This document shows, one piece after another, positions 1 through 64,000 of a stretch of DNA of 64,000 bases. A program made the translations under genes and the position numbers. Origin of the DNA: Streptomyces sp. cg36 (GTDB lineage: Bacteria > Actinomycetota > Actinomycetes > Streptomycetales > Streptomycetaceae). Position 1 is the first letter of the stretch; each line of letters starts with the position of its first letter. The notes under the pieces are model-generated. The model did no database searches and was not told the origin of the DNA. It worked only from the letters and a program-made list of their open reading frames with translations. The DNA is taken from the NCBI RefSeq assembly GCF_041080675.1, contig NZ_CP163520.1, positions 5,642,001-5,706,000 of the forward strand, given 5' to 3'.

Positions 1-924
1 GGCCGCGTGGCCGCCCAGGAAGACCTGCCAGCGGCCCACCCGGTCGGCGAGGCGGCCCAGCGGGACGGCGAGCAGCAGGAACGCGGCGGCCGTGCCGAGC
101 GGCAGCAGTGCGAACCAGCGGTCGGGCACGTCCAGGCGCCGCTGGAGCAGCAGGTAGACGAACGAGTCGCTGACGGTCGCCAGGCCCAACAGGAGGGCGC
201 AGAGCGCCAGTCGGCGCACCTCGCGCTCCCCGAGCAGCGCGAGCGCCGCCTTCAGCGAGGCGCGCGGGGCGCCGGGGGCCCGCTCGGGCCCGGCCGCGCG
301 CGCGGGCACGAAGAGCACCAGGACCAGGACGCCGACCGCCGCCACGCAGAAGCTCACCGTGAACACCGCGTCGTAGCCGTCCACCGCCTGACGCAGGATC
401 AGGAACGCCACCAGCGGGCCGAGCAGGGCGCCCGCCGTGTCCATCGCGCGGTGCACGCCGAAGGCCCGGCCGCGCGCCTCGGGCGCCGAGGCCAGCGAGA
501 TCATCGCGTCGCGCGGCGCGGTGCGCAGCCCCTTGCCGGTGCGGTCGGCCGCGAGCACCGCGCCGATCACCGGCAGCGAACCGGCCACCAGGAGCAGGGG
601 TTTGCACACCGCCGACAGGCCGTAGCCGAACACGGCGACGGCCTTGTGGCGCCCGCCCCGGTCGGCCAGGTGCCCGCCGACCAGCCGGACCAGCGCGCTG
701 AAGCCGTTGTAGACGCCGTCGAGCAGGCCGAACCCCAGCGGGGACAGGCCCAGGCCCGTGACCAGGTAGAGCGGCAGGACGGCGGTGACCATCTCCGAGG
801 AGACGTCGGTGATCAGGCTGACCGCGCCGAGCGCGAGCACGGTCGGGGCCACGGCGGACCGCCGCCCGGTGGTGAGCCGGGCGGCGGGGGCCGCGGGAGT
901 GCTGCGGCTGTCTGCTACGTACAC
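1..924 (-). CDS. MFS transporter (partial, C-terminus outside window)
   Basis: Major facilitator superfamily membrane transporter, open to the left edge after 308 codons, so the last helices are missing. The frame is GTG-initiated. After a hydrophilic stretch of about 25 residues come alternating hydrophobic helices, the loop GGHLADRGGRHKAV (the MFS motif-A type loop between helices 2 and 3, about residue 75), and DRTGKGLRTAPRDAMI in the next loop. The latter is typical of streptomycete MFS proteins of unknown substrate. The start codon lies one base after the TGA of the upstream phosphoesterase and has no Shine-Dalgarno of its own, so translation is probably coupled. Substrate cannot be read from the sequence; a drug or metabolite exporter is the usual default. 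Confidence 0.85.
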   Translation of the reverse strand, partial: MYVADSRSTPAAPAARLTTGRRSAVAPTVLALGAVSLITDVSSEMVTAVLPLYLVTGLGLSPLGFGLLDGVYNGFSALVRLVGGHLADRGGRHKAVAVFGYGLSAVCKPLLLVAGSLPVIGAVLAADRTGKGLRTAPRDAMISLASAPEARGRAFGVHRAMDTAGALLGPLVAFLILRQAVDGYDAVFTVSFCVAAVGVLVLVLFVPARAAGPERAPGAPRASLKAALALLGEREVRRLALCALLLGLATVSDSFVYLLLQRRLDVPDRWFALLPLGTAAAFLLLAVPLGRLADRVGRWQVFLGGHAA

Positions 925-925
925 G

Positions 926-1813
926 TCAGGAGGCCCAGATGCCCGTGATGTCCGAGGCGTTGGCGGCCTGTCCGGCGTGCGTGGTGCCGTACATGTCCTC
1001 GATGGTGCGGAGCACGTTGTAGTGGTTGTACGTCGTCGAGGACGTCGAGCCGGGGGTGACCGGCTGGCCGTACAGCACGGTCGCGATCCTGTTGCCCGCG
1101 AGCCGGTTGTCCTCGTCGAAGGTGACCACGAGCAGGCTGTTGTGGGTCTTGGCCCAGGTCGCGTAGGCGCCCAGGTTGTTCTTCAGCCAGGTGTCACCGG
1201 TCGAGACCGAGCAGTCGTGCATGTCGCTGCACAGGTTCGGCGTGACGTAGGAGACGGTCGGCAGGGTGGTGAAGTCCGTGGGGAACTGCGCGAACGTCTT
1301 GGCGCTGGACGTCGGCACGTTGGAGAAGCCGAACCACGGGTTGTGCTTCTGCGCGTACTTGCCGCTGCTGCACGTGGTCGAGCCCTGGCTGGGCAGCGAC
1401 TCGTTGTAGCTGGCCCAGGTCCTGCCCTTGGCGATGACCTCGGACGCCAGGTTGGGCGCGGAGGAGAAGCCGACCTTGACGCAGCTGTCGTCCGTGACGC
1501 CCTGGGTGGAGCCGGAGAACATCGCGTAGTAGTTCGGCTGGCTCGGGTGGGTCTCGGCGAACGACTGCGTGAGGTTGGCGCCGCCGCTCTTCAGCGAGTT
1601 GATGTACGGGGCGCTGGAGCTGCCGATGACCTGGTCGTACGCGTGGTTCTCGAAGACCACCACCACCGTGTGGTCGGGGGTGGGGACGGTGGCCGCCGCC
1701 GAGGCGGACGAGCCGCCGAGCCCGGCCCACAGGCCGGCGGACGCGGCCACGAGGCCGACGGCGGAGAAGAGGGCGGTGCGGGTGCGGCGGCGCGGTATGG
1801 ACCAGCCGGACAC
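926..1813 (-). CDS. Secreted phosphoesterase (PF04185, acid phosphatase-like)
   Basis: Exported phosphatase or phospholipase-C-like enzyme of 295 aa. The N-terminus (WSIPRRRTRTALFSAVGL, then a hydrophobic segment to about residue 40) is a signal peptide, with arginines that would also suit Tat. Family motifs are FENHAYDQVIG (54-64), ETHPSQPNYYAMFSG (87-101), TFDEDN (231-236) and YNHYNVLRTIED (262-273), which supply the metal-binding Asn, Glu, Asp and His of the alkaline-phosphatase-like fold. The GTG start at 1813 has an excellent GGAGGT six bases upstream. Upstream in-frame sequence is antisense to glnE and was not used. It is followed with one base of spacing by the MFS gene, so the pair is probably one transcript. 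Natural substrate unknown. Confidence 0.9.
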   Translation of the reverse strand: MSGWSIPRRRTRTALFSAVGLVAASAGLWAGLGGSSASAAATVPTPDHTVVVVFENHAYDQVIGSSSAPYINSLKSGGANLTQSFAETHPSQPNYYAMFSGSTQGVTDDSCVKVGFSSAPNLASEVIAKGRTWASYNESLPSQGSTTCSSGKYAQKHNPWFGFSNVPTSSAKTFAQFPTDFTTLPTVSYVTPNLCSDMHDCSVSTGDTWLKNNLGAYATWAKTHNSLLVVTFDEDNRLAGNRIATVLYGQPVTPGSTSSTTYNHYNVLRTIEDMYGTTHAGQAANASDITGIWAS

Positions 1814-2019
1814 GGCGGTACCTCCGGTGTGGGGAATCGTGGGGGGCGGTGCACCGTGAGGGTAGGGCGGCTCTTTTGAGACAGGAAGATCCGTGCACGT
1901 GAAGGTAGTGGGAACGGATGGGGTCGTTCGATGTCCGACGGCCGTCCCGGGGTGCCCGCGCGGTTCCCCGCGCCCCCGGGCGCTCGGGGGCGCGGCAGGC
2001 GGACGGTGGGGTAACGGGA
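1814..2019 (-). terminator. glnE terminator region with a REP-like repeat copy
   Basis: Non-coding gap between glnE and the phosphoesterase. An inverted repeat CGCGCCCCCG / CGGGGGCGCG (1969-1978 and 1985-1994, 6-nt loop) sits just past the glnE stop. It overlaps a copy of the GCGCGGTTCCCCGCGCCCC repeat (about 1958-1976) that recurs elsewhere in the window. The likely role is factor-independent termination of glnE. The remaining sequence next to 1813 should hold the phosphoesterase promoter, but I cannot place it. Confidence 0.6.
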
Positions 2020-5010
2020 CTAGGCCCCGTAGAACAGCCGCTCCACCACCGCCCGCGCCCGCCGCGTCACCCGGCGGTAGTCGTCGAGCATGTCCCCGAC
2101 GTGGCCCGGCTCGTAGCCGAGGTAGCGGCCGACGGCGGCCAGCTCCCGCCCGTCGGACGGGAACGTGTCGCCGGACCGCCCACGTACCAGCATCACACCG
2201 TTGCGCACCCGTGTCGCGAGGACCCACGCGTCGTCCAGTATCCCGGCGTCCTCGGTCGCGATGAGACCCGCGGAGTGCGCCGCCGACAGCGCCTCGCGGG
2301 TACGGGTGGTGCGCAGGCCCGGCTCGGCCCAGCCGTGCCGCATCTGCAGCAGCTGCACCGTCCACTCCACGTCGGACAGACCGCCCCGGCCCAGCTTGGT
2401 GTGGAGCGTCGGGTCGGCGCCGCGCGGCAGCCGCTCCGACTCCATCCGGGCCTTGAGCCGCCGGATCTCGCGCACCGCGTCCTCGCCCAGCCCCTCGGCC
2501 GGGTAGCGCAGCGGGTCGATCAGCTCGGTGAACCGCCGCCCCAGCTCGGCGTCGCCCGCCATCGGCTCGGCCCGCAGCAGCGCCTGGCTCTCCCACACCA
2601 GGGACCAGCGGCGGTAGTACGCGGCGTACGAGCCCAGGGTGCGGACCATCGGCCCGCTCCTGCCCTCCGGGCGCAGGTCGGCGTCGATCAGCAACGGCGG
2701 GTCGGTGGTGGGGAGCTGGAGGAGCCGGCGCATCTCGGCGACGACCCGTCCGGCGGCCGAGGCGGCCTCCTGCTCGTCGTCCTGCTCGCGCGGCTCGTGG
2801 ACGAACAGGACGTCCGCGTCCGAGCCGTAGCCCAGCTCGTTCCCGCCGAAGCGGCCCATGCCGATGACCGCGAACCGGGTGGGCAGGGTGTCGCCCCACT
2901 CGGCCCGCACGGCCGCCCGCAGCGCGCCCGCGACGGTCGCCGCGTTCAGATCGGTCACCGCCTTCCCGACCCGGTCGACCAGGGCGCCCGGATCCTCCTC
3001 GGCGGGGTTCTCCTCGGTGCCGTAGGAGCCGATGAGGTCGGCGGCGGCGGTGCGGAACAGCTCCCGGCGCCGTACGCCGCGGGCCGCGGCGACCGCGCCC
3101 TCGGCCGTCTCGGCGCGGCCCACCGCGGCCAGCACCTCCTGCTCCAGAACCTCGCGCCCGCGCGGCTTCAGGCCCTCCGGGTCGCCCAGGATCGCCACCG
3201 CCTCGGGGGCGCGGAGCAGCAGGTCGGGGGCGAGGCGCCCGGCGGAGAGCACCCGGGCCAGGTTCTCCGCCGCCGCGCCCTCGTCGCGCAGCAGCCGCAG
3301 GTACCAGGGGGTCTTGCCGAGCGCGTCGGAGACCTTGCGGAAGCCCAGCAGGCCCGCGTCCGGGTCGGCCGAGTCGGCGAACCAGCCCAGCAGCACCGGC
3401 AGCAGGGTGCGCTGGATGGCGGCCTTGCGGGTCACCCCGGAGGAGAGGGCCTCCAGATGTCTCAGGGCCGCCGCCGGGTCCGCGTACCCGAGGGCCTCCA
3501 GGCGCTGTCCGGCCGCCCGGGGGCTGAGCCGGGTCTCGCCGGGCGCCAGCTGGGCGACGGCGTCGAGCAGCGGGCGGTAGAACAGCTTCTCGTGCAGCCG
3601 CCGCACCGCGGAGGCGTGCTTGCGCCACTCCCGGTGCAGGGTGGTGACCGGCTCGGTGCGCAGCCCCAGCGAGCGGCCGAGGCGGCGCAGGTCGGCCTCG
3701 TCCTCGGGCACCAGATGGGTGCGGCGCAGCCGGTACAGCTGGATGCGGTGCTCCATCGCCCGCAGGAACCGGTACGCCTCGTCGAGCTGGGCGGCGTCCG
3801 CGCGCCCCACGTAGCCGCCCGCGGCCAGCGCGCCCAGCGCGTCCAGGGTGGTGCCGCTGTGCAGGGTGGCGTCCGCGCGCCCGTGCACCAGCTGGAGGAG
3901 CTGTACCGCGAACTCGACGTCCCGCAGTCCGCCGGGCCCCAGCTTCAGCTCCCGGTCGACCTGGGCGGCCGGGATGTTGTCGACGACCCGGCGGCGCATC
4001 TTCTGCACGTCGGCCACGAAGTTGTCCCGCTCGGCGGCCTGCCACACCAGCGGCGAGACCGCCTCCACGTACGCCTCGCCGAGCTGGGGGTCCCCGGCCA
4101 CCGGCCGGGCCTTGAGCAGCGCCTGGAACTCCCAGGTCTTGGCCCAGCGCTGGTAGTACGCGAGGTGCGAGGAGAGGGTGCGCACCAGCGGCCCGTTGCG
4201 GCCCTCGGGGCGCAGGTTGGCGTCCACGGGCCAGATGGTGCCCTCGACGGTGGTCTCCGAGCAGATCCGCATCAGATGCGCGGCGAGCCGGGTGGCGGCC
4301 TGCAGCCCGGCGCGCTCGTCGGCCCCGTCCGCGGGCTCCCCGACGAAGATCACGTCGACGTCGGAGACGTAGTTCAGCTCGTGGCCGCCGCACTTGCCCA
4401 TCGCGATCACCGCGAGCCGGCACTGGGCGGCGTCGGCGGGGGCGGCGGCCCGGGCGATGGCGAGCGCGGCGCGCAGGGTGGCGGTGGCCAGGTCGGCGAG
4501 CTCGGCGGCGGTCTCGGCGACATCGGTGGTCCCGCACACGTCACGCGCCGCTATCGTCAGCAGGCACCGCCGGTAGGCGACCCGCAGCGCCACCGGGTCC
4601 TGCGCCGACGCCAGGCCCCGTTCGAACTCGACCACCCCGGGGTGCAGGTCCGCGGCCTCGTAGGTGACCAGGGCGTGCCAGTCGCCCGGGTGCCGGGCCA
4701 GGTGGTCGGCGAGCGCCTCGGAGGCCCCCAGCACGCCGAGCAGCCGGTCCCGCAGGGGCTTGGCGCTGGTCAGGGTGGTCAGCAGGGCCTGCCGCTCGGC
4801 CGGGTCCTGGGCCTCCACGATCCGGACCAGACCGGCGAGCGCCAGATCCGGGTCGGCGGTCGCGCCCAGCGCGTCCAGGAGCACCGGATCGGCGCGTACG
4901 GAGGCGAGCTCCGGGGCGTCGAGATGGCGTTCGGCGGTGGACGGATCGGTGAAGCCGAACCGCAGCAGCCGTGTGAAGGTGCTGCTCCTGCGCCCCGGCA
5001 CCGCCGTCAT
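2020..5010 (-). CDS. glnE: Glutamine synthetase adenylyltransferase/adenylyl-removing enzyme
   Basis: Bifunctional enzyme (996 aa) that attaches AMP to, and removes it from, the regulatory tyrosine of GlnA, tuning GSI activity to nitrogen status in the cytoplasm. Two nucleotidyltransferase domains are visible: GGHELNYVSDVDVIF (about residue 210) in the N-terminal removase half and GGNELGYGSDADVLF (about 720) in the C-terminal adenylylase half. Each is followed by the family strings LRPEGRNGPLVRT and LRPEGRSGPMVRT. Length is close to E. coli GlnE (about 945 aa). The ATG at 5010 is chosen over an in-frame ATG at 5031 because GGGAGG lies 8 bases upstream of it. Its target, glnA, lies about 34 kb away in this window with an intact adenylylation tyrosine. 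GSII lacks that site. Confidence 0.97.
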   Translation of the reverse strand: MTAVPGRRSSTFTRLLRFGFTDPSTAERHLDAPELASVRADPVLLDALGATADPDLALAGLVRIVEAQDPAERQALLTTLTSAKPLRDRLLGVLGASEALADHLARHPGDWHALVTYEAADLHPGVVEFERGLASAQDPVALRVAYRRCLLTIAARDVCGTTDVAETAAELADLATATLRAALAIARAAAPADAAQCRLAVIAMGKCGGHELNYVSDVDVIFVGEPADGADERAGLQAATRLAAHLMRICSETTVEGTIWPVDANLRPEGRNGPLVRTLSSHLAYYQRWAKTWEFQALLKARPVAGDPQLGEAYVEAVSPLVWQAAERDNFVADVQKMRRRVVDNIPAAQVDRELKLGPGGLRDVEFAVQLLQLVHGRADATLHSGTTLDALGALAAGGYVGRADAAQLDEAYRFLRAMEHRIQLYRLRRTHLVPEDEADLRRLGRSLGLRTEPVTTLHREWRKHASAVRRLHEKLFYRPLLDAVAQLAPGETRLSPRAAGQRLEALGYADPAAALRHLEALSSGVTRKAAIQRTLLPVLLGWFADSADPDAGLLGFRKVSDALGKTPWYLRLLRDEGAAAENLARVLSAGRLAPDLLLRAPEAVAILGDPEGLKPRGREVLEQEVLAAVGRAETAEGAVAAARGVRRRELFRTAAADLIGSYGTEENPAEEDPGALVDRVGKAVTDLNAATVAGALRAAVRAEWGDTLPTRFAVIGMGRFGGNELGYGSDADVLFVHEPREQDDEQEAASAAGRVVAEMRRLLQLPTTDPPLLIDADLRPEGRSGPMVRTLGSYAAYYRRWSLVWESQALLRAEPMAGDAELGRRFTELIDPLRYPAEGLGEDAVREIRRLKARMESERLPRGADPTLHTKLGRGGLSDVEWTVQLLQMRHGWAEPGLRTTRTREALSAAHSAGLIATEDAGILDDAWVLATRVRNGVMLVRGRSGDTFPSDGRELAAVGRYLGYEPGHVGDMLDDYRRVTRRARAVVERLFYGA

Positions 5011-5110
5011 TCCCGCCGCCTCCCACTGCACCGCGCCCGGCTCCGCGCCGGATCAAGGTCGGTTCCGAGCCTATCGGCAGCGGGCCGGGTCGGGGCAGGC
5101 GAGGAGGGGG

Positions 5111-6043
5111 TCAGGCCCGCGCGGTACCGGTCACCACGCGCCCGCGTGGCCCGTTCTCGACGCGCCGGGGGAGCCGGTGCGGCAGCTTCCCGTACCAGAG
5201 GCGGGAGACCAGGAAGCCGAAGGAGAGGCAGAGCACTCCGCCCACCGCGTCCAGCCAGAAGTGGTTGGCGGTGGAGACGATCACGACCAGGGTCGCCACC
5301 GGGTAGAGCAGGCCCAGGATCCGGGCCCAGGGGGCCTTGGCCAGGGCGAAGATCGTCAGCCCGCACCACAGGGACCAGCCGATGTGCATCGACGGCATCG
5401 CCGCGTACTGGTTCGACATGTTCTTCAGGTCGCCGGACGCCATCGAGCCCCAGGTCTGGTGGACCAGGACGGTGTCGATGAAACCGCCGTTGTTCATCAG
5501 CCGCGGCGGCGCCAGCGGATAGAAGTAGTAGCCGACCAGGGCCACACCGGTGGTGGCGAAGAGGATCAGCCGGGACGCCGCGTAGCGGCCGGGGTGGCTG
5601 CGGAAGAGCCACACCAGCACGCCGATGGTGACGATGAAGTGGAGCGTGGCGTAGTAGTAGTTCATCCCGGTGATCAGCCATGTCACCGAGTTGACGCCGT
5701 GGTTGACCGACCGCTCCACGGCGATGCCGAGGTGCCGCTCGACGGACCAGATCCAGTCGGCGTTGTCGAGCGCCTGCGACTTCTGTTCGGGGACGGCGTT
5801 GCGGATCAGCGAGTACAGCCAGTAACTCACCGCGATCAGCAGGATTTCGAACCAGAGCCGCGGTCTGCGCGGCGCGCGCAGCCGCTGGAGCAGGGAGGGG
5901 GGCGGGGGCGGGGCCGAAGGCGTCTGCTCCGGCGCCGCGGCCCGCTCGGCGGACTCCTCGGAAGAGGGTGTGGACGCAGCCGACGGGGCGGCCGACGGGG
6001 TGTCCGCCGTACCTTCCAGAGTCTTCACGGTCATTTCACCCAT
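5111..6043 (-). CDS. PAP2-superfamily membrane phosphatase/phosphotransferase
   Basis: Integral membrane protein of 310 aa related to the PAP2 / inositol-phosphotransferase (Aur1/Ipt1-like) superfamily, which acts on lipid phosphates at the membrane. A Pro/Ala/Ser-rich cytoplasmic tail of about 55 residues precedes several helices. Family motifs are AAMPSMHIGWSLWCG (about residue 210) and STANHFWLDAVGG (about 255), which carry the catalytic histidines. The first PAP2 motif (KxxxxxxRP) is not recognisable, as in Aur1-type members. An alternative start at 6034 (MTVKTLEG) is possible and neither start has a clear ribosome site. It sits alone between glnE and the mal genes. Substrate unknown. Confidence 0.85.
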   Translation of the reverse strand: MGEMTVKTLEGTADTPSAAPSAASTPSSEESAERAAAPEQTPSAPPPPPSLLQRLRAPRRPRLWFEILLIAVSYWLYSLIRNAVPEQKSQALDNADWIWSVERHLGIAVERSVNHGVNSVTWLITGMNYYYATLHFIVTIGVLVWLFRSHPGRYAASRLILFATTGVALVGYYFYPLAPPRLMNNGGFIDTVLVHQTWGSMASGDLKNMSNQYAAMPSMHIGWSLWCGLTIFALAKAPWARILGLLYPVATLVVIVSTANHFWLDAVGGVLCLSFGFLVSRLWYGKLPHRLPRRVENGPRGRVVTGTARA

Positions 6044-6199
6044 AGCGTGAGAGTCTGCCAGATGGACCTGCTCCCCGCAGATCGTCCTCCGGTCGGGTTC
6101 TGTCCCGGCCCCTACTACCAGCGGAGGACTCCGCGCGGACGAGCGGGCCGGCCGCTACCCCGATTTTAGGCCGGGGACGGCCGTCGGCCCACCGGAGCA

Positions 6200-7246
6200 C
6201 TACTTCGGCGCCGGACCGGAGGCGGTTGAACCCCGGACCACCAGCTCGGGCATGAAGACGAACTCGCTGTGCGGGGCCGGGGTGCCCCCGATCTCCTCCA
6301 GGAGCGCGCGCACCGCCGCCTGACCCATCGCGGTCACCGGCTTGCGGATCGTGGTCAGCGGTGGATCGGTGAACGCTATGAGCGGGGAGTCGTCGAAACC
6401 CACCACCGAGATGTCCCTGGGCACGTCCAGCCCGGCCTGGCGGGCCGCCCGGATCGCCCCCAGCGCCATCATGTCGCTGGCGCACACCACCGCCGTGCAG
6501 CCCGCCGCGATGAGCGCGGTGGTGGCGGCCTGGCCGCCCTCCAGCGTGTACAGCGAGTGCTGGACCAGCGCCTCGGCCTCGCCCGGGGTCAGCCCCAGCG
6601 AGTCCTCCATCGCGGCCGTGAAGCCCTCGATCTTGCGCAGTACGGGGACGAACCGCTTGGGGCCGACCGCCAGGCCGATCCGGGTGTGGCCGAGCGCCGC
6701 GAGATGGGTGACCGCCAGCCGCATCGCGGCCCGGTCGTCGGGGGAGATGAACGGCGCCTGCACCTTCGGCGAGAAACCGTCCACCAGCACGTAGGGCACG
6801 CCCTGGGCCCGCAGCTGCTCGTAGCGGTCCATGTCGGCCGTGGTGTCGGCGTGCAGTCCGGAGACGAAGATGATGCCCGAGACGCCCCGGTCCACCAGCA
6901 TTTCGGTGAGCTCGTCCTCGGTGGAGCCGCCGGGGGTCTGGGTGGCCAGCACCGGGGTGTACCCCTGGCGGGTCAGCGACTGGCCGATGACCTGGGCGAG
7001 CGCCGGGAAGATCGGGTTCTCCAGCTCCGGAGTTATCAGACCAACGAGTCCGGCGCTGCGTCTGCGCAGCCGTACCGGCCGTTCGTAGCCGAGGACGTCG
7101 AGCGCGGCCAGCACGGATTCACGGGTGCCCGCGGCCACACCGGGCTTGCCGTTGAGCACGCGGCTGACTGTGGCTTCGCTGACCCCCGCCTGGGCTGCGA
7201 TGTCGGCAAGCCGTGCGGTCACGGGATTGGACTGTACCGGTCGCAC
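6200..7246 (-). CDS. malR: LacI-family maltose regulator (MalR copy 1)
   Basis: Transcriptional repressor of 348 aa. The N-terminal LacI helix-turn-helix reads LADIAAQAGVSEATVSRVLNG (split here by its turn at about residue 20), followed by a hinge and a periplasmic-binding-like sensor domain with CASDMMALGAIRAARQAG and VVGFDDSPLIAFTDPPLTT. It closely resembles the second LacI gene at 14289-15314, and both match streptomycete MalR, repressor of the malEFG operon. The GTG start is one base past the stop of the upstream alpha-glucosidase gene, so the pair is co-transcribed and probably translationally coupled. A start at the later GTG of VTARLAD is possible. The effector is probably maltose or a derivative, by family inference. 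Confidence 0.93.
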   Translation of the reverse strand: MRPVQSNPVTARLADIAAQAGVSEATVSRVLNGKPGVAAGTRESVLAALDVLGYERPVRLRRRSAGLVGLITPELENPIFPALAQVIGQSLTRQGYTPVLATQTPGGSTEDELTEMLVDRGVSGIIFVSGLHADTTADMDRYEQLRAQGVPYVLVDGFSPKVQAPFISPDDRAAMRLAVTHLAALGHTRIGLAVGPKRFVPVLRKIEGFTAAMEDSLGLTPGEAEALVQHSLYTLEGGQAATTALIAAGCTAVVCASDMMALGAIRAARQAGLDVPRDISVVGFDDSPLIAFTDPPLTTIRKPVTAMGQAAVRALLEEIGGTPAPHSEFVFMPELVVRGSTASGPAPK

Positions 7247-7247
7247 G

Positions 7248-8879
<1,632 letters not shown>

Positions 8880-9191
8880 GGAAGGGTCCCTCTCCGACGG
8901 CGTGCACGGTGTCCTGCGACTACGGGATCAACGCGGCTGCACCCCGAAGGTAACAGTCCTGCAAGTCCTTGCGGAAGTCTTGCAAAGCCGCTGCCCGGCG
9001 CTTCCTCTCCCCATGGCGCACGCGACGGGCTTCTGGCAAGGGGCTTCTTGGCAACCGTGTGGACACGTGGATGTAACGATCGACCGGCCTTGCAGAAATT
9101 CTTCGCAAGGTCTTTCGGTCTTCTTTCATCCTTGTTACGTTCCTGGCGATCCCGGCGCCGTGAGGGCGCGGCACCCGTTGAAGGAGTTCAC
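8880..9191. promoter_or_regulatory. Divergent agl/malE control region with MalR-type operators
   Basis: 312-bp gene-free region between the two divergent mal transcripts. Repeated CTTGCAA-like words stand out: CTGCAAG at 8959-8965, CTTGCGG at 8968-8974 and CTTGCAA at 8979-8985 on the agl side. On the malE side there is a 23-bp inverted repeat at 9088-9110, with arms CCTTGC and GCAAGG and inner GAA/TTC symmetry. LacI-family regulators bind such palindromes, and streptomycete MalR is reported to recognise CTTGCAG-type repeats. Two separated operator groups suggest that each divergent promoter has its own site. No comparable site is visible before agl copy 2. Confidence 0.65.
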
Positions 9192-10466
9192 ATGCGACGT
9201 GGCATAGCGGCCACCGCGCTGGTCGCGACCCTGGCGCTCGCGGCGACGGCTTGTGGCGGCAGTGACAGCAGTGACAACGGTGACCAGAAGAGCTCGGGCG
9301 AGCTCTCCGGCACCGTGACCTGGTGGGACACCTCGAACGACACCGAGAAGGCCACGTTCCAGAAGATCGCCCAGGACTTCCACGCGCTGCACCCCAAGGT
9401 CACCGTCAAGTACGTCAACGTGCCGTACGGCGACGCGCAGAACAAGATCAAGAACGCGTTCAGCAGCGGCTCCGACGCGCCGGACGTCATCCGCTCCGAC
9501 GTCGGCTGGGTCGCCGACTTCGCCTCGCTGGGCTACCTCGACAAGGTGCCGGACGCCAAGGCCGAGGAAGTGGACTCCGCCTTCCTCAAGCAGGCCGCCG
9601 CCAGCGGCCGGTACGACGGCCAGATGTACGCCGTCCCGCAGGTCATCGACACCCTCGGCCTCTTCTACAACAAGAAGATGCTCAAGGACGCGGGCGTCGA
9701 GCCGCCGAAGTCCCTGGACGAGCTGAAGACGGCCGCCGCCGCCGTCAAGTCCAAGACCGGCCGGACCGGCATGTACCTGCGCGGCGACGACTCCTTCTGG
9801 TTCCTGCCGTTCATCTACGGCGAGGGCGGCAACCTGGTGGACGCCAAGGACAAGAAGGTCACCGTGGACGGCCCGGCCGGGGTCAAGGCGTTCAAGGCCG
9901 CCCGCGACCTGGTCACCTCCGGCGCCGCGATCACCAACGCCACCGACGGGTGGAACAACATGGAGACCGCCTTCAAGTCGGGCAAGGTCGCCATGATGGT
10001 CAACGGCCCCTGGTCGGTGGCCGACGTGTACGCGGGCGACGCGTTCAAGGACAAGTCCAACCTCGGCGTCGCCGTGGTCCCGGCGGGCTCGGCCGGCCAG
10101 GGCGCCCCGCAGGGCGGCCACGACCTCGCCGTCTACGCGGGCTCCAAGAACCTCGCCGCCTCGCACGCCTTCGTCGACTACCTCACCTCGCAGAACGTCC
10201 AGGTGCAGACCACCAAGGCGCTCAGCCTGCTGCCGACCCGGACCGCCGCGTACGACCAGCCGGACGTGAAGTCCAACGAGATGGTCCAGTTCTTCAAGCC
10301 CGCCGTGGACAAGGCCGTCGAGCGCGCCTGGATCCCGGAGAACGGCGCCCTCTTCGAGCCGCTGAAGCTCCAGTTCACCAAGGCCGTCACCGGCGCCTCC
10401 TCGCCGGAGGACGCGGCCAAGGCGTCCGGCACCGCCTTCCGCAAGATCCTCAAGGGCTGGAAGTGA
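9192..10466 (+). CDS. malE: Maltose/maltodextrin-binding lipoprotein
   Basis: Extracellular solute-binding lipoprotein (424 aa) of the maltose ABC importer. The N-terminus has a short charged region, a hydrophobic core and the lipobox LAATAC with the lipidated Cys at 21, followed by a Gly/Ser/Asp linker. The mature part is a family-1 solute-binding protein: TVTWWDTSNDTEKATFQKIA, DVGWVADFASLGYLD, YAVPQVIDTLGLFYNKKML and MMVNGPWSV. AAGGAG lies five bases before the ATG. First gene of malE-malF-malG. No ATPase gene is present here; streptomycete sugar importers commonly share the distant MsiK ATPase. Expression is probably repressed by MalR through the operator at 9088-9110. Confidence 0.95.
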   Translation: MRRGIAATALVATLALAATACGGSDSSDNGDQKSSGELSGTVTWWDTSNDTEKATFQKIAQDFHALHPKVTVKYVNVPYGDAQNKIKNAFSSGSDAPDVIRSDVGWVADFASLGYLDKVPDAKAEEVDSAFLKQAAASGRYDGQMYAVPQVIDTLGLFYNKKMLKDAGVEPPKSLDELKTAAAAVKSKTGRTGMYLRGDDSFWFLPFIYGEGGNLVDAKDKKVTVDGPAGVKAFKAARDLVTSGAAITNATDGWNNMETAFKSGKVAMMVNGPWSVADVYAGDAFKDKSNLGVAVVPAGSAGQGAPQGGHDLAVYAGSKNLAASHAFVDYLTSQNVQVQTTKALSLLPTRTAAYDQPDVKSNEMVQFFKPAVDKAVERAWIPENGALFEPLKLQFTKAVTGASSPEDAAKASGTAFRKILKGWK

Positions 10467-10499
10467 CGGACCGGCAGCGGGAGACGGGTACTGACTGAC

Positions 10500-11507
10500 A
10501 TGACTGTCCACACCGGCCAGTCGACGGCGAAGGCCGCGGGCGAGGGCGCCCGCGGCCGGGTCCGTACGACCGGCGAGCGGCCCGGCCGACTGCGGCGGGC
10601 GCTCTCGACGCACTGGTACGCCTGGACGATGGTCGCCCCCGTGGTGATCGTCCTCGGCGTGATCATCGGATGGCCGCTGGGCCGCGGCGTCTATCTGTCG
10701 CTGACCGACGCCAACGAGCGCAATGTGGGCCGCACCATCGGCGCCAACCACATCGACGCGACGTACAAGTTCGTCGGCCTCAGAAACTACACGGACGCGC
10801 TCACCGACCCGGTGTTCACCCAGCGACTGGTGTGGACGGTGGTGTGGACGGTGTGCTGCGTCTCCGTCACGTTCCTGCTCGGCCTGGCCCTCGCCACCAT
10901 CCTCAACCGCGAGTTCCGCGGGCGCGCGGCCTACCGGATGATGCTGATCCTGCCCTGGGCGGTGCCCGGCTTCGTCTCCGTCTTCGCCTGGCGCTTCCTC
11001 TTCAACCGGGACAACGGCCTGCTCAACAAGGTCCTGGACGGCGGCGGCATCTCGGCGGTGCCCTGGCTGGACGACCCGACCTGGGCCAAGGTCTCCGTCA
11101 TCGCGGTCAACGTCTGGCTCGGCGTGCCCTTCATGATGGTGGCGCTCCTCGGCGGCCTCCAGTCGATCCCGGGCGAGCTGTACGAGGCGGCGGAGATGGA
11201 CGGGGCGGGCCCCTGGCAGCGCTTCCGCCACATCACCGTGCCCGGCCTGCGCGCGGTCTCCTCGACCGTGATCCTGCTCTCCACCATCTGGACCTTCAAC
11301 ATGTTCCCGGTGATCTTCCTGCTGACGCGGGGCGGCCCGGGCGACTCCACCGAGATCCTGGTGACGCAGGCGTTCCGCCAGGCGTTCGTGGACAGCCCGC
11401 GGGACTTCGCCGGGTCGGCGACCTGGGGCGTGCTGATCCTGGCGGTACTGATGATCTTCGCGCTGGTGTACCGGCGTTCGCTGCGCAAGCAGGGAGAGGT
11501 GTGGTGA
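10500..11507 (+). CDS. malF: Maltose ABC transporter permease MalF
   Basis: Inner-membrane permease of 335 aa with a basic cytoplasmic N-tail of about 35 residues and six predicted transmembrane helices. The EAA loop that docks the ATPase is EAAEMDGAGPWQRFRHITVP near residue 235. It pairs with MalG to form the translocation channel fed by MalE. It starts 33 bp after malE and ends overlapping the malG GTG, a coupled arrangement. It lacks the long periplasmic P2 domain of enterobacterial MalF, as usual for Gram-positive CUT1 permeases. Confidence 0.94.
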   Translation: MTVHTGQSTAKAAGEGARGRVRTTGERPGRLRRALSTHWYAWTMVAPVVIVLGVIIGWPLGRGVYLSLTDANERNVGRTIGANHIDATYKFVGLRNYTDALTDPVFTQRLVWTVVWTVCCVSVTFLLGLALATILNREFRGRAAYRMMLILPWAVPGFVSVFAWRFLFNRDNGLLNKVLDGGGISAVPWLDDPTWAKVSVIAVNVWLGVPFMMVALLGGLQSIPGELYEAAEMDGAGPWQRFRHITVPGLRAVSSTVILLSTIWTFNMFPVIFLLTRGGPGDSTEILVTQAFRQAFVDSPRDFAGSATWGVLILAVLMIFALVYRRSLRKQGEVW

Positions 11508-12388
11508 CGATGGCGTCCGTACCCGAATCCGCCCCGGGCGCCGCGGCCCCCGGCGGCCGGCCCCGCGGCAAGCGCTCCCCGCTGGCCTCGCTGGGGCTGC
11601 ACGCCACCCTGATCGGGGCGTCGGTGATCGCCGTCTTCCCGGTGCTGTGGGTGCTGCTGACCTCCCTCAAGCCCGCGAAGTACGCGGTCACCACCGACTT
11701 CTTCAAGGACACCACGCTCGACAACTACCGCTATCTGGTGGACAGGACGAGCTTCTTCACGTGGTTCGGGAACTCGGCGCTGATCGCCGGGGTGACCACC
11801 GTGCTGGGCGTGCTGATCGCGGCGACGACCGGGTACGCGGTGAGCCGCTTCAAGTTCCCCGGCATGCGGCCCCTGATGTGGACCCTGCTGATCACCCAGA
11901 TGTTCCCCATGGCGATCCTGATCGTCCCGCTCTACAACCTCATGGGACAGCTGGGGCTGCTGAACCAGCCGGTCGGCCTGATCATCACGTACCTGACGAT
12001 CGCGGTCCCGTTCTGCGCCTGGATGATGAAGGGCTTCTTCGACGGGATCCCGGTGGAGATCGACGAGTCGGGGCGGGTGGACGGGCTCAACCCGTTCGGC
12101 ACGTTCTGGCGCCTGATCCTGCCGCTGGCCAAGCCGGGCCTGGCCGTGACCGCCTTCTACTCCTTCATCACGGCGTGGGGCGAGGTCGCGTACTCGTCGG
12201 CCTTCATGGTCGGCGACGAGAACATGACGCTGGCGGGCGGGCTCCAGACGTTCGTGACCCAGTACACGGCGAACTGGGGGCCGATGACGGCCGCGTCCGT
12301 GCTGATCGCCGTCCCGGCCGCGGTGTTCTTCCTCTTCGCGCAGAAGCACCTGGTCGCGGGGATGACGGCGGGGGCGACCAAGGGGTGA
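11504..12388 (+). CDS. malG: Maltose ABC transporter permease MalG
   Basis: Second CUT1 permease subunit (294 aa) with six predicted helices. The EAA loop variant is EIDESGRVDGLNPFGTFWRL near residue 190. The GTG at 11504 overlaps the malF stop by four bases (GTGA) and has AGGGAG seven bases upstream. An ATG two codons later (11510) is an alternative. It ends the compact malEFG unit; a 266-bp gap containing repeat elements separates it from agl copy 2. Confidence 0.94.
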   Translation: MTMASVPESAPGAAAPGGRPRGKRSPLASLGLHATLIGASVIAVFPVLWVLLTSLKPAKYAVTTDFFKDTTLDNYRYLVDRTSFFTWFGNSALIAGVTTVLGVLIAATTGYAVSRFKFPGMRPLMWTLLITQMFPMAILIVPLYNLMGQLGLLNQPVGLIITYLTIAVPFCAWMMKGFFDGIPVEIDESGRVDGLNPFGTFWRLILPLAKPGLAVTAFYSFITAWGEVAYSSAFMVGDENMTLAGGLQTFVTQYTANWGPMTAASVLIAVPAAVFFLFAQKHLVAGMTAGATKG

Positions 12389-12654
12389 CGTGTCCACCGC
12401 CCGGCCCTTGTCCGCGGCTGAGTGGTGGCTGGTCGCGCGGTTCCCCGTGCCCCTGAACCGCCTTCGTCCGCAGGCCGTGGCCGGTCGCTCGCGCGGTTCC
12501 CCGCGCCCGAGGGCCTGTGGCTGAGCCGAGCTCTCCGGCCACGACCTCCTGCCAAGGGCCGCGGGGAACTGCGCGACCAGCCACGACGCGCCCGCGGACG
12601 GCTTCGAACCCTGCCCGGCCGCGGGCCAATCCATCACACCGACCCAGGGAAGAC
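12389..12654. repeat. REP-like inverted repeats between malG and agl copy 2
   Basis: Gene-free gap inside the presumed mal transcript. It holds three copies of the window-wide repeat. Two are in one orientation (12426-12455, and about 12490-12510, containing GCGCGGTTCCCCG). One is in the other orientation (12552-12583, containing GCGGGGAACTGCGCGACCAG). The first and third copies are nearly perfect inverted complements over about 30 bp and could fold into a long stem. Such a structure would reduce read-through or protect the malEFG message, making agl2-malR2 expression lower than malEFG (inference). Confidence 0.65.
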
Positions 12655-14292
12655 ATGACCCCGCACCTCACCGCCCCCGCCACCACCCGCACCGGCTGGT
12701 GGCAGGACGCCGTGATCTACCAGGTCTATCCGCGCAGCTTCGCCGACGCAGACGGCGACGGGATGGGGGACCTCGAAGGCGTACGGACCCGGCTCCCGCA
12801 CCTGCGGGACCTCGGCGTCGACGCCGTCTGGCTCTCGCCGTTCTACGCCTCCCCGCAGGCCGACGCGGGCTACGACGTGGCCGACTACCGCGCCGTCGAC
12901 CCGATGTTCGGCACCCTGCACGACGCCGACGCGCTGATCCGCGACGCGCACGGCCTCGGGCTGCGCATCATCGTCGACCTGGTGCCCAACCACTCCTCCG
13001 ACCAGCACGAGTGGTTCAAGCGCGCCCTGCGCGAGGGACCGGGCTCGGCGCTGCGGGCCCGGTACCACTTCCGGGCGGGGCGCGGCGCCGACGGCGAACT
13101 GCCGCCCAACGACTGGGAGTCCATCTTCGGCGGGCCGGCGTGGACCCGCACCGAGGACGGCGAGTGGTACCTGCACCTGTTCGCGCCCGAGCAGCCCGAC
13201 TTCAACTGGGAGCACCCGGCCGTCGCCGACGAGTTCCGCTCGATCCTGCGGTTCTGGCTGGACATGGGCGTGGACGGGTTCCGCGTGGACGTGGCGCACG
13301 GCCTGGTGAAGGCCGCCGGGCTGCCGGACATCGGCGGCGCGGACCAGCTCAAGCTGCTGGGCAACGACGTCATGCCGTTCTTCGACCAGGACGGCGTCCA
13401 CGAGATCTACCGCTCCTGGCGCCGCATCCTGGACGAGTACCCGGGCGAGCGCATCGCCGTCGCCGAGGCGTGGACGCCGACGGTGGAGCGCACGGCCCAC
13501 TACGTACGCCCCGACGAGCTGCACCAGGCGTTCAACTTCCAGTACCTGGGCGCCCCTTGGGACGCCGGGGCGCTGCGCGAGGTCATCGACGTCTCGCTGG
13601 CGGCGATGCGCCCGGTCGGCGCCCCGGCGACCTGGGTGCTCTCCAACCACGACGTGACCCGGCACACCACCCGCTTCGCCAACCCGCCCGGCCTGGGCAC
13701 CCAGCTGCGCACCCCGGGCGACCGGGAGCTGGGGCTGCGCCGGGCCCGGGCGGCGACGCTGCTGATGCTGGCGCTGCCGGGGTCGGCGTATGTGTACCAG
13801 GGTGAGGAGCTGGGTCTGCCGGACGTCACCGATCTGCCGGACGAGGTGCGCCAGGACCCGTCGTTCTTCCGCGCGGAGGGCCAGGACGGCTTCCGGGACG
13901 GCTGCCGGGTGCCCATCCCGTGGACGGTGGACGGTTCCTCGTACGGGTTCGGCGACGGGGGCAGCTGGCTGCCGCAGCCCGAGGGGTGGGGCGCGCTGTC
14001 GGTGCAGGCGCAGACCGGCGACCCGCGCTCGACGCTGGAGCTCTACCGCGCGGCCCTCGCGGCCCGCCGCGCCCACCCGGGCCTCGGCGCGGGCGACGCG
14101 GTCGAGTGGCTGGCGGCGCCCGAGGGCGTGCTGGCCTTCGCCCGGCCGGGGTTCGTCTGCACGGTGAACCTGACCGGGGGGCCGGTGGCCCTGCCCGCGC
14201 CGGGCGAGGTGCTGCTGGCCAGCGGTGAAGTGGGGCCCGGCGGGCCGGAGTTCGAGCTTCCGGCGGACACCGCCGTGTGGTGGACGGTGTGA
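12655..14292 (+). CDS. aglA: GH13 alpha-glucosidase (copy 2)
   Basis: Cytoplasmic alpha-glucosidase of 545 aa, paralogue of the enzyme at 7248-8879. The GH13 regions are intact: DLVPNHSSDQHEWF, DGFRVDVAHG, AVAEAW and LSNHDVTRH. Relative to copy 1 it has an insertion near residue 350 (NPPGLGTQLRTPGDRELG) and a different C-terminal tail (PAPGEVLLASGEVGPGGPEF). AGGGA precedes the ATG by four bases. An upstream in-frame extension to 12517 runs through the repeat elements and was rejected. The next gene, malR copy 2, overlaps its 3' end. It probably completes the malEFG-agl-malR operon and hydrolyses the imported sugar. Confidence 0.94.
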   Translation: MTPHLTAPATTRTGWWQDAVIYQVYPRSFADADGDGMGDLEGVRTRLPHLRDLGVDAVWLSPFYASPQADAGYDVADYRAVDPMFGTLHDADALIRDAHGLGLRIIVDLVPNHSSDQHEWFKRALREGPGSALRARYHFRAGRGADGELPPNDWESIFGGPAWTRTEDGEWYLHLFAPEQPDFNWEHPAVADEFRSILRFWLDMGVDGFRVDVAHGLVKAAGLPDIGGADQLKLLGNDVMPFFDQDGVHEIYRSWRRILDEYPGERIAVAEAWTPTVERTAHYVRPDELHQAFNFQYLGAPWDAGALREVIDVSLAAMRPVGAPATWVLSNHDVTRHTTRFANPPGLGTQLRTPGDRELGLRRARAATLLMLALPGSAYVYQGEELGLPDVTDLPDEVRQDPSFFRAEGQDGFRDGCRVPIPWTVDGSSYGFGDGGSWLPQPEGWGALSVQAQTGDPRSTLELYRAALAARRAHPGLGAGDAVEWLAAPEGVLAFARPGFVCTVNLTGGPVALPAPGEVLLASGEVGPGGPEFELPADTAVWWTV

Positions 14293-15314
14293 CCGAGGCC
14301 GGTCCCCGCCTCGCCGACATCGCCTCCCAGGCGGCCGTCAGCGAGGCCACCGTCAGCCGGGTGCTCAACGGGCGCCCGGGCGTCGCGGACCCCACTCGCC
14401 AGCGGGTGCTCGCGGCGCTCGACGTACTGGGCTGGGAGCGGCCGGCCCGGCTGCGGCAGCGCAGCGCCGGGCTGATCGGGCTGGTCACGCCGGAGCTGAC
14501 GAACCCGATCTTCCCGGCGTTCGCCCAGGCGGTGGAGCAGGTGCTGGCCGGGCACGGCTACACCCCGGTGCTCTGCACCCAGCTGCCCGGCGGGGCGACC
14601 GAGGACGAGCTGGTGGAGCAGCTGGAGGAGCGCGGGGTCAACGGCATCGTGTTCCTGTCGGGGCTGCACGCCGACACCGCCGCGGACCCCGCCCGCTATC
14701 TCGCGCTCGCCGAGCGCGGGGTGCCGTTCGTGCTGGTCAACGGCTACAACGAGCGGATCCGCGCCCCGTTCGTCTCACCCGACGACCGGGCGGCGATGGC
14801 GATGGCGGTGGGCCATCTCGCGGACCTCGGCCACACCCGGATCGGGCTGGCGGTCGGCCCGCCGCGCTATGTCCCCTCGCGCCGCAAGGCCGAGGGGTTC
14901 ACGGCGGCGCTGGGCGAGCGGCTCGGACTGGGGCCCGAGGAGGCCGCCGCGCACATCGGGCACACCCTCTTCAGCGTGGAGGGCGGCCAGGTGGCGGCGG
15001 GCGCGCTGCTCGACCGGGGCTGCACGGCGGTGGTGTGCGCCAGCGACATGATGGCGCTGGGGGCGGTCCGCGCGGCCCGCGAGCGGGGTCTGGGCGTCCC
15101 GGGCGAGGTGTCGGTGGTGGGCTTCGACGACTCGCGGCTGATCGCGTTCACCGATCCGCCGCTCACCACGGTCCGCCAGCCGGTGCGGGCGATGGCGACG
15201 GCGGCGGTGGCGGCGCTCCTGGAGGAGATCCGGGGGCACCCGGTGCAGCACACGGAGTTCGTCTTCCGGCCCGAGCTCGTGGTGCGCGGCTCCACCGCTC
15301 GCGTACGGGACTGA
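14289..15314 (+). CDS. malR: LacI-family maltose regulator (MalR copy 2)
   Basis: LacI-type repressor of 341 aa. DNA-binding motif LADIASQAAVSEATVSRVL near residue 10; sensor-domain strings CASDMMALGAVRAARERG and VVGFDDSRLIAFTDPPLTT. It is a clear paralogue of the regulator at 6200-7246; the recognition helix (SEATVSRVLNG) is identical, so both probably read the same operator. The GTG at 14289 overlaps the agl stop as GTGA. GTG codons at 14277 and 14280 are alternatives. Sensor-domain differences (for example NGYNERIRAPF against DGFSPKVQAPF) may mean different inducers. Having both regulators at one locus is unusual. Confidence 0.93.
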   Translation: MTEAGPRLADIASQAAVSEATVSRVLNGRPGVADPTRQRVLAALDVLGWERPARLRQRSAGLIGLVTPELTNPIFPAFAQAVEQVLAGHGYTPVLCTQLPGGATEDELVEQLEERGVNGIVFLSGLHADTAADPARYLALAERGVPFVLVNGYNERIRAPFVSPDDRAAMAMAVGHLADLGHTRIGLAVGPPRYVPSRRKAEGFTAALGERLGLGPEEAAAHIGHTLFSVEGGQVAAGALLDRGCTAVVCASDMMALGAVRAARERGLGVPGEVSVVGFDDSRLIAFTDPPLTTVRQPVRAMATAAVAALLEEIRGHPVQHTEFVFRPELVVRGSTARVRD

Positions 15315-15331
15315 ACGGATCCGCTGTTTCG

Positions 15332-15360
15332 ATGGCTCCCATATGAATGGAAAGAGCCAT
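15332..15360. promoter_or_regulatory. Inverted repeat after malR copy 2
   Basis: Stem of ATGGCTC (15332-15338) and GAGCCAT (15354-15360), with a nested CCAT/ATGG pair in the loop, between malR copy 2 and the STAND regulator. It is AT-richer than its surroundings and lacks a T-run. It could be a weak terminator or an operator for the following gene. Confidence 0.35.
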
Positions 15361-15410
15361 TCAGCGATCGCTCCCGGACTCTTTGCGACCGTTTCTGGTT
15401 GAACGACGGG

Positions 15411-17495
15411 ATGGTGTCCGGACCGGGTCATTCCCTGGTCCAGACTGTGCGCGTGTTGGGGAATCTGCCAGCGGAGAGCACCAGCTTTGTCGGCCGGACG
15501 GTTGAACTGGCCACCATAGACGGGCTGTTGCGCGGCCACCGGCTCGTCACGATCACCGGGCCGGGCGGCGTCGGCAAGTCCCGCCTCGCCCTGCGGGCCG
15601 TCCGGGAGCGCGCCGCCCTCAGCCCCGACGGGGTGTGGTGGGTCGAGCTCTCCCCGCTGTACGACCCGGAGCTGCTCGCCGCCACCGTCGCCGACCACCT
15701 GGGGGTCACCGACCAGAGCACCCGCACCGCCGCCGAGGCGCTGTGCACCTGGGTCGCCGACAAACGGCTGCTGCTCGTCCTGGACACCTGCGAGCACATG
15801 GTCTCCGCCTGCGGACACCTGATCGGCGAGCTGCTGCAGACCTCGCCCGGGCTCACCGTCCTCGCCACCAGCAGGCAATCCCTGGGCAGACCGGAGGAAC
15901 ATGTCTTCTCGCTGGGCCCGCTGCCCCCCGAGGGCGCCGCGCTCACCCTCTTCAAACAGCGCGCCGCCGACGCCGTGCCGCACCTCTCGCCCAGATCCTT
16001 CGACACCCCGGCCCGCGCCGAGGCCGCCGCCGCCGTCTGCCGCCGCCTCGACGGCATCCCGCTGGCCATCGAACTCGCGGGCGCCCGGATGCGGTTGTGG
16101 ACGGTGGAGCAGCTCGCCGAACGGCTGGACTCGCGGTTCGAGGTGCTCGCCGACACCCGCTCCACCCGGCTGCCCCGCCACCAGACCATGCGCACCACCA
16201 TCGGCTGGAGCCACGAGCTGTGCGCCCCCATCGAACGGCTGCTGTGGGCCCGGCTCTCCGTGTTCACCGGCACCTTCGACCTGGCGTCCGCCCGCGAGGT
16301 GGCCACCGGGGGGCCGCTGCGCGCCGACGGCGTCGCCACCGCCCTCGCGGGCCTCGCCGCCAAGTCCGTCGTCCGGGCCACCGAGCACCGGGGCCGCTCC
16401 GGCTACCGGATGCTGGACACCATCCGCGAGTACGGCCGCCAGTGGCTCGCCGAACTCGGCGAGGAGGCGGCCGTGGCCGACCGGCACGCCGACCACTGCC
16501 GCCGGCTGGTCCACGAGGCCGAGGCCCAGTGGCTGGGCCCCGACCAGGTCGGATGGTACGAACGGCTCTCGGCGGAACACGCGGACCTGCGCACCGCGCT
16601 CGACCACCTGCTCGCCACCGACCTCGACGCCGCCCTCGACCTGGCCTCCTCGCTCTGGTTCTTCTGGTTCTGCTGCGGGCACCTGCGCGAGGGCCGGGGC
16701 TTTCTGGAACGCGCCCTGGACCTCGACCCCGAGCCCGGCCCGCGCCGCCACCGCGCCGAGTGGGCCCTCGGCATGACCGCCTTCCTCCAGGGCGACATGG
16801 AGACCGCGCTGCGGCTGGCCCGCCGGTGCGCCACCACCGCGAGCGACCCCGAGTCCCGGCTGCGGGCGGCCTATCTGCTGGGCGGCGCCATCCTGATGCC
16901 GGGCGACGCCGAGGGCGCCCTCGACGTGTGCACCCCGGCCCTGGACTCGGCCGAGGCCGAGTTCTCGCCCGGCCTCGTACTGTGCGCGCTGGCCCGCATC
17001 TACGCCCTCAACAACCTCGGCCGCTACCCCGAGGCCGCCGCCGAGGCCACCTGGCTGCGCGATCTGTGCGCCGCCCACGGCGAACGCTGGATGCGGGCCT
17101 ACGCCGACTACATGCTCGCCGTCACCGCGCTGGCCCTCGGCCGCGCCACCGAGGCCGTCGAGCACACCCGCGCCATGCTCGCGGGCAAGCGGCTGCTGCA
17201 CGACAGCTTCGGCATCGCGATCGGCCTCGACCTGCTGGCGTGCGCGCTGGCCGCCCGGGGCGAGGGCGAGCAGGGCGCGCTGGTGCTGGGCATCGGCCAG
17301 GAGTACTGGCGCACCGTCGGCAAGGCCCAGATGGGCGCGCCCCGGCTGACCGCCGTGCGCGAGGAGTGCGAGCGGCGGGCCCGGGCGGCGGTGGGCGACT
17401 CCGCGTACGACAGCGCGTACCGCCGGGGGATCCGGGCCGGGGTCGACCACGGGCTCAACTATGCCCTCAAGGGTGATTTCGCACAGGGAAGTTGA
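15411..17495 (+). CDS. STAND-type ATPase regulator without a visible DNA-binding domain
   Basis: Protein of 694 aa of the AfsR/LuxR-associated STAND ATPase class. The NB-ARC-like module has ITGPGGVGKSRLALRAV (Walker A, about residue 50), LLLVLDTCEHM (Walker B) and TVLATSRQSLG (sensor-1 region). A winged-helix stretch (GWSHELCAPIERLLWARLSVF) and a helical TPR-like C-terminal half follow. Homologues in streptomycetes usually end in a LuxR helix-turn-helix or begin with a SARP/BTAD domain; neither is present here. The start is uncertain: TTG 15399, ATG 15411 or GTG 15447. Probably an ATP-dependent signalling scaffold rather than a direct DNA binder (inference). The neighbouring phosphatase gene starts 101 bp downstream. 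Confidence 0.85.
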   Translation: MVSGPGHSLVQTVRVLGNLPAESTSFVGRTVELATIDGLLRGHRLVTITGPGGVGKSRLALRAVRERAALSPDGVWWVELSPLYDPELLAATVADHLGVTDQSTRTAAEALCTWVADKRLLLVLDTCEHMVSACGHLIGELLQTSPGLTVLATSRQSLGRPEEHVFSLGPLPPEGAALTLFKQRAADAVPHLSPRSFDTPARAEAAAAVCRRLDGIPLAIELAGARMRLWTVEQLAERLDSRFEVLADTRSTRLPRHQTMRTTIGWSHELCAPIERLLWARLSVFTGTFDLASAREVATGGPLRADGVATALAGLAAKSVVRATEHRGRSGYRMLDTIREYGRQWLAELGEEAAVADRHADHCRRLVHEAEAQWLGPDQVGWYERLSAEHADLRTALDHLLATDLDAALDLASSLWFFWFCCGHLREGRGFLERALDLDPEPGPRRHRAEWALGMTAFLQGDMETALRLARRCATTASDPESRLRAAYLLGGAILMPGDAEGALDVCTPALDSAEAEFSPGLVLCALARIYALNNLGRYPEAAAEATWLRDLCAAHGERWMRAYADYMLAVTALALGRATEAVEHTRAMLAGKRLLHDSFGIAIGLDLLACALAARGEGEQGALVLGIGQEYWRTVGKAQMGAPRLTAVREECERRARAAVGDSAYDSAYRRGIRAGVDHGLNYALKGDFAQGS

Positions 17496-17596
17496 CGTTC
17501 CGCCCCGGTGGGCGGGGCAGGCGATACGGTGTGGTGCATACCCGTCACCCAGGCCGCACGACACCCACGGGCCGTCGGCCCCACGGGGGATGCGCA

Positions 17597-19183
17597 GTGA
17601 ACCCGATACACGACACCACCGTGCTGGTCGTCGACGACATCGACGCCAACCGCTACGCCATGGGCGCGGTCCTGCGCCGGGCCGGGCACACGGTGGTACC
17701 GCTCGCGACGGCCTCGGCGGCCCTGGTCGAACTCGACACCCGGGTCAGGAACGGCGCCCTGCCCGACGCGGCCCTCCTCGACGTCGGCCTGCCCGACATG
17801 GACGGCTTCGAGCTGTGCCGCCGGATCAAGGCGCACCCCGAGATCGCCACCATGCCCGTGGTGCACTTCTCGGCCGCCACCACCCTGCGCGACCGCACCC
17901 GGGGCCTGGACGCGGGCGCCGACGCCTATCTCGCCGTCCCCGTGGAGCCCGAGGAGATCCAGGCCGTGGTCCGCGCGGCCCTGCGCGGCGCCCGCTTCCG
18001 CCACGACGCCGACGCCCGCGCGGGCCGCCTCGCCCGGCTCGCCACCGCCACCGCCGAGCTGTACGCGGCGGGCTGCCCGCAGGAGCTCGCCGACACGGCG
18101 TCGGCCGCCGCCTCCGCGCTGGTCCGCTGCCGGTGCGCCGCCTTCGTCTCCGGCACCGACGGCACGCTGTACGCGGGCGGTCCGCCGCGCGGCGGACCGG
18201 AAGCCACCGCCGGCGCCGTCGCCCTGCTGCTCCAGCGGGCCATGGCGGGCTGCACCGGGGTGCGGTCACGGATCGCGCCCGCCCCGCTGTGGCCCTCCGG
18301 GGTGCTGCCGACCGGCGAGGACCACGGCGACGCCCGGCTGATACTGGCCAGGGCCCGCGCCGACCAGCCGCCCGTCTGTCTGGCCGCCCCGGCCCACGCG
18401 ACCACGGGCCGGGACACCCGGGCGCTGCTCGGCCATCTCGCCGAGGCCACCGCACGGGCCGCCGAGTCGCTGCGCGCCGCCGCCGAGGAGCGGCACGTCG
18501 CGCTCACCCTCCAGCGCAGCTTCCTGCCCCAGCACCAGCCCACGCTGCCCGGCGCGGACGTCGCCGTGCGCTATGTGCCCGCCTCCACCCGCGCCGAGAT
18601 CGGCGGCGACTTCTACACCGCGCTGCCCACCCCCGACGGCCTGCTGGTCGGCGTCGGGGACGTGGTCGGCCACTCGCTGGACGCGGCCACCGTCATGGTG
18701 GAACTGCGCCACGCGTTACGGGCGTACGCGACCGACGAGCGCGACCCGGCCGTCCTGGTCCGCCGCCTCGACCGGATGCTCCAGCTCTACCACCCCGAGG
18801 CCACCGCCACCGTCTGCCTGGCGCTGATCGACCCGCTGACGGGCCGCGCCCGGATCGCCAACGCGGGCCACATCCCGCCCCTGGTGATCCGCCACGGCGC
18901 CACCGCCTATCTGGACGTGCAGGGCCCGCTGCTCGGCCTCGGCCTGGCCCGCCCCCCGGCCGACCTCCACCAACTCGGCCCCGACGACGTGCTGCTGCTG
19001 GTCACGGACGGCCTGATCGAGACGCGCGGCACCGACCTCGCGGTCTCCATGGAGCGCCTGCGCCGCATCGCGGCCCTCGCCACCGGCGGCACCGGCGCCC
19101 TGTGCGACACCCTGCTGGACGCGTTCGGCAGCCGCGAGGACGACGTGGCGCTGCTGGCCCTGCGGCTCACCGGCCTTGGCTGA
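17597..19183 (+). CDS. Receiver-PP2C (RsbU-like) serine phosphatase containing a TTA codon
   Basis: Fusion of an N-terminal response-regulator receiver (about residues 8-125) to a middle GAF-like region and a C-terminal SpoIIE/PP2C phosphatase (about 300-525), 528 aa. Such proteins dephosphorylate anti-sigma-factor antagonists in sigma-B-type partner switching. Receiver: acidic pair in VLVVDDIDANR (D13, D14) and phospho-acceptor D62 in LLDVGLPDMDGF. The near-invariant Lys before Pro is replaced (DAYLAVPVEP, V114), so phosphorylation signalling may be altered. Phosphatase metal motifs: EIGGDFYT, GDVVGHSLDAA, NAGHIPP, TDGLIE. In-frame TTA at 18716-18718 (codon 374) implies bldA-dependent translation. 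The GTG start has GGGGGA six bases upstream. Its 3' end overlaps the convergent acetyltransferase by 17 bp. Confidence 0.9.
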   Translation: MNPIHDTTVLVVDDIDANRYAMGAVLRRAGHTVVPLATASAALVELDTRVRNGALPDAALLDVGLPDMDGFELCRRIKAHPEIATMPVVHFSAATTLRDRTRGLDAGADAYLAVPVEPEEIQAVVRAALRGARFRHDADARAGRLARLATATAELYAAGCPQELADTASAAASALVRCRCAAFVSGTDGTLYAGGPPRGGPEATAGAVALLLQRAMAGCTGVRSRIAPAPLWPSGVLPTGEDHGDARLILARARADQPPVCLAAPAHATTGRDTRALLGHLAEATARAAESLRAAAEERHVALTLQRSFLPQHQPTLPGADVAVRYVPASTRAEIGGDFYTALPTPDGLLVGVGDVVGHSLDAATVMVELRHALRAYATDERDPAVLVRRLDRMLQLYHPEATATVCLALIDPLTGRARIANAGHIPPLVIRHGATAYLDVQGPLLGLGLARPPADLHQLGPDDVLLLVTDGLIETRGTDLAVSMERLRRIAALATGGTGALCDTLLDAFGSREDDVALLALRLTGLG

Positions 19184-19736
19184 CCGGCCCCGCAGCCGAC
19201 CCCGGCCGCTCCCGGCCGAGCCGCTTCTCCATCAGCACCACCGCGTAGGCGCTGCCGCTCCCGCCCGCCTTGAACGGCTGCTCGCCCGCGACCGCGTACC
19301 CGGCCCGCTCGTAGAAGGCCCGCAGCCCCGGGCTGGACGCCTTGAAGTCCAGCCGGGCCAGCGCCCGTCCGGCGTCCGCGATCCGCCGCTCGGCGTGCGC
19401 GAGCAGGGCCCGGCCGGTGCCCGCCGGCGCCAGTGCGCGGTCGGTCATCAGCCGGTGCACATAGCCCGCCTCCGGGGGCCGTACGCCCCAGGCGGGCTCG
19501 TCCCGCCACCACAGCTCGTACGCCCCGGCCACCGCGCCCCCTGCGGTCAGGGCCAGCCACACCTCGCCGTCGGCGATCCGGGCCCGGAAGTGGGCGGCGT
19601 CCTTGTCGCCGGGCCGCCACTGGTCGATGCCGGTGTCCAGCATCCAGCGGGCGGCGCCGTCGTAGAGGCCGACGAGCACGGCGACGTCGGACTCGGTGGC
19701 GCGGCGGAAGGAGAGCGGGGCGGTCGGGGTCGTCAT
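19167..19736 (-). CDS. GNAT-family N-acetyltransferase
   Basis: Predicted acetyl-CoA-dependent acetyltransferase of 189 aa. It starts MTTPTAPLSFRRATESDV, typical of the first strand of a GNAT domain. The acetyl-CoA loop region is YVHRLMTDRALAPAGTGRAL (motif A, here with the degenerate APAGTGRAL in place of RGxGxG/A), and KASSPGLRAFYERAGY is motif B. Substrate unknown. Start at 19736 chosen; GTG 19745 is also possible and neither has a good ribosome site. Convergent with the PP2C gene, overlapping 17 bp at the stops. Confidence 0.85.
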   Translation of the reverse strand: MTTPTAPLSFRRATESDVAVLVGLYDGAARWMLDTGIDQWRPGDKDAAHFRARIADGEVWLALTAGGAVAGAYELWWRDEPAWGVRPPEAGYVHRLMTDRALAPAGTGRALLAHAERRIADAGRALARLDFKASSPGLRAFYERAGYAVAGEQPFKAGGSGSAYAVVLMEKRLGRERPGSAAGPVSQGR

Positions 19737-19774
19737 GGTGATCACGGTACGGGTGCCGCCGGGCGGCGGCGCGG

Positions 19775-20479
19775 TCAGGCGGGCGGCGCGAGCGCCAGCA
19801 GCCGGGCCACCAGGTCTCCGAACGGCCCGTCGGCCGGCTCGTCCGCGAGCATCCGCAGCACCAGCTCCGCCATCTGCGGGTCGTAGGCCGCGCTCACCGC
19901 CGTCAGCGCGGCGAAGTCGTGCACCAGCTGCAACTCCAGCTCGCCGCGCGGGATCCGCCGCCCGTCCAGCCAGATCAGCGCGGTCGACTCGGCCAGCGAG
20001 ACCCAGGACCGCACCACCAACTCCAGCCGGGCGGGCGGGTCCTGGACGCCGAGGTGGGCCAGGATCTGGAGGTAGGCCGCGTGCCGCACCTCGTCGATCA
20101 TCGCGTTGGCGGTGGTCGAGCCGCCCGCCGAGGCGGCGGGCCCGCCCCGCATCAGCGCCGCGAACCCGGGGCCGTGCCCCTCCACGAAGTCGAAGAAGCG
20201 GCCCATCACCCGCAGCAGCCGGGCCCCCAGCGGCCCTTCGTGCGGCTCCACGAACCGGCCCGCCAGCTCGTCGGCGGCCCGCCGCAGCGCCGCCTCGTAC
20301 AGGCTCTGCTTGCCGGGGAAGTAGTGGTAGACGAGCGGCCGCGATATCCCGGCCGCCGCCGCTATCTCGTCGATCGAGACGTCGTCGGGGGAGCGGTGGC
20401 TGAACAGCTCCAGCGCAACCCGGATCAGCTGCTGCCTGCGCTCCTCGACGCCCATCCTGCGCCTTACCCCGGTCGTCAT
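19775..20479 (-). CDS. TetR-family transcriptional regulator
   Basis: TetR-type regulator of 234 aa. The N-terminal helix-turn-helix spans RRQQLIRVALELFSHRSPDD and IDEIAAAAGISRPLVYHYF (about residues 14-55); the rest is an all-helical ligand-binding domain. It is the last gene of a three-gene unit with the PF10118 protein and the [2Fe-2S] reductase, starting 13 bp after the reductase stop. By position it is the likely autoregulator of that operon, with a candidate palindromic operator at 22458-22473. Ligand unknown; lipid-metabolism regulators often look like this. Confidence 0.92.
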   Translation of the reverse strand: MTTGVRRRMGVEERRQQLIRVALELFSHRSPDDVSIDEIAAAAGISRPLVYHYFPGKQSLYEAALRRAADELAGRFVEPHEGPLGARLLRVMGRFFDFVEGHGPGFAALMRGGPAASAGGSTTANAMIDEVRHAAYLQILAHLGVQDPPARLELVVRSWVSLAESTALIWLDGRRIPRGELELQLVHDFAALTAVSAAYDPQMAELVLRMLADEPADGPFGDLVARLLALAPPA

Positions 20480-20492
20480 GCGAACAGAGTAC

Positions 20493-21566
20493 CTACAGGT
20501 CGAGCACGAGTTTCGGTCCCTGGCAGCGGGATACGCAGATCAGCATCGAGTCCGTCCGCTCCGCGTCGGTGAGGAGCTCGTCCTGGTGGTCGATCTCCCC
20601 TTCCAGGACCTGCTGTTGGCAGGTTCCGCAGAAGCCCTGCTCGCACGAGTACGGCAGGTCGGGCAGTTCGTCGCGGACGGTCGCCAGCACCGAACGGCCC
20701 GCCGGGACCGTGAGGGTGCGGCCGGTGCGCCGCAGTTCGACCTCGAAGGTGCCCAGCTGCGCGGTGCTCGCGCCCGGCGTGAACCGCTCCAGGTGCAGGG
20801 TCCGCCCCTCGGGCAGCGCCGCGCCCACCGCGTCCATCAGCGGCTCGGGCCCGCAGCAGTACACCGCCGCGCCCTCGTCCGTACCGGCGAGGAACGCGGC
20901 CGGGTCGGGCCGTCCCGACTCGTCCTCGGCGACCACGGTGACCCGGTCGCCGTCGGCGCCCAGCTTCTCGATCTCGTCCAGGAACGGCATGGTGGCGCGC
21001 GAACGCCCGCCGTACAGCAGCCGCCACTCGCCGCCCGCCGCCGCCACCGCGCGCACCATCGGCAGGACCGGGGTGATGCCGATGCCGCCCGCCACGAACG
21101 CGTAACTGGGCGCGTCGGCCAGCGGGAAGCGGTTGCGCGGCCCGCGCACCAGCAGCTCGGCGCCCTCGCGCAGCGCCGCGTGCACCTCGCGCGAGCCGCC
21201 CCGGCCGTCCTCGATCAGCCGGGTGGCGACCGTGTACGCGCCGCGCTCGGCGGGGTCGCCGCAGAGCGAGTACTGGCGGACCAGACCGGACGGCAGCACC
21301 AGGTCCAGATGGGCGCCGGGCCGCCACTCGGGCAGCGGCCCGCCCGCCGGGGATTCGAGGCGCAGCAGGGCCACGCCCTCGGCGGGCGCGGTGCGTTCGG
21401 CGACGGTCAGCCGCATCGAGGGCACCCGCCGCGCGCCCTGCCCCGAGACGGGGGTCTCCAGCGCGGGCAGCGGCCACAGCGGGGAGGCGGCGATCCGGCG
21501 GCGCACCGCCCGCCGCACCAGCAGGGCCGCCCCCGCGGCCAGCACCACGGAACCGGTACGGGGCAT
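20493..21566 (-). CDS. PDR/VanB-type oxidoreductase with C-terminal [2Fe-2S] domain
   Basis: Flavin- and iron-sulfur-dependent electron-transfer reductase of 357 aa. Domains in order: about 45 residues with a hydrophobic N-terminal segment (VVLAAGAALLV); FMN/FAD-binding barrel with RQYSLCGDP (about 115); NAD(P)H-binding domain with FVAGGIGITPVLPMV (about 175) and YCCGPEPLMDAV (about 245); C-terminal plant-type [2Fe-2S] domain with CEQGFCGTC (CX4CX2C) and a fourth Cys in MLICVSRC. This order is that of the phthalate dioxygenase reductase family, which feeds electrons to oxygenases. It starts one base after the stop of the PF10118 gene, which is therefore the prime candidate partner. Confidence 0.92.
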   Translation of the reverse strand: MPRTGSVVLAAGAALLVRRAVRRRIAASPLWPLPALETPVSGQGARRVPSMRLTVAERTAPAEGVALLRLESPAGGPLPEWRPGAHLDLVLPSGLVRQYSLCGDPAERGAYTVATRLIEDGRGGSREVHAALREGAELLVRGPRNRFPLADAPSYAFVAGGIGITPVLPMVRAVAAAGGEWRLLYGGRSRATMPFLDEIEKLGADGDRVTVVAEDESGRPDPAAFLAGTDEGAAVYCCGPEPLMDAVGAALPEGRTLHLERFTPGASTAQLGTFEVELRRTGRTLTVPAGRSVLATVRDELPDLPYSCEQGFCGTCQQQVLEGEIDHQDELLTDAERTDSMLICVSRCQGPKLVLDL

Positions 21567-21567
21567 G

Positions 21568-22455
21568 TCAGCGACCCCCGCCCGCGCCGGGCGAACTCGC
21601 CAGGTACGCCACCGCCTGCGCGGTCGAACCCTCCTGGGAGGGGTGGTACGAACGGCTCAGATAGCGCGGGATGGACTTCAGCATCGCGGAGGGCGCGGGC
21701 AGGGTGCCCTGGCGTCCGGCGCGCAGGAAGTCGCGGAAGGTCGCCCTGCCGTCGAGGAGCGTCGGGTCGTTCTCCATGAAGAACCGGGCGCCGCGCTGCC
21801 ACAGGAAGACGAGTGCGGTGAACGCGGTCGCCCAGGTGCGTGCCCGGCGCCGGTAGCCGCCGTCCACGTGCAGGAAGAGGTCGAAGGCGACCGAGCGGTG
21901 CTCGACCTCCTCGGCGCCGTGCCAGCGCAGCAGGTCCAGCATCACCGCGTCCGCGCCCCGCTTGTCCAGCGCGTCGGCGTTGAGGATCCAGTCGCCCAGG
22001 AACGCCGTGTAGTGCTCGATCGCGGCGATCGTGGCGACCCGTTCCATCAGCCACCACTCGCGCGCCCGCCCCGGCGGCAGGGTCCGGTCGCCCAGCAGCT
22101 TCTCGAAGAGCCAGTCGACCTGCGCGGTGTACGGGGTGGGGTCCAGGCCGAGCGCCTTGAGGTGGGGGAGCACGTCGTCGTGGGCGGCCGAGTGGGTGGC
22201 CTCCTGGCCGATGAACCCGATCACGTCCTCGCGCAGCCGGTCGTCCCGGATGTACGGCAGCACCTGCTTGTAGACGTGGACGAACCAGCGCTCGCCCGCC
22301 GGGAGCAGCAGGTGCAGCACATTGATCGTGTGGCCGGTGAAGGGGTCCCCGGGGACCCAGTGCAGGGGGGTCTTCTCCCACTCGAACGAGACGTTCCGGG
22401 CCTTGAGCTCTATGTGCTCCGAGACCACCGGAGCGGGCTGCGGCGTATTAGACAT
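21568..22455 (-). CDS. PF10118 'metal-dependent hydrolase', possible diiron enzyme
   Basis: Protein of 295 aa matching the family usually labelled predicted metal-dependent hydrolase. Carboxylate-histidine motifs on predicted helices stand out: GQEATHSAAHDD (ExxH, about residue 84), AAIEHYTAF (about 145) and GAEEVEHRSVAFD (ExxH, about 181). This pattern resembles ferritin-like diiron oxygenases more than hydrolases. It is the first gene of an operon with a PDR-type [2Fe-2S] reductase and a TetR regulator, consistent with an oxygenase plus its reductase (inference). The ATG is only six bases from a good -10 element, so the transcript appears leaderless. Confidence 0.85.
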   Translation of the reverse strand: MSNTPQPAPVVSEHIELKARNVSFEWEKTPLHWVPGDPFTGHTINVLHLLLPAGERWFVHVYKQVLPYIRDDRLREDVIGFIGQEATHSAAHDDVLPHLKALGLDPTPYTAQVDWLFEKLLGDRTLPPGRAREWWLMERVATIAAIEHYTAFLGDWILNADALDKRGADAVMLDLLRWHGAEEVEHRSVAFDLFLHVDGGYRRRARTWATAFTALVFLWQRGARFFMENDPTLLDGRATFRDFLRAGRQGTLPAPSAMLKSIPRYLSRSYHPSQEGSTAQAVAYLASSPGAGGGR

Positions 22456-22489
22456 GGCGTCAATGTACTGACGGGTAGAGGTCTGGCAA
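22456..22489 (-). promoter_or_regulatory. Leaderless promoter with palindromic operator for the PF10118-reductase-TetR operon
   Basis: On the minus strand: -35 TTGCCA (22489-22484), 16-bp spacer, -10 TACATT (22467-22462), then six bases to the ATG at 22455. Transcription should begin at or next to the start codon. A perfect inverted repeat with arms CGTCA and TGACG (22458-22473, 6-bp centre) covers the -10 element, as expected for an operator of the co-transcribed TetR repressor. Confidence 0.6.
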
Positions 22490-22531
22490 CAGGGTTGTGC
22501 GCGGAGTTGTTCGTACGGAACGGCCGCGCGG

Positions 22532-24448
22532 TCAGCGCAGGGCGCCCACCTCGGTGCCGTCCGCCAGTCGGCCGGTCAGCTGCGCACGGGCGCCCTCCTG
22601 GGTGCGCACCGCGAGCAGCTGGCCGCGCTCGGACGCCTCCACCCCGCCGGACACCGCCACCCGCGCCAGGTCCTCGCTGCCCGCCGCCAGCACGTACCAG
22701 TGCCCGCCGCGCGACTTCCAGAGCACCCCGGCGAGCACCCTCGGCTCGTGCGTCCCGCACGCCGGGGAACCGTCGGCGCGCGCCGCCACCGCCCCCGCCG
22801 GGGCCGGGCGCGGCGCCGGGGCCTGGAACTGGGCCAGCACCCGGCTGTCCGTGCCGGACCAGGTGTCGGCCCGGGTGCACAGCCAGGCCGCCGTGCCGTT
22901 CGCCTCGGGCAGCGGCTGGCGGGCGAACTCCCAGGAGTTGACGGTGCGCACGCCGTGCGAGCGGACCGTCGGGAGCAGGCAGGCCGTCCGCGCCCAGGCG
23001 TCGCGGGCCGCCGGGGCCGTGACGTCCCGGGCCGCGCCCGGCGCCCCCCAGGTCAGCCGGGCGGGGGCGAGCTCGCCGAGGTCGGTGAGCAGCCGGGCGC
23101 CCGAGTCGTCGCGCAGCTGGAGCACGTCCCAGGAGGTGCAGTCGCGGGCCTGCGCGGGCGACACCAGCGGGGCGGTCACCCCGTCCCCGTCGCGCTTGAG
23201 GGGGCGGGGCGCGGCGGCCGGGGCGAGGAGGTCCCGCACGGACGCCTCCCGCACCCAGGGGGCGGTCAGATAGCGGACGTTGCCGTCGATCCGGCCGACC
23301 ACCAGCGCCTCGGCGGACGCCTGGTCCGCGCCGTCCACGCGCGCGAAGTCGAGGGCCGCGCCCGAGGTGGAGTCCACCGGCTCCGCGTACCTCGTGATCC
23401 GCAGGCCGTCGTGGAACAGCACCACCCTGACCCGGTCGACCCGCCCCGCGAAGAGGAGCTGGGGCGCGCCCATCGGCGGCCCCGACGGCGTCCCGGGCGT
23501 CGCGGAGACCTGCACGGAACGGCCGGGCCGGGCCCAGACGGCCAGCGCGCGCCGCAGCAGGCCGCTGTCGTCGGCGAGGGCGCCCCGGACCGGCCAGACC
23601 GAGAAGTCCGTACGGTCCGACGTCCGCCAGACGGCCGGTCCCACCCGCAGCACATGGGCGGGGTCGAGGGCGGCCTCGGCGGCGGGGTTGCGCGCGTACG
23701 CGGGAGCTGCGGGGCCGTCCGGGCCCCAGCCGTCCCCGGGCAGCCCGAGCAGCGTGCCGCAGACCACGACGGCGGCGGTGGCCACCAGCGCGGCCTTCAT
23801 GTGCTGCCGTCGGCGCATGAGGTCGGTGGGCCGGGCCTGGAGCGAGCAGGGGTCGAACTCGGCGGAGTCGAGCAGCGCGGCCGACTCCGCCGGCTCCCCG
23901 GCCTCCTCGACGGCCGCGTCCGGGTCCTCGACCCCGACCGCCGCCAGCTCGCGCCGCAGCTCGGTGTCGGAGAGCCGGTCCAGGCCGCGCAGCACGAACG
24001 CGGCGCGGCCGGGCCCGCTGAGCGCGGAGAGCCGCTGGTCCAGGGCGAGTTCATCGGCGCCGCCCGAGCGCGGGAACAGCCGAAGGCCCCACACCTGCGG
24101 CAGCAGCGGCGGGAACTGGGCCCGCTTGGGCAGCGCCCGGCGCCGCAGCGGCAGCCCGGCCTCCAGCGCCTGGCGCACCACCTGCCGCCGGACGAATCCG
24201 TACCCCGGGTCCGCCCGCCGGGGCGCCGGGATGTCGACGCCCCCGTCGCCCCGGCCCCGCGGCAGCGACCGCTGCACCAGCGCGTGCGCGGTCAGCACCC
24301 GGCGGTTGCGCCCGAGGGAGGGCGGCAGCACGAGGTAGGCGAGCCGGGTCAGCCGTGGATAGTGCTCGACGAGAGCGGCTTCGGCCTGCTCGATGCCGAC
24401 GGGTGCGGGACGGTTGAGGATGTCCTGGGGCGGGGCCACGTTCAGCAA
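22532..24448 (-). CDS. Membrane-anchored protein with sigma-factor-like N-terminus
   Basis: Protein of 638 aa, not a recognised enzyme. The cytoplasmic N-terminal 200 residues resemble a degenerate ECF sigma factor. EAALVEHYPRLTRLAYLVL and the following FVRRQVVRQAL look like region 2. RLSALSGPGRAAFVLRGLDR with LSDTELRRELAAVG looks like region 4. One transmembrane helix follows (AALVATAAVVVCGTLLGL, about 220), then an external domain of about 400 residues with few cysteines, rich in Ala, Arg and Asp. It could sense an outside signal and hold or mimic a transcription factor at the membrane (inference). Conserved in streptomycetes as a hypothetical membrane protein, as far as I recall. Confidence 0.8.
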   Translation of the reverse strand: MLNVAPPQDILNRPAPVGIEQAEAALVEHYPRLTRLAYLVLPPSLGRNRRVLTAHALVQRSLPRGRGDGGVDIPAPRRADPGYGFVRRQVVRQALEAGLPLRRRALPKRAQFPPLLPQVWGLRLFPRSGGADELALDQRLSALSGPGRAAFVLRGLDRLSDTELRRELAAVGVEDPDAAVEEAGEPAESAALLDSAEFDPCSLQARPTDLMRRRQHMKAALVATAAVVVCGTLLGLPGDGWGPDGPAAPAYARNPAAEAALDPAHVLRVGPAVWRTSDRTDFSVWPVRGALADDSGLLRRALAVWARPGRSVQVSATPGTPSGPPMGAPQLLFAGRVDRVRVVLFHDGLRITRYAEPVDSTSGAALDFARVDGADQASAEALVVGRIDGNVRYLTAPWVREASVRDLLAPAAAPRPLKRDGDGVTAPLVSPAQARDCTSWDVLQLRDDSGARLLTDLGELAPARLTWGAPGAARDVTAPAARDAWARTACLLPTVRSHGVRTVNSWEFARQPLPEANGTAAWLCTRADTWSGTDSRVLAQFQAPAPRPAPAGAVAARADGSPACGTHEPRVLAGVLWKSRGGHWYVLAAGSEDLARVAVSGGVEASERGQLLAVRTQEGARAQLTGRLADGTEVGALR

Positions 24449-24634
24449 AACGAGCGAATGGTGCGATGGTCACTCGTGCGGCCCGGCCACGCCCGCGCCG
24501 CGAACGCTCCGGGCCGAGATCATCTCGGGACCGGCTCCGGCATCGGCGGGGCCCGCCCCGGCGCGCGCGGGGACACGTCTCGACCGGACTCGCCTCGGCA
24601 CCGCCTTCGGGGCCCCGCCCGCCCGGCGGACGCG

Positions 24635-27175
24635 TCAGGTGCCTGCTCCGCCCCCCGGTGCCGCCCGCACCTCGCCCCGCCGCACCACCGTCACCGGGTC
24701 CTCGCCGTCCGGGCCGTACGCGGCGCGCACCTCGTACGGCACCGCCCGCGGGGGTCCCGCGGGCGCGGTGATCCGCCAGCGCGCCGCGCCCTCGCCGCCC
24801 GCCGGGATCCGTGGCAGCCACGCGGTGCCCGGCGGCGCCGCGTCCGGGCCGGACAGCGCGAAGCCGACGCGTCCGGTGGCCCGCAGCCCGTTGAGGTTGC
24901 GCAGCGTCGCGGTGAGGGTGCCGGTGGCGCCGGGGGCGAGGCGCGGCGGGTCGGCGGTGACCGTGAGCGCGCCCTGGTAGGGCGCGGCGGCCAGGACGTC
25001 GTGGACGCGGCGCGCCGTGCGGTACGGGTCGCCGGTCGGCGCCACCGGATACCTCCCGCGCCGCCGTGTCCACGCCTCCTCGCCCTCGTACCAGTCGAAC
25101 GCGCGCGGCTCCGCGCCGTGTGCCAGCGCGTCCGCCCGGTCGTCCAAGTACGCCCGCCACTGCGGCAGATGGACGTCCATCAGCAGTCCCTGCCAGTCGC
25201 GGTCCGCGTAGTTGCTGAGGTGGACCGCCGCCGGGCGGCCCGCCCAGGTGGTGATCAGGGCGCGGGCCGTCCGTTCGAGGCGGGCCGCCTCCGCCGGGTC
25301 CGTCGCGAACCGGTGGGCGTCGGCCAGCCAGGGGCCGAGCAGGAACGCCCGGTGGCACCCCGACATCCGGTCGGCCAGCCGCATCAGCCTGAGCCACAGC
25401 CTGCTCAGGGCGCGGAAGGCGGACGGGTCCCGGTCCTCGTGGGCGCGGCGCAGCTGCGGCAGCAGCGTGCGGGAGCGGTTGGCCAGCGCCTGGCGGGCCA
25501 CGTCGGTGAGGTCGTACGCGTAGGCGTCCGAGCCGCGCAGCCCCGGCGCCACGGCGAGCAGCTCCACCAGCGCCCGGTCGAACCGGGCCGGGTCGAAGGC
25601 GGTGCCGGACCAGGCGGTGAGCGAGGGGCGCCGGGTGAACAGCGAGTCCACCGGCCGCCCGTCGGCCGTGCCGAGCCGGTACGCGGTGGCGGCCAGCGCC
25701 GCGTACGCCTCGCGCGCGTGGCCGTCGGCGCCGCCGAGGCGCAGGTCCGCGTAGGAGCGGAACCAGCCCTCGCGGTCGACCGGTTCGGCGCGCCAGGCCA
25801 GCTCGCTGAAGAGCTCGAACGCGGCCGGATCGCGCTCGGCGGACTCCGGCATGTAGGCGGTCCCGGCCAGGGTGCTGCCGGGCCGGTCCCGCCACCGGAC
25901 GAACTTCTCGCTCCAGCGGTGGGTGCACGCGCCCAGGGTGGTGCGACCGCCGAAGTTGGGGATGGAGCCGAAGGCGTAGGGCGCGCCGCCCCAGTCCCGC
26001 TCGCGGTCGGTGACCGAGGCCAGGTCGGAGAGCCCGTCGACGACCAGGACCCGGGAGGTGTCGACCGCCGCCAGGACCTCCAGGGGCGGATTGGCCCGCC
26101 AGCCCAGCATCACCCACACCGCGCCCGGCCGCGCGGTCCGCAGGGCCTTCTCGACGGCCCGGGCGGCGTCGGCGACCGGCACGTCCCCGGCGGTGCCGCC
26201 CTCGTGCAGCAGGTCCATCTTGAAGTGGCGCGCGTCGCCCAGGAGTTGGCCCTGGTGGCGGTAGAAGGCGGCGGCCACCTCGGGGAAGAGCGCCGAGCGC
26301 GGGTCCAGCCAGTCGGGGCGCCGCAGCCCGTTCCACTCGCCCTGCGGGATCACCCGGGCGCCCCGGTTGCGGTCCGCGAAGCCGTCCGGGACGGTCCCGA
26401 ACCAGCCCGGCAGCACCGGCCGCATCCCCAGCTCCCGCAGCCGGGCGGTGATCCGCGCGCCCAGCTCCGCGCGCCGCGCGATCAGCGCGGGCGAGAGCGG
26501 CCCGCCGTAGCCGCTCATGTTCTGGAGCAGCCACCACGGCTGGTGCGAGGGCGCGGGCAGCCAGCCGCGCGCCTCCGCGTCCGAGTAGCCGAACTCCCGC
26601 AACACCCGCTCGTACACGGCTTCCTGACCGACCGTCACCAGTACTTCGTTGCAGCCGTGCAGCGCCAGGACGTCGATCAGCCGCTCCCAGCGCGGCCAGT
26701 CGGCGTACGGGCCGGTGTAGCCGTCGTGGGTGTCGTTGAGCGCGAACCGGTGCGGGACGGTGGCGGTGCGCTCCACCGGCCGGGCGGGCGCGGGCAGGGT
26801 GCCGGGCAGTTCGGTCCGCCCGGCCGCCCAGGTCAGATGGGCCGTGCGGGTCTCCTTGAGGTACCAGTGCAGACCGGTGAGCGCGGTGGCCGGGCCGGTC
26901 GCCGCGATCTCCAGCCGCCCGGCGGAACCGGTGACCCGGAACCGGTCCGGGCCGCCGCCCGCCAGCGCGACCAGCCGGATCCGGTCGGCGTGGCCGGGCA
27001 CCAGCCGCTCCAGGGCCGCGCGGGCGGGCCCGGCGTCCAGGTCGGGCGAGGGGGAGGCCGGGGGCGGGGGAGGGGCCGGTGCCGCGCCGGCCGGGGCGGG
27101 GGTCGCGAGGAGCCCGGTCCCGGCGCCGAACGCCCCCGCCGCGCCCAGCACCGTACGTCTCGACAGCTCGGTCAT
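24635..27175 (-). CDS. Secreted alpha-N-acetylglucosaminidase (GH89, NAGLU-like)
   Basis: Exported glycoside hydrolase of 846 aa. A Tat signal peptide (SRRTVLGAAGAFGAGTGLL) is followed by a Pro/Ala/Ser linker. The three-part NAGLU architecture then follows: N-terminal domain (to about 150), catalytic TIM barrel with HGCNEVLVTVGQEAVY, SHQPWWLLQNMSGYGGPLS, LPGWFGTVPDGF and FKMDLLHEGGT, and a helical C-terminal domain. About 110 extra C-terminal residues (APGATGTLTATLRNLNG) look like an NPCBM-associated/NEW3 beta domain. It removes terminal alpha-linked GlcNAc from glycans. ATG 27175 is chosen because the Tat motif follows directly; GAGGAG lies 11 bases upstream. Confidence 0.88.
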   Translation of the reverse strand: MTELSRRTVLGAAGAFGAGTGLLATPAPAGAAPAPPPPPASPSPDLDAGPARAALERLVPGHADRIRLVALAGGGPDRFRVTGSAGRLEIAATGPATALTGLHWYLKETRTAHLTWAAGRTELPGTLPAPARPVERTATVPHRFALNDTHDGYTGPYADWPRWERLIDVLALHGCNEVLVTVGQEAVYERVLREFGYSDAEARGWLPAPSHQPWWLLQNMSGYGGPLSPALIARRAELGARITARLRELGMRPVLPGWFGTVPDGFADRNRGARVIPQGEWNGLRRPDWLDPRSALFPEVAAAFYRHQGQLLGDARHFKMDLLHEGGTAGDVPVADAARAVEKALRTARPGAVWVMLGWRANPPLEVLAAVDTSRVLVVDGLSDLASVTDRERDWGGAPYAFGSIPNFGGRTTLGACTHRWSEKFVRWRDRPGSTLAGTAYMPESAERDPAAFELFSELAWRAEPVDREGWFRSYADLRLGGADGHAREAYAALAATAYRLGTADGRPVDSLFTRRPSLTAWSGTAFDPARFDRALVELLAVAPGLRGSDAYAYDLTDVARQALANRSRTLLPQLRRAHEDRDPSAFRALSRLWLRLMRLADRMSGCHRAFLLGPWLADAHRFATDPAEAARLERTARALITTWAGRPAAVHLSNYADRDWQGLLMDVHLPQWRAYLDDRADALAHGAEPRAFDWYEGEEAWTRRRGRYPVAPTGDPYRTARRVHDVLAAAPYQGALTVTADPPRLAPGATGTLTATLRNLNGLRATGRVGFALSGPDAAPPGTAWLPRIPAGGEGAARWRITAPAGPPRAVPYEVRAAYGPDGEDPVTVVRRGEVRAAPGGGAGT

Positions 27176-27318
27176 TCGGCGCGGCGCTCCTCGTGTCGCG
27201 GGGGTGGCGGCAGATGCGTGCGGAGCGCATGGGAGGCGTGCGGCGGATGGCTGGCGAAGGGGCCACTGAAATGGCCAAATGCCCACGGGAAAGGGGTGGT
27301 TGGAGGCACGATGGGGGT

Positions 27319-27714
27319 ATGCGCAACCTTGTACGAGCGGCCCTCACGGCCGCGGTCGTGACCCTAGCCGCGGGCTGCGGCGGGAGCGGCCACGACACTC
27401 CGAAGACGGCGGGCGGAACCCTCGAACAGATCGCGGAGCGGGCCGCCTGCAAGCCGAGGATCTCCACCGACGCCGCCGAGCTGCGCCAGGCCAACTGCGC
27501 CACCGCGGACGGCCGCTATGTGCTGGCGACCTTCGCCACGGACCGCGGCCAGCGGGAGTGGATCAACGAGGCCAAGGACTACGGCGGCGCCTATCTGGTG
27601 GGCCGCAAGTGGGTCGCCGTGGGTGACGAGAGCGTGGTCAACGCGCTGCGCGGCCGGCTCGGCGGTGATGTCGAGACCGGGACCAACCATTCCGGACATC
27701 ACCACATGAGCTGA
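27319..27714 (+). CDS. Small secreted lipoprotein
   Basis: Predicted lipoprotein of 131 aa, divergent from the GH89 gene. MRNLVRAALTAAVVTLAAGC forms a signal peptide with the lipobox LAAGC (Cys about 20). The mature domain (LEQIAERAACKPRISTDAAE, then NCATADGRYVLATFATDRGQ) has two cysteines that may pair, and a His-rich tail ending HSGHHHMS. Widespread in streptomycetes with no known function to my knowledge. The start is fixed by the signal peptide; GGAGG lies 12 bases upstream, which is long. Confidence 0.82.
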   Translation: MRNLVRAALTAAVVTLAAGCGGSGHDTPKTAGGTLEQIAERAACKPRISTDAAELRQANCATADGRYVLATFATDRGQREWINEAKDYGGAYLVGRKWVAVGDESVVNALRGRLGGDVETGTNHSGHHHMS

Positions 27715-27727
27715 CCGCGCAGGGGGT

Positions 27728-27758
27728 GCTCCCCCGGGCCGGGGCGGCCCGGGGGAGC
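27728..27758. terminator. Bidirectional terminator hairpin
   Basis: Perfect 13-bp stem (27728-27740 with 27746-27758) and 5-nt loop GGGGC between the convergent lipoprotein and DUF1996 genes. It is well placed to end both transcripts. Confidence 0.8.
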
Positions 27759-27802
27759 CATTCAGGGGGAGCGGGTTTTCCGGCGCGTGCGCGCCCCTTC
27801 CG

Positions 27803-29311
27803 TCAGGCGCAGCTGCGCCCCGTGTTGATGCAGGTCACCGCCTTCCTCATCAGCTGGTCGCTGAAGACGTTGATGAAGTCACCGTGATCGGTGACGGGCT
27901 TGTGGAGCTGCTCGGGGAACGAGTCGACGGCGAACCCGGGGCCGGGCGGCACGGCGTACACGATCCGCTGCTGCAGCTGCGGGATCGCCTTGAACCCGGC
28001 CGGGCAGGCGCCGTTCTTCCGGGCGAAGGCGACGTGCGTACGGTGGTTCGCGCTGTCGGTGTTCCGCCCGTCCCAGCAGCTCTGGAACAGGAAGGTGCGG
28101 ACGACCTTGCTGCCCTGCGGGCAGATCGGGTATTTGTCCTTCAGCTGACGGTTCTCGAAACCGGTGCAGCTCCAGGACGCGTTGGCATTGGCGTTTCCGT
28201 TGGTGAAAGCCTTGGCGTCACCGGTGATGATCCGCAGGAAGCGCGGCATCGCCGTCACCTTGCTCACCGGATTCCCGGCGAGCTTGATGGTGACCTGGGC
28301 GGGAGTCTGGATTTTACCGACGTTCTGGTCCTTGCCGCCGCCGTCCGCGTTGGCGTCGTTCTCGTTCTGCCCGTTCCGCAGGCGCAGCACCGGCCAGTAA
28401 TACGTGGACTTGTCGCCCTGATTGCGGCAGCTGGTGCCGCCCGCGGCGAGATCGGCGTCGCTGGAGAAGGCGTCGGTGGCCTGATTGCCGACGTAATCGT
28501 GCATGTGGTGGGCGCCATTTCCCACACCGGGCGCGACGATGACGTTGTCGGGATTGCGCTTGGCGTTCTTGTTCACGCCGCAGTCGCTGGTGAACAGACC
28601 GGTGGAGCCGTTGCGCTGGGTGCGGGGGGTCTGCACATTGGGCCGTACGGTCCGGATGTCGACGAAGTCGCTCCGCGCGGGCCCGTTTCCGACAGAGCCC
28701 TGACCCTGACCCTGGCCGCCCTGGCCCTGCCCGCCCTGACCTGCGCTTTGTCCTTGCCCCTGGCCCTGGCCCTGGCCCTGCCCTTGTCCCTGGCCGCCGC
28801 CGAAGCCACCGCCGCCGTCACCCGCGCGCAGGCCGCACGGTGCGAGCCCCTGGAGCCCCTGCGGCGTCCGGCCGCCGCCCCGGCCGATGGCGGTGCCGAT
28901 CCGGTCGAGCGAGGCGGTCCTGCGGTCCTTCAGCGGGCCGAGGACCGCCCGGTCCGCCCAGCCCGGATCCTGGGCCACCCGGTCCTTGTTCGCGGCGAAC
29001 TTCTCGTACGCGTCGGTGATCTGCGTATCGATGCCCGCGAGTTCCCGGTCGACTTCCGGGCGCGCCGGATCGGGCACGTCCGGAAGGCTGTTGGTGACAT
29101 CGGGACAGGTGATGGTCGACATCTGGAGGGCCATCGCCGAACGGGCCGAATTCCGCCCCGGATCGGGCGGCCCGTTGGACGACCCCTCATTGGCGGAGGC
29201 ATACACGTTGACCGCGACCAGCCCACCCCCGCCCAGTACGAGGGCGACCGAGGCGATCGCCATCCGGCCGGCCAGGGTGGAGCGTTTTCGTGATGAGCGT
29301 GAGCGTCGCAT
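27803..29311 (-). CDS. Secreted DUF1996 protein with Gln-Gly repeat linker
   Basis: Exported protein of 502 aa. A basic N-terminus and hydrophobic segment ([20 protein letters not shown]) form a signal or anchor. The region to about 160 is helical ([20 protein letters not shown]). A low-complexity linker of alternating Gly and Gln follows (about residues 173-205). The C-terminal DUF1996 domain has [44 protein letters not shown] and [15 protein letters not shown]1996 is commonest in secreted fungal proteins and in actinobacteria, with unknown activity; its conserved His, Asp and Cys suggest a metal or disulfide-stabilised site. Ends toward the terminator at 27728. Confidence 0.86.
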
Positions 29312-29409
29312 GGAACTCCTTCGCTAGAAGCAGCGCGTCGTTCCATACGCAGGTGACTCATGAGGCGTTCAACGCCTCCGCCATTTCGTAGGTATCTCCA
29401 GGGGAGCCG

Positions 29410-30564
29410 TCAGCGCTTGACCGCGCGCAGCACCACGAACTTCGGGTCGCTGGCGACGAGTTCGCTGTTGCCGAAGAGCCGCTGGAGCTTGAGGTGGTAC
29501 CCCAGGTGGCGGTTGCCGACCACCCACAGCTCGCCGCCCGGCCGCAGTGCCTCGCGGGCGTCCGTGAACATCCGCGTCGAGGTGCGGTCCGTGGTCGCCT
29601 GATGGGTGTGGAACGGCGGGTTGTTGAGGACCAGGTCCGCCGAGCCCGGCGGGAACCCGCTCAGCCCGTCGGCGAGCCGGAACTCCGCGTCGGCCTCCCG
29701 CGCCGCGCCCGCGCAGAGCCGGAAGGTGGCCCGCGCCGAGGCGATCGCCTGGTGCGACTCGTCCGTGAACACCACGGTGGCCCCGGGGTTGGCGAGCGCG
29801 GCGGCCGTTCCCACGATGCCGTTGCCGCAGCCGAGGTCGACGACCCGGTCCGGGCCGGTGCGCACCGGCATGTGCTGGAGCAGGAAGCGGGTGCCGATGT
29901 CGAGCCGGTCGGCGCAGAACACGCCCGCGTGGTTGGTGGTGGCGAGCCCGGAGGCCGGGCCGATGCCCATCTCCAGGGAGTACGTCAGCGGCCACGGGTT
30001 GGCGGGCCGGGCGAGCTCCGGGTCCGGCTCGCAGAAGATCAGCCGGGCCTTCTTCTCGGCCAGCGAGGTCCTGGTGGGACCCAGCAGCCGCTCGAAGAGG
30101 GCCAGCGTGGAGGTGTGGATGTCCTTCACCATGCCGGTGCCGACGACCACGGTTCCCGCGTGCACGGCGGGGCCGAGCCGGTGCAGCTGGTCCTCCAGGA
30201 GCGCGAGGCTCTTGGGCACCCGTACGAGCAGGACGTCGATCCGGGCGGGCGGCTCGTCGTGGGTGGACAGCAGCGTGACGGACTCCTCGGCCACGCCCGC
30301 CCGCGCCAGGTTGGCCCGGGTCGCCTCCTGGCCGAGGAACGACTCGCTGATCTGGGTGAGCGGGCCCGTGCCCTTGGCGGCGAGCGCGGTCGTCAGGGCG
30401 CCCCACCGGTCACCGAGGGCGACCACGGACCCCGAGAGGTCCGTGTCCTCCAGGTGCCGCAGCAGATACTCGTCGGCGGCGTCCCAGGCCCGCAGCTGGT
30501 CGCGCGGGTCCTCGGGAAAGCGGGTCAGGTCGTACTCGCCCCAGGGCGCGGTCATCCGGTTCAT
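29410..30564 (-). CDS. Class I SAM-dependent methyltransferase, RlmG/RsmC-like
   Basis: Predicted rRNA guanine-N2 methyltransferase of 384 aa. It has the duplicated fold of RlmG/RsmC: a degenerate N-terminal Rossmann half (SGSVVALGDRWGALTTALAA) and an active C-terminal half with VVDLGCGNGIVGTAAA (SAM binding, about residue 240). The catalytic motif LVLNNPPFHTH (NPPF, about 312) follows. It acts on ribosomal RNA by family inference; which nucleotide is not readable here. The first or fourth codon (MNRMTAPWG) may be the start. Confidence 0.87.
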   Translation of the reverse strand: MNRMTAPWGEYDLTRFPEDPRDQLRAWDAADEYLLRHLEDTDLSGSVVALGDRWGALTTALAAKGTGPLTQISESFLGQEATRANLARAGVAEESVTLLSTHDEPPARIDVLLVRVPKSLALLEDQLHRLGPAVHAGTVVVGTGMVKDIHTSTLALFERLLGPTRTSLAEKKARLIFCEPDPELARPANPWPLTYSLEMGIGPASGLATTNHAGVFCADRLDIGTRFLLQHMPVRTGPDRVVDLGCGNGIVGTAAALANPGATVVFTDESHQAIASARATFRLCAGAAREADAEFRLADGLSGFPPGSADLVLNNPPFHTHQATTDRTSTRMFTDAREALRPGGELWVVGNRHLGYHLKLQRLFGNSELVASDPKFVVLRAVKR

Positions 30565-30727
30565 AATCCGGCCAGGCTAACCCGCCGTGACCCCGCTCCC
30601 GCGCCACCCACGCGCGCGGGGGCTCACCGACGGCCCCGCAACGTGCCCGGCCCCGGCCCCGGGGCGCGCGGAACCGCGGGTCGGCCCCCGGCGGACCGCA
30701 CCCCCCGCAGCCGCCCGTCCGGTCCCC

Positions 30728-31375
30728 TCAGCCGCGGTCGAGATAGGCCAGCACGGCCAGTACCCGCCGGTTGTCGTCGTCGGAGACGGGGAGCCCCAGC
30801 TTCGCGAAGATGTTGGAGGTGTGCTTGGCGACCGCCCGCTCGGTCACCACCAGTTGCTGCGCGATCGCCGCGTTGGAGCGCCCCTGGGCCATCAGCTCCA
30901 TCACCTCCAGCTCGCGCGGGGTGAGCCCGCCCACCGGCGACTCCCGCGCCTTGCGGGAGAGCAGCTGGGAGATGACCTGGGGGTCCATCGCGGTGCCGCC
31001 CCCGGCCACCCGCCGCACCGCGTCCACGAACTGCTCGGCGTCGAAGACGCGGTCCTTCAGCAGATAGCCGACGCCCCCGTTCCCGTCGGCCAGCAGCTCG
31101 CGCGCGTACAGCTGCTCCACGTGCTGGGAGAGGACCAGGACCGGCAGCCCCGGCCGGGCCCGCCGGGCCGCCAGCGCGCACTGGAGGCCCTCGTCGGTGT
31201 GGGTGGGCGGCAGCCGGACGTCCACGATCGCCACGTCGGGGGCCGGCCCGGCCAGCGCCCGGCTCAGCTCCGGCCCGGTCTCGACCGCCGCGACGATCTC
31301 GAAGTCGTACGCCTCCAGGAGCCGCACCAGACCGTCCCGCAGCAGGAAGAGGTCTTCGGCTAGGACAACGCGCAA
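30728..31375 (-). CDS. NarL/LuxR-family response regulator
   Basis: Two-component response regulator of 215 aa, partner of the adjacent histidine kinase. Receiver: acidic pair in VVLAEDLFLLRDG, phospho-Asp in VAIVDVRLPP (about residue 53) and Lys in GYLLKDRV (about 107). The C-terminal LuxR helix-turn-helix is GLTPRELEVMELMAQGRSNA with VVTERAVAKHTSNIF. Translation appears to start at TTG 31375, inside the last codons of the kinase gene (16-nt overlap), with GGAG five bases upstream; I see no ATG or GTG in frame close by. Target genes unknown. Confidence 0.88.
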   Translation of the reverse strand: MRVVLAEDLFLLRDGLVRLLEAYDFEIVAAVETGPELSRALAGPAPDVAIVDVRLPPTHTDEGLQCALAARRARPGLPVLVLSQHVEQLYARELLADGNGGVGYLLKDRVFDAEQFVDAVRRVAGGGTAMDPQVISQLLSRKARESPVGGLTPRELEVMELMAQGRSNAAIAQQLVVTERAVAKHTSNIFAKLGLPVSDDDNRRVLAVLAYLDRG

Positions 31376-32631
31376 GGGATCTCCATGGTCACCACGGTGG
31401 GGCCGCCGACGGGACTGCTGACGGCCAGGACGCCGTCGAATGTACCCAGGCGCCGCTCCAGCCCGCTCAGCCCCGAGCCGCCCGCGACCACGGCTCCGCC
31501 CCGCCCGTCGTCGGTGACCTGGATGCGCAGCGCGCCGTCCGCGTACGCCAGGTCGACCCGGATCCGGTCGGCGGCGGCGTGCTTGACCGCGTTGGTGAGG
31601 GCCTCGCTGACCGCGAAGTACGCGGCGGACTCCACCGGCGCCCCGGCCCGTCCGCCGGGCAGCTCCACCGTGACCTCGACCGGCAGCGGCATCCGCAGGG
31701 CGAGGGCGCGCACCGCGTCGCCCAGACCGCGCTCGGCCAGCACCGGGGGGTGGATGCCCCGGACCAGGTCGCGCAGTTCGGTGAGCGCCTCGGCCGAGTC
31801 GGCGCGGGCCTTGGAGAGCAGCGCCTTGGCGCGCGCCGGGTCCTTCTCGACCAGCGCCTCGATGGTGCCCAGGTGCATGCCCATGGCGACGAGCCGGGCC
31901 TGCGCCCCGTCGTGCAGATCGCGCTCGATGCGGCGCAGCTCGGCGGCCGAGCCGTCCACCGCGTCGTGCCGGGTCTCGGTGAGCCGCGCCACCCGCAGGG
32001 CCAGCTCCCGGCTCGGGGCGGGGGCCAGGAAGGACCTGGCGAGGCGGAAGTGGGCCCGGATCAGGGCGGGGTTCACGAACAGGCCGAGCAGCGCGTAGCC
32101 GGCGCCGACCACGGCGGCGAGGTTGGCCGTCGCCTGCGAGGTGACGTGGACGAAGGTGAACCACTCGCCGCCGCCCGCCCGGTGGATGGGCTCCCAGACG
32201 CCGAGGGCGAGCACGCACCCGTACACGAAGTAGAGCGGCAGCGCCGGGGCCAGCACGGCGACCACTCCGCCCGCCGTGATGTCGACGAGCAGCCAGCGCA
32301 GGTCCCGCCAGGTCGCCGGGTCCTTCAGGAGCGCCGCGCACGACTCGGCCGCGCCCAGGGGGCCGCGCCGCGCGGTGCCGGGCAGCGGGAGGTAGGGGGA
32401 GGGGATGGCCAGGCCCGTCCACTCCCCGGCCCACGCCCGGCGCCGGTCGGCGTGGTCGCGCACCAGCTTCAGGACGCGGGGGGTGGTCAGCACGCCGACC
32501 CCGGCGGGTATCAGCGCGATCGAGACCACCGCCCAGGTGAACAGGGTGATGGAGACGGCGAGCGCCGACGCCGAGAGCACCACCCCCTGCCCGGCCGCCG
32601 TCAGCGCGGCCCGTGCCCTTGTCGCGATCAT
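31360..32631 (-). CDS. Sensor histidine kinase (HisKA_3 type)
   Basis: Membrane histidine kinase of 423 aa. The N-terminal half is a streptomycete membrane sensor module with about four helices (ALAVSITLFTWAVVSIALIP, VDITAGGVVAVLAPALPLYF, ANLAAVVGAGYALLGLFV). The dimerisation/phospho-acceptor helix is RRIERDLHDGAQARLVAMGM (His about residue 223). The ATPase domain has SEALTNAVKHA (N box) and VTDDGRGGA (G1 box). AGAGGA lies five bases before the ATG. It overlaps and is coupled to the response regulator. Signal unknown. Confidence 0.92.
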   Translation of the reverse strand: MIATRARAALTAAGQGVVLSASALAVSITLFTWAVVSIALIPAGVGVLTTPRVLKLVRDHADRRRAWAGEWTGLAIPSPYLPLPGTARRGPLGAAESCAALLKDPATWRDLRWLLVDITAGGVVAVLAPALPLYFVYGCVLALGVWEPIHRAGGGEWFTFVHVTSQATANLAAVVGAGYALLGLFVNPALIRAHFRLARSFLAPAPSRELALRVARLTETRHDAVDGSAAELRRIERDLHDGAQARLVAMGMHLGTIEALVEKDPARAKALLSKARADSAEALTELRDLVRGIHPPVLAERGLGDAVRALALRMPLPVEVTVELPGGRAGAPVESAAYFAVSEALTNAVKHAAADRIRVDLAYADGALRIQVTDDGRGGAVVAGGSGLSGLERRLGTFDGVLAVSSPVGGPTVVTMEIPCALS

Positions 32632-32750
32632 GGTGTCCTCTTCCCCCGGCGGTGGCTTACGGCCCCAATTCTGGCCGGAAGCCGGGGGGCGGTCACTGGG
32701 CCCGCCCCCCGGGCCGGGGGTGTAGCTGACGACACCCCGCGGCGGGCGGG

Positions 32751-33332
32751 TCAGGGCGCGTACTTGTACCCCACGCGCCGGACCGTCTGGATCGCGTGCC
32801 GGTGCTCGGCGCCCAGCTTGCGGCGCAGCCGCGCCACGTGGACGTCCACGGTCCGGCCGTCGCCGACGTGGCCGTACCCCCACACCGTGGTCACCAGCTG
32901 GTCGCGGGTGTGCACCCGCTGGGGGTGTGCCACCAGATGGGCGAGCAGCTCGAATTCGAGGTACGTGAGGTCGAGCACGCGCCCGTCGACCTCGGCGGTG
33001 CGGCGCACCGCGTCGATGCGGACGAGCGCGTCGCCGCCGAACCCGTCCTCGCCGTCGGCGCCCGGGTCCACCGGGTCGGGCGCGGCGGCGAGCGGCGGCT
33101 GCTGGTCGGCGGGGACCAGCACCAGATAGCCGATCATCGGCGGCCGGCCCGGCAGGGCGGGCAGCGTGTGCTGGGGCGCGGGCAGCCAAGTGGCGCCCGG
33201 CGGGAGGAAGTCGACGACGGTGCCGGTCGCGGCGACCTCGTCGCGGTCGACGGCCCGGAGCCGATGGCGTCCCAGGGGGACGGGAGCGGGGCGGGTGGCG
33301 GTCGCAGCGGAGAAGGTACGGGTGTTCGCCAT
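32751..33332 (-). CDS. glnRII: OmpR-type winged-helix regulator, GlnRII-like
   Basis: Regulator of 193 aa with an OmpR/PhoB winged helix at the C-terminus: VLDLTYLEFELLAHLVAHPQ, TRDQLVTTVWGYGHVGDGRT and DVHVARLRRKLGAEHRHAI. The first 95 residues lack the Asp residues of a receiver, so it is not phosphorylated in the normal way. Size, architecture and position next to glnII match GlnRII of S. coelicolor (SCO2213, as I recall), an OmpR-like protein that binds upstream of glnA and glnII. The GlnR boxes of both genes are present in this window. It is 119 bp upstream of the histidine kinase and may share its transcript. The name rests on synteny and domain type. Confidence 0.75.
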   Translation of the reverse strand: MANTRTFSAATATRPAPVPLGRHRLRAVDRDEVAATGTVVDFLPPGATWLPAPQHTLPALPGRPPMIGYLVLVPADQQPPLAAAPDPVDPGADGEDGFGGDALVRIDAVRRTAEVDGRVLDLTYLEFELLAHLVAHPQRVHTRDQLVTTVWGYGHVGDGRTVDVHVARLRRKLGAEHRHAIQTVRRVGYKYAP

Positions 33333-33417
33333 GAGAGGTCAGCTCTTTCGCGCGGGAGTCGTCAGCGGGAGACGTACGTCGTGCGCGCCTGGCCGAAGGC
33401 CGCCGGGGCGGGGGGCT

Positions 33418-33537
33418 TTAGAGGGCCGGCGCGTTCATCGCGCGGCAACACACCCGGTCGAAGTCGTGGTCCTGACGGGACGGCCAGAACGGCTCGAGGT
33501 CGCTGCGACCTGTCGCGGGGTTCAAGAAGCTGGCCAT
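33418..33537 (-). CDS. 39-aa small protein between glnII and the GlnRII-like gene
   Basis: Short frame within a 372-bp stretch that otherwise looks non-coding. It begins MASFLNPATG, continues RSDLEPFWPS RQDHDFDRVC in two blocks and ends CRAMNAPAL. It has streptomycete codon usage, an adjacent Cys-Cys pair and clustered acidic and aromatic residues, which do not look like a random frame. A -10-like TTGAAT (33549-33544) lies exactly six bases before the ATG, so the message may be leaderless; there is no Shine-Dalgarno. Function unknown. The rest of the gap (33333-33417, 33538-33704) carries the glnII terminator and probably the promoter of the regulator. Confidence 0.6.
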   Translation of the reverse strand: MASFLNPATGRSDLEPFWPSRQDHDFDRVCCRAMNAPAL

Positions 33538-33649
33538 GGCCCCATTCAATCAGATCCGCACGGATGGTGGCAGAGCCCTCCCACAGGGTGATACGTCACT
33601 TCCCCGCGCGACGGCCGGATTTCGCGCCCGCCGGTCCCGCACGCACCGC

Positions 33650-33683
33650 GGGGCGCCCACCGCGCGGCAGCGGTGGACGCCCC
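33650..33683 (-). terminator. glnII terminator hairpin
   Basis: Arms at 33650-33662 and 33671-33683 pair at 12 of 13 positions around an 8-nt loop, 22 bp past the glnII stop. Confidence 0.7.
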
Positions 33684-33704
33684 GGGGACGGGCCGGGGTC
33701 CGGC

Positions 33705-34733
33705 TCAGACCTGGCCGGCCTTCTCCAGCGCGGTGCAGCAGGTGTCGACGATCAGACGGGTCACCACGTACGGGTCGACGTTGGCGTTCGGGCGCCGGTC
33801 CTCGATGTAGCCCTTCTGGTCCACCTCGACCTGCCAGGGGATGCGGACCGAGGCGCCGCGGTTGGAGACGCCGTAGCTGTACTCGTTCCACGGGGCCGTC
33901 TCGTGCAGGCCGGTGAGCCGGTCGTCGATGCCCGCGCCGTAGTTCTTGACGTGGTCCATCGGCTTGGATCCCTCGCCGAGCGACTCGCAGGCGGTGATGA
34001 TGGCGTCGTAGCCCTCGCGCATGGCCTTGGTGGAGAAGTTGGTGTGCGCGCCCGCGCCGTTCCAGTCGCCCTTGACCGGCTTGGGGTCCAGGGTGGCGGA
34101 GACGTTGAACTCCTCGGCGGTGCGGTAGAGCAGCCAGCGCGCGATCCACAGCTGGTCGGAGACCTCCAGCGGGCCGACCGGGCCGACCTGGAACTCCCAC
34201 TGGCCGGGCATGACCTCGGCGTTGATGCCGGAGATGCTCAGGCCCGCGGCCAGGCAGTGGTCGAGGTGCTTCTCGACGATCTCCCGGCCGAAGATCTCGT
34301 CCGCGCCGACGCCGCAGTAGTAGCCGCCCTGGGCGGCCGGGAAGCCGCCGACCGGGAAGCCCAGCGGACGGGTGCCGTCGAAGAACGTGTACTCCTGCTC
34401 GATGCCGAAGATCGACTCCTGGGCGGCGTGCTGCTCGGCGACGGGCTGCAGCCGCGCGCGCGTGTTGGTGGCGTGCGGGGTGCCGTCGATGTCGAAGACC
34501 TCGCACAGCACCAGGACGTTGTCCCCGCCGCGGATCGGGTCCGGGCAGCTGAACACCGGCTTGAGCACCCGGTCCGAGGCGTGGCCCTCGGCCTGGTTGG
34601 TGGACGAGCCGTCGAAGCCCCACACCGGCAGCTCGGAGCCGTCGGGCGTACCCGCGATGATCTTGGTCTTCGAGCGGAGCTTGGCCGTCGGCTCGGTGCC
34701 GTCGATCCAGATGTACTCAGCCTTGAACGTCAC
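33705..34733 (-). CDS. glnII: Glutamine synthetase type II
   Basis: Eukaryotic-type GSII of 342 aa; makes glutamine from glutamate, ammonia and ATP in the cytoplasm. Typical strings: FKAEYIWIDGTEPTAKLRSK, WGFDGSSTNQAEG, GIEQEYTFFD, AGLSISGINAEVMPGQWEFQ, GDWNGAGAHTNFSTKAMR and NRGASVRIPWQVE. There is no adenylylation loop, so GlnE should not act on it. GTG 34733 is chosen over ATG 34742 because AAGGA lies eight bases before the GTG but abuts the ATG, and because known GSII proteins start (M)TFKAEYIWIDG. Transcription is probably activated under nitrogen limitation via the GlnR box at 34829-34866. Confidence 0.97.
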   Translation of the reverse strand: MTFKAEYIWIDGTEPTAKLRSKTKIIAGTPDGSELPVWGFDGSSTNQAEGHASDRVLKPVFSCPDPIRGGDNVLVLCEVFDIDGTPHATNTRARLQPVAEQHAAQESIFGIEQEYTFFDGTRPLGFPVGGFPAAQGGYYCGVGADEIFGREIVEKHLDHCLAAGLSISGINAEVMPGQWEFQVGPVGPLEVSDQLWIARWLLYRTAEEFNVSATLDPKPVKGDWNGAGAHTNFSTKAMREGYDAIITACESLGEGSKPMDHVKNYGAGIDDRLTGLHETAPWNEYSYGVSNRGASVRIPWQVEVDQKGYIEDRRPNANVDPYVVTRLIVDTCCTALEKAGQV

Positions 34734-34828
34734 GGGGGCCATCCTTTGCGGGAGCTGCGGGTGCTGCGGAAGCCGGTGGGGCGCCGTGCGGGGCGTCCGC
34801 GGCCATGGGGGCAGCCTCACATTCTGTG

Positions 34829-34866
34829 ATTTCCCGTCCGTTGCCCGTTTGTGAACCCGGTGTTAC
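34829..34866 (-). promoter_or_regulatory. GlnR box upstream of glnII
   Basis: On the minus strand, four 5-mers, GTAAC, TTCAC, GCAAC and GAAAT, are each separated by exactly six bases. The described actinobacterial GlnR operator is gTnAC-n6-GaAAC repeated twice, so the a-sites match 5/5 and 4/5 and the b-sites 2-3/5 and 4/5. It lies about 95-130 bp upstream of the glnII start and has the same geometry as the glnA box at 39570-39607. Confidence 0.72.
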
Positions 34867-34902
34867 CCGCCTTCCGCCCGCGACCTCGCGCAGACTGGTC
34901 CC

Positions 34903-35829
34903 ATGACCCCGGCCACCGGCACCTCCGACCCCCGTTCCCCCCTCCGCACCGGCCTCCTGGGCACCGGCCCCTGGGCCGTCGCCACCCACGCCCCGGCGCT
35001 CGCCGGGCACCCCGGCGTCACGTTCGCCGGGGTGTGGGGGCGCCGCCCCGAGGCCGCGGCGGAGCTCGCCGCCGCCCACGGCGTTCCCGCGTACGAGGAC
35101 GTGGACGCGCTCTTCGCGGCGTGCGACGCGGTCACCTTCGCCCTGCCCCCGGACGTCCAGGCGCCGCTCGCGGTACGGGCGGCGGCGGCCGGCTGCCATG
35201 TGCTGCTGGACAAGCCGGTGGCCACCGACCCCGTCCGGGCGCGCGAGGTCGCCGACGCGGTGGCGCTGGCCCGGGTCGCCTCGGTGGTCTTCTTCACCCT
35301 GCGGTTCGCGACCGGCCCGGCCGACTGGATCGCCCGGCAGGCGGAGCGGAAGGACTGGTTCACCGCCCGCGCGCACTGGCTCGCCACCCTGTTCACCCCC
35401 GGCGCCGCCGTCAGCCCGTACGCGGCCTCGCCCTGGCGCGGGGAGAAGGGGCCGCTCTGGGACGTCGGCCCGCACGCGCTCTCCGTCCTGGTGCCGGTGC
35501 TGGGCGAGGTGACCGAGGTGACGGCCGCGCCCGGCCCCGGCGACACCGTGCACCTGGTGCTGCGCCACGCCTCGGGCGCCTCCGCCACGGCCGCCCTCAG
35601 CTTCACGGCCCCGGTGGCCGCGGCGGGCGCGGGCGTGGAGTTCCTGGGGGAGGCGGGAGTGACCGCGCTGCCGGACTGGGGCCCGGCCGAGGAGTCGTTC
35701 CGGGCGGCGCTCGACGCCCTGCTGGAAGCGGTGCGGACGGGGGTGCCGCATCCGTGCGACGCGGCGTTCGGGGCGCGGATCACGGACGTACTGGCGCGGG
35801 CGGAAGGGCAGTTGGGGGCGGCGGGCTGA
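34903..35829 (+). CDS. Gfo/Idh/MocA-family oxidoreductase
   Basis: NAD(P)-dependent oxidoreductase of 308 aa. The N-terminal Rossmann fold starts TGLLGTGPWAVATHAPALAG (GxGxxA type, about residue 20), with the family signature HVLLDKPVATD (Lys-Pro, about 105) and GPLWDVGPHALSVLVPVLGE (catalytic His region, about 190). The small C-terminal domain is short for the family. Substrate (often a sugar or inositol) unknown. Divergent from glnII and sharing its 169-bp upstream region. Confidence 0.88.
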   Translation: MTPATGTSDPRSPLRTGLLGTGPWAVATHAPALAGHPGVTFAGVWGRRPEAAAELAAAHGVPAYEDVDALFAACDAVTFALPPDVQAPLAVRAAAAGCHVLLDKPVATDPVRAREVADAVALARVASVVFFTLRFATGPADWIARQAERKDWFTARAHWLATLFTPGAAVSPYAASPWRGEKGPLWDVGPHALSVLVPVLGEVTEVTAAPGPGDTVHLVLRHASGASATAALSFTAPVAAAGAGVEFLGEAGVTALPDWGPAEESFRAALDALLEAVRTGVPHPCDAAFGARITDVLARAEGQLGAAG

Positions 35830-35860
35830 GCCCGCGCGTCCGGCGGCGGGCCGGTCCGGC

Positions 35861-36334
35861 TCATTTGATGACGGCGTTGGCTCCGGCTATCAGCACCCCG
35901 ATCGCCGCGTCCGCGCCGCCGATCAGCGCGGCGGACCGGCGCGCGTAACCGGCCCGTACCGCCGCGAAGGTGCCCCAGCCGAACAGCAGCGCCGTGTTGA
36001 GGACCAGCCCGGCCGTGGTCACCCCGTGCTCCTGCCACCCCGCGAGCCCGGACAGGACCAGCAGCAGCACGGTCGGCATACAGGCGATGATCACCGGCCA
36101 CTGGTCGGCGACGGTCAGCGCGAGGCGCCGCCAGCGCAGGGCGCCGCTCTCCGGCCGGTAGCCGGCCATGTGGTGCGCGTAGGCATGGGCGAGCGCGGCG
36201 GTACCGGCGGTCACCACGATCCAGGCGGCGTCGTAGTAGGGCGTGTACGGGGTGCCCTCGCTCTGCAGGGCCGCCAGCAGCGCACTGCTCAGCACCGTCC
36301 CGTACACACCGCCGGCCAGCCAGTTCTGCGACAT
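35861..36334 (-). CDS. Small integral membrane protein
   Basis: Protein of 157 aa with four or five hydrophobic segments (VYGTVLSSALLAAL, AAWIVVTAGTAALAHAYA, WPVIIACMPTVLLLVLSGLA, LVLNTALLFGWGTFAAV, AAIGVLIAGANAVI). No catalytic motif recognised; AHAYAHHMAGYRPE holds several histidines at a membrane edge. CAGGAG lies six bases before the ATG at 36334, favouring it over an upstream ATG at 36370. Convergent with the oxidoreductase gene. Function unknown. Confidence 0.8.
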   Translation of the reverse strand: MSQNWLAGGVYGTVLSSALLAALQSEGTPYTPYYDAAWIVVTAGTAALAHAYAHHMAGYRPESGALRWRRLALTVADQWPVIIACMPTVLLLVLSGLAGWQEHGVTTAGLVLNTALLFGWGTFAAVRAGYARRSAALIGGADAAIGVLIAGANAVIK

Positions 36335-36550
36335 GCGGGGCTCCTGCGGGTGGGTGGCGGAAGCCTCCAAGGTAGGCGGGGGGAAAGGGGTGAAACGTCA
36401 CCATCGGGTACGGGATGGTCTGGCCGAAAGGATGACAACCGACCGTCGGCGGAGGCGCTCGGAGGGCTCCCGAACCCCTGGAATTGACCCATGTTTTCGC
36501 CCCGGAAATGCACCTGTGGGCCGGTCGCCCGGGGCCGTAGATTCATGGTC

Positions 36551-37066
36551 ATGACGACGACGCAGATCACCCGGAACCTGACCGACACCATCGAGCGGGC
36601 CGCCGCCGAGCACCCCGTGCGCTTCGACTTCGCCCGGGCCAACCCGAAGGCGTTCAAGGCGGTCATCGGCCTCAACATCGCGGCCACCGAGCACCTCGAC
36701 CCCGCCCTGGTGGAGCTGGTGCAGATCCGCGCCTCCCAGATCAACAACTGCGCGTACTGCCTCCACATGCACGTCAGCGACGCGCACAAGGCGGGCGAGA
36801 ACCCGGAGCGGCTGCACATGGTCGGGGTCTGGCGCGAGGCCGCGCACTTCTTCACCGCGCAGGAGCGCGCGGCGCTCGCCCTCACCGAGTCCATGACGCT
36901 GATCGCGGACGGGGGCGTGCCGGACGAGGTGTTCGAGGAGGCGGCGGAGGAGTTCAGCGAGCAGGAGCTCGGCGGGCTGCTGGCGCTGATCCTCACCATC
37001 AACACCTGGAACCGGCTGAACATCACCGCGCGCAAGGTCGCGGGGACGGACGAGCGGGTCCGCTGA
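36551..37066 (+). CDS. Carboxymuconolactone decarboxylase/AhpD-family protein
   Basis: Alkylhydroperoxidase-like protein of 171 aa. The redox motif NCAYCLHMHVSDA (CxxC plus His, about residue 65) sits in the helical AhpD fold, preceded by ELVQIRASQIN. Members reduce peroxides or act as thiol oxidoreductases, usually linked to oxidative stress. The -10-like TAGATT (36538-36543) lies seven bases upstream of ATG 36551, so the transcript may be leaderless. An ATG at 36545 is an alternative. No sigma or peroxiredoxin gene adjoins it. Confidence 0.9.
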   Translation: MTTTQITRNLTDTIERAAAEHPVRFDFARANPKAFKAVIGLNIAATEHLDPALVELVQIRASQINNCAYCLHMHVSDAHKAGENPERLHMVGVWREAAHFFTAQERAALALTESMTLIADGGVPDEVFEEAAEEFSEQELGGLLALILTINTWNRLNITARKVAGTDERVR

Positions 37067-37120
37067 GGCGCCCGCGGGCCGCGCCGCGGAGGTGGTGGAG
37101 GCGGCCCGCGCCCCTGTCCC

Positions 37121-37480
37121 TTACCGGGAGAGCGCGTCCCGCACGGCCTCTTCGGTCCGGCCGACCACGGCCGAGCCGTCGTCCGCCGTGATGATCGGGC
37201 GCTGGATCAGCTCGGGGTGCGCGGCGAGGGCCGCCACCCAGCGCCCGCGCGAACCGGCGGCGCGCGGCCACTCCTTCAGCCCGAGCTCCTCGGCCTCGGC
37301 CTCCTGGGTGCGGGTGATGTCCCACGGTTCGAGGCCGAGCCGGTCGAGCACGGCCCGGATCTCGTCCTCGGAGGGAACGTCTTCGAGGTAGCGGCGGACG
37401 GTGTACGAGGCGCCTTCCGCGTCCAGCAGCTGTACGGCGCCGCGGCACTTGGAACAGGCGGGATTGATCCAGATCTCCAT
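37121..37480 (-). CDS. ArsC/Spx-family thioredoxin-fold protein
   Basis: Thioredoxin-fold protein of 119 aa similar to glutaredoxin-dependent arsenate reductases (ArsC/YffB). The N-terminal strand is MEIWINPACSKCRGAVQLL with a CxxC active site (Cys 9 and 12), followed by RRYLEDVPS and a C-terminal EALIxRPIIxxD-like segment (PELIQRPIITADDGSAVVGR). Real arsenate reductase activity is unproven; no arsB or arsR gene is nearby. Start chosen at ATG 37480 from fold alignment; no clear ribosome site. Confidence 0.87.
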   Translation of the reverse strand: MEIWINPACSKCRGAVQLLDAEGASYTVRRYLEDVPSEDEIRAVLDRLGLEPWDITRTQEAEAEELGLKEWPRAAGSRGRWVAALAAHPELIQRPIITADDGSAVVGRTEEAVRDALSR

Positions 37481-37632
37481 GCGGAGAAAGGTATCGCCCC
37501 GGGCGTCCCGGACGACTCCCAAACCACCTCTGGCCAGCGGGTATTGCCCGTACGGGACAGGGCGATTGTCAGTGGGGGGCAGTAAAATTGAGGCAGTTCG
37601 TGAGGGTTCCCGACTGCCCCAGGAGGATGCCC

Positions 37633-37914
37633 ATGGCCGCTGCCGTACTGACGTCGCGCGCCCCGCAGCAGCTGTCCCTGCTGACCCTGAAGAAGGTCCC
37701 GCTGCCCGCCGGCCGCCCGCGCGTGTGGTACGAGACGCACAACAGGCGCCTCAAGGCGATGCGCCTGGCCATCGCGCTGCTCGACACGGGTGTGTACCAG
37801 CCCGAGCAGGCGCCCGACCGCAAGATACGCAGCACGGCGGAGCTGATCGGAGTCCACCCGCCGTCCGACACGACGTGCCGGATGGTCCGGGCCCTGATCC
37901 GCTCGGGCCGCTGA
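37633..37914 (+). CDS. Conserved small basic protein
   Basis: Protein of 93 aa, unrecognised. MAAAVLTSRAPQQLSLLTLK, then PLPAGRPRVWYETHNRRLKA and MRLAIALLDTGVYQPE; ends SDTTCRMVRALIRSGR. Basic with a short amphipathic helix; no signal peptide. A strong AGGAGG six bases before ATG 37633 supports it as a real gene and this start (ATG 37627 would be too close). It lies between the ArsC-like gene and the glnA terminator. Function unknown. Confidence 0.8.
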   Translation: MAAAVLTSRAPQQLSLLTLKKVPLPAGRPRVWYETHNRRLKAMRLAIALLDTGVYQPEQAPDRKIRSTAELIGVHPPSDTTCRMVRALIRSGR

Positions 37915-38001
37915 CACCAGGGGTGCCGCGCCGCCGGGGGACCGGGGGCGCGGCACCCGCGCGGCCCGCCCCGGCGGACGGATGCGCCCCGGGACGCGCG
38001 A

Positions 38002-38038
38002 AGGCCCCGCCGCCCCCGGGGAGGGAGCGGCGGGGCCT
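38002..38038 (-). terminator. glnA terminator hairpin
   Basis: Perfect 12-bp stem (38002-38013 with 38027-38038) and 13-nt loop, 25 bp past the glnA stop. Confidence 0.8.
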
Positions 38039-38063
38039 GCACGGCGTGTGGTGCACGGGCCGC

Positions 38064-39473
38064 CTAGAGGTCGAAGTACAGCTCGAACTCGTGCGGGTGC
38101 GGGCGCAGCTGGATCGGGGCGATCTCCGACGTGCGCTTGTAGTCGATCCACGTCTCGATCAGGTCGGACGTGAAGACGCCGCCCGCCTGGAGGTACTCGT
38201 TGTCGGCCTCCAGGGCCTCCAGCACCGCCGGGAGGGAGGTCGGGACCTGGGCGACGCCCGCGTGCTCCTCGGGGGCCAGCTCGTAGAGGTCCTTGTCGAT
38301 CGGCTCGGCCGGCTCGATCTTGTTCTTGATGCCGTCGAGGCCCGCGAGCAGCAGCGCCGAGAAGGCGAGGTACGGGTTGGAGGACGGGTCCGGCGCGCGG
38401 AACTCGACGCGCTTGGCCTTCGGGTTGGAGCCCGTGATCGGGATGCGCATCGCGGCGGAGCGGTTGCGCTGCGAGTACACCAGGTTGACCGGGGCCTCGA
38501 AGCCGGGCACCAGGCGGTGGTACGAGTTCACCGTCGGGTTGGTGAAGGCGAGCAGCGACGGGGCGTGCTTGAGGATGCCGCCGATGTAGTAGCGGGCGGT
38601 GTCCGAGAGGCCCGCGTAGCCCTGCTCGTCGTAGAAGAGCGGCTCGCCGCCGGTCCACAGGGACTGGTGGACGTGCATGCCCGAGCCGTTGTCGCCGAAG
38701 ATCGGCTTCGGCATGAAGGTCGCGGTCTTGCCGTTGCGCCAGGCGACGTTCTTCACGATGTACTTGAAGAGCATCAGGTCGTCGGCCGCGGCGAGCAGCG
38801 TGTTGAACTTGTAGTTGATCTCGGCCTGACCGGCCGTGCCCACCTCGTGGTGCTGGCGCTCGACCTGGAGGCCGGACTTCTCCAGCTCCAGGGAGATCTC
38901 GGCGCGCAGGTCGGCGAAGTGGTCGACCGGCGGGGCCGGGAAGTAGCCGCCCTTGTAACGGACCTTGTAGCCGCGGTTGTTCTCGACCGCGCCGGTGTTC
39001 CAGGCGCCGGCCTCGGAGTCGATGTGGTAGAAGCTCTCGTTCGCCGCGGTCGAGAAGCGGACCGAGTCGAAGACGTAGAACTCGGCCTCGGGGCCGAAGT
39101 ACGCGGTGTCCGCGATGCCGGTCGAGGCGAGGTACGCCTCGGCCTTCTTGGCGATGTTGCGCGGGTCGCGGCTGTACTGCTCGCCCGTGATCGGGTCGTG
39201 GATGAAGAAGTTGATGTTGAGCGTCTTGTCGCGGCGGAACGGGTCGACCCGGGCGGTCGAGAGGTCCGCGCGCAGCGCCATGTCCGACTCGTGGATCGCC
39301 TGGAAGCCACGGATCGACGAGCCGTCGAAGGCGAGCTCCTCGGACGGGTCGAACGCCGTCGCCGGGATCGTGAAGTGCTGCATCACGCCCGGAAGGTCAC
39401 AGAAACGGACGTCGACCATCTTGACGTCGTTGTCCTGGATGAACTTCTTGGCGTCGTCGGCGTTCTGGAACAT
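38064..39473 (-). CDS. glnA: Glutamine synthetase type I
   Basis: GSI-beta of 469 aa, the main ammonium-assimilating enzyme, forming dodecamers in the cytoplasm. Catalytic strings: [84 protein letters not shown] and [17 protein letters not shown]. The adenylylation tyrosine is in [10 protein letters not shown] (about residue 396), the target of GlnE. AGGAGG lies six bases before the ATG. Transcription is probably controlled by GlnR through the box at 39570-39607 and ends at the hairpin 38002-38038. Confidence 0.98.
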
Positions 39474-39569
39474 CCAACTCCTCCTACTCCCGTCCGGGGG
39501 AGACGGGGTTGTAGCTCGTGGTGCGGCCAGTGCGGTGGCACACGCTGGAGCCGACCATAGGCAGGCGGG

Positions 39570-39607
39570 ATTTCTCAAGCGTGACCCGTTTGTTTCGCCC
39601 AAGTTAA
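39570..39607 (-). promoter_or_regulatory. GlnR box upstream of glnA
   Basis: Minus-strand 5-mers TTAAC, GAAAC, GTCAC and GAAAT, each separated by six bases. This matches gTnAC-n6-GaAAC twice (4/5, 5/5, 5/5, 4/5). It lies 97-134 bp upstream of the glnA ATG. A -10-like CTATGG sits about 12 bp downstream of the box. This is the classical position of the GlnR activator site. Confidence 0.85.
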
Positions 39608-39716
39608 CCGGGGTCCGGGTAGGGGCCATATCAAGACCCGTGCAAAACGGGGCGAACCAGTGCCTCTGTCCCATCCCGGGGGCCGGGCTCCGCACCCCGG
39701 CCGGTACCGTGGAAGC

Positions 39717-40184
39717 GTGGACAACAGGCAAGCAATCGGATCGTGGCTCTCCGGGCCCAAGGCGGCGGCCGAGGAGATGGGCGTCGACTTCGGCTACCGG
39801 GGCGAGCAGCTCGGTCTGCCGGAGGAGGGGCCGGGCGCCATCGCCCCCCTGGGTCGGCGCTTCGGCGCCATCTTCATCGACTGGGCGGTGAGTGCCCTGA
39901 TCGCATACGGGCTGCTCGCGCACCGTCAACTCCACCTCACCAACAACTGGGCGCTCGTCGTCTTCCTGGTGATGAGCATCCTGACCGTCGGCACCGTCGG
40001 CTTCACGCCCGGCAAGCGCATCCTGGGCCTGCGGCTGATCTCCGAGAACGGCGGCCGGCTGAGCTTCCCGCGCGCCCTGCTGCGCAGCGTGCTGCTCTGC
40101 CTCGCCGTCCCGGCCCTGGTCTGGGACCGCGACGGCCGCGGCCTCCACGACCGCCTGTCGCGGGCGATCCAGGTACGGATCTGA
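39717..40184 (+). CDS. RDD-family membrane protein
   Basis: Membrane protein of 155 aa. After a soluble N-terminus ([20 protein letters not shown]) the RDD domain begins [20 protein letters not shown] with the eponymous Arg and Asp. Helices continue with [34 protein letters not shown] and [20 protein letters not shown], ending [15 protein letters not shown] proteins are suspected ion or small-molecule transporters. GTG 39717 is preceded by a -10-like TACCGT ending seven bases upstream, compatible with a leaderless message. Divergent from glnA. Confidence 0.9.
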
Positions 40185-40431
40185 GCAGCTGGATCCGGGT
40201 ACGGATCTGAGCACCTGGCCGAGCCGTGACCCGGCTCGGCCCCACCCCCGAGGGGCGCTCCCGAAGGGGGCGCACTGAAGGGGCGCGGGGAACTGCGCGA
40301 GCAACCCAGCACGGCCCGCAGCCCAAAGAGCACAAGGGGCCCGCAGCCAAAAGAGCACAAGGGCAAAGAGAAGGGGCCCGGCAGAACCTCTCGGTCCTGC
40401 CGGGCCCCTTCCCGTACGCCCCAGCGGAGCG
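40185..40431. terminator. Convergent terminator hairpin plus REP-like repeat
   Basis: Between the convergent RDD and DUF4191 genes. A perfect 14-bp stem (40371-40384 with 40397-40410, 12-nt loop) should end both transcripts. A copy of the AAGGGGCGCGGGGAACTGCG repeat lies at about 40277-40305. Short repeats of CACAAGGG and of GGATCCGGGTACGGATCTGAGCA-type words near 40150-40215 flank the RDD stop. Confidence 0.8.
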
Positions 40432-41127
40432 TCAGCGCGCCTTCCCGCCGCGCGGCATCCGCATCCCCTTGGGCATGGGCCCCTTGGGAAGCGGCATGTT
40501 GCTCATGAGGTCGCCCATCGCCCGCAGCCGGTCGTTGGCCACGGTGACCTGCGGCCCCGCCAGTACGCGCGGGAGCTTCAGCAGCGTGGTGCGGAGCTTC
40601 TTGAGCGGCACCTGGCCCTCGCCGTCGCCGACGATCACGTCGTGGACGGGTACGTCCACCACGATCCGCGCCATCTTCTTCTTCTCGGCCGCCAGCAGCG
40701 ACTTCACCCGGTTCGGGTTGCCCTCGGCCACCAGCACGATGCCGGCCTTGCCGACCGCCCGGTGCACGACGTCCTGGCTCTTGTTCATCGCGACCGCCGG
40801 AGTGGTCGTCCAGCCGCGGCCGATGTTCTGGAGCACCGCCGCCGCGGCCCCCGGCTGGCCTTCCATCTGCCCGAAGGCAGCGCGCTCGGCACGGCGTCCG
40901 AAGACGATCGCCATGGCGAGGAAGGCCAGCAGGAAGCCGAGGATGCCCAAGTAGATGGGGTGGTCGATCCAGAACCCGAACGCGAGGAAGACACCGAAGG
41001 TGACGATTCCCACTGCCGCGACGACGAGACCGACCTTGGAGTCGGCCTTGCGGGTCATCTTGTACGTCAGGGCGATCTGCTTCAGTCGCCCGGGGTTCGC
41101 AGTGTCTGCGATTTCCTTCCTCGCCAT
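40432..41127 (-). CDS. DUF4191 membrane protein
   Basis: Protein of 231 aa. A soluble N-terminal helix ([20 protein letters not shown]) precedes two adjacent transmembrane helices ([19 protein letters not shown] and [19 protein letters not shown]). A cytoplasmic domain follows with [40 protein letters not shown] and VRRLR-like basic segments, and a Met/Pro/Gly tail ([18 protein letters not shown]). Actinobacterial family next to lipA; function unknown. The fixed association with lipA/lipB suggests a role in lipoylation or membrane protein handling (inference only). Confidence 0.88.
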
Positions 41128-41137
41128 GAACTGAAGT

Positions 41138-41350
41138 TTACGTGGCCCGGGGCCGACGGCTAGCCACGGCCTCCAGTACGTGCTGGGCCTCGGTCCGGTC
41201 CTTGGCGCGGCGGCGGTCCTCCAGGACGGCGGTCCAGGCGTTGCGGCGGGCCGTGCGCTGGCCCGCGCCCATCAGGAGGGACTCCATGGCACGCAGTGCG
41301 TCGGTGACGGACGGGAGCGCGGTGGCGCGTACGGTCGTCGCGGACTGCAT
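41138..41350 (-). CDS. 70-aa conserved protein in the lip cluster
   Basis: Short basic protein, MQSATTVRATALPSVTDALR then MESLLMGAGQRTARRNAWTA and VLEDRRRAKDRTEAQHVLEA. Predicted all-helical, Arg-rich, no cysteines. GGAGG eight bases before the ATG supports it. It starts 276 bp from the lipA stop and ends 10 bp before the DUF4191 start, so it is probably co-transcribed with DUF4191. Not recognised; possibly a small nucleic-acid-binding or adaptor protein (inference). Confidence 0.75.
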   Translation of the reverse strand: MQSATTVRATALPSVTDALRAMESLLMGAGQRTARRNAWTAVLEDRRRAKDRTEAQHVLEAVASRRPRAT

Positions 41351-41525
41351 CGTGAGGTCCTCCCTCGGACGGACAACGGACGGGGGCGATCGCGGGGCGT
41401 GCGCGCCGGAGCTCGCGCCCCGTTGTGCGCGGTGTGTGAAGCCAGCGTCACTGACTGGTGTTACCAGGGCGTGTCCGGCCGGTCAAACACCAATGAAACC
41501 TTGACGCGGACCGGTGAAAGCCTGA

Positions 41526-41571
41526 CGCGGCCCGTACACACCTCCTACCTGCGAGGTATGTACGGGCCGCG
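41526..41571 (-). terminator. lipA terminator hairpin
   Basis: Stem of 13 bp (41526-41538 with 41559-41571) and 20-nt loop that itself contains ACCTC/GAGGT complementarity. It lies 56 bp past the lipA stop, within the 276-bp gap to the 70-aa gene, whose remaining sequence should hold that gene's promoter. Confidence 0.72.
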
Positions 41572-41626
41572 CCGAATCGGCCATTACCGGCCGGTAGTAC
41601 CTTGTGCGCGAATTCACACGCCCGCG

Positions 41627-42604
41627 TCACACACCCGCGGTGGTGCCCTCCGCGGCGACCGTCTCGCCGCGGCGCTCCATCGCCTGCTGGAACAGCCGGC
41701 CCGCGCGGTACGAGGAGCGGACCAGCGGGCCCGACATCACACCGGAGAAACCGATCTCGTCGGCCTCCTCCTTGAGCTCCACGAACTCCTGCGGCTTCAC
41801 CCAGCGCTCCACGGGGTGGTGGCGCACCGACGGCCGCAGGTACTGCGTGATCGTGATCAGCTCGCAGCCCGCGTCGTGCAGGTGCTGGAGCGCCTCGCTG
41901 ACCTCCTCGCGGGTCTCGCCCATGCCGAGGATCAGGTTGGACTTGGTCACCAGGCCGTAGTCGCGGGCCTGGGTGATGACCTCCAGCGAGCGCTCGTAGC
42001 GGAAGCCGGGGCGGATCCGCTTGAAGATGCGCGGCACGGTCTCGACGTTGTGCGCGAAGACCTCGGGGCGGGACGAGAAGACCTCGGCCAGCTGCTCGGG
42101 GACCGCGTTGAAGTCGGGGGCGAGCAGCTCGACCTTGGTGCGCCCGGCCGCGCGGCCGGCGGTCTGCGCGTGGATCTGGCGCACCGTCTCCGCGTACAGC
42201 CAGGCGCCGCCGTCCGCCAGGTCGTCGCGGGCGACGCCGGTGATGGTGGCGTAGTTCAGGTCCATGGTGACCACGGACTCGCCGACGCGGCGGGGCTCGT
42301 CGCGGTCGAGCGCCTCGGGCTTGCCCGTGTCGATCTGGCAGAAGTCGCAGCGCCGGGTGCACTGGTCGCCGCCGATGAGGAAGGTCGCCTCGCGGTCCTC
42401 CCAGCACTCGAAGATGTTGGGGCAGCCCGCCTCCTGGCAGACCGTGTGCAGCCCCTCGCTCTTCACCAGGCTCTGGAGCTTGTTGTACTCGGGGCCCATC
42501 TTCGCCCGGGTCTTGATCCACTCGGGCTTGCGCTCGATGGGGGTCTGGCTGTTCCGGACCTCCAGGCGCAGCATCTTGCGTCCGTCGGGTGCGACTGCGG
42601 ACAC
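41627..42604 (-). CDS. lipA: Lipoyl synthase
   Basis: Radical-SAM enzyme of 325 aa that inserts two sulfur atoms into protein-bound octanoate, making the lipoyl cofactor of the E2 subunits (SucB here) and GcvH. Both clusters are present: [12 protein letters not shown] (CX4CX5C, sacrificial cluster) and CTRRCDFC (CX3CX2C, SAM cluster). [28 protein letters not shown] and the C-terminal RSSYRAG motif (its Ser ligates the auxiliary cluster) complete the set. GTG 42604 has AGGGAG six bases upstream. 125 bp downstream of lipB, probably the same transcript. Confidence 0.97.
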
Positions 42605-42729
42605 GACGTGCTCCCTATGACTTCGATTCTTCGGCGGACACCAGGGTACGCCCGTTATTTGCGTGGCATTACGTCTGGCCAACCCATGGCCAGAGGGGCG
42701 CATTCCCGATTCCGGTGCGCCGGGGCGTA

Positions 42730-43527
42730 CTAGGCGGTAGCGCGCTCGATCTCCCTGGGCGCCAGTTCCGCGTTCTCCAGGATGTCCTTGAGGTGTTTCT
42801 CGGCGACCGGCAGCACGTCGGCGATCGTGATCTCGCGGCCCAGCTCGTACGAGAGGGAGGTCACACCCGCGTCGCGGATGCCGCACGGCACGATCCGGTC
42901 GAACCAGGTGTTGTCCGGGTTCACGTTCAGCGCGAAGCCGTGCATGGTCACGCCCTTGGCGACCCGGATGCCGATCGCCGCGAGCTTGCGGTCCTCGCGG
43001 CGCTGGCCCGCGTTGGACGGCGCGTACTGGGGCCCGTTGAGCCGCGGGTCGAACTCCTCGTCGGCGAGCCGGGGGTCGAAGTCGAGGGCGAGGCCGCCGA
43101 CCCGGGGGCGCTGCTCGACCGGGTCGCCCAGCACCCACACCCCGCTGCGGCCCTCGACCCGGGTGGTCGCCAGACCGAACTCGGCGGCGGTGCGGATCAG
43201 TGCCTCCTCCAGCCGGCGCACGTGCGCCACCACGTCCACCGGGCGCGGCAGCTTCTGGATCGGGTAGCCGACGAGCTGGCCCGGGCCGTGCCAGGTGATC
43301 TTGCCGCCCCGGTCGACGTCCACGACGGGCGTCCCGTCCAGGGGGCGCTCGCTCTCGGCCGTGCGCCGTCCCGCGGTGTAGACGGGCGGGTGCTCGACGA
43401 GCAGGCAGGTGTCCGGGATCTCGTCGGCGAACCGGGCCGCGTGGACCCGTCGCTGCTCGTCCCACGCCTGCTGGTACTCGACCGCGTTTTCGCCGAATCC
43501 CAGTCGGACAAATCGCAGCTCGTTCAC
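42730..43527 (-). CDS. lipB: Octanoyl-ACP:protein octanoyltransferase
   Basis: Transfers octanoate from acyl carrier protein to lipoyl-domain lysines, the step before LipA. 265 aa with [17 protein letters not shown] (about residue 75), the catalytic Lys in [20 protein letters not shown] (about 180) and the catalytic Cys in [14 protein letters not shown] (about 215). GTG 43527 has GAGGAG five bases upstream. First gene of lipB-lipA; a divergent regulator starts 207 bp away. Confidence 0.97.
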
Positions 43528-43734
43528 GCCGGCTCCTCACCCAGTGCATACATGCGCCCCCGCCACTGTACGGCCGTGTTCGACGGCACCGGGAGCCGGG
43601 CAGAAACGGCACCTCCTCACACGATCGGATGAATGCGGCGCTCAGGTGGTGGTCTGGGCGATAAGGGCCGCTAAATTCCCCCCGTTCCATGAGGGCTGCC
43701 CGCTTGGCCCGGAAGGCAGGAGATCGCACAGCTG

Positions 43735-45192
43735 ATGACGGAACGACCCGCGCAGCGCACGCCCAACCGCCAGCTCGCCGCACTCATCGCGGAGGCCGGC
43801 TTCTCCAACGCGGGGCTAGCGCGCCGCGTGGACCAGCTAGGTCTGGAGCACGGCCTGGATCTGAGGTACGACAAGACGTCGGTGACGAGGTGGCTGCGCG
43901 GGCAGCAGCCGCGCGGCACCACGCCCGCGCTGATCGCCGAGGTGTTCACCCGGCGCCTCGGCCGTCGGCTATCGGCCCAGGACCTGGGGCTCGACGCGTG
44001 CGCCCCGGTGTACGCCGGGCTCGAATTCGCCGCGACCCCGGAGGAGGCCGTCGACATCGTCAGCGGTCTGTGGCGCAAGGACTCCGGCAGCCACGTCGAG
44101 CTCCGCAAGATCGCGTTCACCCCGGCCGGTCTGGTGGTGCCCAGCCGCGACTGGCTGATCGGCCGGGCCGACGAACGGGTCGGGCACGGCGAACCGGCCC
44201 TGCGCCCGGCGCCCGAGACCGGCGCGCGCATCCCCAGTCAGGGGCGCCCCGGCGTACCCCGCCAGCGCACCTCGGACCGGGGCCCCGGACAGCGGGTGAC
44301 CAGCGGGGACATCGCGGCCCTGCGCTCGGTGGGGGAGCTCTTCCGCACCCTGGACCACGCCTACGGCGGCGGCCACGCGCGCCAGGCCCTGGTGCGCTAC
44401 CTGGAGCACGAGGCCGAGCCGATGCTGCGCGGCAGCTACGGCGAGAACACCGGCCGCAGGCTCTTCGCGGCGGCGGCCGACCTCACCCGGCTCGCGGGCT
44501 GGACCTCGTACGACATCGCGGCGCACGGACTGGCGCAGCGCTACTTCGTCCAGGCGCTGCGCCTGGCGCAGGCGGCGGGCGACCGGGCGTACGGGTCGTA
44601 CGTGCTGGTCACCATGAGCCGCCAGGCGGTCTACCTCGGCCACGGCCGGGAGGCGGTGCAGCTGGCGCGGGTGGCCCAGCAGGGCGTCGGCTCCTCGGCG
44701 CCGCCCGTGGTGCAGGCGCTGCTGCACTCGGTGGAGGCGCGCGGCCACGGCGTGCTCGGCGAGATCCGGGCCTGCACGGCCTCGCTGGTGCGGGCGGAGC
44801 GGGCGATGGAGGCGGCCCGGCCCGGGGACGACGTGCCCTACTGGGCGCGGTTCTTCGACGACGCCCAGCTGGCCGACGAGTTCGGCCACTGCCACCGCGA
44901 CCTCCAGCAGTACCGGGCGGCGGCGCAGCACGCGGAGCGCTCCCTACAGCTGCGCGCCCCGGCGTACGCCCGCTCGCGGCTGTTCTGCCGGGTGGTCCTC
45001 GCCTCCGCCCGGCTCGGGCTGGGCGAGCTCGACCAGGCGTGCGCCCTGGCCGCCGAGGCGGCCCAGCAGGCCAGCGAGATGCGCTCGGTGCGGGCCGTCG
45101 AGTACGTGCGCGACTTCGAGCGCCGGCTGGAGCCCTACCGCGACGCGGCGGCGGTACGGACGTACCGCGACCGCGTCGCGGCCCTCGGGTAG
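43735..45192 (+). CDS. Streptomycete TPR-type regulator
   Basis: Protein of 485 aa. The first 80 residues form a helix-turn-helix-like domain ([40 protein letters not shown]), similar to Xre-type domains of NsdA-like streptomycete regulators. A variable loop (about 150-185) follows, then tetratricopeptide-like helical repeats ([60 protein letters not shown]). NsdA-type proteins repress sporulation and antibiotic production; equivalence here is not shown. Stops four bases before the convergent FAD oxidoreductase. AGGAG lies 12 bases before the ATG, a long spacing. Confidence 0.86.
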
Positions 45193-45195
45193 CGC

Positions 45196-46548
45196 TCAGG
45201 CGGCCCGGACCGCCGGCACCGGCGGCTCGGCCGGGCGCCTGCCCAGGTCGGCCAGGATCGCCCCGGCGGCCCGGCGGCCCGAGTACAGGGCGCCCTGGAC
45301 CGTACTGGTGTCCCGGTGGTCCCCGCACACGTACAGCCCGGCGAGCACCCGCACCGGGCGGCGCACGTCGTGCGGGGCGGGCATCGCCGGGACGGCCTCC
45401 GGGGTGTGCCGGACGGCCAGCAGCTCCCAGCCGTCCGTCGGCGTCCCGTACAGCCGGGCCAGATGGCGCAGGACCGCCGCCTCCAGGTCCGGCGGCGGGG
45501 TGCCGAGCACGGTCGAGCTGATCAGGGCGCGACCGCCCGGCGCGCGCGCCGGGTCGACCTCGCTCATGACCGCCGTGTACGCCACCGGGCCGCCCCGGTC
45601 CGCGTCGAGCAGCAGCGCCGGTTCGGCCAGCGGCGGCTCGGGGGCGGTGTGGTGCAGCACGGTGATCGGGTGGAACGCCGGCACCCGCAGTCCGGGCAGC
45701 AGCTCGGCGGCGGCCCGCGCGTCGGTGGCGAGCAGCAGCGAACGGCAGCGCAGCACGCCGTGGTCGGCGGTGGCGACCGAGGTGGTGGCCACCGAGGTCA
45801 CCTTGACGTCGGTGCGGACCGTGCCGGGCGGCAGCGCGGCGGCGAGCAGCTCGGGCAGCACCGACGCGCCTCCCGTGGGCACGCACAGCCGGCCGCGCGC
45901 GAAGCCGCGCAGGGCGAGGTCCGCGCACCGGCTGGAGGTGGTGAGGTCCGGGTCGCAGAGCAGCGCCGAGAGCAGGGGGCGCACGAACCCGTCCAGGGTG
46001 CGGGCGGGCAGGCCACGGGTCTGCAGGGCGGTCCCGATGGGCAGTTCGGGCCGGGCCAGGAGCCGCTCGACGGAGGTCGCGGCGAGGCGGGCGAGGGCCG
46101 CGCCGAGCCGCGCCTGGTCCAGCGCGCCGCCGAGCGGGGCGGTGGCCCCGCGCGCGGAGCTCCTGGGCACGCCCCGCGCGGCTCCTCTGGGGGCGCTCGC
46201 GAGGGCGCGCGCCGCAGCGAGTGCGCCCCGTGCGCTCCTGGGTGCGCCCGCTCGGTAGTGGCGCCCGGCGCTGTGTACGAGCACCCCGGGCGCGAACGGA
46301 CTCAGAGCCAGGCCCTCCAGGCCCGGCGAGCGGGTCAGCTCCGGGTACGCGGTGGAGAGCAGCTGGCCGATCCGGTCGAGGCGGAAGCCGTCCACCTCCT
46401 CGGTGGACATCCGGCCGCCCACCTCCCCGGCGGCTTCCAGGACCATGACCGGGACTCCCGCGGCGGTCAGCTGATGCGCCGCTGACAGGCCCGCGAGCCC
46501 GGCCCCCACGATGACGACGTCCGCCTGGTGTGCGGTGCTGCAGAGCAC
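45196..46548 (-). CDS. FAD-dependent amine-oxidase-like oxidoreductase
   Basis: Flavoprotein of 450 aa. N-terminal dinucleotide-binding motif DVVIVGAGLAGLSAAHQLTA with the following EAAGEVGGRMST is typical of the amine oxidase/phytoene desaturase-like fold; the C-terminal FAD motif is LYVCGDHRDTSTVQGALYSG. An Ala/Arg-rich low-complexity insertion at about residues 100-137 is built of imperfect repeats of RSARGA-like units and looks expanded. GTG 46548 has GGAGG five bases upstream. Substrate unknown. Convergent with the TPR regulator. Confidence 0.87.
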   Translation of the reverse strand: MLCSTAHQADVVIVGAGLAGLSAAHQLTAAGVPVMVLEAAGEVGGRMSTEEVDGFRLDRIGQLLSTAYPELTRSPGLEGLALSPFAPGVLVHSAGRHYRAGAPRSARGALAAARALASAPRGAARGVPRSSARGATAPLGGALDQARLGAALARLAATSVERLLARPELPIGTALQTRGLPARTLDGFVRPLLSALLCDPDLTTSSRCADLALRGFARGRLCVPTGGASVLPELLAAALPPGTVRTDVKVTSVATTSVATADHGVLRCRSLLLATDARAAAELLPGLRVPAFHPITVLHHTAPEPPLAEPALLLDADRGGPVAYTAVMSEVDPARAPGGRALISSTVLGTPPPDLEAAVLRHLARLYGTPTDGWELLAVRHTPEAVPAMPAPHDVRRPVRVLAGLYVCGDHRDTSTVQGALYSGRRAAGAILADLGRRPAEPPVPAVRAA

Positions 46549-46734
46549 GTGCCCCTCCCTGAAGGTCGGCGCGGCTAGGTGGATGCCTCATGCCCCCAAC
46601 GGGCACCCGAAATGCAGGAGTTCGGACCGAGAGTAGAAAGCGCGGTCGATTCCCCGCCGCGCGCACGGGCCAGGGCACCGAAGCACACGGGCGCACACCG
46701 CCCGCCCGCCGGGCCCGGACCCGCGCACCTTCCG

Positions 46735-47625
46735 CTACCGCCGCGCCGCCGCGATCGCCCCCGCCACCGTCGGGAACGCGAAGCGGAAACCCGAGTCGAG
46801 CAGCCGCCGGGGCAGCACCCGCTGGCTGCCGAGGACGTCCTCGGAGAACTCGCCCAGGGCCACCCGCAGCGCGACCGCCGGCACCGGGAGGAGCGCCGGG
46901 CGGTGCAGCACCTCGGCCATCGCCGCCGTCACCTCCCGGTTGGTGACCGGTTCCGGCGCCGTCAGATTGACCGGTCCGGCCGGCCCCGGGCTCTCCAGCA
47001 GGTGCCGCAGCGCCGCGATGTGGTCGTGCAGCGCGATGAACGACCAGTACTGCCGCCCGCTGCCCAGCCGCCCGCCCAGACCCGCGCGGAAGAGGGGGAA
47101 GAGCCTGCCCCAGGCGCCGCCCTCGCGGGCCACCACCAGACCGGTGCGCGCGAAGACGGTCCGGATGCCCGCCTCCTCGGCCGGGGCCGCCGCCTCCTCC
47201 CACTCCACGCAGACACCCGCAAGGAACCCGTCGCCGGGCGGCGCGTCCTCGTCGACCGGGCGGTCGCCGGTGTCGCCGTAGTAGCCGATCGCCGTCCCGC
47301 ACAGCAGGACCTCCGGGGGCGCGTCCAGCGAGGCCAGCGCCTCCGCGAGGGCCGCCGTGCCCAGCACCCGGCTGTCGCGGATCTCCTTCTTGTAGGCGTC
47401 CGTCCAGCGGTGGTCGCCCACCCCGGCCCCGGCCAGGTGCACCACGGCCGCGCACCCCACGAGCCCGGCCGCGTCCACGTACTGGCGCTTCGGGTCCCAC
47501 TCGACCTCGTCGTCCGCCCGCGCCGGGCGGCGCACCAGGCGGACCACCTCGTGTCCGTCCGCCCGCAGGGAGCGCGTCAGCGCCGTGCCGATGAGTCCGG
47601 TCGAGCCCGTGATCGCGATCCGCAT
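46735..47625 (-). CDS. TIGR01777-family NAD-dependent epimerase/SulA-like protein
   Basis: Short-chain dehydrogenase-like protein of 296 aa. MRIAITGSTGLIGTALTRSL is the nucleotide-binding motif. AVVHLAGAGVGDHRWTDAYK, CGTAIGYYGDTGDRPVDEDA, VFARTGLVVAREGGAWGRLF and the C-terminal DUF1731 region (GEFSEDVLGSQRVLPRRLLD, GFRFAFPT) are diagnostic. Family function is obscure. Start at ATG 47625, where the fold begins; longer frames have no support. Divergent from an acetyltransferase. Confidence 0.9.
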   Translation of the reverse strand: MRIAITGSTGLIGTALTRSLRADGHEVVRLVRRPARADDEVEWDPKRQYVDAAGLVGCAAVVHLAGAGVGDHRWTDAYKKEIRDSRVLGTAALAEALASLDAPPEVLLCGTAIGYYGDTGDRPVDEDAPPGDGFLAGVCVEWEEAAAPAEEAGIRTVFARTGLVVAREGGAWGRLFPLFRAGLGGRLGSGRQYWSFIALHDHIAALRHLLESPGPAGPVNLTAPEPVTNREVTAAMAEVLHRPALLPVPAVALRVALGEFSEDVLGSQRVLPRRLLDSGFRFAFPTVAGAIAAARR

Positions 47626-47714
47626 GCCGGCCAAGTCTCCCGAGGGTGGGGGCAGCCCCGCTCCGGGGCGGATTCCATGCTCGCGCACCGCGTCCCCGAT
47701 GGCACAGTGGGCCC

Positions 47715-48209
47715 ATGCACGAGCCGCGCATACGCCTCGCACAGCACCGCGACGAAGCCGCTCTGGCCGAGCTGGACCGGGAGGTCTGGTCGCCGCTGCA
47801 CGCGGTGCAGCCCCGCCCCCAGCCGCCCTACGAGCCGTTCTTCGGGCCCGCCAGCCCGCCCGCCCACCACCTGGTGGCCGAGGTGGACGGGGAGGCCGTC
47901 GGCTATCTGCGGCTGGTCCGCCCCACCCGGCTCGACTGCAACAGCCACGTCCGCCAGATCCAGGGCCTGGCCGTCGCCCCGCGCGCCCGGGGCCGGGGCG
48001 TGGCGCGGGCGCTGCTGCGGGCCGCCTGCGCCGAGTCCCGCCGCCAGGGCGCCCGCCGCCTCACCCTGCGCGTCCTGGGCCACAACACGCCCGCCCGGGA
48101 GCTCTACGAGTCGGAGGGGTTCGTGGTGGAGGGCGTGCTGCCGGGGGAGTTCCTGCTGGCGGGGGCGTACGTGGACGACGTGCTGATGGGGCGCTCGCTC
48201 ACCGAGTGA
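47715..48209 (+). CDS. GNAT-family N-acetyltransferase
   Basis: Acetyltransferase of 164 aa with a canonical acetyl-CoA site: IQGLAVAPRARGRGVARALL (motif A with RxRGxG) near residue 85 and GHNTPARELYESEGF (motif B). Starts MHEPRIRLAQHRDEAALAEL. A weak -10 (CACAGT, 47703-47708) lies six bases from the ATG, suggesting a leaderless message. Substrate unknown; it could be a protein N-terminus or a small amine. The SpoIIE phosphatase gene follows 47 bp downstream. Confidence 0.9.
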   Translation: MHEPRIRLAQHRDEAALAELDREVWSPLHAVQPRPQPPYEPFFGPASPPAHHLVAEVDGEAVGYLRLVRPTRLDCNSHVRQIQGLAVAPRARGRGVARALLRAACAESRRQGARRLTLRVLGHNTPARELYESEGFVVEGVLPGEFLLAGAYVDDVLMGRSLTE

Positions 48210-48256
48210 CGTAGAAAGGAGTGACGGCAAGAATCGGGCGCCCGAGGAGCTTCGCC

Positions 48257-49330
48257 ATGGCGGACGAGGACGGGTCAGGACTACTGCCGCCCGCTCCCAG
48301 CCCCCTCTGGCAGCGGGCGGTCCCGGTGATCGTCCTCGCCGGGATCACGGCCGCCCAGCTGGCCACCCCCAACGGGGTCGAGCTCGGCTACTTCCTCGCC
48401 GCCGTGCCGCCGCTGGCCGCCTTCGCCTACGGGCCGGTGGGCACGGTCGTCCTCGCCGCCGTCACCTTCGCCGGCGTCCTGCTGCCGCACACCCGCGACT
48501 GGTACCCGCACTCCGGCGACATCCTCACCCTCGCCGTCGTCGTGGTCTTCAGCATCGTCGTCGCCCGGGTGCGCCAGCGCCGCGACCACCAGCTGGTGAC
48601 CGTCCGCACGGTCGCCGAGGCCGCCCAGCTCGCCGTGCTGCCGCCCCTGCCGGACGCGGTGGGGCCGGTGCGCTGCGCCGGGCTCTACCAGGCCGCCCAG
48701 CACGGCACCCTGGTCGGCGGTGACTTCTACGACGTGCGCGAGGGCCCCTACGGCGTACGGGCGGTGCTGGCCGACGTCCAGGGGCACGGCCTGGCGGCCG
48801 TCGGCACGGTGGCCGCGCTGCTCGGCGCCTTCCGCGAGGCGGTCCTGGACGAGCCCACCCTGCGGCGGGTGGCCGCCCGCCTGGACCGCAGGCTGGTGGT
48901 CGACTCCGGCTCCGACGGGAACGGCGAGCTGTTCGCGACCGCGCTGCTCCTGGAGTTCCCGCCGCACGAATCCGTCGTACGGGTGGTGAGCTGCGGCCAC
49001 CCCCGGCCGTTCCTGCTGCGCGGGCGGACCGCGACCGAGGTGAGCGCGGACCCGGCGCCGCCGCTGGGCCTCGGCCTCGCGGGTCTGGCGCCGCCGGACG
49101 AACTGCGGGTGGAGCTGGCGCCGGGCGACCGCGTCCTGGCGTACACGGACGGGGTGACCGAGGCGCGCGACGGGGACGGCCGCTTCTACCCGCTGGCCGA
49201 ACGCCTGCCGGTACTGGCCGCCCACCACGGCCTGACGGCGCTCACCGAGGCGGTGCGCGACGACCTGACCCGCCACGCGGGCCGGGCCGATGACGACGTG
49301 GCCCTGCTGGCACTGGGCCGGACGGACTGA
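48257..49330 (+). CDS. Membrane PP2C/SpoIIE-family serine phosphatase
   Basis: Protein of 357 aa. Three or four N-terminal transmembrane helices (AVPVIVLAGITAAQLATP, ELGYFLAAVPPLAAFAYG, VGTVVLAAVTFAGVLLPH, ILTLAVVVVFSIVVARVR) are joined to a SpoIIE/PP2C phosphatase domain: LVGGDFYDVREG, ADVQGHGLAAVGTVAALLGA, SCGHPRPFLLRG, LAYTDGVTEARDG and DDDVALLALG. Likely removes phosphate from an anti-anti-sigma factor in response to an envelope signal. ATG 48257 has GAGGAG seven bases upstream; the GTG at 48221 is less good. It is the second such phosphatase in the window, without the receiver domain of the first. Confidence 0.92.
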   Translation: MADEDGSGLLPPAPSPLWQRAVPVIVLAGITAAQLATPNGVELGYFLAAVPPLAAFAYGPVGTVVLAAVTFAGVLLPHTRDWYPHSGDILTLAVVVVFSIVVARVRQRRDHQLVTVRTVAEAAQLAVLPPLPDAVGPVRCAGLYQAAQHGTLVGGDFYDVREGPYGVRAVLADVQGHGLAAVGTVAALLGAFREAVLDEPTLRRVAARLDRRLVVDSGSDGNGELFATALLLEFPPHESVVRVVSCGHPRPFLLRGRTATEVSADPAPPLGLGLAGLAPPDELRVELAPGDRVLAYTDGVTEARDGDGRFYPLAERLPVLAAHHGLTALTEAVRDDLTRHAGRADDDVALLALGRTD

Positions 49331-49740
49331 ACGGCGCGCGGGGCGCGCGAGGAGGCCGCCGGAGAGGCCCCAGGGGCCCGGGAGCGGGGTGCGCGGCCCG
49401 GGAGTCCGGTCACCGGGGTCCGGGCCGTTAGGCGGCCGGTTGGGCCCGGCCGGCAGGGGCCGGCGCGTGGTCGGTGGGCCCGGCCATCAGGCGGGGGCCG
49501 GTGCGCGGGCGGGCGGGCGCGGCCACCCGGGTGCGGGAGCCGGTGCGTGGCCGATGGCCCGGCCGTCGGGGCCGGGGCCGGTACGTGGCCGGGTGGGTCC
49601 GGCCGTCAGGACCCCCGGGGAGGCGGGTGCGCGGCCGGACGGCCCGGCCGCCGCTGCCGGGGCCGGTAGGCGGCTGGGTGGTCCCTGTCAGCAGGGGCCG
49701 GGCCGGGGCCCGGCCCGGCCCAGGCGCTCGGGTCGGGTGG
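49331..49740. repeat. GC-rich degenerate tandem repeat region
   Basis: 410 bp without a credible gene between the SpoIIE phosphatase and the DUF4240 gene. GGCCGGTGCGTGGCCG-like and GGCCCGGCCGTCAGG-like words alternate at irregular spacing of about 40-60 bp (for example near 49455, 49495, 49540, 49575, 49630 and 49665). This suggests decayed tandem copies. Many GGCC/GGCC inversions could fold into structured RNA and act as a terminator zone for the convergent genes. Confidence 0.6.
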
Positions 49741-50271
49741 TCAAGCCCCCGTGCTTACGCCGAATCGGTCCCACAGCCGGGGGAACCGTTCCGCCAGGCC
49801 GTCCTCGTCCTCGAAGTCGAAGGGGGCGCCCAGCGGCTCGGCGGGCTGCGCCGGGATGCCCAGGTCGGGTGCGACGGCCCCGGTCAGCTGCTCGTACGCC
49901 TCGTCCGCCGCGTAGCCGAGGTCCTCGCCGTCGCCGTCGATCTCCTCGTCGAAGTCGTCCAGCAGCTCGGCCAGCCGGTCCGGCTCGTGCAGCGCGCCCT
50001 CGAACACCTCCCGGCCCTGGCCGATCAGCCAGCAGCGGAAGTAGTCGAAGGCGTCGTCGCTGGCGCCGCCGAGCAGCACGGCCGCGGCGCCCCACAGATC
50101 CCAGGCGTAGGCACGGTTGTAGCGGGCCTCGAAGTGCCGGGCGAAGTCCAGGACGGCATCCGGGTCGAGCCGCACCAGCCGCTCCACGAGGAGTTCGGCG
50201 TGGTCCTCGGGGTCGCCCTCGGCGTCCTCGCGGGTGCTGTCGATCAGCTCCCAGAATTCCGTCTCGTCCAT
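49741..50271 (-). CDS. DUF4240 protein
   Basis: Acidic soluble protein of 176 aa. MDETEFWELIDSTREDAEGD is the family's N-terminal signature. Also FARHFEARYNRAYAWDLWGA, DDAFDYFRCWLIGQGREVFE and an acidic stretch LLDDFDEEIDGDGED. DUF4240 has no established activity and is seen in proteins related to bacterial conflict or WGR-type systems. Start at ATG 50271 by family N-terminus; no ribosome site visible. Confidence 0.86.
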   Translation of the reverse strand: MDETEFWELIDSTREDAEGDPEDHAELLVERLVRLDPDAVLDFARHFEARYNRAYAWDLWGAAAVLLGGASDDAFDYFRCWLIGQGREVFEGALHEPDRLAELLDDFDEEIDGDGEDLGYAADEAYEQLTGAVAPDLGIPAQPAEPLGAPFDFEDEDGLAERFPRLWDRFGVSTGA

Positions 50272-50418
50272 CACGGGATCCAGCATCGTGGCTGGCGGGT
50301 GGCGGCGCACGCGGAGCCGTACAAATCAGCCCTTCGGGCGTCCGGATCGCACCAGCGGCCCCAGCCGTCCCAGCCGCCCGTCACCAGCGGTGTCCGGCCG
50401 CCCCGCCGCCGGACACGG

Positions 50419-50456
50419 CGGTGCCCCGCCCCCCGGTAGGAGGGGGCGGGGCACCG
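50419..50456 (-). terminator. aceE terminator hairpin
   Basis: Perfect 15-bp GC-rich stem (50419-50433 with 50442-50456) and 8-nt loop, 11 bp past the aceE stop. Confidence 0.82.
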
Positions 50457-50467
50457 GTGCCACTGCC

Positions 50468-53167
50468 CTACAGGCCGTAGCGCTCGCGGGCCTCCTTGAC
50501 GGCGGACGCCTTGACCTCGCCGCGGCGGGCCAGCTGGGCCAGGGCGGCGACCACGATCGACTGGGCGTCGACGCCGAAGTGGCGGCGGGCCGCGTCACGC
50601 GTGTCGGAGAGGCCGAACCCGTCGGCGCCGAGCGAGGAGTAGTCCTGCTCGACCCACTGCGCGATCTGGTCCGGCACCTGGCGCATGTAGTCGCTGACGG
50701 CGAGGACCGGGCCCTCGGCACCGGCCAGCGCCCGGCGTACGTACGGCACGCGCTCCTCGCCGCGCAGGAGGGCGGCGTCCGCCTCCAGCGCGTCGCGGCG
50801 CAGCTCGGTCCAGGAGGTCGCGGACCACACGTCGGCGGCCACGCCCCACTCCTCGGCGAGCAGCCTCTGGGCCTCCAGCGTCCAGTGGATCGCGGTGCCG
50901 GAGCCGAGCAGCTGGATGCGCGCGGGGTTGGCGGCGGCCACGTTCAGCCCGGCCGACTCGGCCGTGTTGAAGCGGTAGAGGCCCTTGACGATGCCCTCGT
51001 CGATCCCGGCCGGCTTGGCGGGCTGCGGCATGGGCTCGTTGTAGACGGTCAGGTAGTAGAAGACGTCCCTGTCCTCGCCGGGGGCGGCCTCGCCGTACAT
51101 CCGGCGCAGACCGTCCTTGACGATGGTGGCGATCTCGTACGCGAACGCCGGGTCGTAGCTCAGCGCCGCCGGGTTGGTCGCGGCGATCACCGGCGAGTGG
51201 CCGTCGGCGTGCTGGAGGCCCTCACCGGTCAGGGTGGTGCGGCCGGCGGTGGCGCCCACCAGGAAGCCGCGGCCCAGCTGGTCGCCGAGCTGCCACATCT
51301 GGTCGGCGGTGCGCTGCCAGCCGAACATCGAGTAGAAGATGTAGAACGGGATCATCGCCTCGCCGTGCGTGGCGTACGCGCTGGAGGCGGCGATGAAGTC
51401 GGCCATCGAACCGGCCTCGGTGATGCCCTCGTTGAGGATCTGGCCGTTCTTCGCCTCGCGGTAGTACATCAGCTGGTCGCGGTCGACCGGCTCGTACGTC
51501 TGGCCCTTCGGCGAGTAGATGCCGAGCGAGGGGAAGAGCGACTCCATGCCGAAGGTGCGGGCCTCGTCCGGGACGATCGGGACCCAGCGCTTGCCGGTCT
51601 CCTTGTCGCGGATGAGCTCCTTGACCAGCCGGACGAACGCCATGGTGGTGGCCATGGACTGGCTGCCGGAACCCTTGTCGAAGGCGGCGAACGCCTTGTC
51701 GGCGGGGGCGGGCAGCGGCGCGAGCGCGTGGGTGCGGCGGGCCGGGGCCGGGCCGCCGAGGGCGGCGCGGCGCTCCTGGAGGTAGCGGACCTCGGGGGAG
51801 TCGGCGCCGGGGTGGCCGTAGGGCACGACGCCGTCGACGAACTGCGCGTCCGAGATCGGCAGGTCCAGCAGGTCCCGCATGTTCTTGAACTCGTCGTTCG
51901 AGAGCTTCTTCATCTGGTGGTTCGCGTTCTTGGACGCGAAGCCCTCACCGAGGGTGAAGCCCTTGACGGTCTGCGCCAGGATCACGGTCGGCGCGCCCTT
52001 GAACTCCAGGGCGGCCTTGTACGCGGCGTACACCTTGCGGGGCTCGTGGCCGCCGCGCGAGAGGTGGAAGCACTCCAGGATCTTGTCGTCCGAGAGCAGC
52101 TTCGCCATCTCGACGAGCGCGGGGTCCTTGCCGAAGAAGTCCTCGCGGATGTAGGCCGCGTCACGCGTCTGGTACGTCTGCACCTGCGCGTCCGGGACCT
52201 CGCGCAGCCGGCGGACCAGGGCGCCGGTGGTGTCGAGCGCGAAGAGCTCGTCCCAGGCGCCGCCCCACAGCGACTTCACGACGTTCCAGCCGGCGCCGCG
52301 GAACTGGGCCTCCAGCTCCTGCACGATCTTGAAGTTGGCGCGGACCGGGCCGTCGAGGCGCTGCAGGTTGCAGTTGATGACGAAGGTCAGGTTGTCCAGA
52401 CCCTCGCGGGCCGCCAGCGCGAGGGCGGCGGTCGACTCGGGCTCGTCCATCTCGCCGTCGCCGAGGAAGGCCCACACGTGGGAGGCCGAGACGTCCTTGA
52501 TGCTGCGGTTGGTGAGATAGCGGTTGAAACGCGCCTGGTAAATGGCGGAGAGCGGCCCGAGACCCATGGAGACGGTCGGGAACTCCCACAGCCAGGGAAG
52601 GCGGCGGGGGTGCGGGTAGGACGGCAGGCCGTTGCCGCCCGCCTCCTGCCGGAAGTTGTCGAGGTGGCTCTCGTTCAGCCGCCCGTCGAGGAAGGCGCGG
52701 GCGTAGATGCCCGGGGAGGCGTGGCCCTGGATGTAGAGCTGGTCGCCGGACCCGTCGCCCTCCTTGCCCTTGAAGAAGTGGTTGAAGCCGGTCTCGTAGA
52801 GCCAGGCGGCGGAGGCGAAGGTGGCGATGTGGCCGCCGACGCCGTGCTTGGCGCCGCGGGTGACCATCGCGGCGGCGTTCCACCGGTTCCACGCCGTGAT
52901 CCGGCGCTCCATCTCCTCGTCGCCGTCGATCGCCGGCTCGGCGGAGGTGGGGATGGTGTTGACGTAGTCCGTCTCCAGCAGCTTCGGCAGGGCCAGGCCC
53001 GCGCCCTCGGCGTGCTGGAGCGTGCGGCGCATCAGATACGCGGCCCGGTGCGGGCCGGCGGCCTTGGCGACGGCATCGAGGGAGGCCGCCCACTCGGCGG
53101 TCTCCTCGGTGTCACGGTCCGGGAGCTGGTCGAGCTCGCTCGGAGTCTTGTGCGTGGGGTCGATCAT
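50468..53167 (-). CDS. aceE: Pyruvate dehydrogenase E1 component (homodimeric)
   Basis: Thiamine-diphosphate enzyme of 899 aa that decarboxylates pyruvate and passes acetyl to a lipoyl E2, linking glycolysis to the TCA cycle. ThDP/Mg motif AFLGDGEMDEPES (about residue 233) ends with the family's conserved Asn pair in INCNLQRLDGPV. Other E1 strings: HFFKGKEGDGSGDQLYIQGH, YPHPRRLPWLWEFPTVSMGL, SRGGHEPRKVYAAYKAA and GITEAGSMADFIAASSAYAT. ATG 53167 has GAAGG eight bases upstream. An in-frame extension to 53284 crosses the promoter and was rejected. In actinobacteria AceE assembles with a shared E2 (SucB/AceF type) and Lpd, both encoded nearby. Confidence 0.97.
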   Translation of the reverse strand: MIDPTHKTPSELDQLPDRDTEETAEWAASLDAVAKAAGPHRAAYLMRRTLQHAEGAGLALPKLLETDYVNTIPTSAEPAIDGDEEMERRITAWNRWNAAAMVTRGAKHGVGGHIATFASAAWLYETGFNHFFKGKEGDGSGDQLYIQGHASPGIYARAFLDGRLNESHLDNFRQEAGGNGLPSYPHPRRLPWLWEFPTVSMGLGPLSAIYQARFNRYLTNRSIKDVSASHVWAFLGDGEMDEPESTAALALAAREGLDNLTFVINCNLQRLDGPVRANFKIVQELEAQFRGAGWNVVKSLWGGAWDELFALDTTGALVRRLREVPDAQVQTYQTRDAAYIREDFFGKDPALVEMAKLLSDDKILECFHLSRGGHEPRKVYAAYKAALEFKGAPTVILAQTVKGFTLGEGFASKNANHQMKKLSNDEFKNMRDLLDLPISDAQFVDGVVPYGHPGADSPEVRYLQERRAALGGPAPARRTHALAPLPAPADKAFAAFDKGSGSQSMATTMAFVRLVKELIRDKETGKRWVPIVPDEARTFGMESLFPSLGIYSPKGQTYEPVDRDQLMYYREAKNGQILNEGITEAGSMADFIAASSAYATHGEAMIPFYIFYSMFGWQRTADQMWQLGDQLGRGFLVGATAGRTTLTGEGLQHADGHSPVIAATNPAALSYDPAFAYEIATIVKDGLRRMYGEAAPGEDRDVFYYLTVYNEPMPQPAKPAGIDEGIVKGLYRFNTAESAGLNVAAANPARIQLLGSGTAIHWTLEAQRLLAEEWGVAADVWSATSWTELRRDALEADAALLRGEERVPYVRRALAGAEGPVLAVSDYMRQVPDQIAQWVEQDYSSLGADGFGLSDTRDAARRHFGVDAQSIVVAALAQLARRGEVKASAVKEARERYGL

Positions 53168-53254
53168 GATCGCCGCCTTCCGGACAGGAGGGGGGTGGAG
53201 ATAAGGGGCCTTGTCTGGCAGGACAGGGCGGTGGACCGGGTAAGTCCGCCGTCG

Positions 53255-53284
53255 ACTGTAAGCCGCCGATCGATGATCGATCAA
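53255..53284 (-). promoter_or_regulatory. aceE promoter with overlapping GATC palindrome
   Basis: Minus strand: -35 TTGATC (53284-53279), 18-bp spacer, -10 TACAGT (53260-53255). A 15-bp palindrome GATCGATGATCGATC (53268-53282) overlaps the -35 and spacer, where a repressor would block polymerase. Predicted start near 53248 gives a leader of about 80 nt. Confidence 0.6.
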
Positions 53285-53321
53285 AGCGTTGAGCGAAAAA
53301 CTTCTTCATATCGACAAAGTC

Positions 53322-53356
53322 GGCACAGGGTGCCGTGGATGTCGGCACGGGGTGCC
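53322..53356. promoter_or_regulatory. Tandem palindromes upstream of the aceE promoter
   Basis: Two perfect 13-bp inverted repeats of the form GGCAC-NGG-GTGCC, at 53322-53334 and 53344-53356, are exactly 22 bp apart (two helical turns) and lie within a 22-bp direct repeat. Placed 38-72 bp upstream of the -35, they look like paired operators for an activator or cooperative regulator. Confidence 0.55.
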
Positions 53357-53539
53357 TTGTTTTCGCAGGTGGGGTGGGGTTCGGATGAGCGGGGGCGCCG
53401 GAGTATGAGCGGGGCGCGCCCCCTTCGTCCCTGTACGGCAAGGGGGGTGCCGGGTTCCCCTTTTCGGCCAGGGGTGGCCCATTCGGGCCGGGTGCTCGTC
53501 TGCGGGGGCTGCGCCCCATCCGGGCCGGGTGCTCGTCTG

Positions 53540-54405
53540 CGGACCGTGCTGGGCTGACCGCGCAGTTCCCCGCGCTCCTTGTTGGGGCGGTTGCTCGGCT
53601 GCGGGCCGGTGGTGGGTTGCTCGCGCCGTTCCTCGCGCCCCTTGTTGGGGCGGTTGCTCATCTGCGGGCCGTGGGGGTTGCTCGCGCCGTTCCCCGCGCC
53701 CCTGGTGGGGCGGGTGTTTGGCCGCGGGCCGGTGGGGGTGCTCGCGCAGTTCCTCGCGCCCCTTGTTGGGGCGGTTGCTCATCTGCGGGCCGTGAGGGTT
53801 GCTCGCGCCGTTCCCCGCGCCCCTGGTGGGGCGGGTGTTTTCTGCGGGGCGTGCGGGCTGAGCGCTCCTTGGGAAAACCGCCTTCACCTGCGGACCGTGC
53901 CCGCTTCCCGCGCAGTTCCCCGCGCCCCTGGAAAACCCGCCCTCGTCTGCCGACCGTGCCCGCGTCTCGCGCCGTTCCCCGCGCCCCTGGGGGCACTGGG
54001 GCGGGCCCTCCTGATGGGCCCGGAGGGCCCTTTCAGGGGCGCGGGGAACTGCGCGACCAGCCCACCACGGCCGGTGGACGAAAGGGTGTTGGGGGCGCGG
54101 GGAACTGCGCGACCAGCCCCCGCCGGGCCGCAGGCGAATGTGACTCTCGTTCAGGGGGTGCAGGGGCGCAGCCCCGCGTTCTCCTGGGGAGCGGCCCCGC
54201 ACGGGCCGCAGACGTCCAACTGCCCCATCCAGGGGCGCGGGGAACTGCGTGAGCAACCCCCACCGGCCCGCGGACGAGCAACCGGCCCACCAGGGGCGCG
54301 GGGAACTGCGTGAGCAACCCCCACCGGCCCGCGGACGAGCAACCGGCCCACCAGGGGCGCGGGGAACCGCGCGAGCAACCCCCACCGGGCCGCAGCCGAA
54401 CAACC
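53540..54405. repeat. Twelve-copy REP-like array of two opposed blocks
   Basis: Gene-free 1.1-kb gap between aceE and the GntR gene. Seven copies of CGCGCAGTTCCCCGCGCCCC (some with CCG for CAG or CTC for CCC) read one way from 53550 to about 53990. Five copies of the complement (AGGGGCGCGGGGAACTGCGC and variants) follow from about 54034 to 54385. The switch is marked by a hairpin, GGGCCCTCC/GGAGGGCCC (54003-54030). Copies are 55-105 bp apart and linked by related words (CGGTTGCTCATCTGCGGGCC). The short frames here are products of the repeat. The 53357-53539 stretch before the array holds no gene I can support. Confidence 0.85.
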
Positions 54406-54421
54406 GGCCCCCCCGGGGGGC

Positions 54422-55045
54422 TTACGCGCGGGGGGCGCAGCCCAGGACGTGGGACTTGACCAGGGTGCCGATGCGCGGGTCGTGGCGTCGGAACGCCTCC
54501 ACCAGCTCCTGGTGCTCCTCCGCGTACGACTTCTGCACGGTCCCCAGCCACCGGATGGACAGCGCCGTGAAGACCTCGATCCCGAGCCCCTCCCAGGTGT
54601 GGAGGAGGACCCCGTTCCCCGCCGCCCGCACCAGCTCGCGGTGGAACCCCACGGTGTGCCGCACCTGCGCCGTCCCGTCCGCCGCCGCGTCCGCCTCGTA
54701 CAGCGCCGCCACGTGCGGCTCCAGGGCCGAGCAGTCGGTGGCGAGCCGGTCCGCGGCCAGCTCGGCCGCGATCTGCTCCAGGCCGGCCCGGACGGGGTAG
54801 CTCTCCTCCAGGTCGGCCGCCGTCAGGTTCCGCACCCGTACGCCCTTGTTCGGCGCGGACTCGATCAGCCGCAGGGACTCCAGCTCCCGCAGCGCCTCCC
54901 GGACGGGCGTCTGGCTGACCTGGAGCTCGACCGCGATGCGGCGCTCCACGATCCGCTCACCCGGCTTCCAGCGGCCACTGACGATCCCCTCCACGATGTG
55001 CTCGCGGATCTGTTCGCGCAGCGAGTGGACGACGGGCGGGGTCAT
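54422..55045 (-). CDS. GntR-family regulator (FCD type)
   Basis: Regulator of 207 aa. N-terminal GntR winged helix: HSLREQIREHIVEGIVSGRW, KPGERIVERRIAVELQVSQT and PVREALRELESLRLIESAPN. The C-terminal FCD domain has VRAGLEQIAAELAADRL, TVGFHRELVRAAGNGVLLHT (metal-binding His) and SYAEEHQELVEAFRRHDPR (His). FCD regulators sense organic acids such as pyruvate, lactate or gluconate. ATG 55045 has AAGGAG six bases upstream. Its place between aceE and sucB makes the aceE upstream palindromes natural candidate targets (inference). Confidence 0.92.
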   Translation of the reverse strand: MTPPVVHSLREQIREHIVEGIVSGRWKPGERIVERRIAVELQVSQTPVREALRELESLRLIESAPNKGVRVRNLTAADLEESYPVRAGLEQIAAELAADRLATDCSALEPHVAALYEADAAADGTAQVRHTVGFHRELVRAAGNGVLLHTWEGLGIEVFTALSIRWLGTVQKSYAEEHQELVEAFRRHDPRIGTLVKSHVLGCAPRA

Positions 55046-55088
55046 GACGAGCTCCTTCACGCGAGCGGTGACCCCTAGACAATACGGC

Positions 55089-55125
55089 GGCGCCCCCACC
55101 TGGAATCACTCCGGGCGGGGGCGCC
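55089..55125 (-). terminator. sucB terminator hairpin
   Basis: Stem GGCGCCCCC / GGGGGCGCC (55089-55097 with 55117-55125) with a 19-nt loop, 28 bp past the sucB stop and before the GntR gene. Confidence 0.75.
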
Positions 55126-55153
55126 TTCGTCACAGACCGTACGGCCGCGTGTC

Positions 55154-56935
55154 CTACAGGCCGAGCTCGACCTCGAACTCGCCGGCCTCCAGGATCGCCT
55201 TGACGGCCGTCAGGTAGCGGGCGGCGTCGGCGCCGTCCACCAGACGGTGGTCGTAGGAGAGCGACAGGTAGGTCATGTCGCGGACGCCGATGACCGTGCC
55301 CTCGGCGGTCTCGATGACCGCCGGGCGCTTGACGGTGGCACCGATGCCCAGGATGGCGACCTGGTTCGGCGGCACGATGACCGTGTCGAACAGCGCACCG
55401 CGCGAGCCGGTGTTGCTGATCGTGAAGGTCGCGCCGGACAGCTCGTCCGGGGTGATCTTGTTGGCGCGGACCTTGCCGGCCAGGTCGGCGGTCGCCTTGG
55501 AGATGCCGGCGATGTTCAGGTCGCCCGCACCCTTGATGACCGGCGTCATCAGACCCTTCTCGGAGTCCACGGCGATGCCGATGTTCTCCGAGTCGAAGTA
55601 CGTGATGGTGCCCTCGTCCTCGTTGATCCGGGCGTTGATGACCGGGTGGGCCTTCAGCGCCTGGGCCGCCGCCTTCACGAAGAACGGCATCGGGGAGAGC
55701 TTGACGCCCTCGCGGGCGGCGAAGGAGTCCTTCGCCTGGCCGCGCAGCTTCATCAGCTTGGTGATGTCGACCTCGACGACCGAGGTCAGCTGGGCCTGCG
55801 AGTGCAGCGCCTTCATCATGTTGTCGCCGATGACCTTGCGCATCCGGGTCATCTTGACCGTCTGGCCGCGCAGCGGGGACGCCTCCAGGGAGGGGGCGGC
55901 CTTCGCGGCGGGCGCGGCGGCGGCCGGCGCCGGGGCGGCGGCCTTGGCGGCCTCGGCCGCGGCGATGACGTCCTGCTTGCGGATGCGGCCACCGACGCCG
56001 GTGCCCTTGACCGCGCCCAGGTCCACACCGGACTCGGAGGCGAGCTTGCGGACCAGCGGCGTGACGTACGCGCCGTCGTCACCGGAGGTCGCGGCCGGAG
56101 CCGGGGCCGGGGTGACCGGAGCGGGAGCCGCGACCGGCGCGGGCGCCGGGGCGGCGGGCGCGGCCGGGGCGGCCACGGGCGCGGCCGGGGCGGCCACGGG
56201 GGCGGCCGGGGCCGGAGCCGGAGCGGCCGGGGCGGGCGCCGGAGCGGCCACCGGGGCCGGAGCCGGGGCGGCGGCCGGAGCAGCGGGGGCCGGGGCCGGG
56301 GCGGCGGCGGGCGCGGCACCGGCGGCGCCGATGACGGCCAGCTTGGCGCCGACCTCGGCGGTCTCGTCCTCGCCGACCACGATCTCCAGCAGCACACCGG
56401 CGACCGGGGCGGGGATCTCGGTGTCGACCTTGTCGGTGGAGACCTCGAGGAGCGGCTCGTCCTCGGCGACCTCCTCGCCGACCTGCTTCAGCCAGCGGGT
56501 GACGGTGCCCTCGGTGACGGACTCGCCCAGCGCGGGCAGCGTCACGTCGGTGCCGGAGGCGCCACCGGCCGGGGCGGCGGCCGGAGCCGGGGCCTCGGCG
56601 GCGGGCGCCGGGGCGGCCGGAGCCTCGGCCACGGGGGCCGGGGCGGCGGCGGGGGCCTCGGCCTGGGCCGGAGCCGGGGCGGCGGCGGGCGCGCCCGTGC
56701 CGTCGTCGATGATCGCCAGCTCGGCGCCGACCTCGACGGTCTCGTCCTCGGCGACCTTGATGGAGGCCAGGATGCCGGAGGCCGGGGCCGGGATCTCGGT
56801 GTCGACCTTGTCGGTCGAGACCTCGAGCAACGGCTCGTCGGCCTCGACGCGCTCGCCCTCGGCCTTCAGCCAGCGGGTGACGGTGCCCTCGGTGACGCTC
56901 TCGCCGAGCGCCGGAAGGGTTACGGAAACCGACAT
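55154..56935 (-). CDS. sucB: Dihydrolipoamide acyltransferase E2
   Basis: E2 subunit of a 2-oxo acid dehydrogenase complex, 593 aa. Two lipoyl domains, each with [13 protein letters not shown] (Lys 43 and a second near 170), are linked by Ala/Pro-rich swinging arms. A peripheral-subunit-binding domain ([36 protein letters not shown], about 300-335) and the catalytic domain with [16 protein letters not shown] (His and Asp of the active site) follow. LipB and LipA in this window make its lipoyl groups. Annotated as SucB by similarity; in actinobacteria such E2s may also serve pyruvate dehydrogenase. AAGGAG is 11 bases upstream. 54 bp downstream of lpdA, probably an operon. Confidence 0.95.
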
Positions 56936-56989
56936 GGTTTCAGTTTCTCCTTACAGAATTGCGGAAGTGGTCGTCGCGCCCGAGGGCAA

Positions 56990-58378
56990 TTAGTCGTGGG
57001 AGTGCAGCGGCTTGCCGGCCAGCGCCAGGTGCGCCTCGCCGAGGGCCTCGTTCTGCGTCGGGTGCGCGTGGATGAGCTGCGCGACCTCGGCCGGCAGGGC
57101 CTCCCAGTTGTAGATCAGCTGGGCTTCGCCGACCTGCTCGCCCATGCGGTCACCGACCATGTGGACGCCGACCACGGCACCGTCCTTGACCTGGACGAGC
57201 TTGATCTCGCCCGCGGTCTTGAGGATCTTGCTCTTGCCGTTGCCCGCGAGGTTGTACTTCAGAGCGACGACCTTGTCCGCACCGTAGATCTCCTTGGCCT
57301 TGGCCTCGGAGATGCCGACGGAGGCGACCTCGGGGTGGCAGTACGTCACGCGCGGCACACCGTCGTAGTCGATCGGGACGGTCTTGAGACCGGCCAGACG
57401 CTCCGCCACCAGGATGCCCTCGGCGAAGCCGACGTGCGCGAGCTGGAGGGTCGGGACGAGGTCGCCGACGGCCGAGATGGTGGGCACGTTGGTGCGCATG
57501 TACTCGTCGACCAGGACGTAGCCGCGGTCCATCGCGACGCCCTGCTCCTCGTAGCCGAGGCCCTGCGAGACCGGGCCGCGGCCGATGGCGACGAGGAGGA
57601 CCTCGGCCTCGAACTCCTTGCCGTCGGCCAGCGTGACCTTGACGCCGTTCTGGGTGTACTCGGCCTTCTGGAAGAAGGTGCCCAGGTTGAACTTGATGCC
57701 GCGCTTGCGGAACGCGCGCTCAAGAAGCTTCGAGGAGTTCTCGTCCTCGGCCGGGACGAGGTGCTTGAGGCCCTCGACGACGGTGATGTCGGTGCCGAAG
57801 GACTTCCACGCCGAGGCGAACTCGACGCCGATGACGCCGCCGCCCAGGATGATCGCGGACTGCGGGACCCGGTCCAGGGTCAGCGCGTGGTCCGAGGAGA
57901 TGATCCGGTTGCCGTCGATCTCCAGGCCCGGCAGCGACTTCGGCACGGAGCCGGTCGCCAGGAGGACGTGGCGGCCCTGGACGCGCTGGCCGTTGACGTC
58001 GACGGAGGTGGGCGACGAGAGGCGGCCCTCACCCTCGATGTACGTCACCTTGCGGGAGGCGACGAGACCCTGCAGGCCCTTGTAGAGGCCCGAGATCACG
58101 TCGTCCTTGTACTTGTGGACGGCCGCGATGTCGATGCCCTCGAAGGTGGCCTTGACACCGAACTGCTCGGCCTCGCGCGCCTGGTCGGCGATCTCGCCGG
58201 CGTGCAGCAGGGCCTTGGTGGGGATGCAGCCGTTGTGCAGGCAGGTGCCGCCGAGCTTGTTCTTCTCGATCAGTGCGACGTCCAGGCCCAGCTGAGCTCC
58301 GCGCAGGGCCGCGGCGTAGCCGCCACTGCCACCGCCGAGGATCACTAGGTCGAAAACGGTGCTGGCGTCGTTCGCCAC
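56990..58378 (-). CDS. lpdA: Dihydrolipoyl dehydrogenase E3
   Basis: FAD enzyme of 462 aa that reoxidises the dihydrolipoyl arms of E2 and makes NADH. FAD motif DLVILGGGSGGYAAALRGAQ; redox disulfide GGTCLHNGCIPTKALL (Cys pair four residues apart, about 43 and 48); NAD motif IILGGGVIGVEFASAW; TISAVGDLV; catalytic HAHPTQNE near the C-terminus. GTG 58378 has GGAGG seven bases upstream. It leads the lpdA-sucB unit; the 52-bp palindrome upstream separates it from pepA transcription. Confidence 0.97.
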   Translation of the reverse strand: MANDASTVFDLVILGGGSGGYAAALRGAQLGLDVALIEKNKLGGTCLHNGCIPTKALLHAGEIADQAREAEQFGVKATFEGIDIAAVHKYKDDVISGLYKGLQGLVASRKVTYIEGEGRLSSPTSVDVNGQRVQGRHVLLATGSVPKSLPGLEIDGNRIISSDHALTLDRVPQSAIILGGGVIGVEFASAWKSFGTDITVVEGLKHLVPAEDENSSKLLERAFRKRGIKFNLGTFFQKAEYTQNGVKVTLADGKEFEAEVLLVAIGRGPVSQGLGYEEQGVAMDRGYVLVDEYMRTNVPTISAVGDLVPTLQLAHVGFAEGILVAERLAGLKTVPIDYDGVPRVTYCHPEVASVGISEAKAKEIYGADKVVALKYNLAGNGKSKILKTAGEIKLVQVKDGAVVGVHMVGDRMGEQVGEAQLIYNWEALPAEVAQLIHAHPTQNEALGEAHLALAGKPLHSHD

Positions 58379-58622
58379 GTCACGTCCTCCATGCATGTGC
58401 GCCGGGCGCCGGTCCCGTGACCGGGCGGCGGCTGGTGTTCGGCCGCTGTCTTCGTCGGCCCTGTGGTGGGGGCCCTGTCCTGCCGAGAACCCATCTTCGC
58501 ACTTGTTGCCGGAAGGCGGGACGCGGGGCCGGGCTCCGAGACGTCGGATCGTCCCCGCGGGAGGCGATCGACGGGTCCGGACCGCCGGATTTCGTCCAGA
58601 GCGGAATCCGGGCGGATGCGGG

Positions 58623-58674
58623 GGGTGAACACGGACGGCCTCGGGCACGTGCCCGAGGCCGTCCGTGTTCACCC
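58623..58674 (-). terminator. 52-bp perfect palindrome, pepA terminator
   Basis: Arms of 26 bp (58623-58648 and 58649-58674) are fully complementary with no spacer. It is 24 bp past the pepA stop. It would form an exceptionally stable hairpin and isolate lpdA-sucB from pepA read-through. Confidence 0.85.
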
Positions 58675-58698
58675 GGGGTCGTCCCGGGCGACCCGGGG

Positions 58699-60219
58699 TC
58701 AGCCCAGCTCGCCGTCGGCGGTGCGCTCGGCCAGCCGGACCAGGGTGCGGACCGCGGAGCCGGTGCCGCCCTTGGGGGTGTAGCCGAAGGGGGCGCCCTC
58801 GTTGAAGGCCGGGCCCGCGATGTCCAGGTGGGCCCAGGTGATGCCCTCGCCCACGAACTCCTTCAGGAACAGGCCGGCCACCAGGCCGCCGCCCATCCGC
58901 TCGCCCATGTTGGCGATGTCGGCGGTCGGGGAGTCCATGCCCTTGCGCAGGTCGGCGGGGAGCGGCATGGGCCAGGACGGCTCGCCGGCCTCCTCGGCCG
59001 TCTCGTGCACCGCGGTGCGGAAGGCGTCGTCGTTGGCCATCACACCGAAGGTGCGGTTGCCGAGCGCGAGGACCATGGCGCCGGTCAGGGTCGCCACGTC
59101 CACGATCGCGTCCGGCTTCTCCTCGGACGCCTTGGCCAGCGCGTCGGCCAGCACCAGCCGGCCCTCGGCGTCGGTGTTGAGCACCTCGACGGTCTTGCCG
59201 CTGTACATGCGCAGCACGTCGCCCGGGCGGGTGGCGGAGCCGGACGGCATGTTCTCGGCGAGCGCCAGCCAGCCGGTGACGTTCACCTTCAGGCCGAGGC
59301 GGGCGGCCGTGACGACGGCGGCGAAGACGGCGGCGGCGCCGGCCATGTCGCACTTCATCGTCTCGTTGTGGCCGGCCGGCTTCAGCGAGATGCCGCCCGA
59401 GTCGTAGGTGATGCCCTTGCCGACGAAGGCGAGCGACTTGGCCGCCTGCGGGTGGGTGTAGCCGATGCGGACCAGCCGCGGGCCGTTGGCGGAGCCGACG
59501 CCGACGCCGAGGATGCCCCCGTAGCCGCCCTTGGTGAGCGCCTTCTCGTCGAGCACCTGGACCTTGACGCCGTGCTCCTTGGCGGCCGCGGTGGCGACTG
59601 CGGCGAAGGATTCGGGGTAGAGGTCGTTGGGCGGGGTGTTCACCAGGTCGCGGGCGCGGTTGAGCTCCTCGGCGAGCGCGATGGCCCGCTCGGCGGCGGC
59701 CTTGTGAGCCTTGTCACGCGGCTTGGCGCCGACCAGGGCGATTTCGGCCAGTGGCGCCTTCGCGCCCTTGCCGCCCTCCTGGTACGCGGTGAAGGAGTAC
59801 GCGCCGAGCAGCGCGCCCTCGGCGATGGCGGCCACGTCCTCGGCGGCCTCCAGGGGCAGCGCGAACGCGGCCTTCTTGGTGCCGTTGAGCGCGCGGGCCG
59901 CGACACCGGCGGCGGACCGCAGGGTCTCGGCGGTGTACGCGGCGCCCTTCTCGGGGGCCGCGCCGAGCCCGACCGCCAGCACGACCGGCGCCTTCAGGCC
60001 GGACGGCGACGGCAGCTTGGTCGCCTCGCCCTCGGCACCGGTGGCACCCAGGGTCTCCAGGACGCCGGCGAGCTTGCCGCCGAACGCCTTGTCCACGGCC
60101 TCGGCGCCCGGCGCGACGACCAGACCTCCCTTGGATCCGGCGCCCTTGGCGATGCCGACGACCACGGCGTCGGCGCGCAGCGTCGCGGCACCGGCAGTGC
60201 TGAGAGTCAGAGCAGTCAC
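58699..60219 (-). CDS. pepA: Leucyl aminopeptidase (M17)
   Basis: Cytoplasmic zinc/manganese aminopeptidase of 506 aa, hexameric in the family, which trims N-terminal residues of peptides. Active-site strings: VGKGITYDSGGISLKP (Lys and Asp), MKCDMAGAAAVFAAV, and the M17 signature NTDAEGRLVLADAL (about residue 345). The C-terminal domain ends with GPAFNEGAPFGYTPKGGTGS. GTG 60219 gives the normal family length; an extension to 60345 is unlikely. Divergent from the Agd3-like gene across a 299-bp gap. Confidence 0.95.
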   Translation of the reverse strand: MTALTLSTAGAATLRADAVVVGIAKGAGSKGGLVVAPGAEAVDKAFGGKLAGVLETLGATGAEGEATKLPSPSGLKAPVVLAVGLGAAPEKGAAYTAETLRSAAGVAARALNGTKKAAFALPLEAAEDVAAIAEGALLGAYSFTAYQEGGKGAKAPLAEIALVGAKPRDKAHKAAAERAIALAEELNRARDLVNTPPNDLYPESFAAVATAAAKEHGVKVQVLDEKALTKGGYGGILGVGVGSANGPRLVRIGYTHPQAAKSLAFVGKGITYDSGGISLKPAGHNETMKCDMAGAAAVFAAVVTAARLGLKVNVTGWLALAENMPSGSATRPGDVLRMYSGKTVEVLNTDAEGRLVLADALAKASEEKPDAIVDVATLTGAMVLALGNRTFGVMANDDAFRTAVHETAEEAGEPSWPMPLPADLRKGMDSPTADIANMGERMGGGLVAGLFLKEFVGEGITWAHLDIAGPAFNEGAPFGYTPKGGTGSAVRTLVRLAERTADGELG

Positions 60220-60398
60220 GGTGGTGAAGTCTCTCTTCCGTTGAGTTTCCGAGCCGATGGATGGGTCGGCTGTGCCCCGGCGCATCGTAAATCGGCCGAG
60301 TTGGGCGCGGATACGAGCGTACGCGCGCCGATGCGCTTCGATCACGGCGGCGGCAATTCACTCATCCGTGGTGTCTCTTCAACGTTTCCCCGCCAGAC

Positions 60399-60416
60399 TG
60401 TGAGAGCTCAGTCACA
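60399..60416. promoter_or_regulatory. Inverted repeat TGTGA-N8-TCACA before the deacetylase gene
   Basis: Arms TGTGA (60399-60403) and TCACA (60412-60416) around GAGCTCAG, about 100 bp upstream of the deacetylase start within the 299-bp gap shared with pepA. It resembles a CRP half-site pair but with eight instead of six central bases, so the binding protein is uncertain. Confidence 0.35.
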
Positions 60417-60518
60417 CTCGGCCCGTTCGGGCAAGGGCGCACGGGGCTCCTTTGCATCATCTCCACAGGTCCTCCCATGCGCGCGCGCATCCGGAAGGAC
60501 CCCCATGAGGGGGGAACA

Positions 60519-62549
60519 ATGCACCATTCGTACCGTTTAAGGGCGAGTAGAGCCACGGTGGCGCTGATGGCGGCCGGTCTGCTGGCCACGGCTGTTCCGG
60601 CGGCCGGGGCGGCCACCGCCGCGATACCCCCGCGCATCGACCTCAAGGTGCTCGTCCTCGACGACGGCGGCAGCGCGGTGGACGCGCTCGTGGCGCAGCT
60701 GAGGAGCATCGGACTGCCGTACCAGACGGTGAAGCTGACGGACGCCGGGCGTCCCACGATCGACGCCGCGTTCCTCAGCGACACGGTGAGCGGGCGGCCC
60801 CGCGCCAAGTTCCAGGGCGTCATCGCGCCCAACGAGATCCCCTTCGGCTCCGCCGACGCCCCCGAGCAGACCGCGCTCGCCGCGTACGAGAAGACCTTCG
60901 GGATCCGCCAGATCGACGCCTACACCTGGGCCCACCCCGAGGTCGGCCTCGACTACACCGACCAGAACGGCGGCTGGGCGGGCGTCCTGGACGGGGCCAG
61001 GACCCAGGTCACCGCGGACGGCAAGGCCGGACCGTTCGGCTACCTCGACGGGCCGGTCCTCTTCGAGGACAACTCCCCTTCGGTGTCCGAGAGTTACGGC
61101 TACGCGGGCCATCCCCGGGACGGCTACACCAGCTATCTCACCGCCCCCACCGGCGGCTCCCTGGTCGGCGCCTACACCCACGACGGGCGCAGCGAACTGG
61201 TCGTCACCTTCGCCTACAACCAGTACCAGGAGCAGTTCCGGGTGCTGGCCCGGGGCATGGTGGAGTGGCTGACCCAGGGCGTGCACCTCGGGCAGAGCCG
61301 CAACTACTTCGCGGTCCACGTCGACGACGTCTTCGCGCCGGACGCCCGCTGGGACACCACGCTCAACTGCACGCCGGGCGACTTCGACTGCGCCGGCGGG
61401 GCCGGGCAGACCAGCGACATCCGGATGACGGCGGCGGACGCCCAGTACGCCGCCCAGTGGGAGCAGGCCAACGGCTTCACCCTCGACCTGCTGTACAACG
61501 CGGGATCCGGCGAGGAGTGGAAGGCGGAGAACGGCGGCACCGACGCCCTCACCACCCAACTGCTGGCCGACAAGGCCAAGTTCCGCTGGGAGAACCACAC
61601 CTACACGCACGAGTTCCTCGGCTGCGTCCAGGACACCGGCACCGTGCCCTGGACCTGCGCGAAGAACGTCGACGGCAGCACCAAGTGGGTCTCCCGGAGC
61701 GACATCGCCGGCCAGATCACCAACAACTACAACTGGGGCGTCCAAAAGGGCCTCCCGGTCGACCGCACCGAGCTGGTCACCGGCGAGCACTCCGGTCTGA
61801 AGACCCTGCCGCAGCAGCCCCAGGACAACCCCAACCTGGCCGGCGGGCTCCAGGACGCCGGGGTCAAGTGGACCGGCAGCGACAACTCGCGCGAGCCCCA
61901 GCAGCGCCCGGTCGGCAACGCCCTCACGGTGCCCCGCTACCCGATGAACGTGTACTACAACGTCGGCAAGGCCGCCGAGATGACCGACGAGTACAACTGG
62001 ATCTACACGTCCAAGGCGGACGGCGGCAGCGGACTCTGCGAGAACAACCCGACGTCCACCTGTCTGCCCGCGCCGCTGGACACCGCCACCGGCTACCAGT
62101 CCTACATCGTCCCCCAGGAGGCCGCGACCGCCCTGCGCCACGTGCTCGGCAACGACCCGAAGCCGCACTACGTGCACCAGTCCAACCTCGCCGAGGAGCG
62201 GATCCTCTACCCGGTCCTCGACAAGGTGCTCGGCGACTACCGCGCGCTGTTCGCGGACAGCGCCCCCGTCGTCAACCTGCGGCAGCGGGACATCGGCACC
62301 GAACTCAGCCGCCAGGCCGCCTGGGCCAAGGCCCTCGCGGACGGCAAGGTCACCGCGTACCGCATCGGCACCGCGGTGACCGTCCAGGGCCCGTCGGGCG
62401 TGGTGGCACCCATCACCGCCCCGGAGGGCACCAAGCAGCAACAAGTCCTCGGTACCACCGTGTTCGGCACGCCGTACGCGGGTCAGCGCTCCGCCTGGTC
62501 CTCACCCGGACTCCTCCAGGCGGCGATCACGCTGAAGCTTCCGGCCTGA
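60519..62549 (+). CDS. Secreted Agd3-like polysaccharide deacetylase (CE18-type), TTA at codon 7
   Basis: Exported protein of 676 aa. A signal peptide (ATVALMAAGLLATAVPAAGA) is followed by an N-terminal alpha/beta domain (DLKVLVLDDGGSAVDALVAQ). The deacetylase domain has the metal/catalytic motif YFAVHVDDVFAPDARWD (Asp 269, Asp 270) and ENHTYTHEFLGC (HxxxH, 360-364). This is the pattern of Agd3, the fungal galactosaminogalactan deacetylase, rather than of classic NodB enzymes. Codon 7 is TTA (60537-60539), so translation should need bldA tRNA. AGGGGGG lies four bases before ATG 60519. The next gene, PelF-like, starts 37 bp later. Likely role: removing N-acetyl groups from an exported GalNAc/GlcNAc polymer. 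Confidence 0.85.
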   Translation: MHHSYRLRASRATVALMAAGLLATAVPAAGAATAAIPPRIDLKVLVLDDGGSAVDALVAQLRSIGLPYQTVKLTDAGRPTIDAAFLSDTVSGRPRAKFQGVIAPNEIPFGSADAPEQTALAAYEKTFGIRQIDAYTWAHPEVGLDYTDQNGGWAGVLDGARTQVTADGKAGPFGYLDGPVLFEDNSPSVSESYGYAGHPRDGYTSYLTAPTGGSLVGAYTHDGRSELVVTFAYNQYQEQFRVLARGMVEWLTQGVHLGQSRNYFAVHVDDVFAPDARWDTTLNCTPGDFDCAGGAGQTSDIRMTAADAQYAAQWEQANGFTLDLLYNAGSGEEWKAENGGTDALTTQLLADKAKFRWENHTYTHEFLGCVQDTGTVPWTCAKNVDGSTKWVSRSDIAGQITNNYNWGVQKGLPVDRTELVTGEHSGLKTLPQQPQDNPNLAGGLQDAGVKWTGSDNSREPQQRPVGNALTVPRYPMNVYYNVGKAAEMTDEYNWIYTSKADGGSGLCENNPTSTCLPAPLDTATGYQSYIVPQEAATALRHVLGNDPKPHYVHQSNLAEERILYPVLDKVLGDYRALFADSAPVVNLRQRDIGTELSRQAAWAKALADGKVTAYRIGTAVTVQGPSGVVAPITAPEGTKQQQVLGTTVFGTPYAGQRSAWSSPGLLQAAITLKLPA

Positions 62550-62586
62550 CCAGCCGACTGACATTCGCTGTCCAGGGGGGACACCA

Positions 62587-64000
62587 ATGCCGAGCAGTGG
62601 CCGTCACGTCACCATGCTCACGGAAGGCACCTATCCGCACATCCACGGAGGCGTCAGCACCTGGTGCGACCAGCTCGTGCGCGGTATGCCGGAGGTCGAC
62701 TTCAACGTCCTGGCCCTCACCGGCAACGGCCGCGAGCCGGTCACCTGGGAGCTGCCGCCGAACGTGTACCGGCACACCGCGTTCCCGCTGTGGGGACCGG
62801 CGCCGACGCGACGGCCACTCCTCGGCAAGGAGCGGCGCCGCTTCATAGACGTCTATGAGCGGTTCCTGCTCTCGATGCTCGACCCCGAGTCCGGCTGCAA
62901 CTTCGCCCAGGGGCTCTACTCCCTGGCGCGGCTGGCTCGGGCCGGGCGGCTCTCCACCGCACTGCGCTCGGAGGCCGCCCTGCGGTCGCTCATGTGGATC
63001 TGGACCATGCCGCACCTCCAGATAGCCACCGCACGGCCCACCGTGCACGACGCCCTGACCGCCACCGACCTGCTCGAACACGCGCTGCGCCCGCTGGCCG
63101 CCCGGCTCCCGGAGGACTGTGTGGCCCACGCGGTCAGCAGCGGCCTCGCCACCCTGCCCGCGCTCGCCGCCCAGCATCTGGACGGCGTTCCCTTTCTCCT
63201 CACCGAACACGGCATCTACCTGCGCGAACGCTATCTCGGCTACCGCACGGGGGAGCAGACCTGGCCGGTGAAATCGGTGATCCTCAGCTTCTACCGCGAG
63301 CTCAACTCGATGGGCTACCGCCAGGCCGATCTGATCACCCCCTGCAACCAGTACAACCGCCGCTGGGAAGAGCGCGGCGGCGCCCCGGCGGACCGCATCA
63401 GGACCGTCTACAACGGAGTCGACCCCAACCTCTTCCCGCACGCCGGCCCCGACCCCGCGATCCCCACCCTCAGCTGGTGCGGCCGGATCGACCCCATCAA
63501 GGACCTGGAGACCCTGATCCGGGCGTACGCCATGGTCCGCGCCGAACTGCCCGAGGTGCGGCTGCGGCTCTTCGGCCCCGTACCGGCGGGCAACGCGGAC
63601 TACCGCACCACGCTGGAGAAGCTCGCCGCCGAACTCGGCGTGACCGACGGCATCAGCTACGAGGGCCGCGTCAGCGACGTCGCGAGCGCCTACGCGGCGG
63701 GGAGCGTGGTGATGCTCTCCAGCATCAGCGAGGGCTTCCCCTTCTCCATCATCGAAGCCATGTCCTGCGGCCGGGCCACGGTCTCCACCGACGTCGGCGG
63801 GGTGCGCGAGGCCGTCGGCGACGCCGGACTCGTGGTCCCGCCGCGCGAGCCCGCGCTGATGGCCGAGGCCACCCTCACCCTGCTGCGGGACGACGCCCGC
63901 CGCGCCGAACTGGGCGCGCGGGCCCGCAGCCGGGTCGTCGACCAGTTCACCCTGCACCGCTCGGTGGACGGCTTCCGCAAGATCTACCTGGAGCTGGCCG
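62587..64000 (+). CDS. PelF-like GT4 glycosyltransferase (partial, right edge)
   Basis: Cytosolic family-4 glycosyltransferase, 471 codons before the window ends. The N-terminus VTMLTEGTYPHIHGGVSTWC is the hallmark of PelF, the UDP-sugar polymerase of Pel exopolysaccharide. Also FLLTEHGIYLRERYLGYR, DLITPCNQYNRRWEERGG, TVYNGVDPN, LSWCGRIDPIKDLETLIRAY and the EX7E nucleotide-binding motif EGFPFSIIEAMSCGRATVST (about 382-390). GGGGGG lies six bases before the ATG. Coupled to the upstream deacetylase. PelF normally works with a membrane transporter (PelG) and a c-di-GMP receptor (PelD), expected downstream but outside the window. Confidence 0.85.
   Translation, partial: MPSSGRHVTMLTEGTYPHIHGGVSTWCDQLVRGMPEVDFNVLALTGNGREPVTWELPPNVYRHTAFPLWGPAPTRRPLLGKERRRFIDVYERFLLSMLDPESGCNFAQGLYSLARLARAGRLSTALRSEAALRSLMWIWTMPHLQIATARPTVHDALTATDLLEHALRPLAARLPEDCVAHAVSSGLATLPALAAQHLDGVPFLLTEHGIYLRERYLGYRTGEQTWPVKSVILSFYRELNSMGYRQADLITPCNQYNRRWEERGGAPADRIRTVYNGVDPNLFPHAGPDPAIPTLSWCGRIDPIKDLETLIRAYAMVRAELPEVRLRLFGPVPAGNADYRTTLEKLAAELGVTDGISYEGRVSDVASAYAAGSVVMLSSISEGFPFSIIEAMSCGRATVSTDVGGVREAVGDAGLVVPPREPALMAEATLTLLRDDARRAELGARARSRVVDQFTLHRSVDGFRKIYLELA

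Follow-up and report, generated by a model that had tools for sequence, protein, structure and literature searches.

A likely galactosaminogalactan-type exopolysaccharide operon in Streptomyces, with a predicted MOP-fold membrane protein and a Spherulin-4 protein that may act inside the cell

Related systems

In fungi, the polymer galactosaminogalactan (GAG) serves virulence and biofilm formation; its gene cluster is suspected of bacterial origin (PMC4817252, PMC7229062). The cluster, uge3-gtb3-sph3-ega3-agd3 (PMC4817252, PMC11356417, PMC7329490), encodes an epimerase, a transmembrane GT4 synthase (Gtb3), a GH135/Spherulin-4 protein (Sph3), a GH114 protein (Ega3) and a deacetylase (Agd3). Sph3 is described as membrane-bound and required for GAG synthesis, and is thought to cleave the chain leaving Gtb3 on the outside (PMC12054363). 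In bacteria, Bamford et al. 2020 reported operons that place a cytoplasmic glycosyltransferase, a multi-spanning membrane protein and a GH114 protein beside an Agd3 homologue, with Spherulin-4 also in some Actinobacteria, and proposed a GAG-like function for them (PMC7229062). The Gram-positive pelDEA(DA)FG operon combines PelF, a deacetylase and a multi-helix membrane protein next to PelF (PMC7112168).

We analysed a window of 64,000 nucleotides, bases 5642001-5706000 on contig 1 of the 9.02 Mb genome of Streptomyces sp. cg36, together with its downstream extension. The first-pass annotation had placed the start of an exopolysaccharide operon at position 60519, and we confirm it: five genes of fitting families follow one another with overlaps or a 37-bp gap. 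As a whole, we read it as a GAG-type exopolysaccharide operon, which we consider probable. The deacetylase, GH114 and GH135/Spherulin-4 proteins of fungi are homologous to those encoded here, and counterparts of agd3, ega3 and sph3 are all present in the operon. Where fungi have Gtb3, the operon has PelF and the membrane protein g3 as separate genes, fused in some bacteria. Compared with pelDEA(DA)FG, it has a CE18 enzyme for PelA, adds GH135 and GH114 proteins, and contains no sequence match to PelG.

The first-pass annotation took the combination of a CE18 deacetylase with PelF for a hybrid arrangement; bacterial Agd3 operons with a glycosyltransferase, a membrane protein and GH114 are already in PMC7229062. 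The kind of operon has thus been reported. What looks new is that the hydrolase appears to lie inside the cell and that the exporter, which resembles a flippase, is in some cases fused to the synthase; relative to the part of the text of PMC7229062 considered here, the fold of the membrane protein, the intracellular Spherulin-4 and the fusions are additions. In the article texts covered by our literature search, neither an intracellular GH135 nor the fold of g3-type membrane proteins nor PelF-membrane protein fusions came up.

Layout of the operon

The features are as follows; coordinates of g3 to g5 are those of the extended window (L009).

60400..60518, + strand: conserved region 5' of g1 with GTCACACTC and CTTTGCATCATCTCCACA blocks (15 upstream regions aligned)
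60519..62549, + strand: g1, putative secreted polysaccharide N-deacetylase of Agd3/CE18 type (676 aa; CBM87-like, CE and beta-rich C-terminal domains)
62587..64161 (the window stops at 64000), + strand: g2, PelF-type GT4 glycosyltransferase (524 aa)
64158-65615, + strand: g3, membrane protein of predicted MOP fold (485 aa; GTG start)
65612-66346, + strand: g4, Spherulin-4/GH135 protein (244 aa; ATGA overlap)
66343-67242, + strand: g5, GH114 lipoprotein (299 aa; ATGA overlap)

The 37-bp gap separates g1 from g2, and g3, g4 and g5, whose start codons were picked by hand, each overlap the preceding gene by 4 nt. An alternative start of g1 lies at 60477. The conserved region 60400..60518 sits between g1 and a divergent leucyl aminopeptidase gene; on the other side, the operon is flanked by a convergent CobS gene.

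Unlike the fungal cluster with its uge3, the five genes of the operon include no epimerase. Three GalE genes above the cut-off occur elsewhere in the same genome and, judging from sequence, could serve as the source of UDP-GalNAc. At another actinobacterial locus (L062), a true GalE (TIGR01179, 336 bits, cut-off 262) overlaps PelF by 4 nt. It matches fungal uge3, and the fungal gene set is therefore complete at that locus.

Deacetylase, glycosyltransferase and GH114 protein

The three-domain architecture of g1 is that of CE18/Agd3. Alone, g1 scores 21.8 bits with the Pfam family Agd3_CE, under the curated cut-off of 27.6, and as a single sequence it finds no match in the PDB; a profile of 24 homologues does match Agd3 there (E 2.7e-11). 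With Pfam at E up to 1, Agd3_CE matches 23 of these 24 sequences and CBM87 matches 11. The Agd3 catalytic motifs CM1 (DD), CM2 (HxxxH) and the His of CM4 are present in 24/24, and the Arg of CM3 is retained in 23/24. The position of Met666 in CM4, whose mutation in Agd3 abolishes adhesion (PMC7229062), is occupied by Tyr or Phe in 23/24. The first-pass assignment of g1 to the CE18 type is upheld by the homologue profile, the motifs and the domains, though the single-sequence score falls short of the cut-off. Deacetylation of a GalNAc polymer is the predicted activity.

The PelF assignment stands on the profile search itself: g2 reaches 176.1 bits with the NCBIfam PelF equivalog, for which the cut-off is 100. 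It consists of PF11997 (DUF3492) and PF13692 (GT4) domains, and a crude motif count over the first locus set finds EX7E in 22 of 23 PelF sequences.

g5 belongs to GH114 (278.6 bits) and matches Ega3 in the PDB (6oj1, E 9.4e-56). In the first set, the PD pattern (Asp) is found in 15/17 sequences and the NEQC pattern at the acid/base Glu in 12/17; both patterns are crude and of our own making, and the counts take in some truncated genes. Across the whole genome, Agd3 and GH114 matches are limited to this operon.

Distribution and operon types

The deacetylase was found in 22 of the 61 genomes searched, among them 20 of 37 within the same genus. PelF lies downstream on the same strand at 22 of 26 deacetylase loci (26 of the 27 matches outside the window were retrieved).

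Scanning species genomes with one peptide pattern, we retained the best 80 of 346 g3 relatives. The 80 loci come from Streptomyces, Amycolatopsis, Lentzea, Kutzneria, Acrocarpospora, Actinoplanes and other genera, all of which we take to be Actinomycetota. Picked on g3 alone, they hold g1 in 74 cases, g2 in 76, g4 in 74 and g5 in 60, and all five genes in 54; contig ends cut some of them, and at least 4 stand on contigs that had already entered the first set, the source of the profiles.

Two main layouts occur. g4 follows immediately after g3 at 33 of 74 loci and lies 1.5-3.1 kb away at 40, with one locus in between. The g3-g4 gap of L056 contains two SDRs, one of them dehydratase-like, and a sugar nucleotidyltransferase; at L064, which is without g4, g3 is followed by a nucleotidyltransferase and an SDR. 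Because both stretches of the gap type that we examined hold sugar-nucleotide genes, operon types may use different sugars.

A membrane protein with a predicted MOP fold

The MOP fold is also used by lipid-linked flippases, and PelG is likewise a MOP-type protein. Like members of this superfamily (MATE, WzxE, MurJ), g3 is predicted to have 12 transmembrane helices in two bundles, with both termini inside. It differs from them by an additional N-terminal helical domain (residues 31-85, predicted) and by the absence of any sequence match to a PDB chain or credible Pfam family. Its profile finds zero sequence matches in the PDB up to E 10; 42 homologues searched against Pfam touch eight unrelated families, one member each, at a best E of 0.0042. 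The fold is recognised by Foldseek, with MOP entries up to rank 34 at modest TM-scores of 0.32-0.52, two of them with E < 0.001.

The first-pass annotation had pointed past 64000 for a PelG-like protein of 12 helices. A 12-helix membrane protein does stand directly after PelF, but without detectable sequence similarity to PelG. A PelG diverged beyond the reach of Pfam was considered and rejected: profile-profile comparison with eight PelGs gave probabilities of 0.05% and 0.4%, which are not significant. One local alignment pairs conserved Glu residues of g3 and PelG at E 0.15, and we set it aside as evidence.

We collected 955 g3 homologues. Among the 120 matches listed, the named ones are from Streptomyces and nearly all are annotated as hypothetical; a predicted fold and a proposed role can now be assigned to this family.

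Natural fusions connect g3 with its neighbours. A query of g2 joined to g3 identified four proteins of 974-994 aa that contain both parts (P0152, P0153, P0156 and P0158), the g3 part being aligned from residue 8-32 of g3 to residue 483 at 34-36% identity. Using the g3 part of P0153 as query, with 30 proteins listed, we further found a sugar-nucleotide dehydratase fused to the C-terminus of g3 (P0246, 7 member sequences) and Spherulin-4 fused at the same end (P0261, 1 member sequence). Single fusion proteins could still stem from assembly or annotation errors. Four more candidates (P0136, P0159, P0264 and P0265) were dropped as partial or apparently frame-shifted.

NDP-sugar dehydratases are expected in the cytosol. 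The C-terminus of g3 should therefore be cytosolic, in agreement with the predicted topology, and hence so should the Spherulin-4 domain of P0261. Fungal Gtb3 was sought with both the PelF-g3 query and the g3 part of the fusion; no fungal-named protein appeared among the 120 and 30 matches listed, many of which are nameless.

Spherulin-4 without an export signal

g4 is a Spherulin-4 protein (100.7 bits, cut-off 30.2) that matches fungal Sph3 in the PDB (5c5g, E 5.1e-11). Its start codon in these operons is often only a few residues ahead of the first barrel strand. We screened N-termini with a hydropathy test of our own, distinct from SignalP, on automatic start codons. A strong hydrophobic N-terminus was found in 60/60 GH114, 67/74 Agd3 and 0/77 PelF sequences. 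The 80 loci yield 77 Spherulin-4 matches, of which 62 are testable: 3 have a strong hydrophobic N-terminus, and relaxing the limit raises this number to 5. For the remaining 15, the first start codon lies past the tested stretch, near the barrel in most. By this test no export signal was found on g4, in contrast to fungal Sph3, which is membrane-bound and acts outside (PMC12054363).

Equivalents of the catalytic Asp and Glu of Sph3 are present in 100 of 100 aligned Spherulin-4 sequences, redundant genomes included. We name residues after PMC10485009, assigning them by motif; in PMC12054363 the catalytic Asp is numbered 196. The position of Glu167 is occupied by Gln in 68 sequences, Arg in 31 and Gly in 1. 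This substitution had raised the possibility of a dead enzyme, an idea we dropped in view of the intact Asp/Glu pair. Judged by sequence, g4 may well be an active enzyme, though one that works inside the cell.

Proposed pathway and alternatives

Computation shows the order and families of the genes, the fold and membrane-topology predictions and the natural fusions; the substrate, sugar, polymer chemistry, transport by g3, role of g4 and biological role are what we infer in the following scheme. In the cytosol, PelF would polymerise a UDP-N-acetylhexosamine, most likely UDP-GalNAc. The MOP-fold protein g3, as the physical partner of PelF, would move the chain through the membrane. Outside, the secreted Agd3-type g1 would strip some acetyl groups to give a cationic polymer adhering to hyphae and surfaces, and the g5 lipoprotein would cleave deacetylated stretches. 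g4 would work at the cytosolic face of the synthase, in trimming, priming or clearing stalled chains. The operon may then have a role in pellicle formation or hyphal adhesion. Points against the GAG-type reading are the missing epimerase gene, the low single-sequence Agd3_CE score, the replaced Met666, the GH114 patterns absent from some g5 sequences, the modest Foldseek support for the fold of g3, its lack of a sequence link with PelG, and the sugar-nucleotide genes at L056 and L064.

We propose, tentatively and as one joint reading, that the PelF-MOP fusion is the bacterial counterpart of fungal Gtb3, and that actinobacterial GH135/Spherulin-4 of the GAG type is an intracellular synthase subunit docked on the cytosolic C-terminus of the exporter, not an extracellular hydrolase, where it would act on the growing chain before export or merely hold it. 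If true, this would recast why fungal Sph3 is required for GAG synthesis. The competing view is that g4 is exported by a route which the signal test misses and unclogs the synthase from outside, as proposed for Sph3. At three loci (L070, L071 and L073), a second Spherulin-4 copy does begin with a hydrophobic segment, and at L062 a Spherulin-4 with a signal-like N-terminus adjoins agd3. These second copies, however, are the only 3 strong cases among the 62 testable sequences, under a test that detects nearly all GH114 and Agd3 proteins, and the P0261 domain sits behind a C-terminus predicted to be cytosolic. We regard export of g4 as quite improbable.

Alternatively, the operon could serve a lipid-linked route. 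PelF would then assemble an oligosaccharide or glycan on a lipid, and g3 would flip it in the manner of Wzx or MurJ, for a wall-attached glycan instead of a free synthase-dependent polymer. The use of the MOP fold by lipid-linked flippases counts against the GAG-type reading, although PelG shares that fold. An initiating phosphoglycosyltransferase, a Wzy-like polymerase and a ligase are all absent from the five genes, and the fungal Agd3 and GH114 enzymes have an alpha-1,4 GalNAc/GalN polymer as substrate (PMC7229062, PMC12054363); we find this route unlikely. Even less credit is due to a canonical Pel operon with an Agd3-type deacetylase swapped in for PelA, as the first-pass annotation had it. 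PelF exceeds its equivalog cut-off, and Pel too is a partly deacetylated alpha-1,4 GalNAc polymer (PMC9135694). Against this, PelG (PF16933) has no match in this genome (G000), g3 resembles none of the eight PelGs, and Spherulin-4 and GH114 come next instead, though GH114 adjoins a true pelG on two plasmids. PelD (PF16963) matches nothing in G000, G098 or G070, but equally nothing in 14 controls, and this search therefore weighs neither way.

A sister locus in the same genome

The genome encodes one additional Spherulin-4 outside the operon. It adjoins a PelF-like gene (420 bits with our PelF profile, 89 bits with DUF3492) and a g3-like protein (91 bits, E 1.1e-29). No paper on this locus was found under candidate S. 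coelicolor gene numbers. The sister Spherulin-4, searched as that gene alone, is matched at E < 1e-48 in 24 of 25 same-genus genomes, and by eye its N-terminus has no obvious signal. In the copies retrieved, the acid/base Glu is missing in 12/12 and the Asp is retained in 11/12. The sequences suggest a pseudo-enzyme and, since the acid/base Glu is gone, a non-hydrolytic, structural role of the fold in the synthase. The sister locus also holds an SDR and a ThiF-rhodanese (moeZ-like) gene.

A sister PelF-like locus in the same genome

The genome of the window carries a second PelF-like locus on contig C1:

L161:8430-14335 (C1:2820429-2826334), minus strand: second PelF-like locus

It comprises a PelF-like gene, a protein resembling the MOP-fold membrane protein g3, a short-chain dehydrogenase (SDR) and a Spherulin-4; neither Agd3 nor GH114 is present at this locus in the window's genome. 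In all 12 fetched copies of its Spherulin-4, Asn, Ser, Ala, Thr or Cys replaces the acid/base Glu, and 24 of the 25 same-genus genomes searched have a match (E < 1e-48) to the protein.

Variant operons and GH114 beside pelG

Other loci, and two plasmid stretches with pelG, contain the following features:

L056:9337-12026 and comparable loci: operons of a second type
L062:122-5820 (-) and 7901-10939 (+): actinobacterial locus with GalE
L070:4100-5114: second Spherulin-4 gene
L071:11800-12700: second Spherulin-4 gene
L073:10922-11777: second Spherulin-4 gene
L163:1712-1953 and L164:1678-1947 (Paraburkholderia and Pseudoalteromonas plasmid): pelG-adjacent polygalactosaminidase sites

In L056, the single operon of this type that was read, two SDRs and a sugar nucleotidyltransferase separate g3 from the Spherulin-4 gene g4, a hint that the precursor sugar may be a different one or have its own dedicated supply. 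L062 has GalE-PelF-g3-Spherulin-4-GH114 on one strand. The opposite strand encodes a longer Agd3, in which fibronectin-like domains are, by eye, repeated at the C-terminal end; an additional Spherulin-4 of the locus has a signal-like N-terminus. The second Spherulin-4 of L070, L071 and L073 bears a hydrophobic N-terminal segment and its gene adjoins that of the signal-less one, an apparent inside/outside pair. GH114-type enzymes accompany true Pel operons too, since in L163 and L164 the immediate neighbour of pelG carries the annotation 'endo alpha-1,4 polygalactosaminidase'.

Upstream region of agd3 and flanking repeats

Two blocks lie between agd3 and the divergent aminopeptidase gene:

window 60400-60518: intergenic blocks GTCACACTC and CTTTGCATCATCTCCACA, conserved

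Both are kept 5' of agd3 in window-type operons (alignment of 15 upstream regions) and might serve as a shared regulatory site.

By eye, a GC-rich CGCGCAGTTCCCCGCGCCCCT-like repeat is clustered on both strands at window 53300-54400 and again at L009:13250-13800, past the window's end; these clusters flank the operon region on either side.
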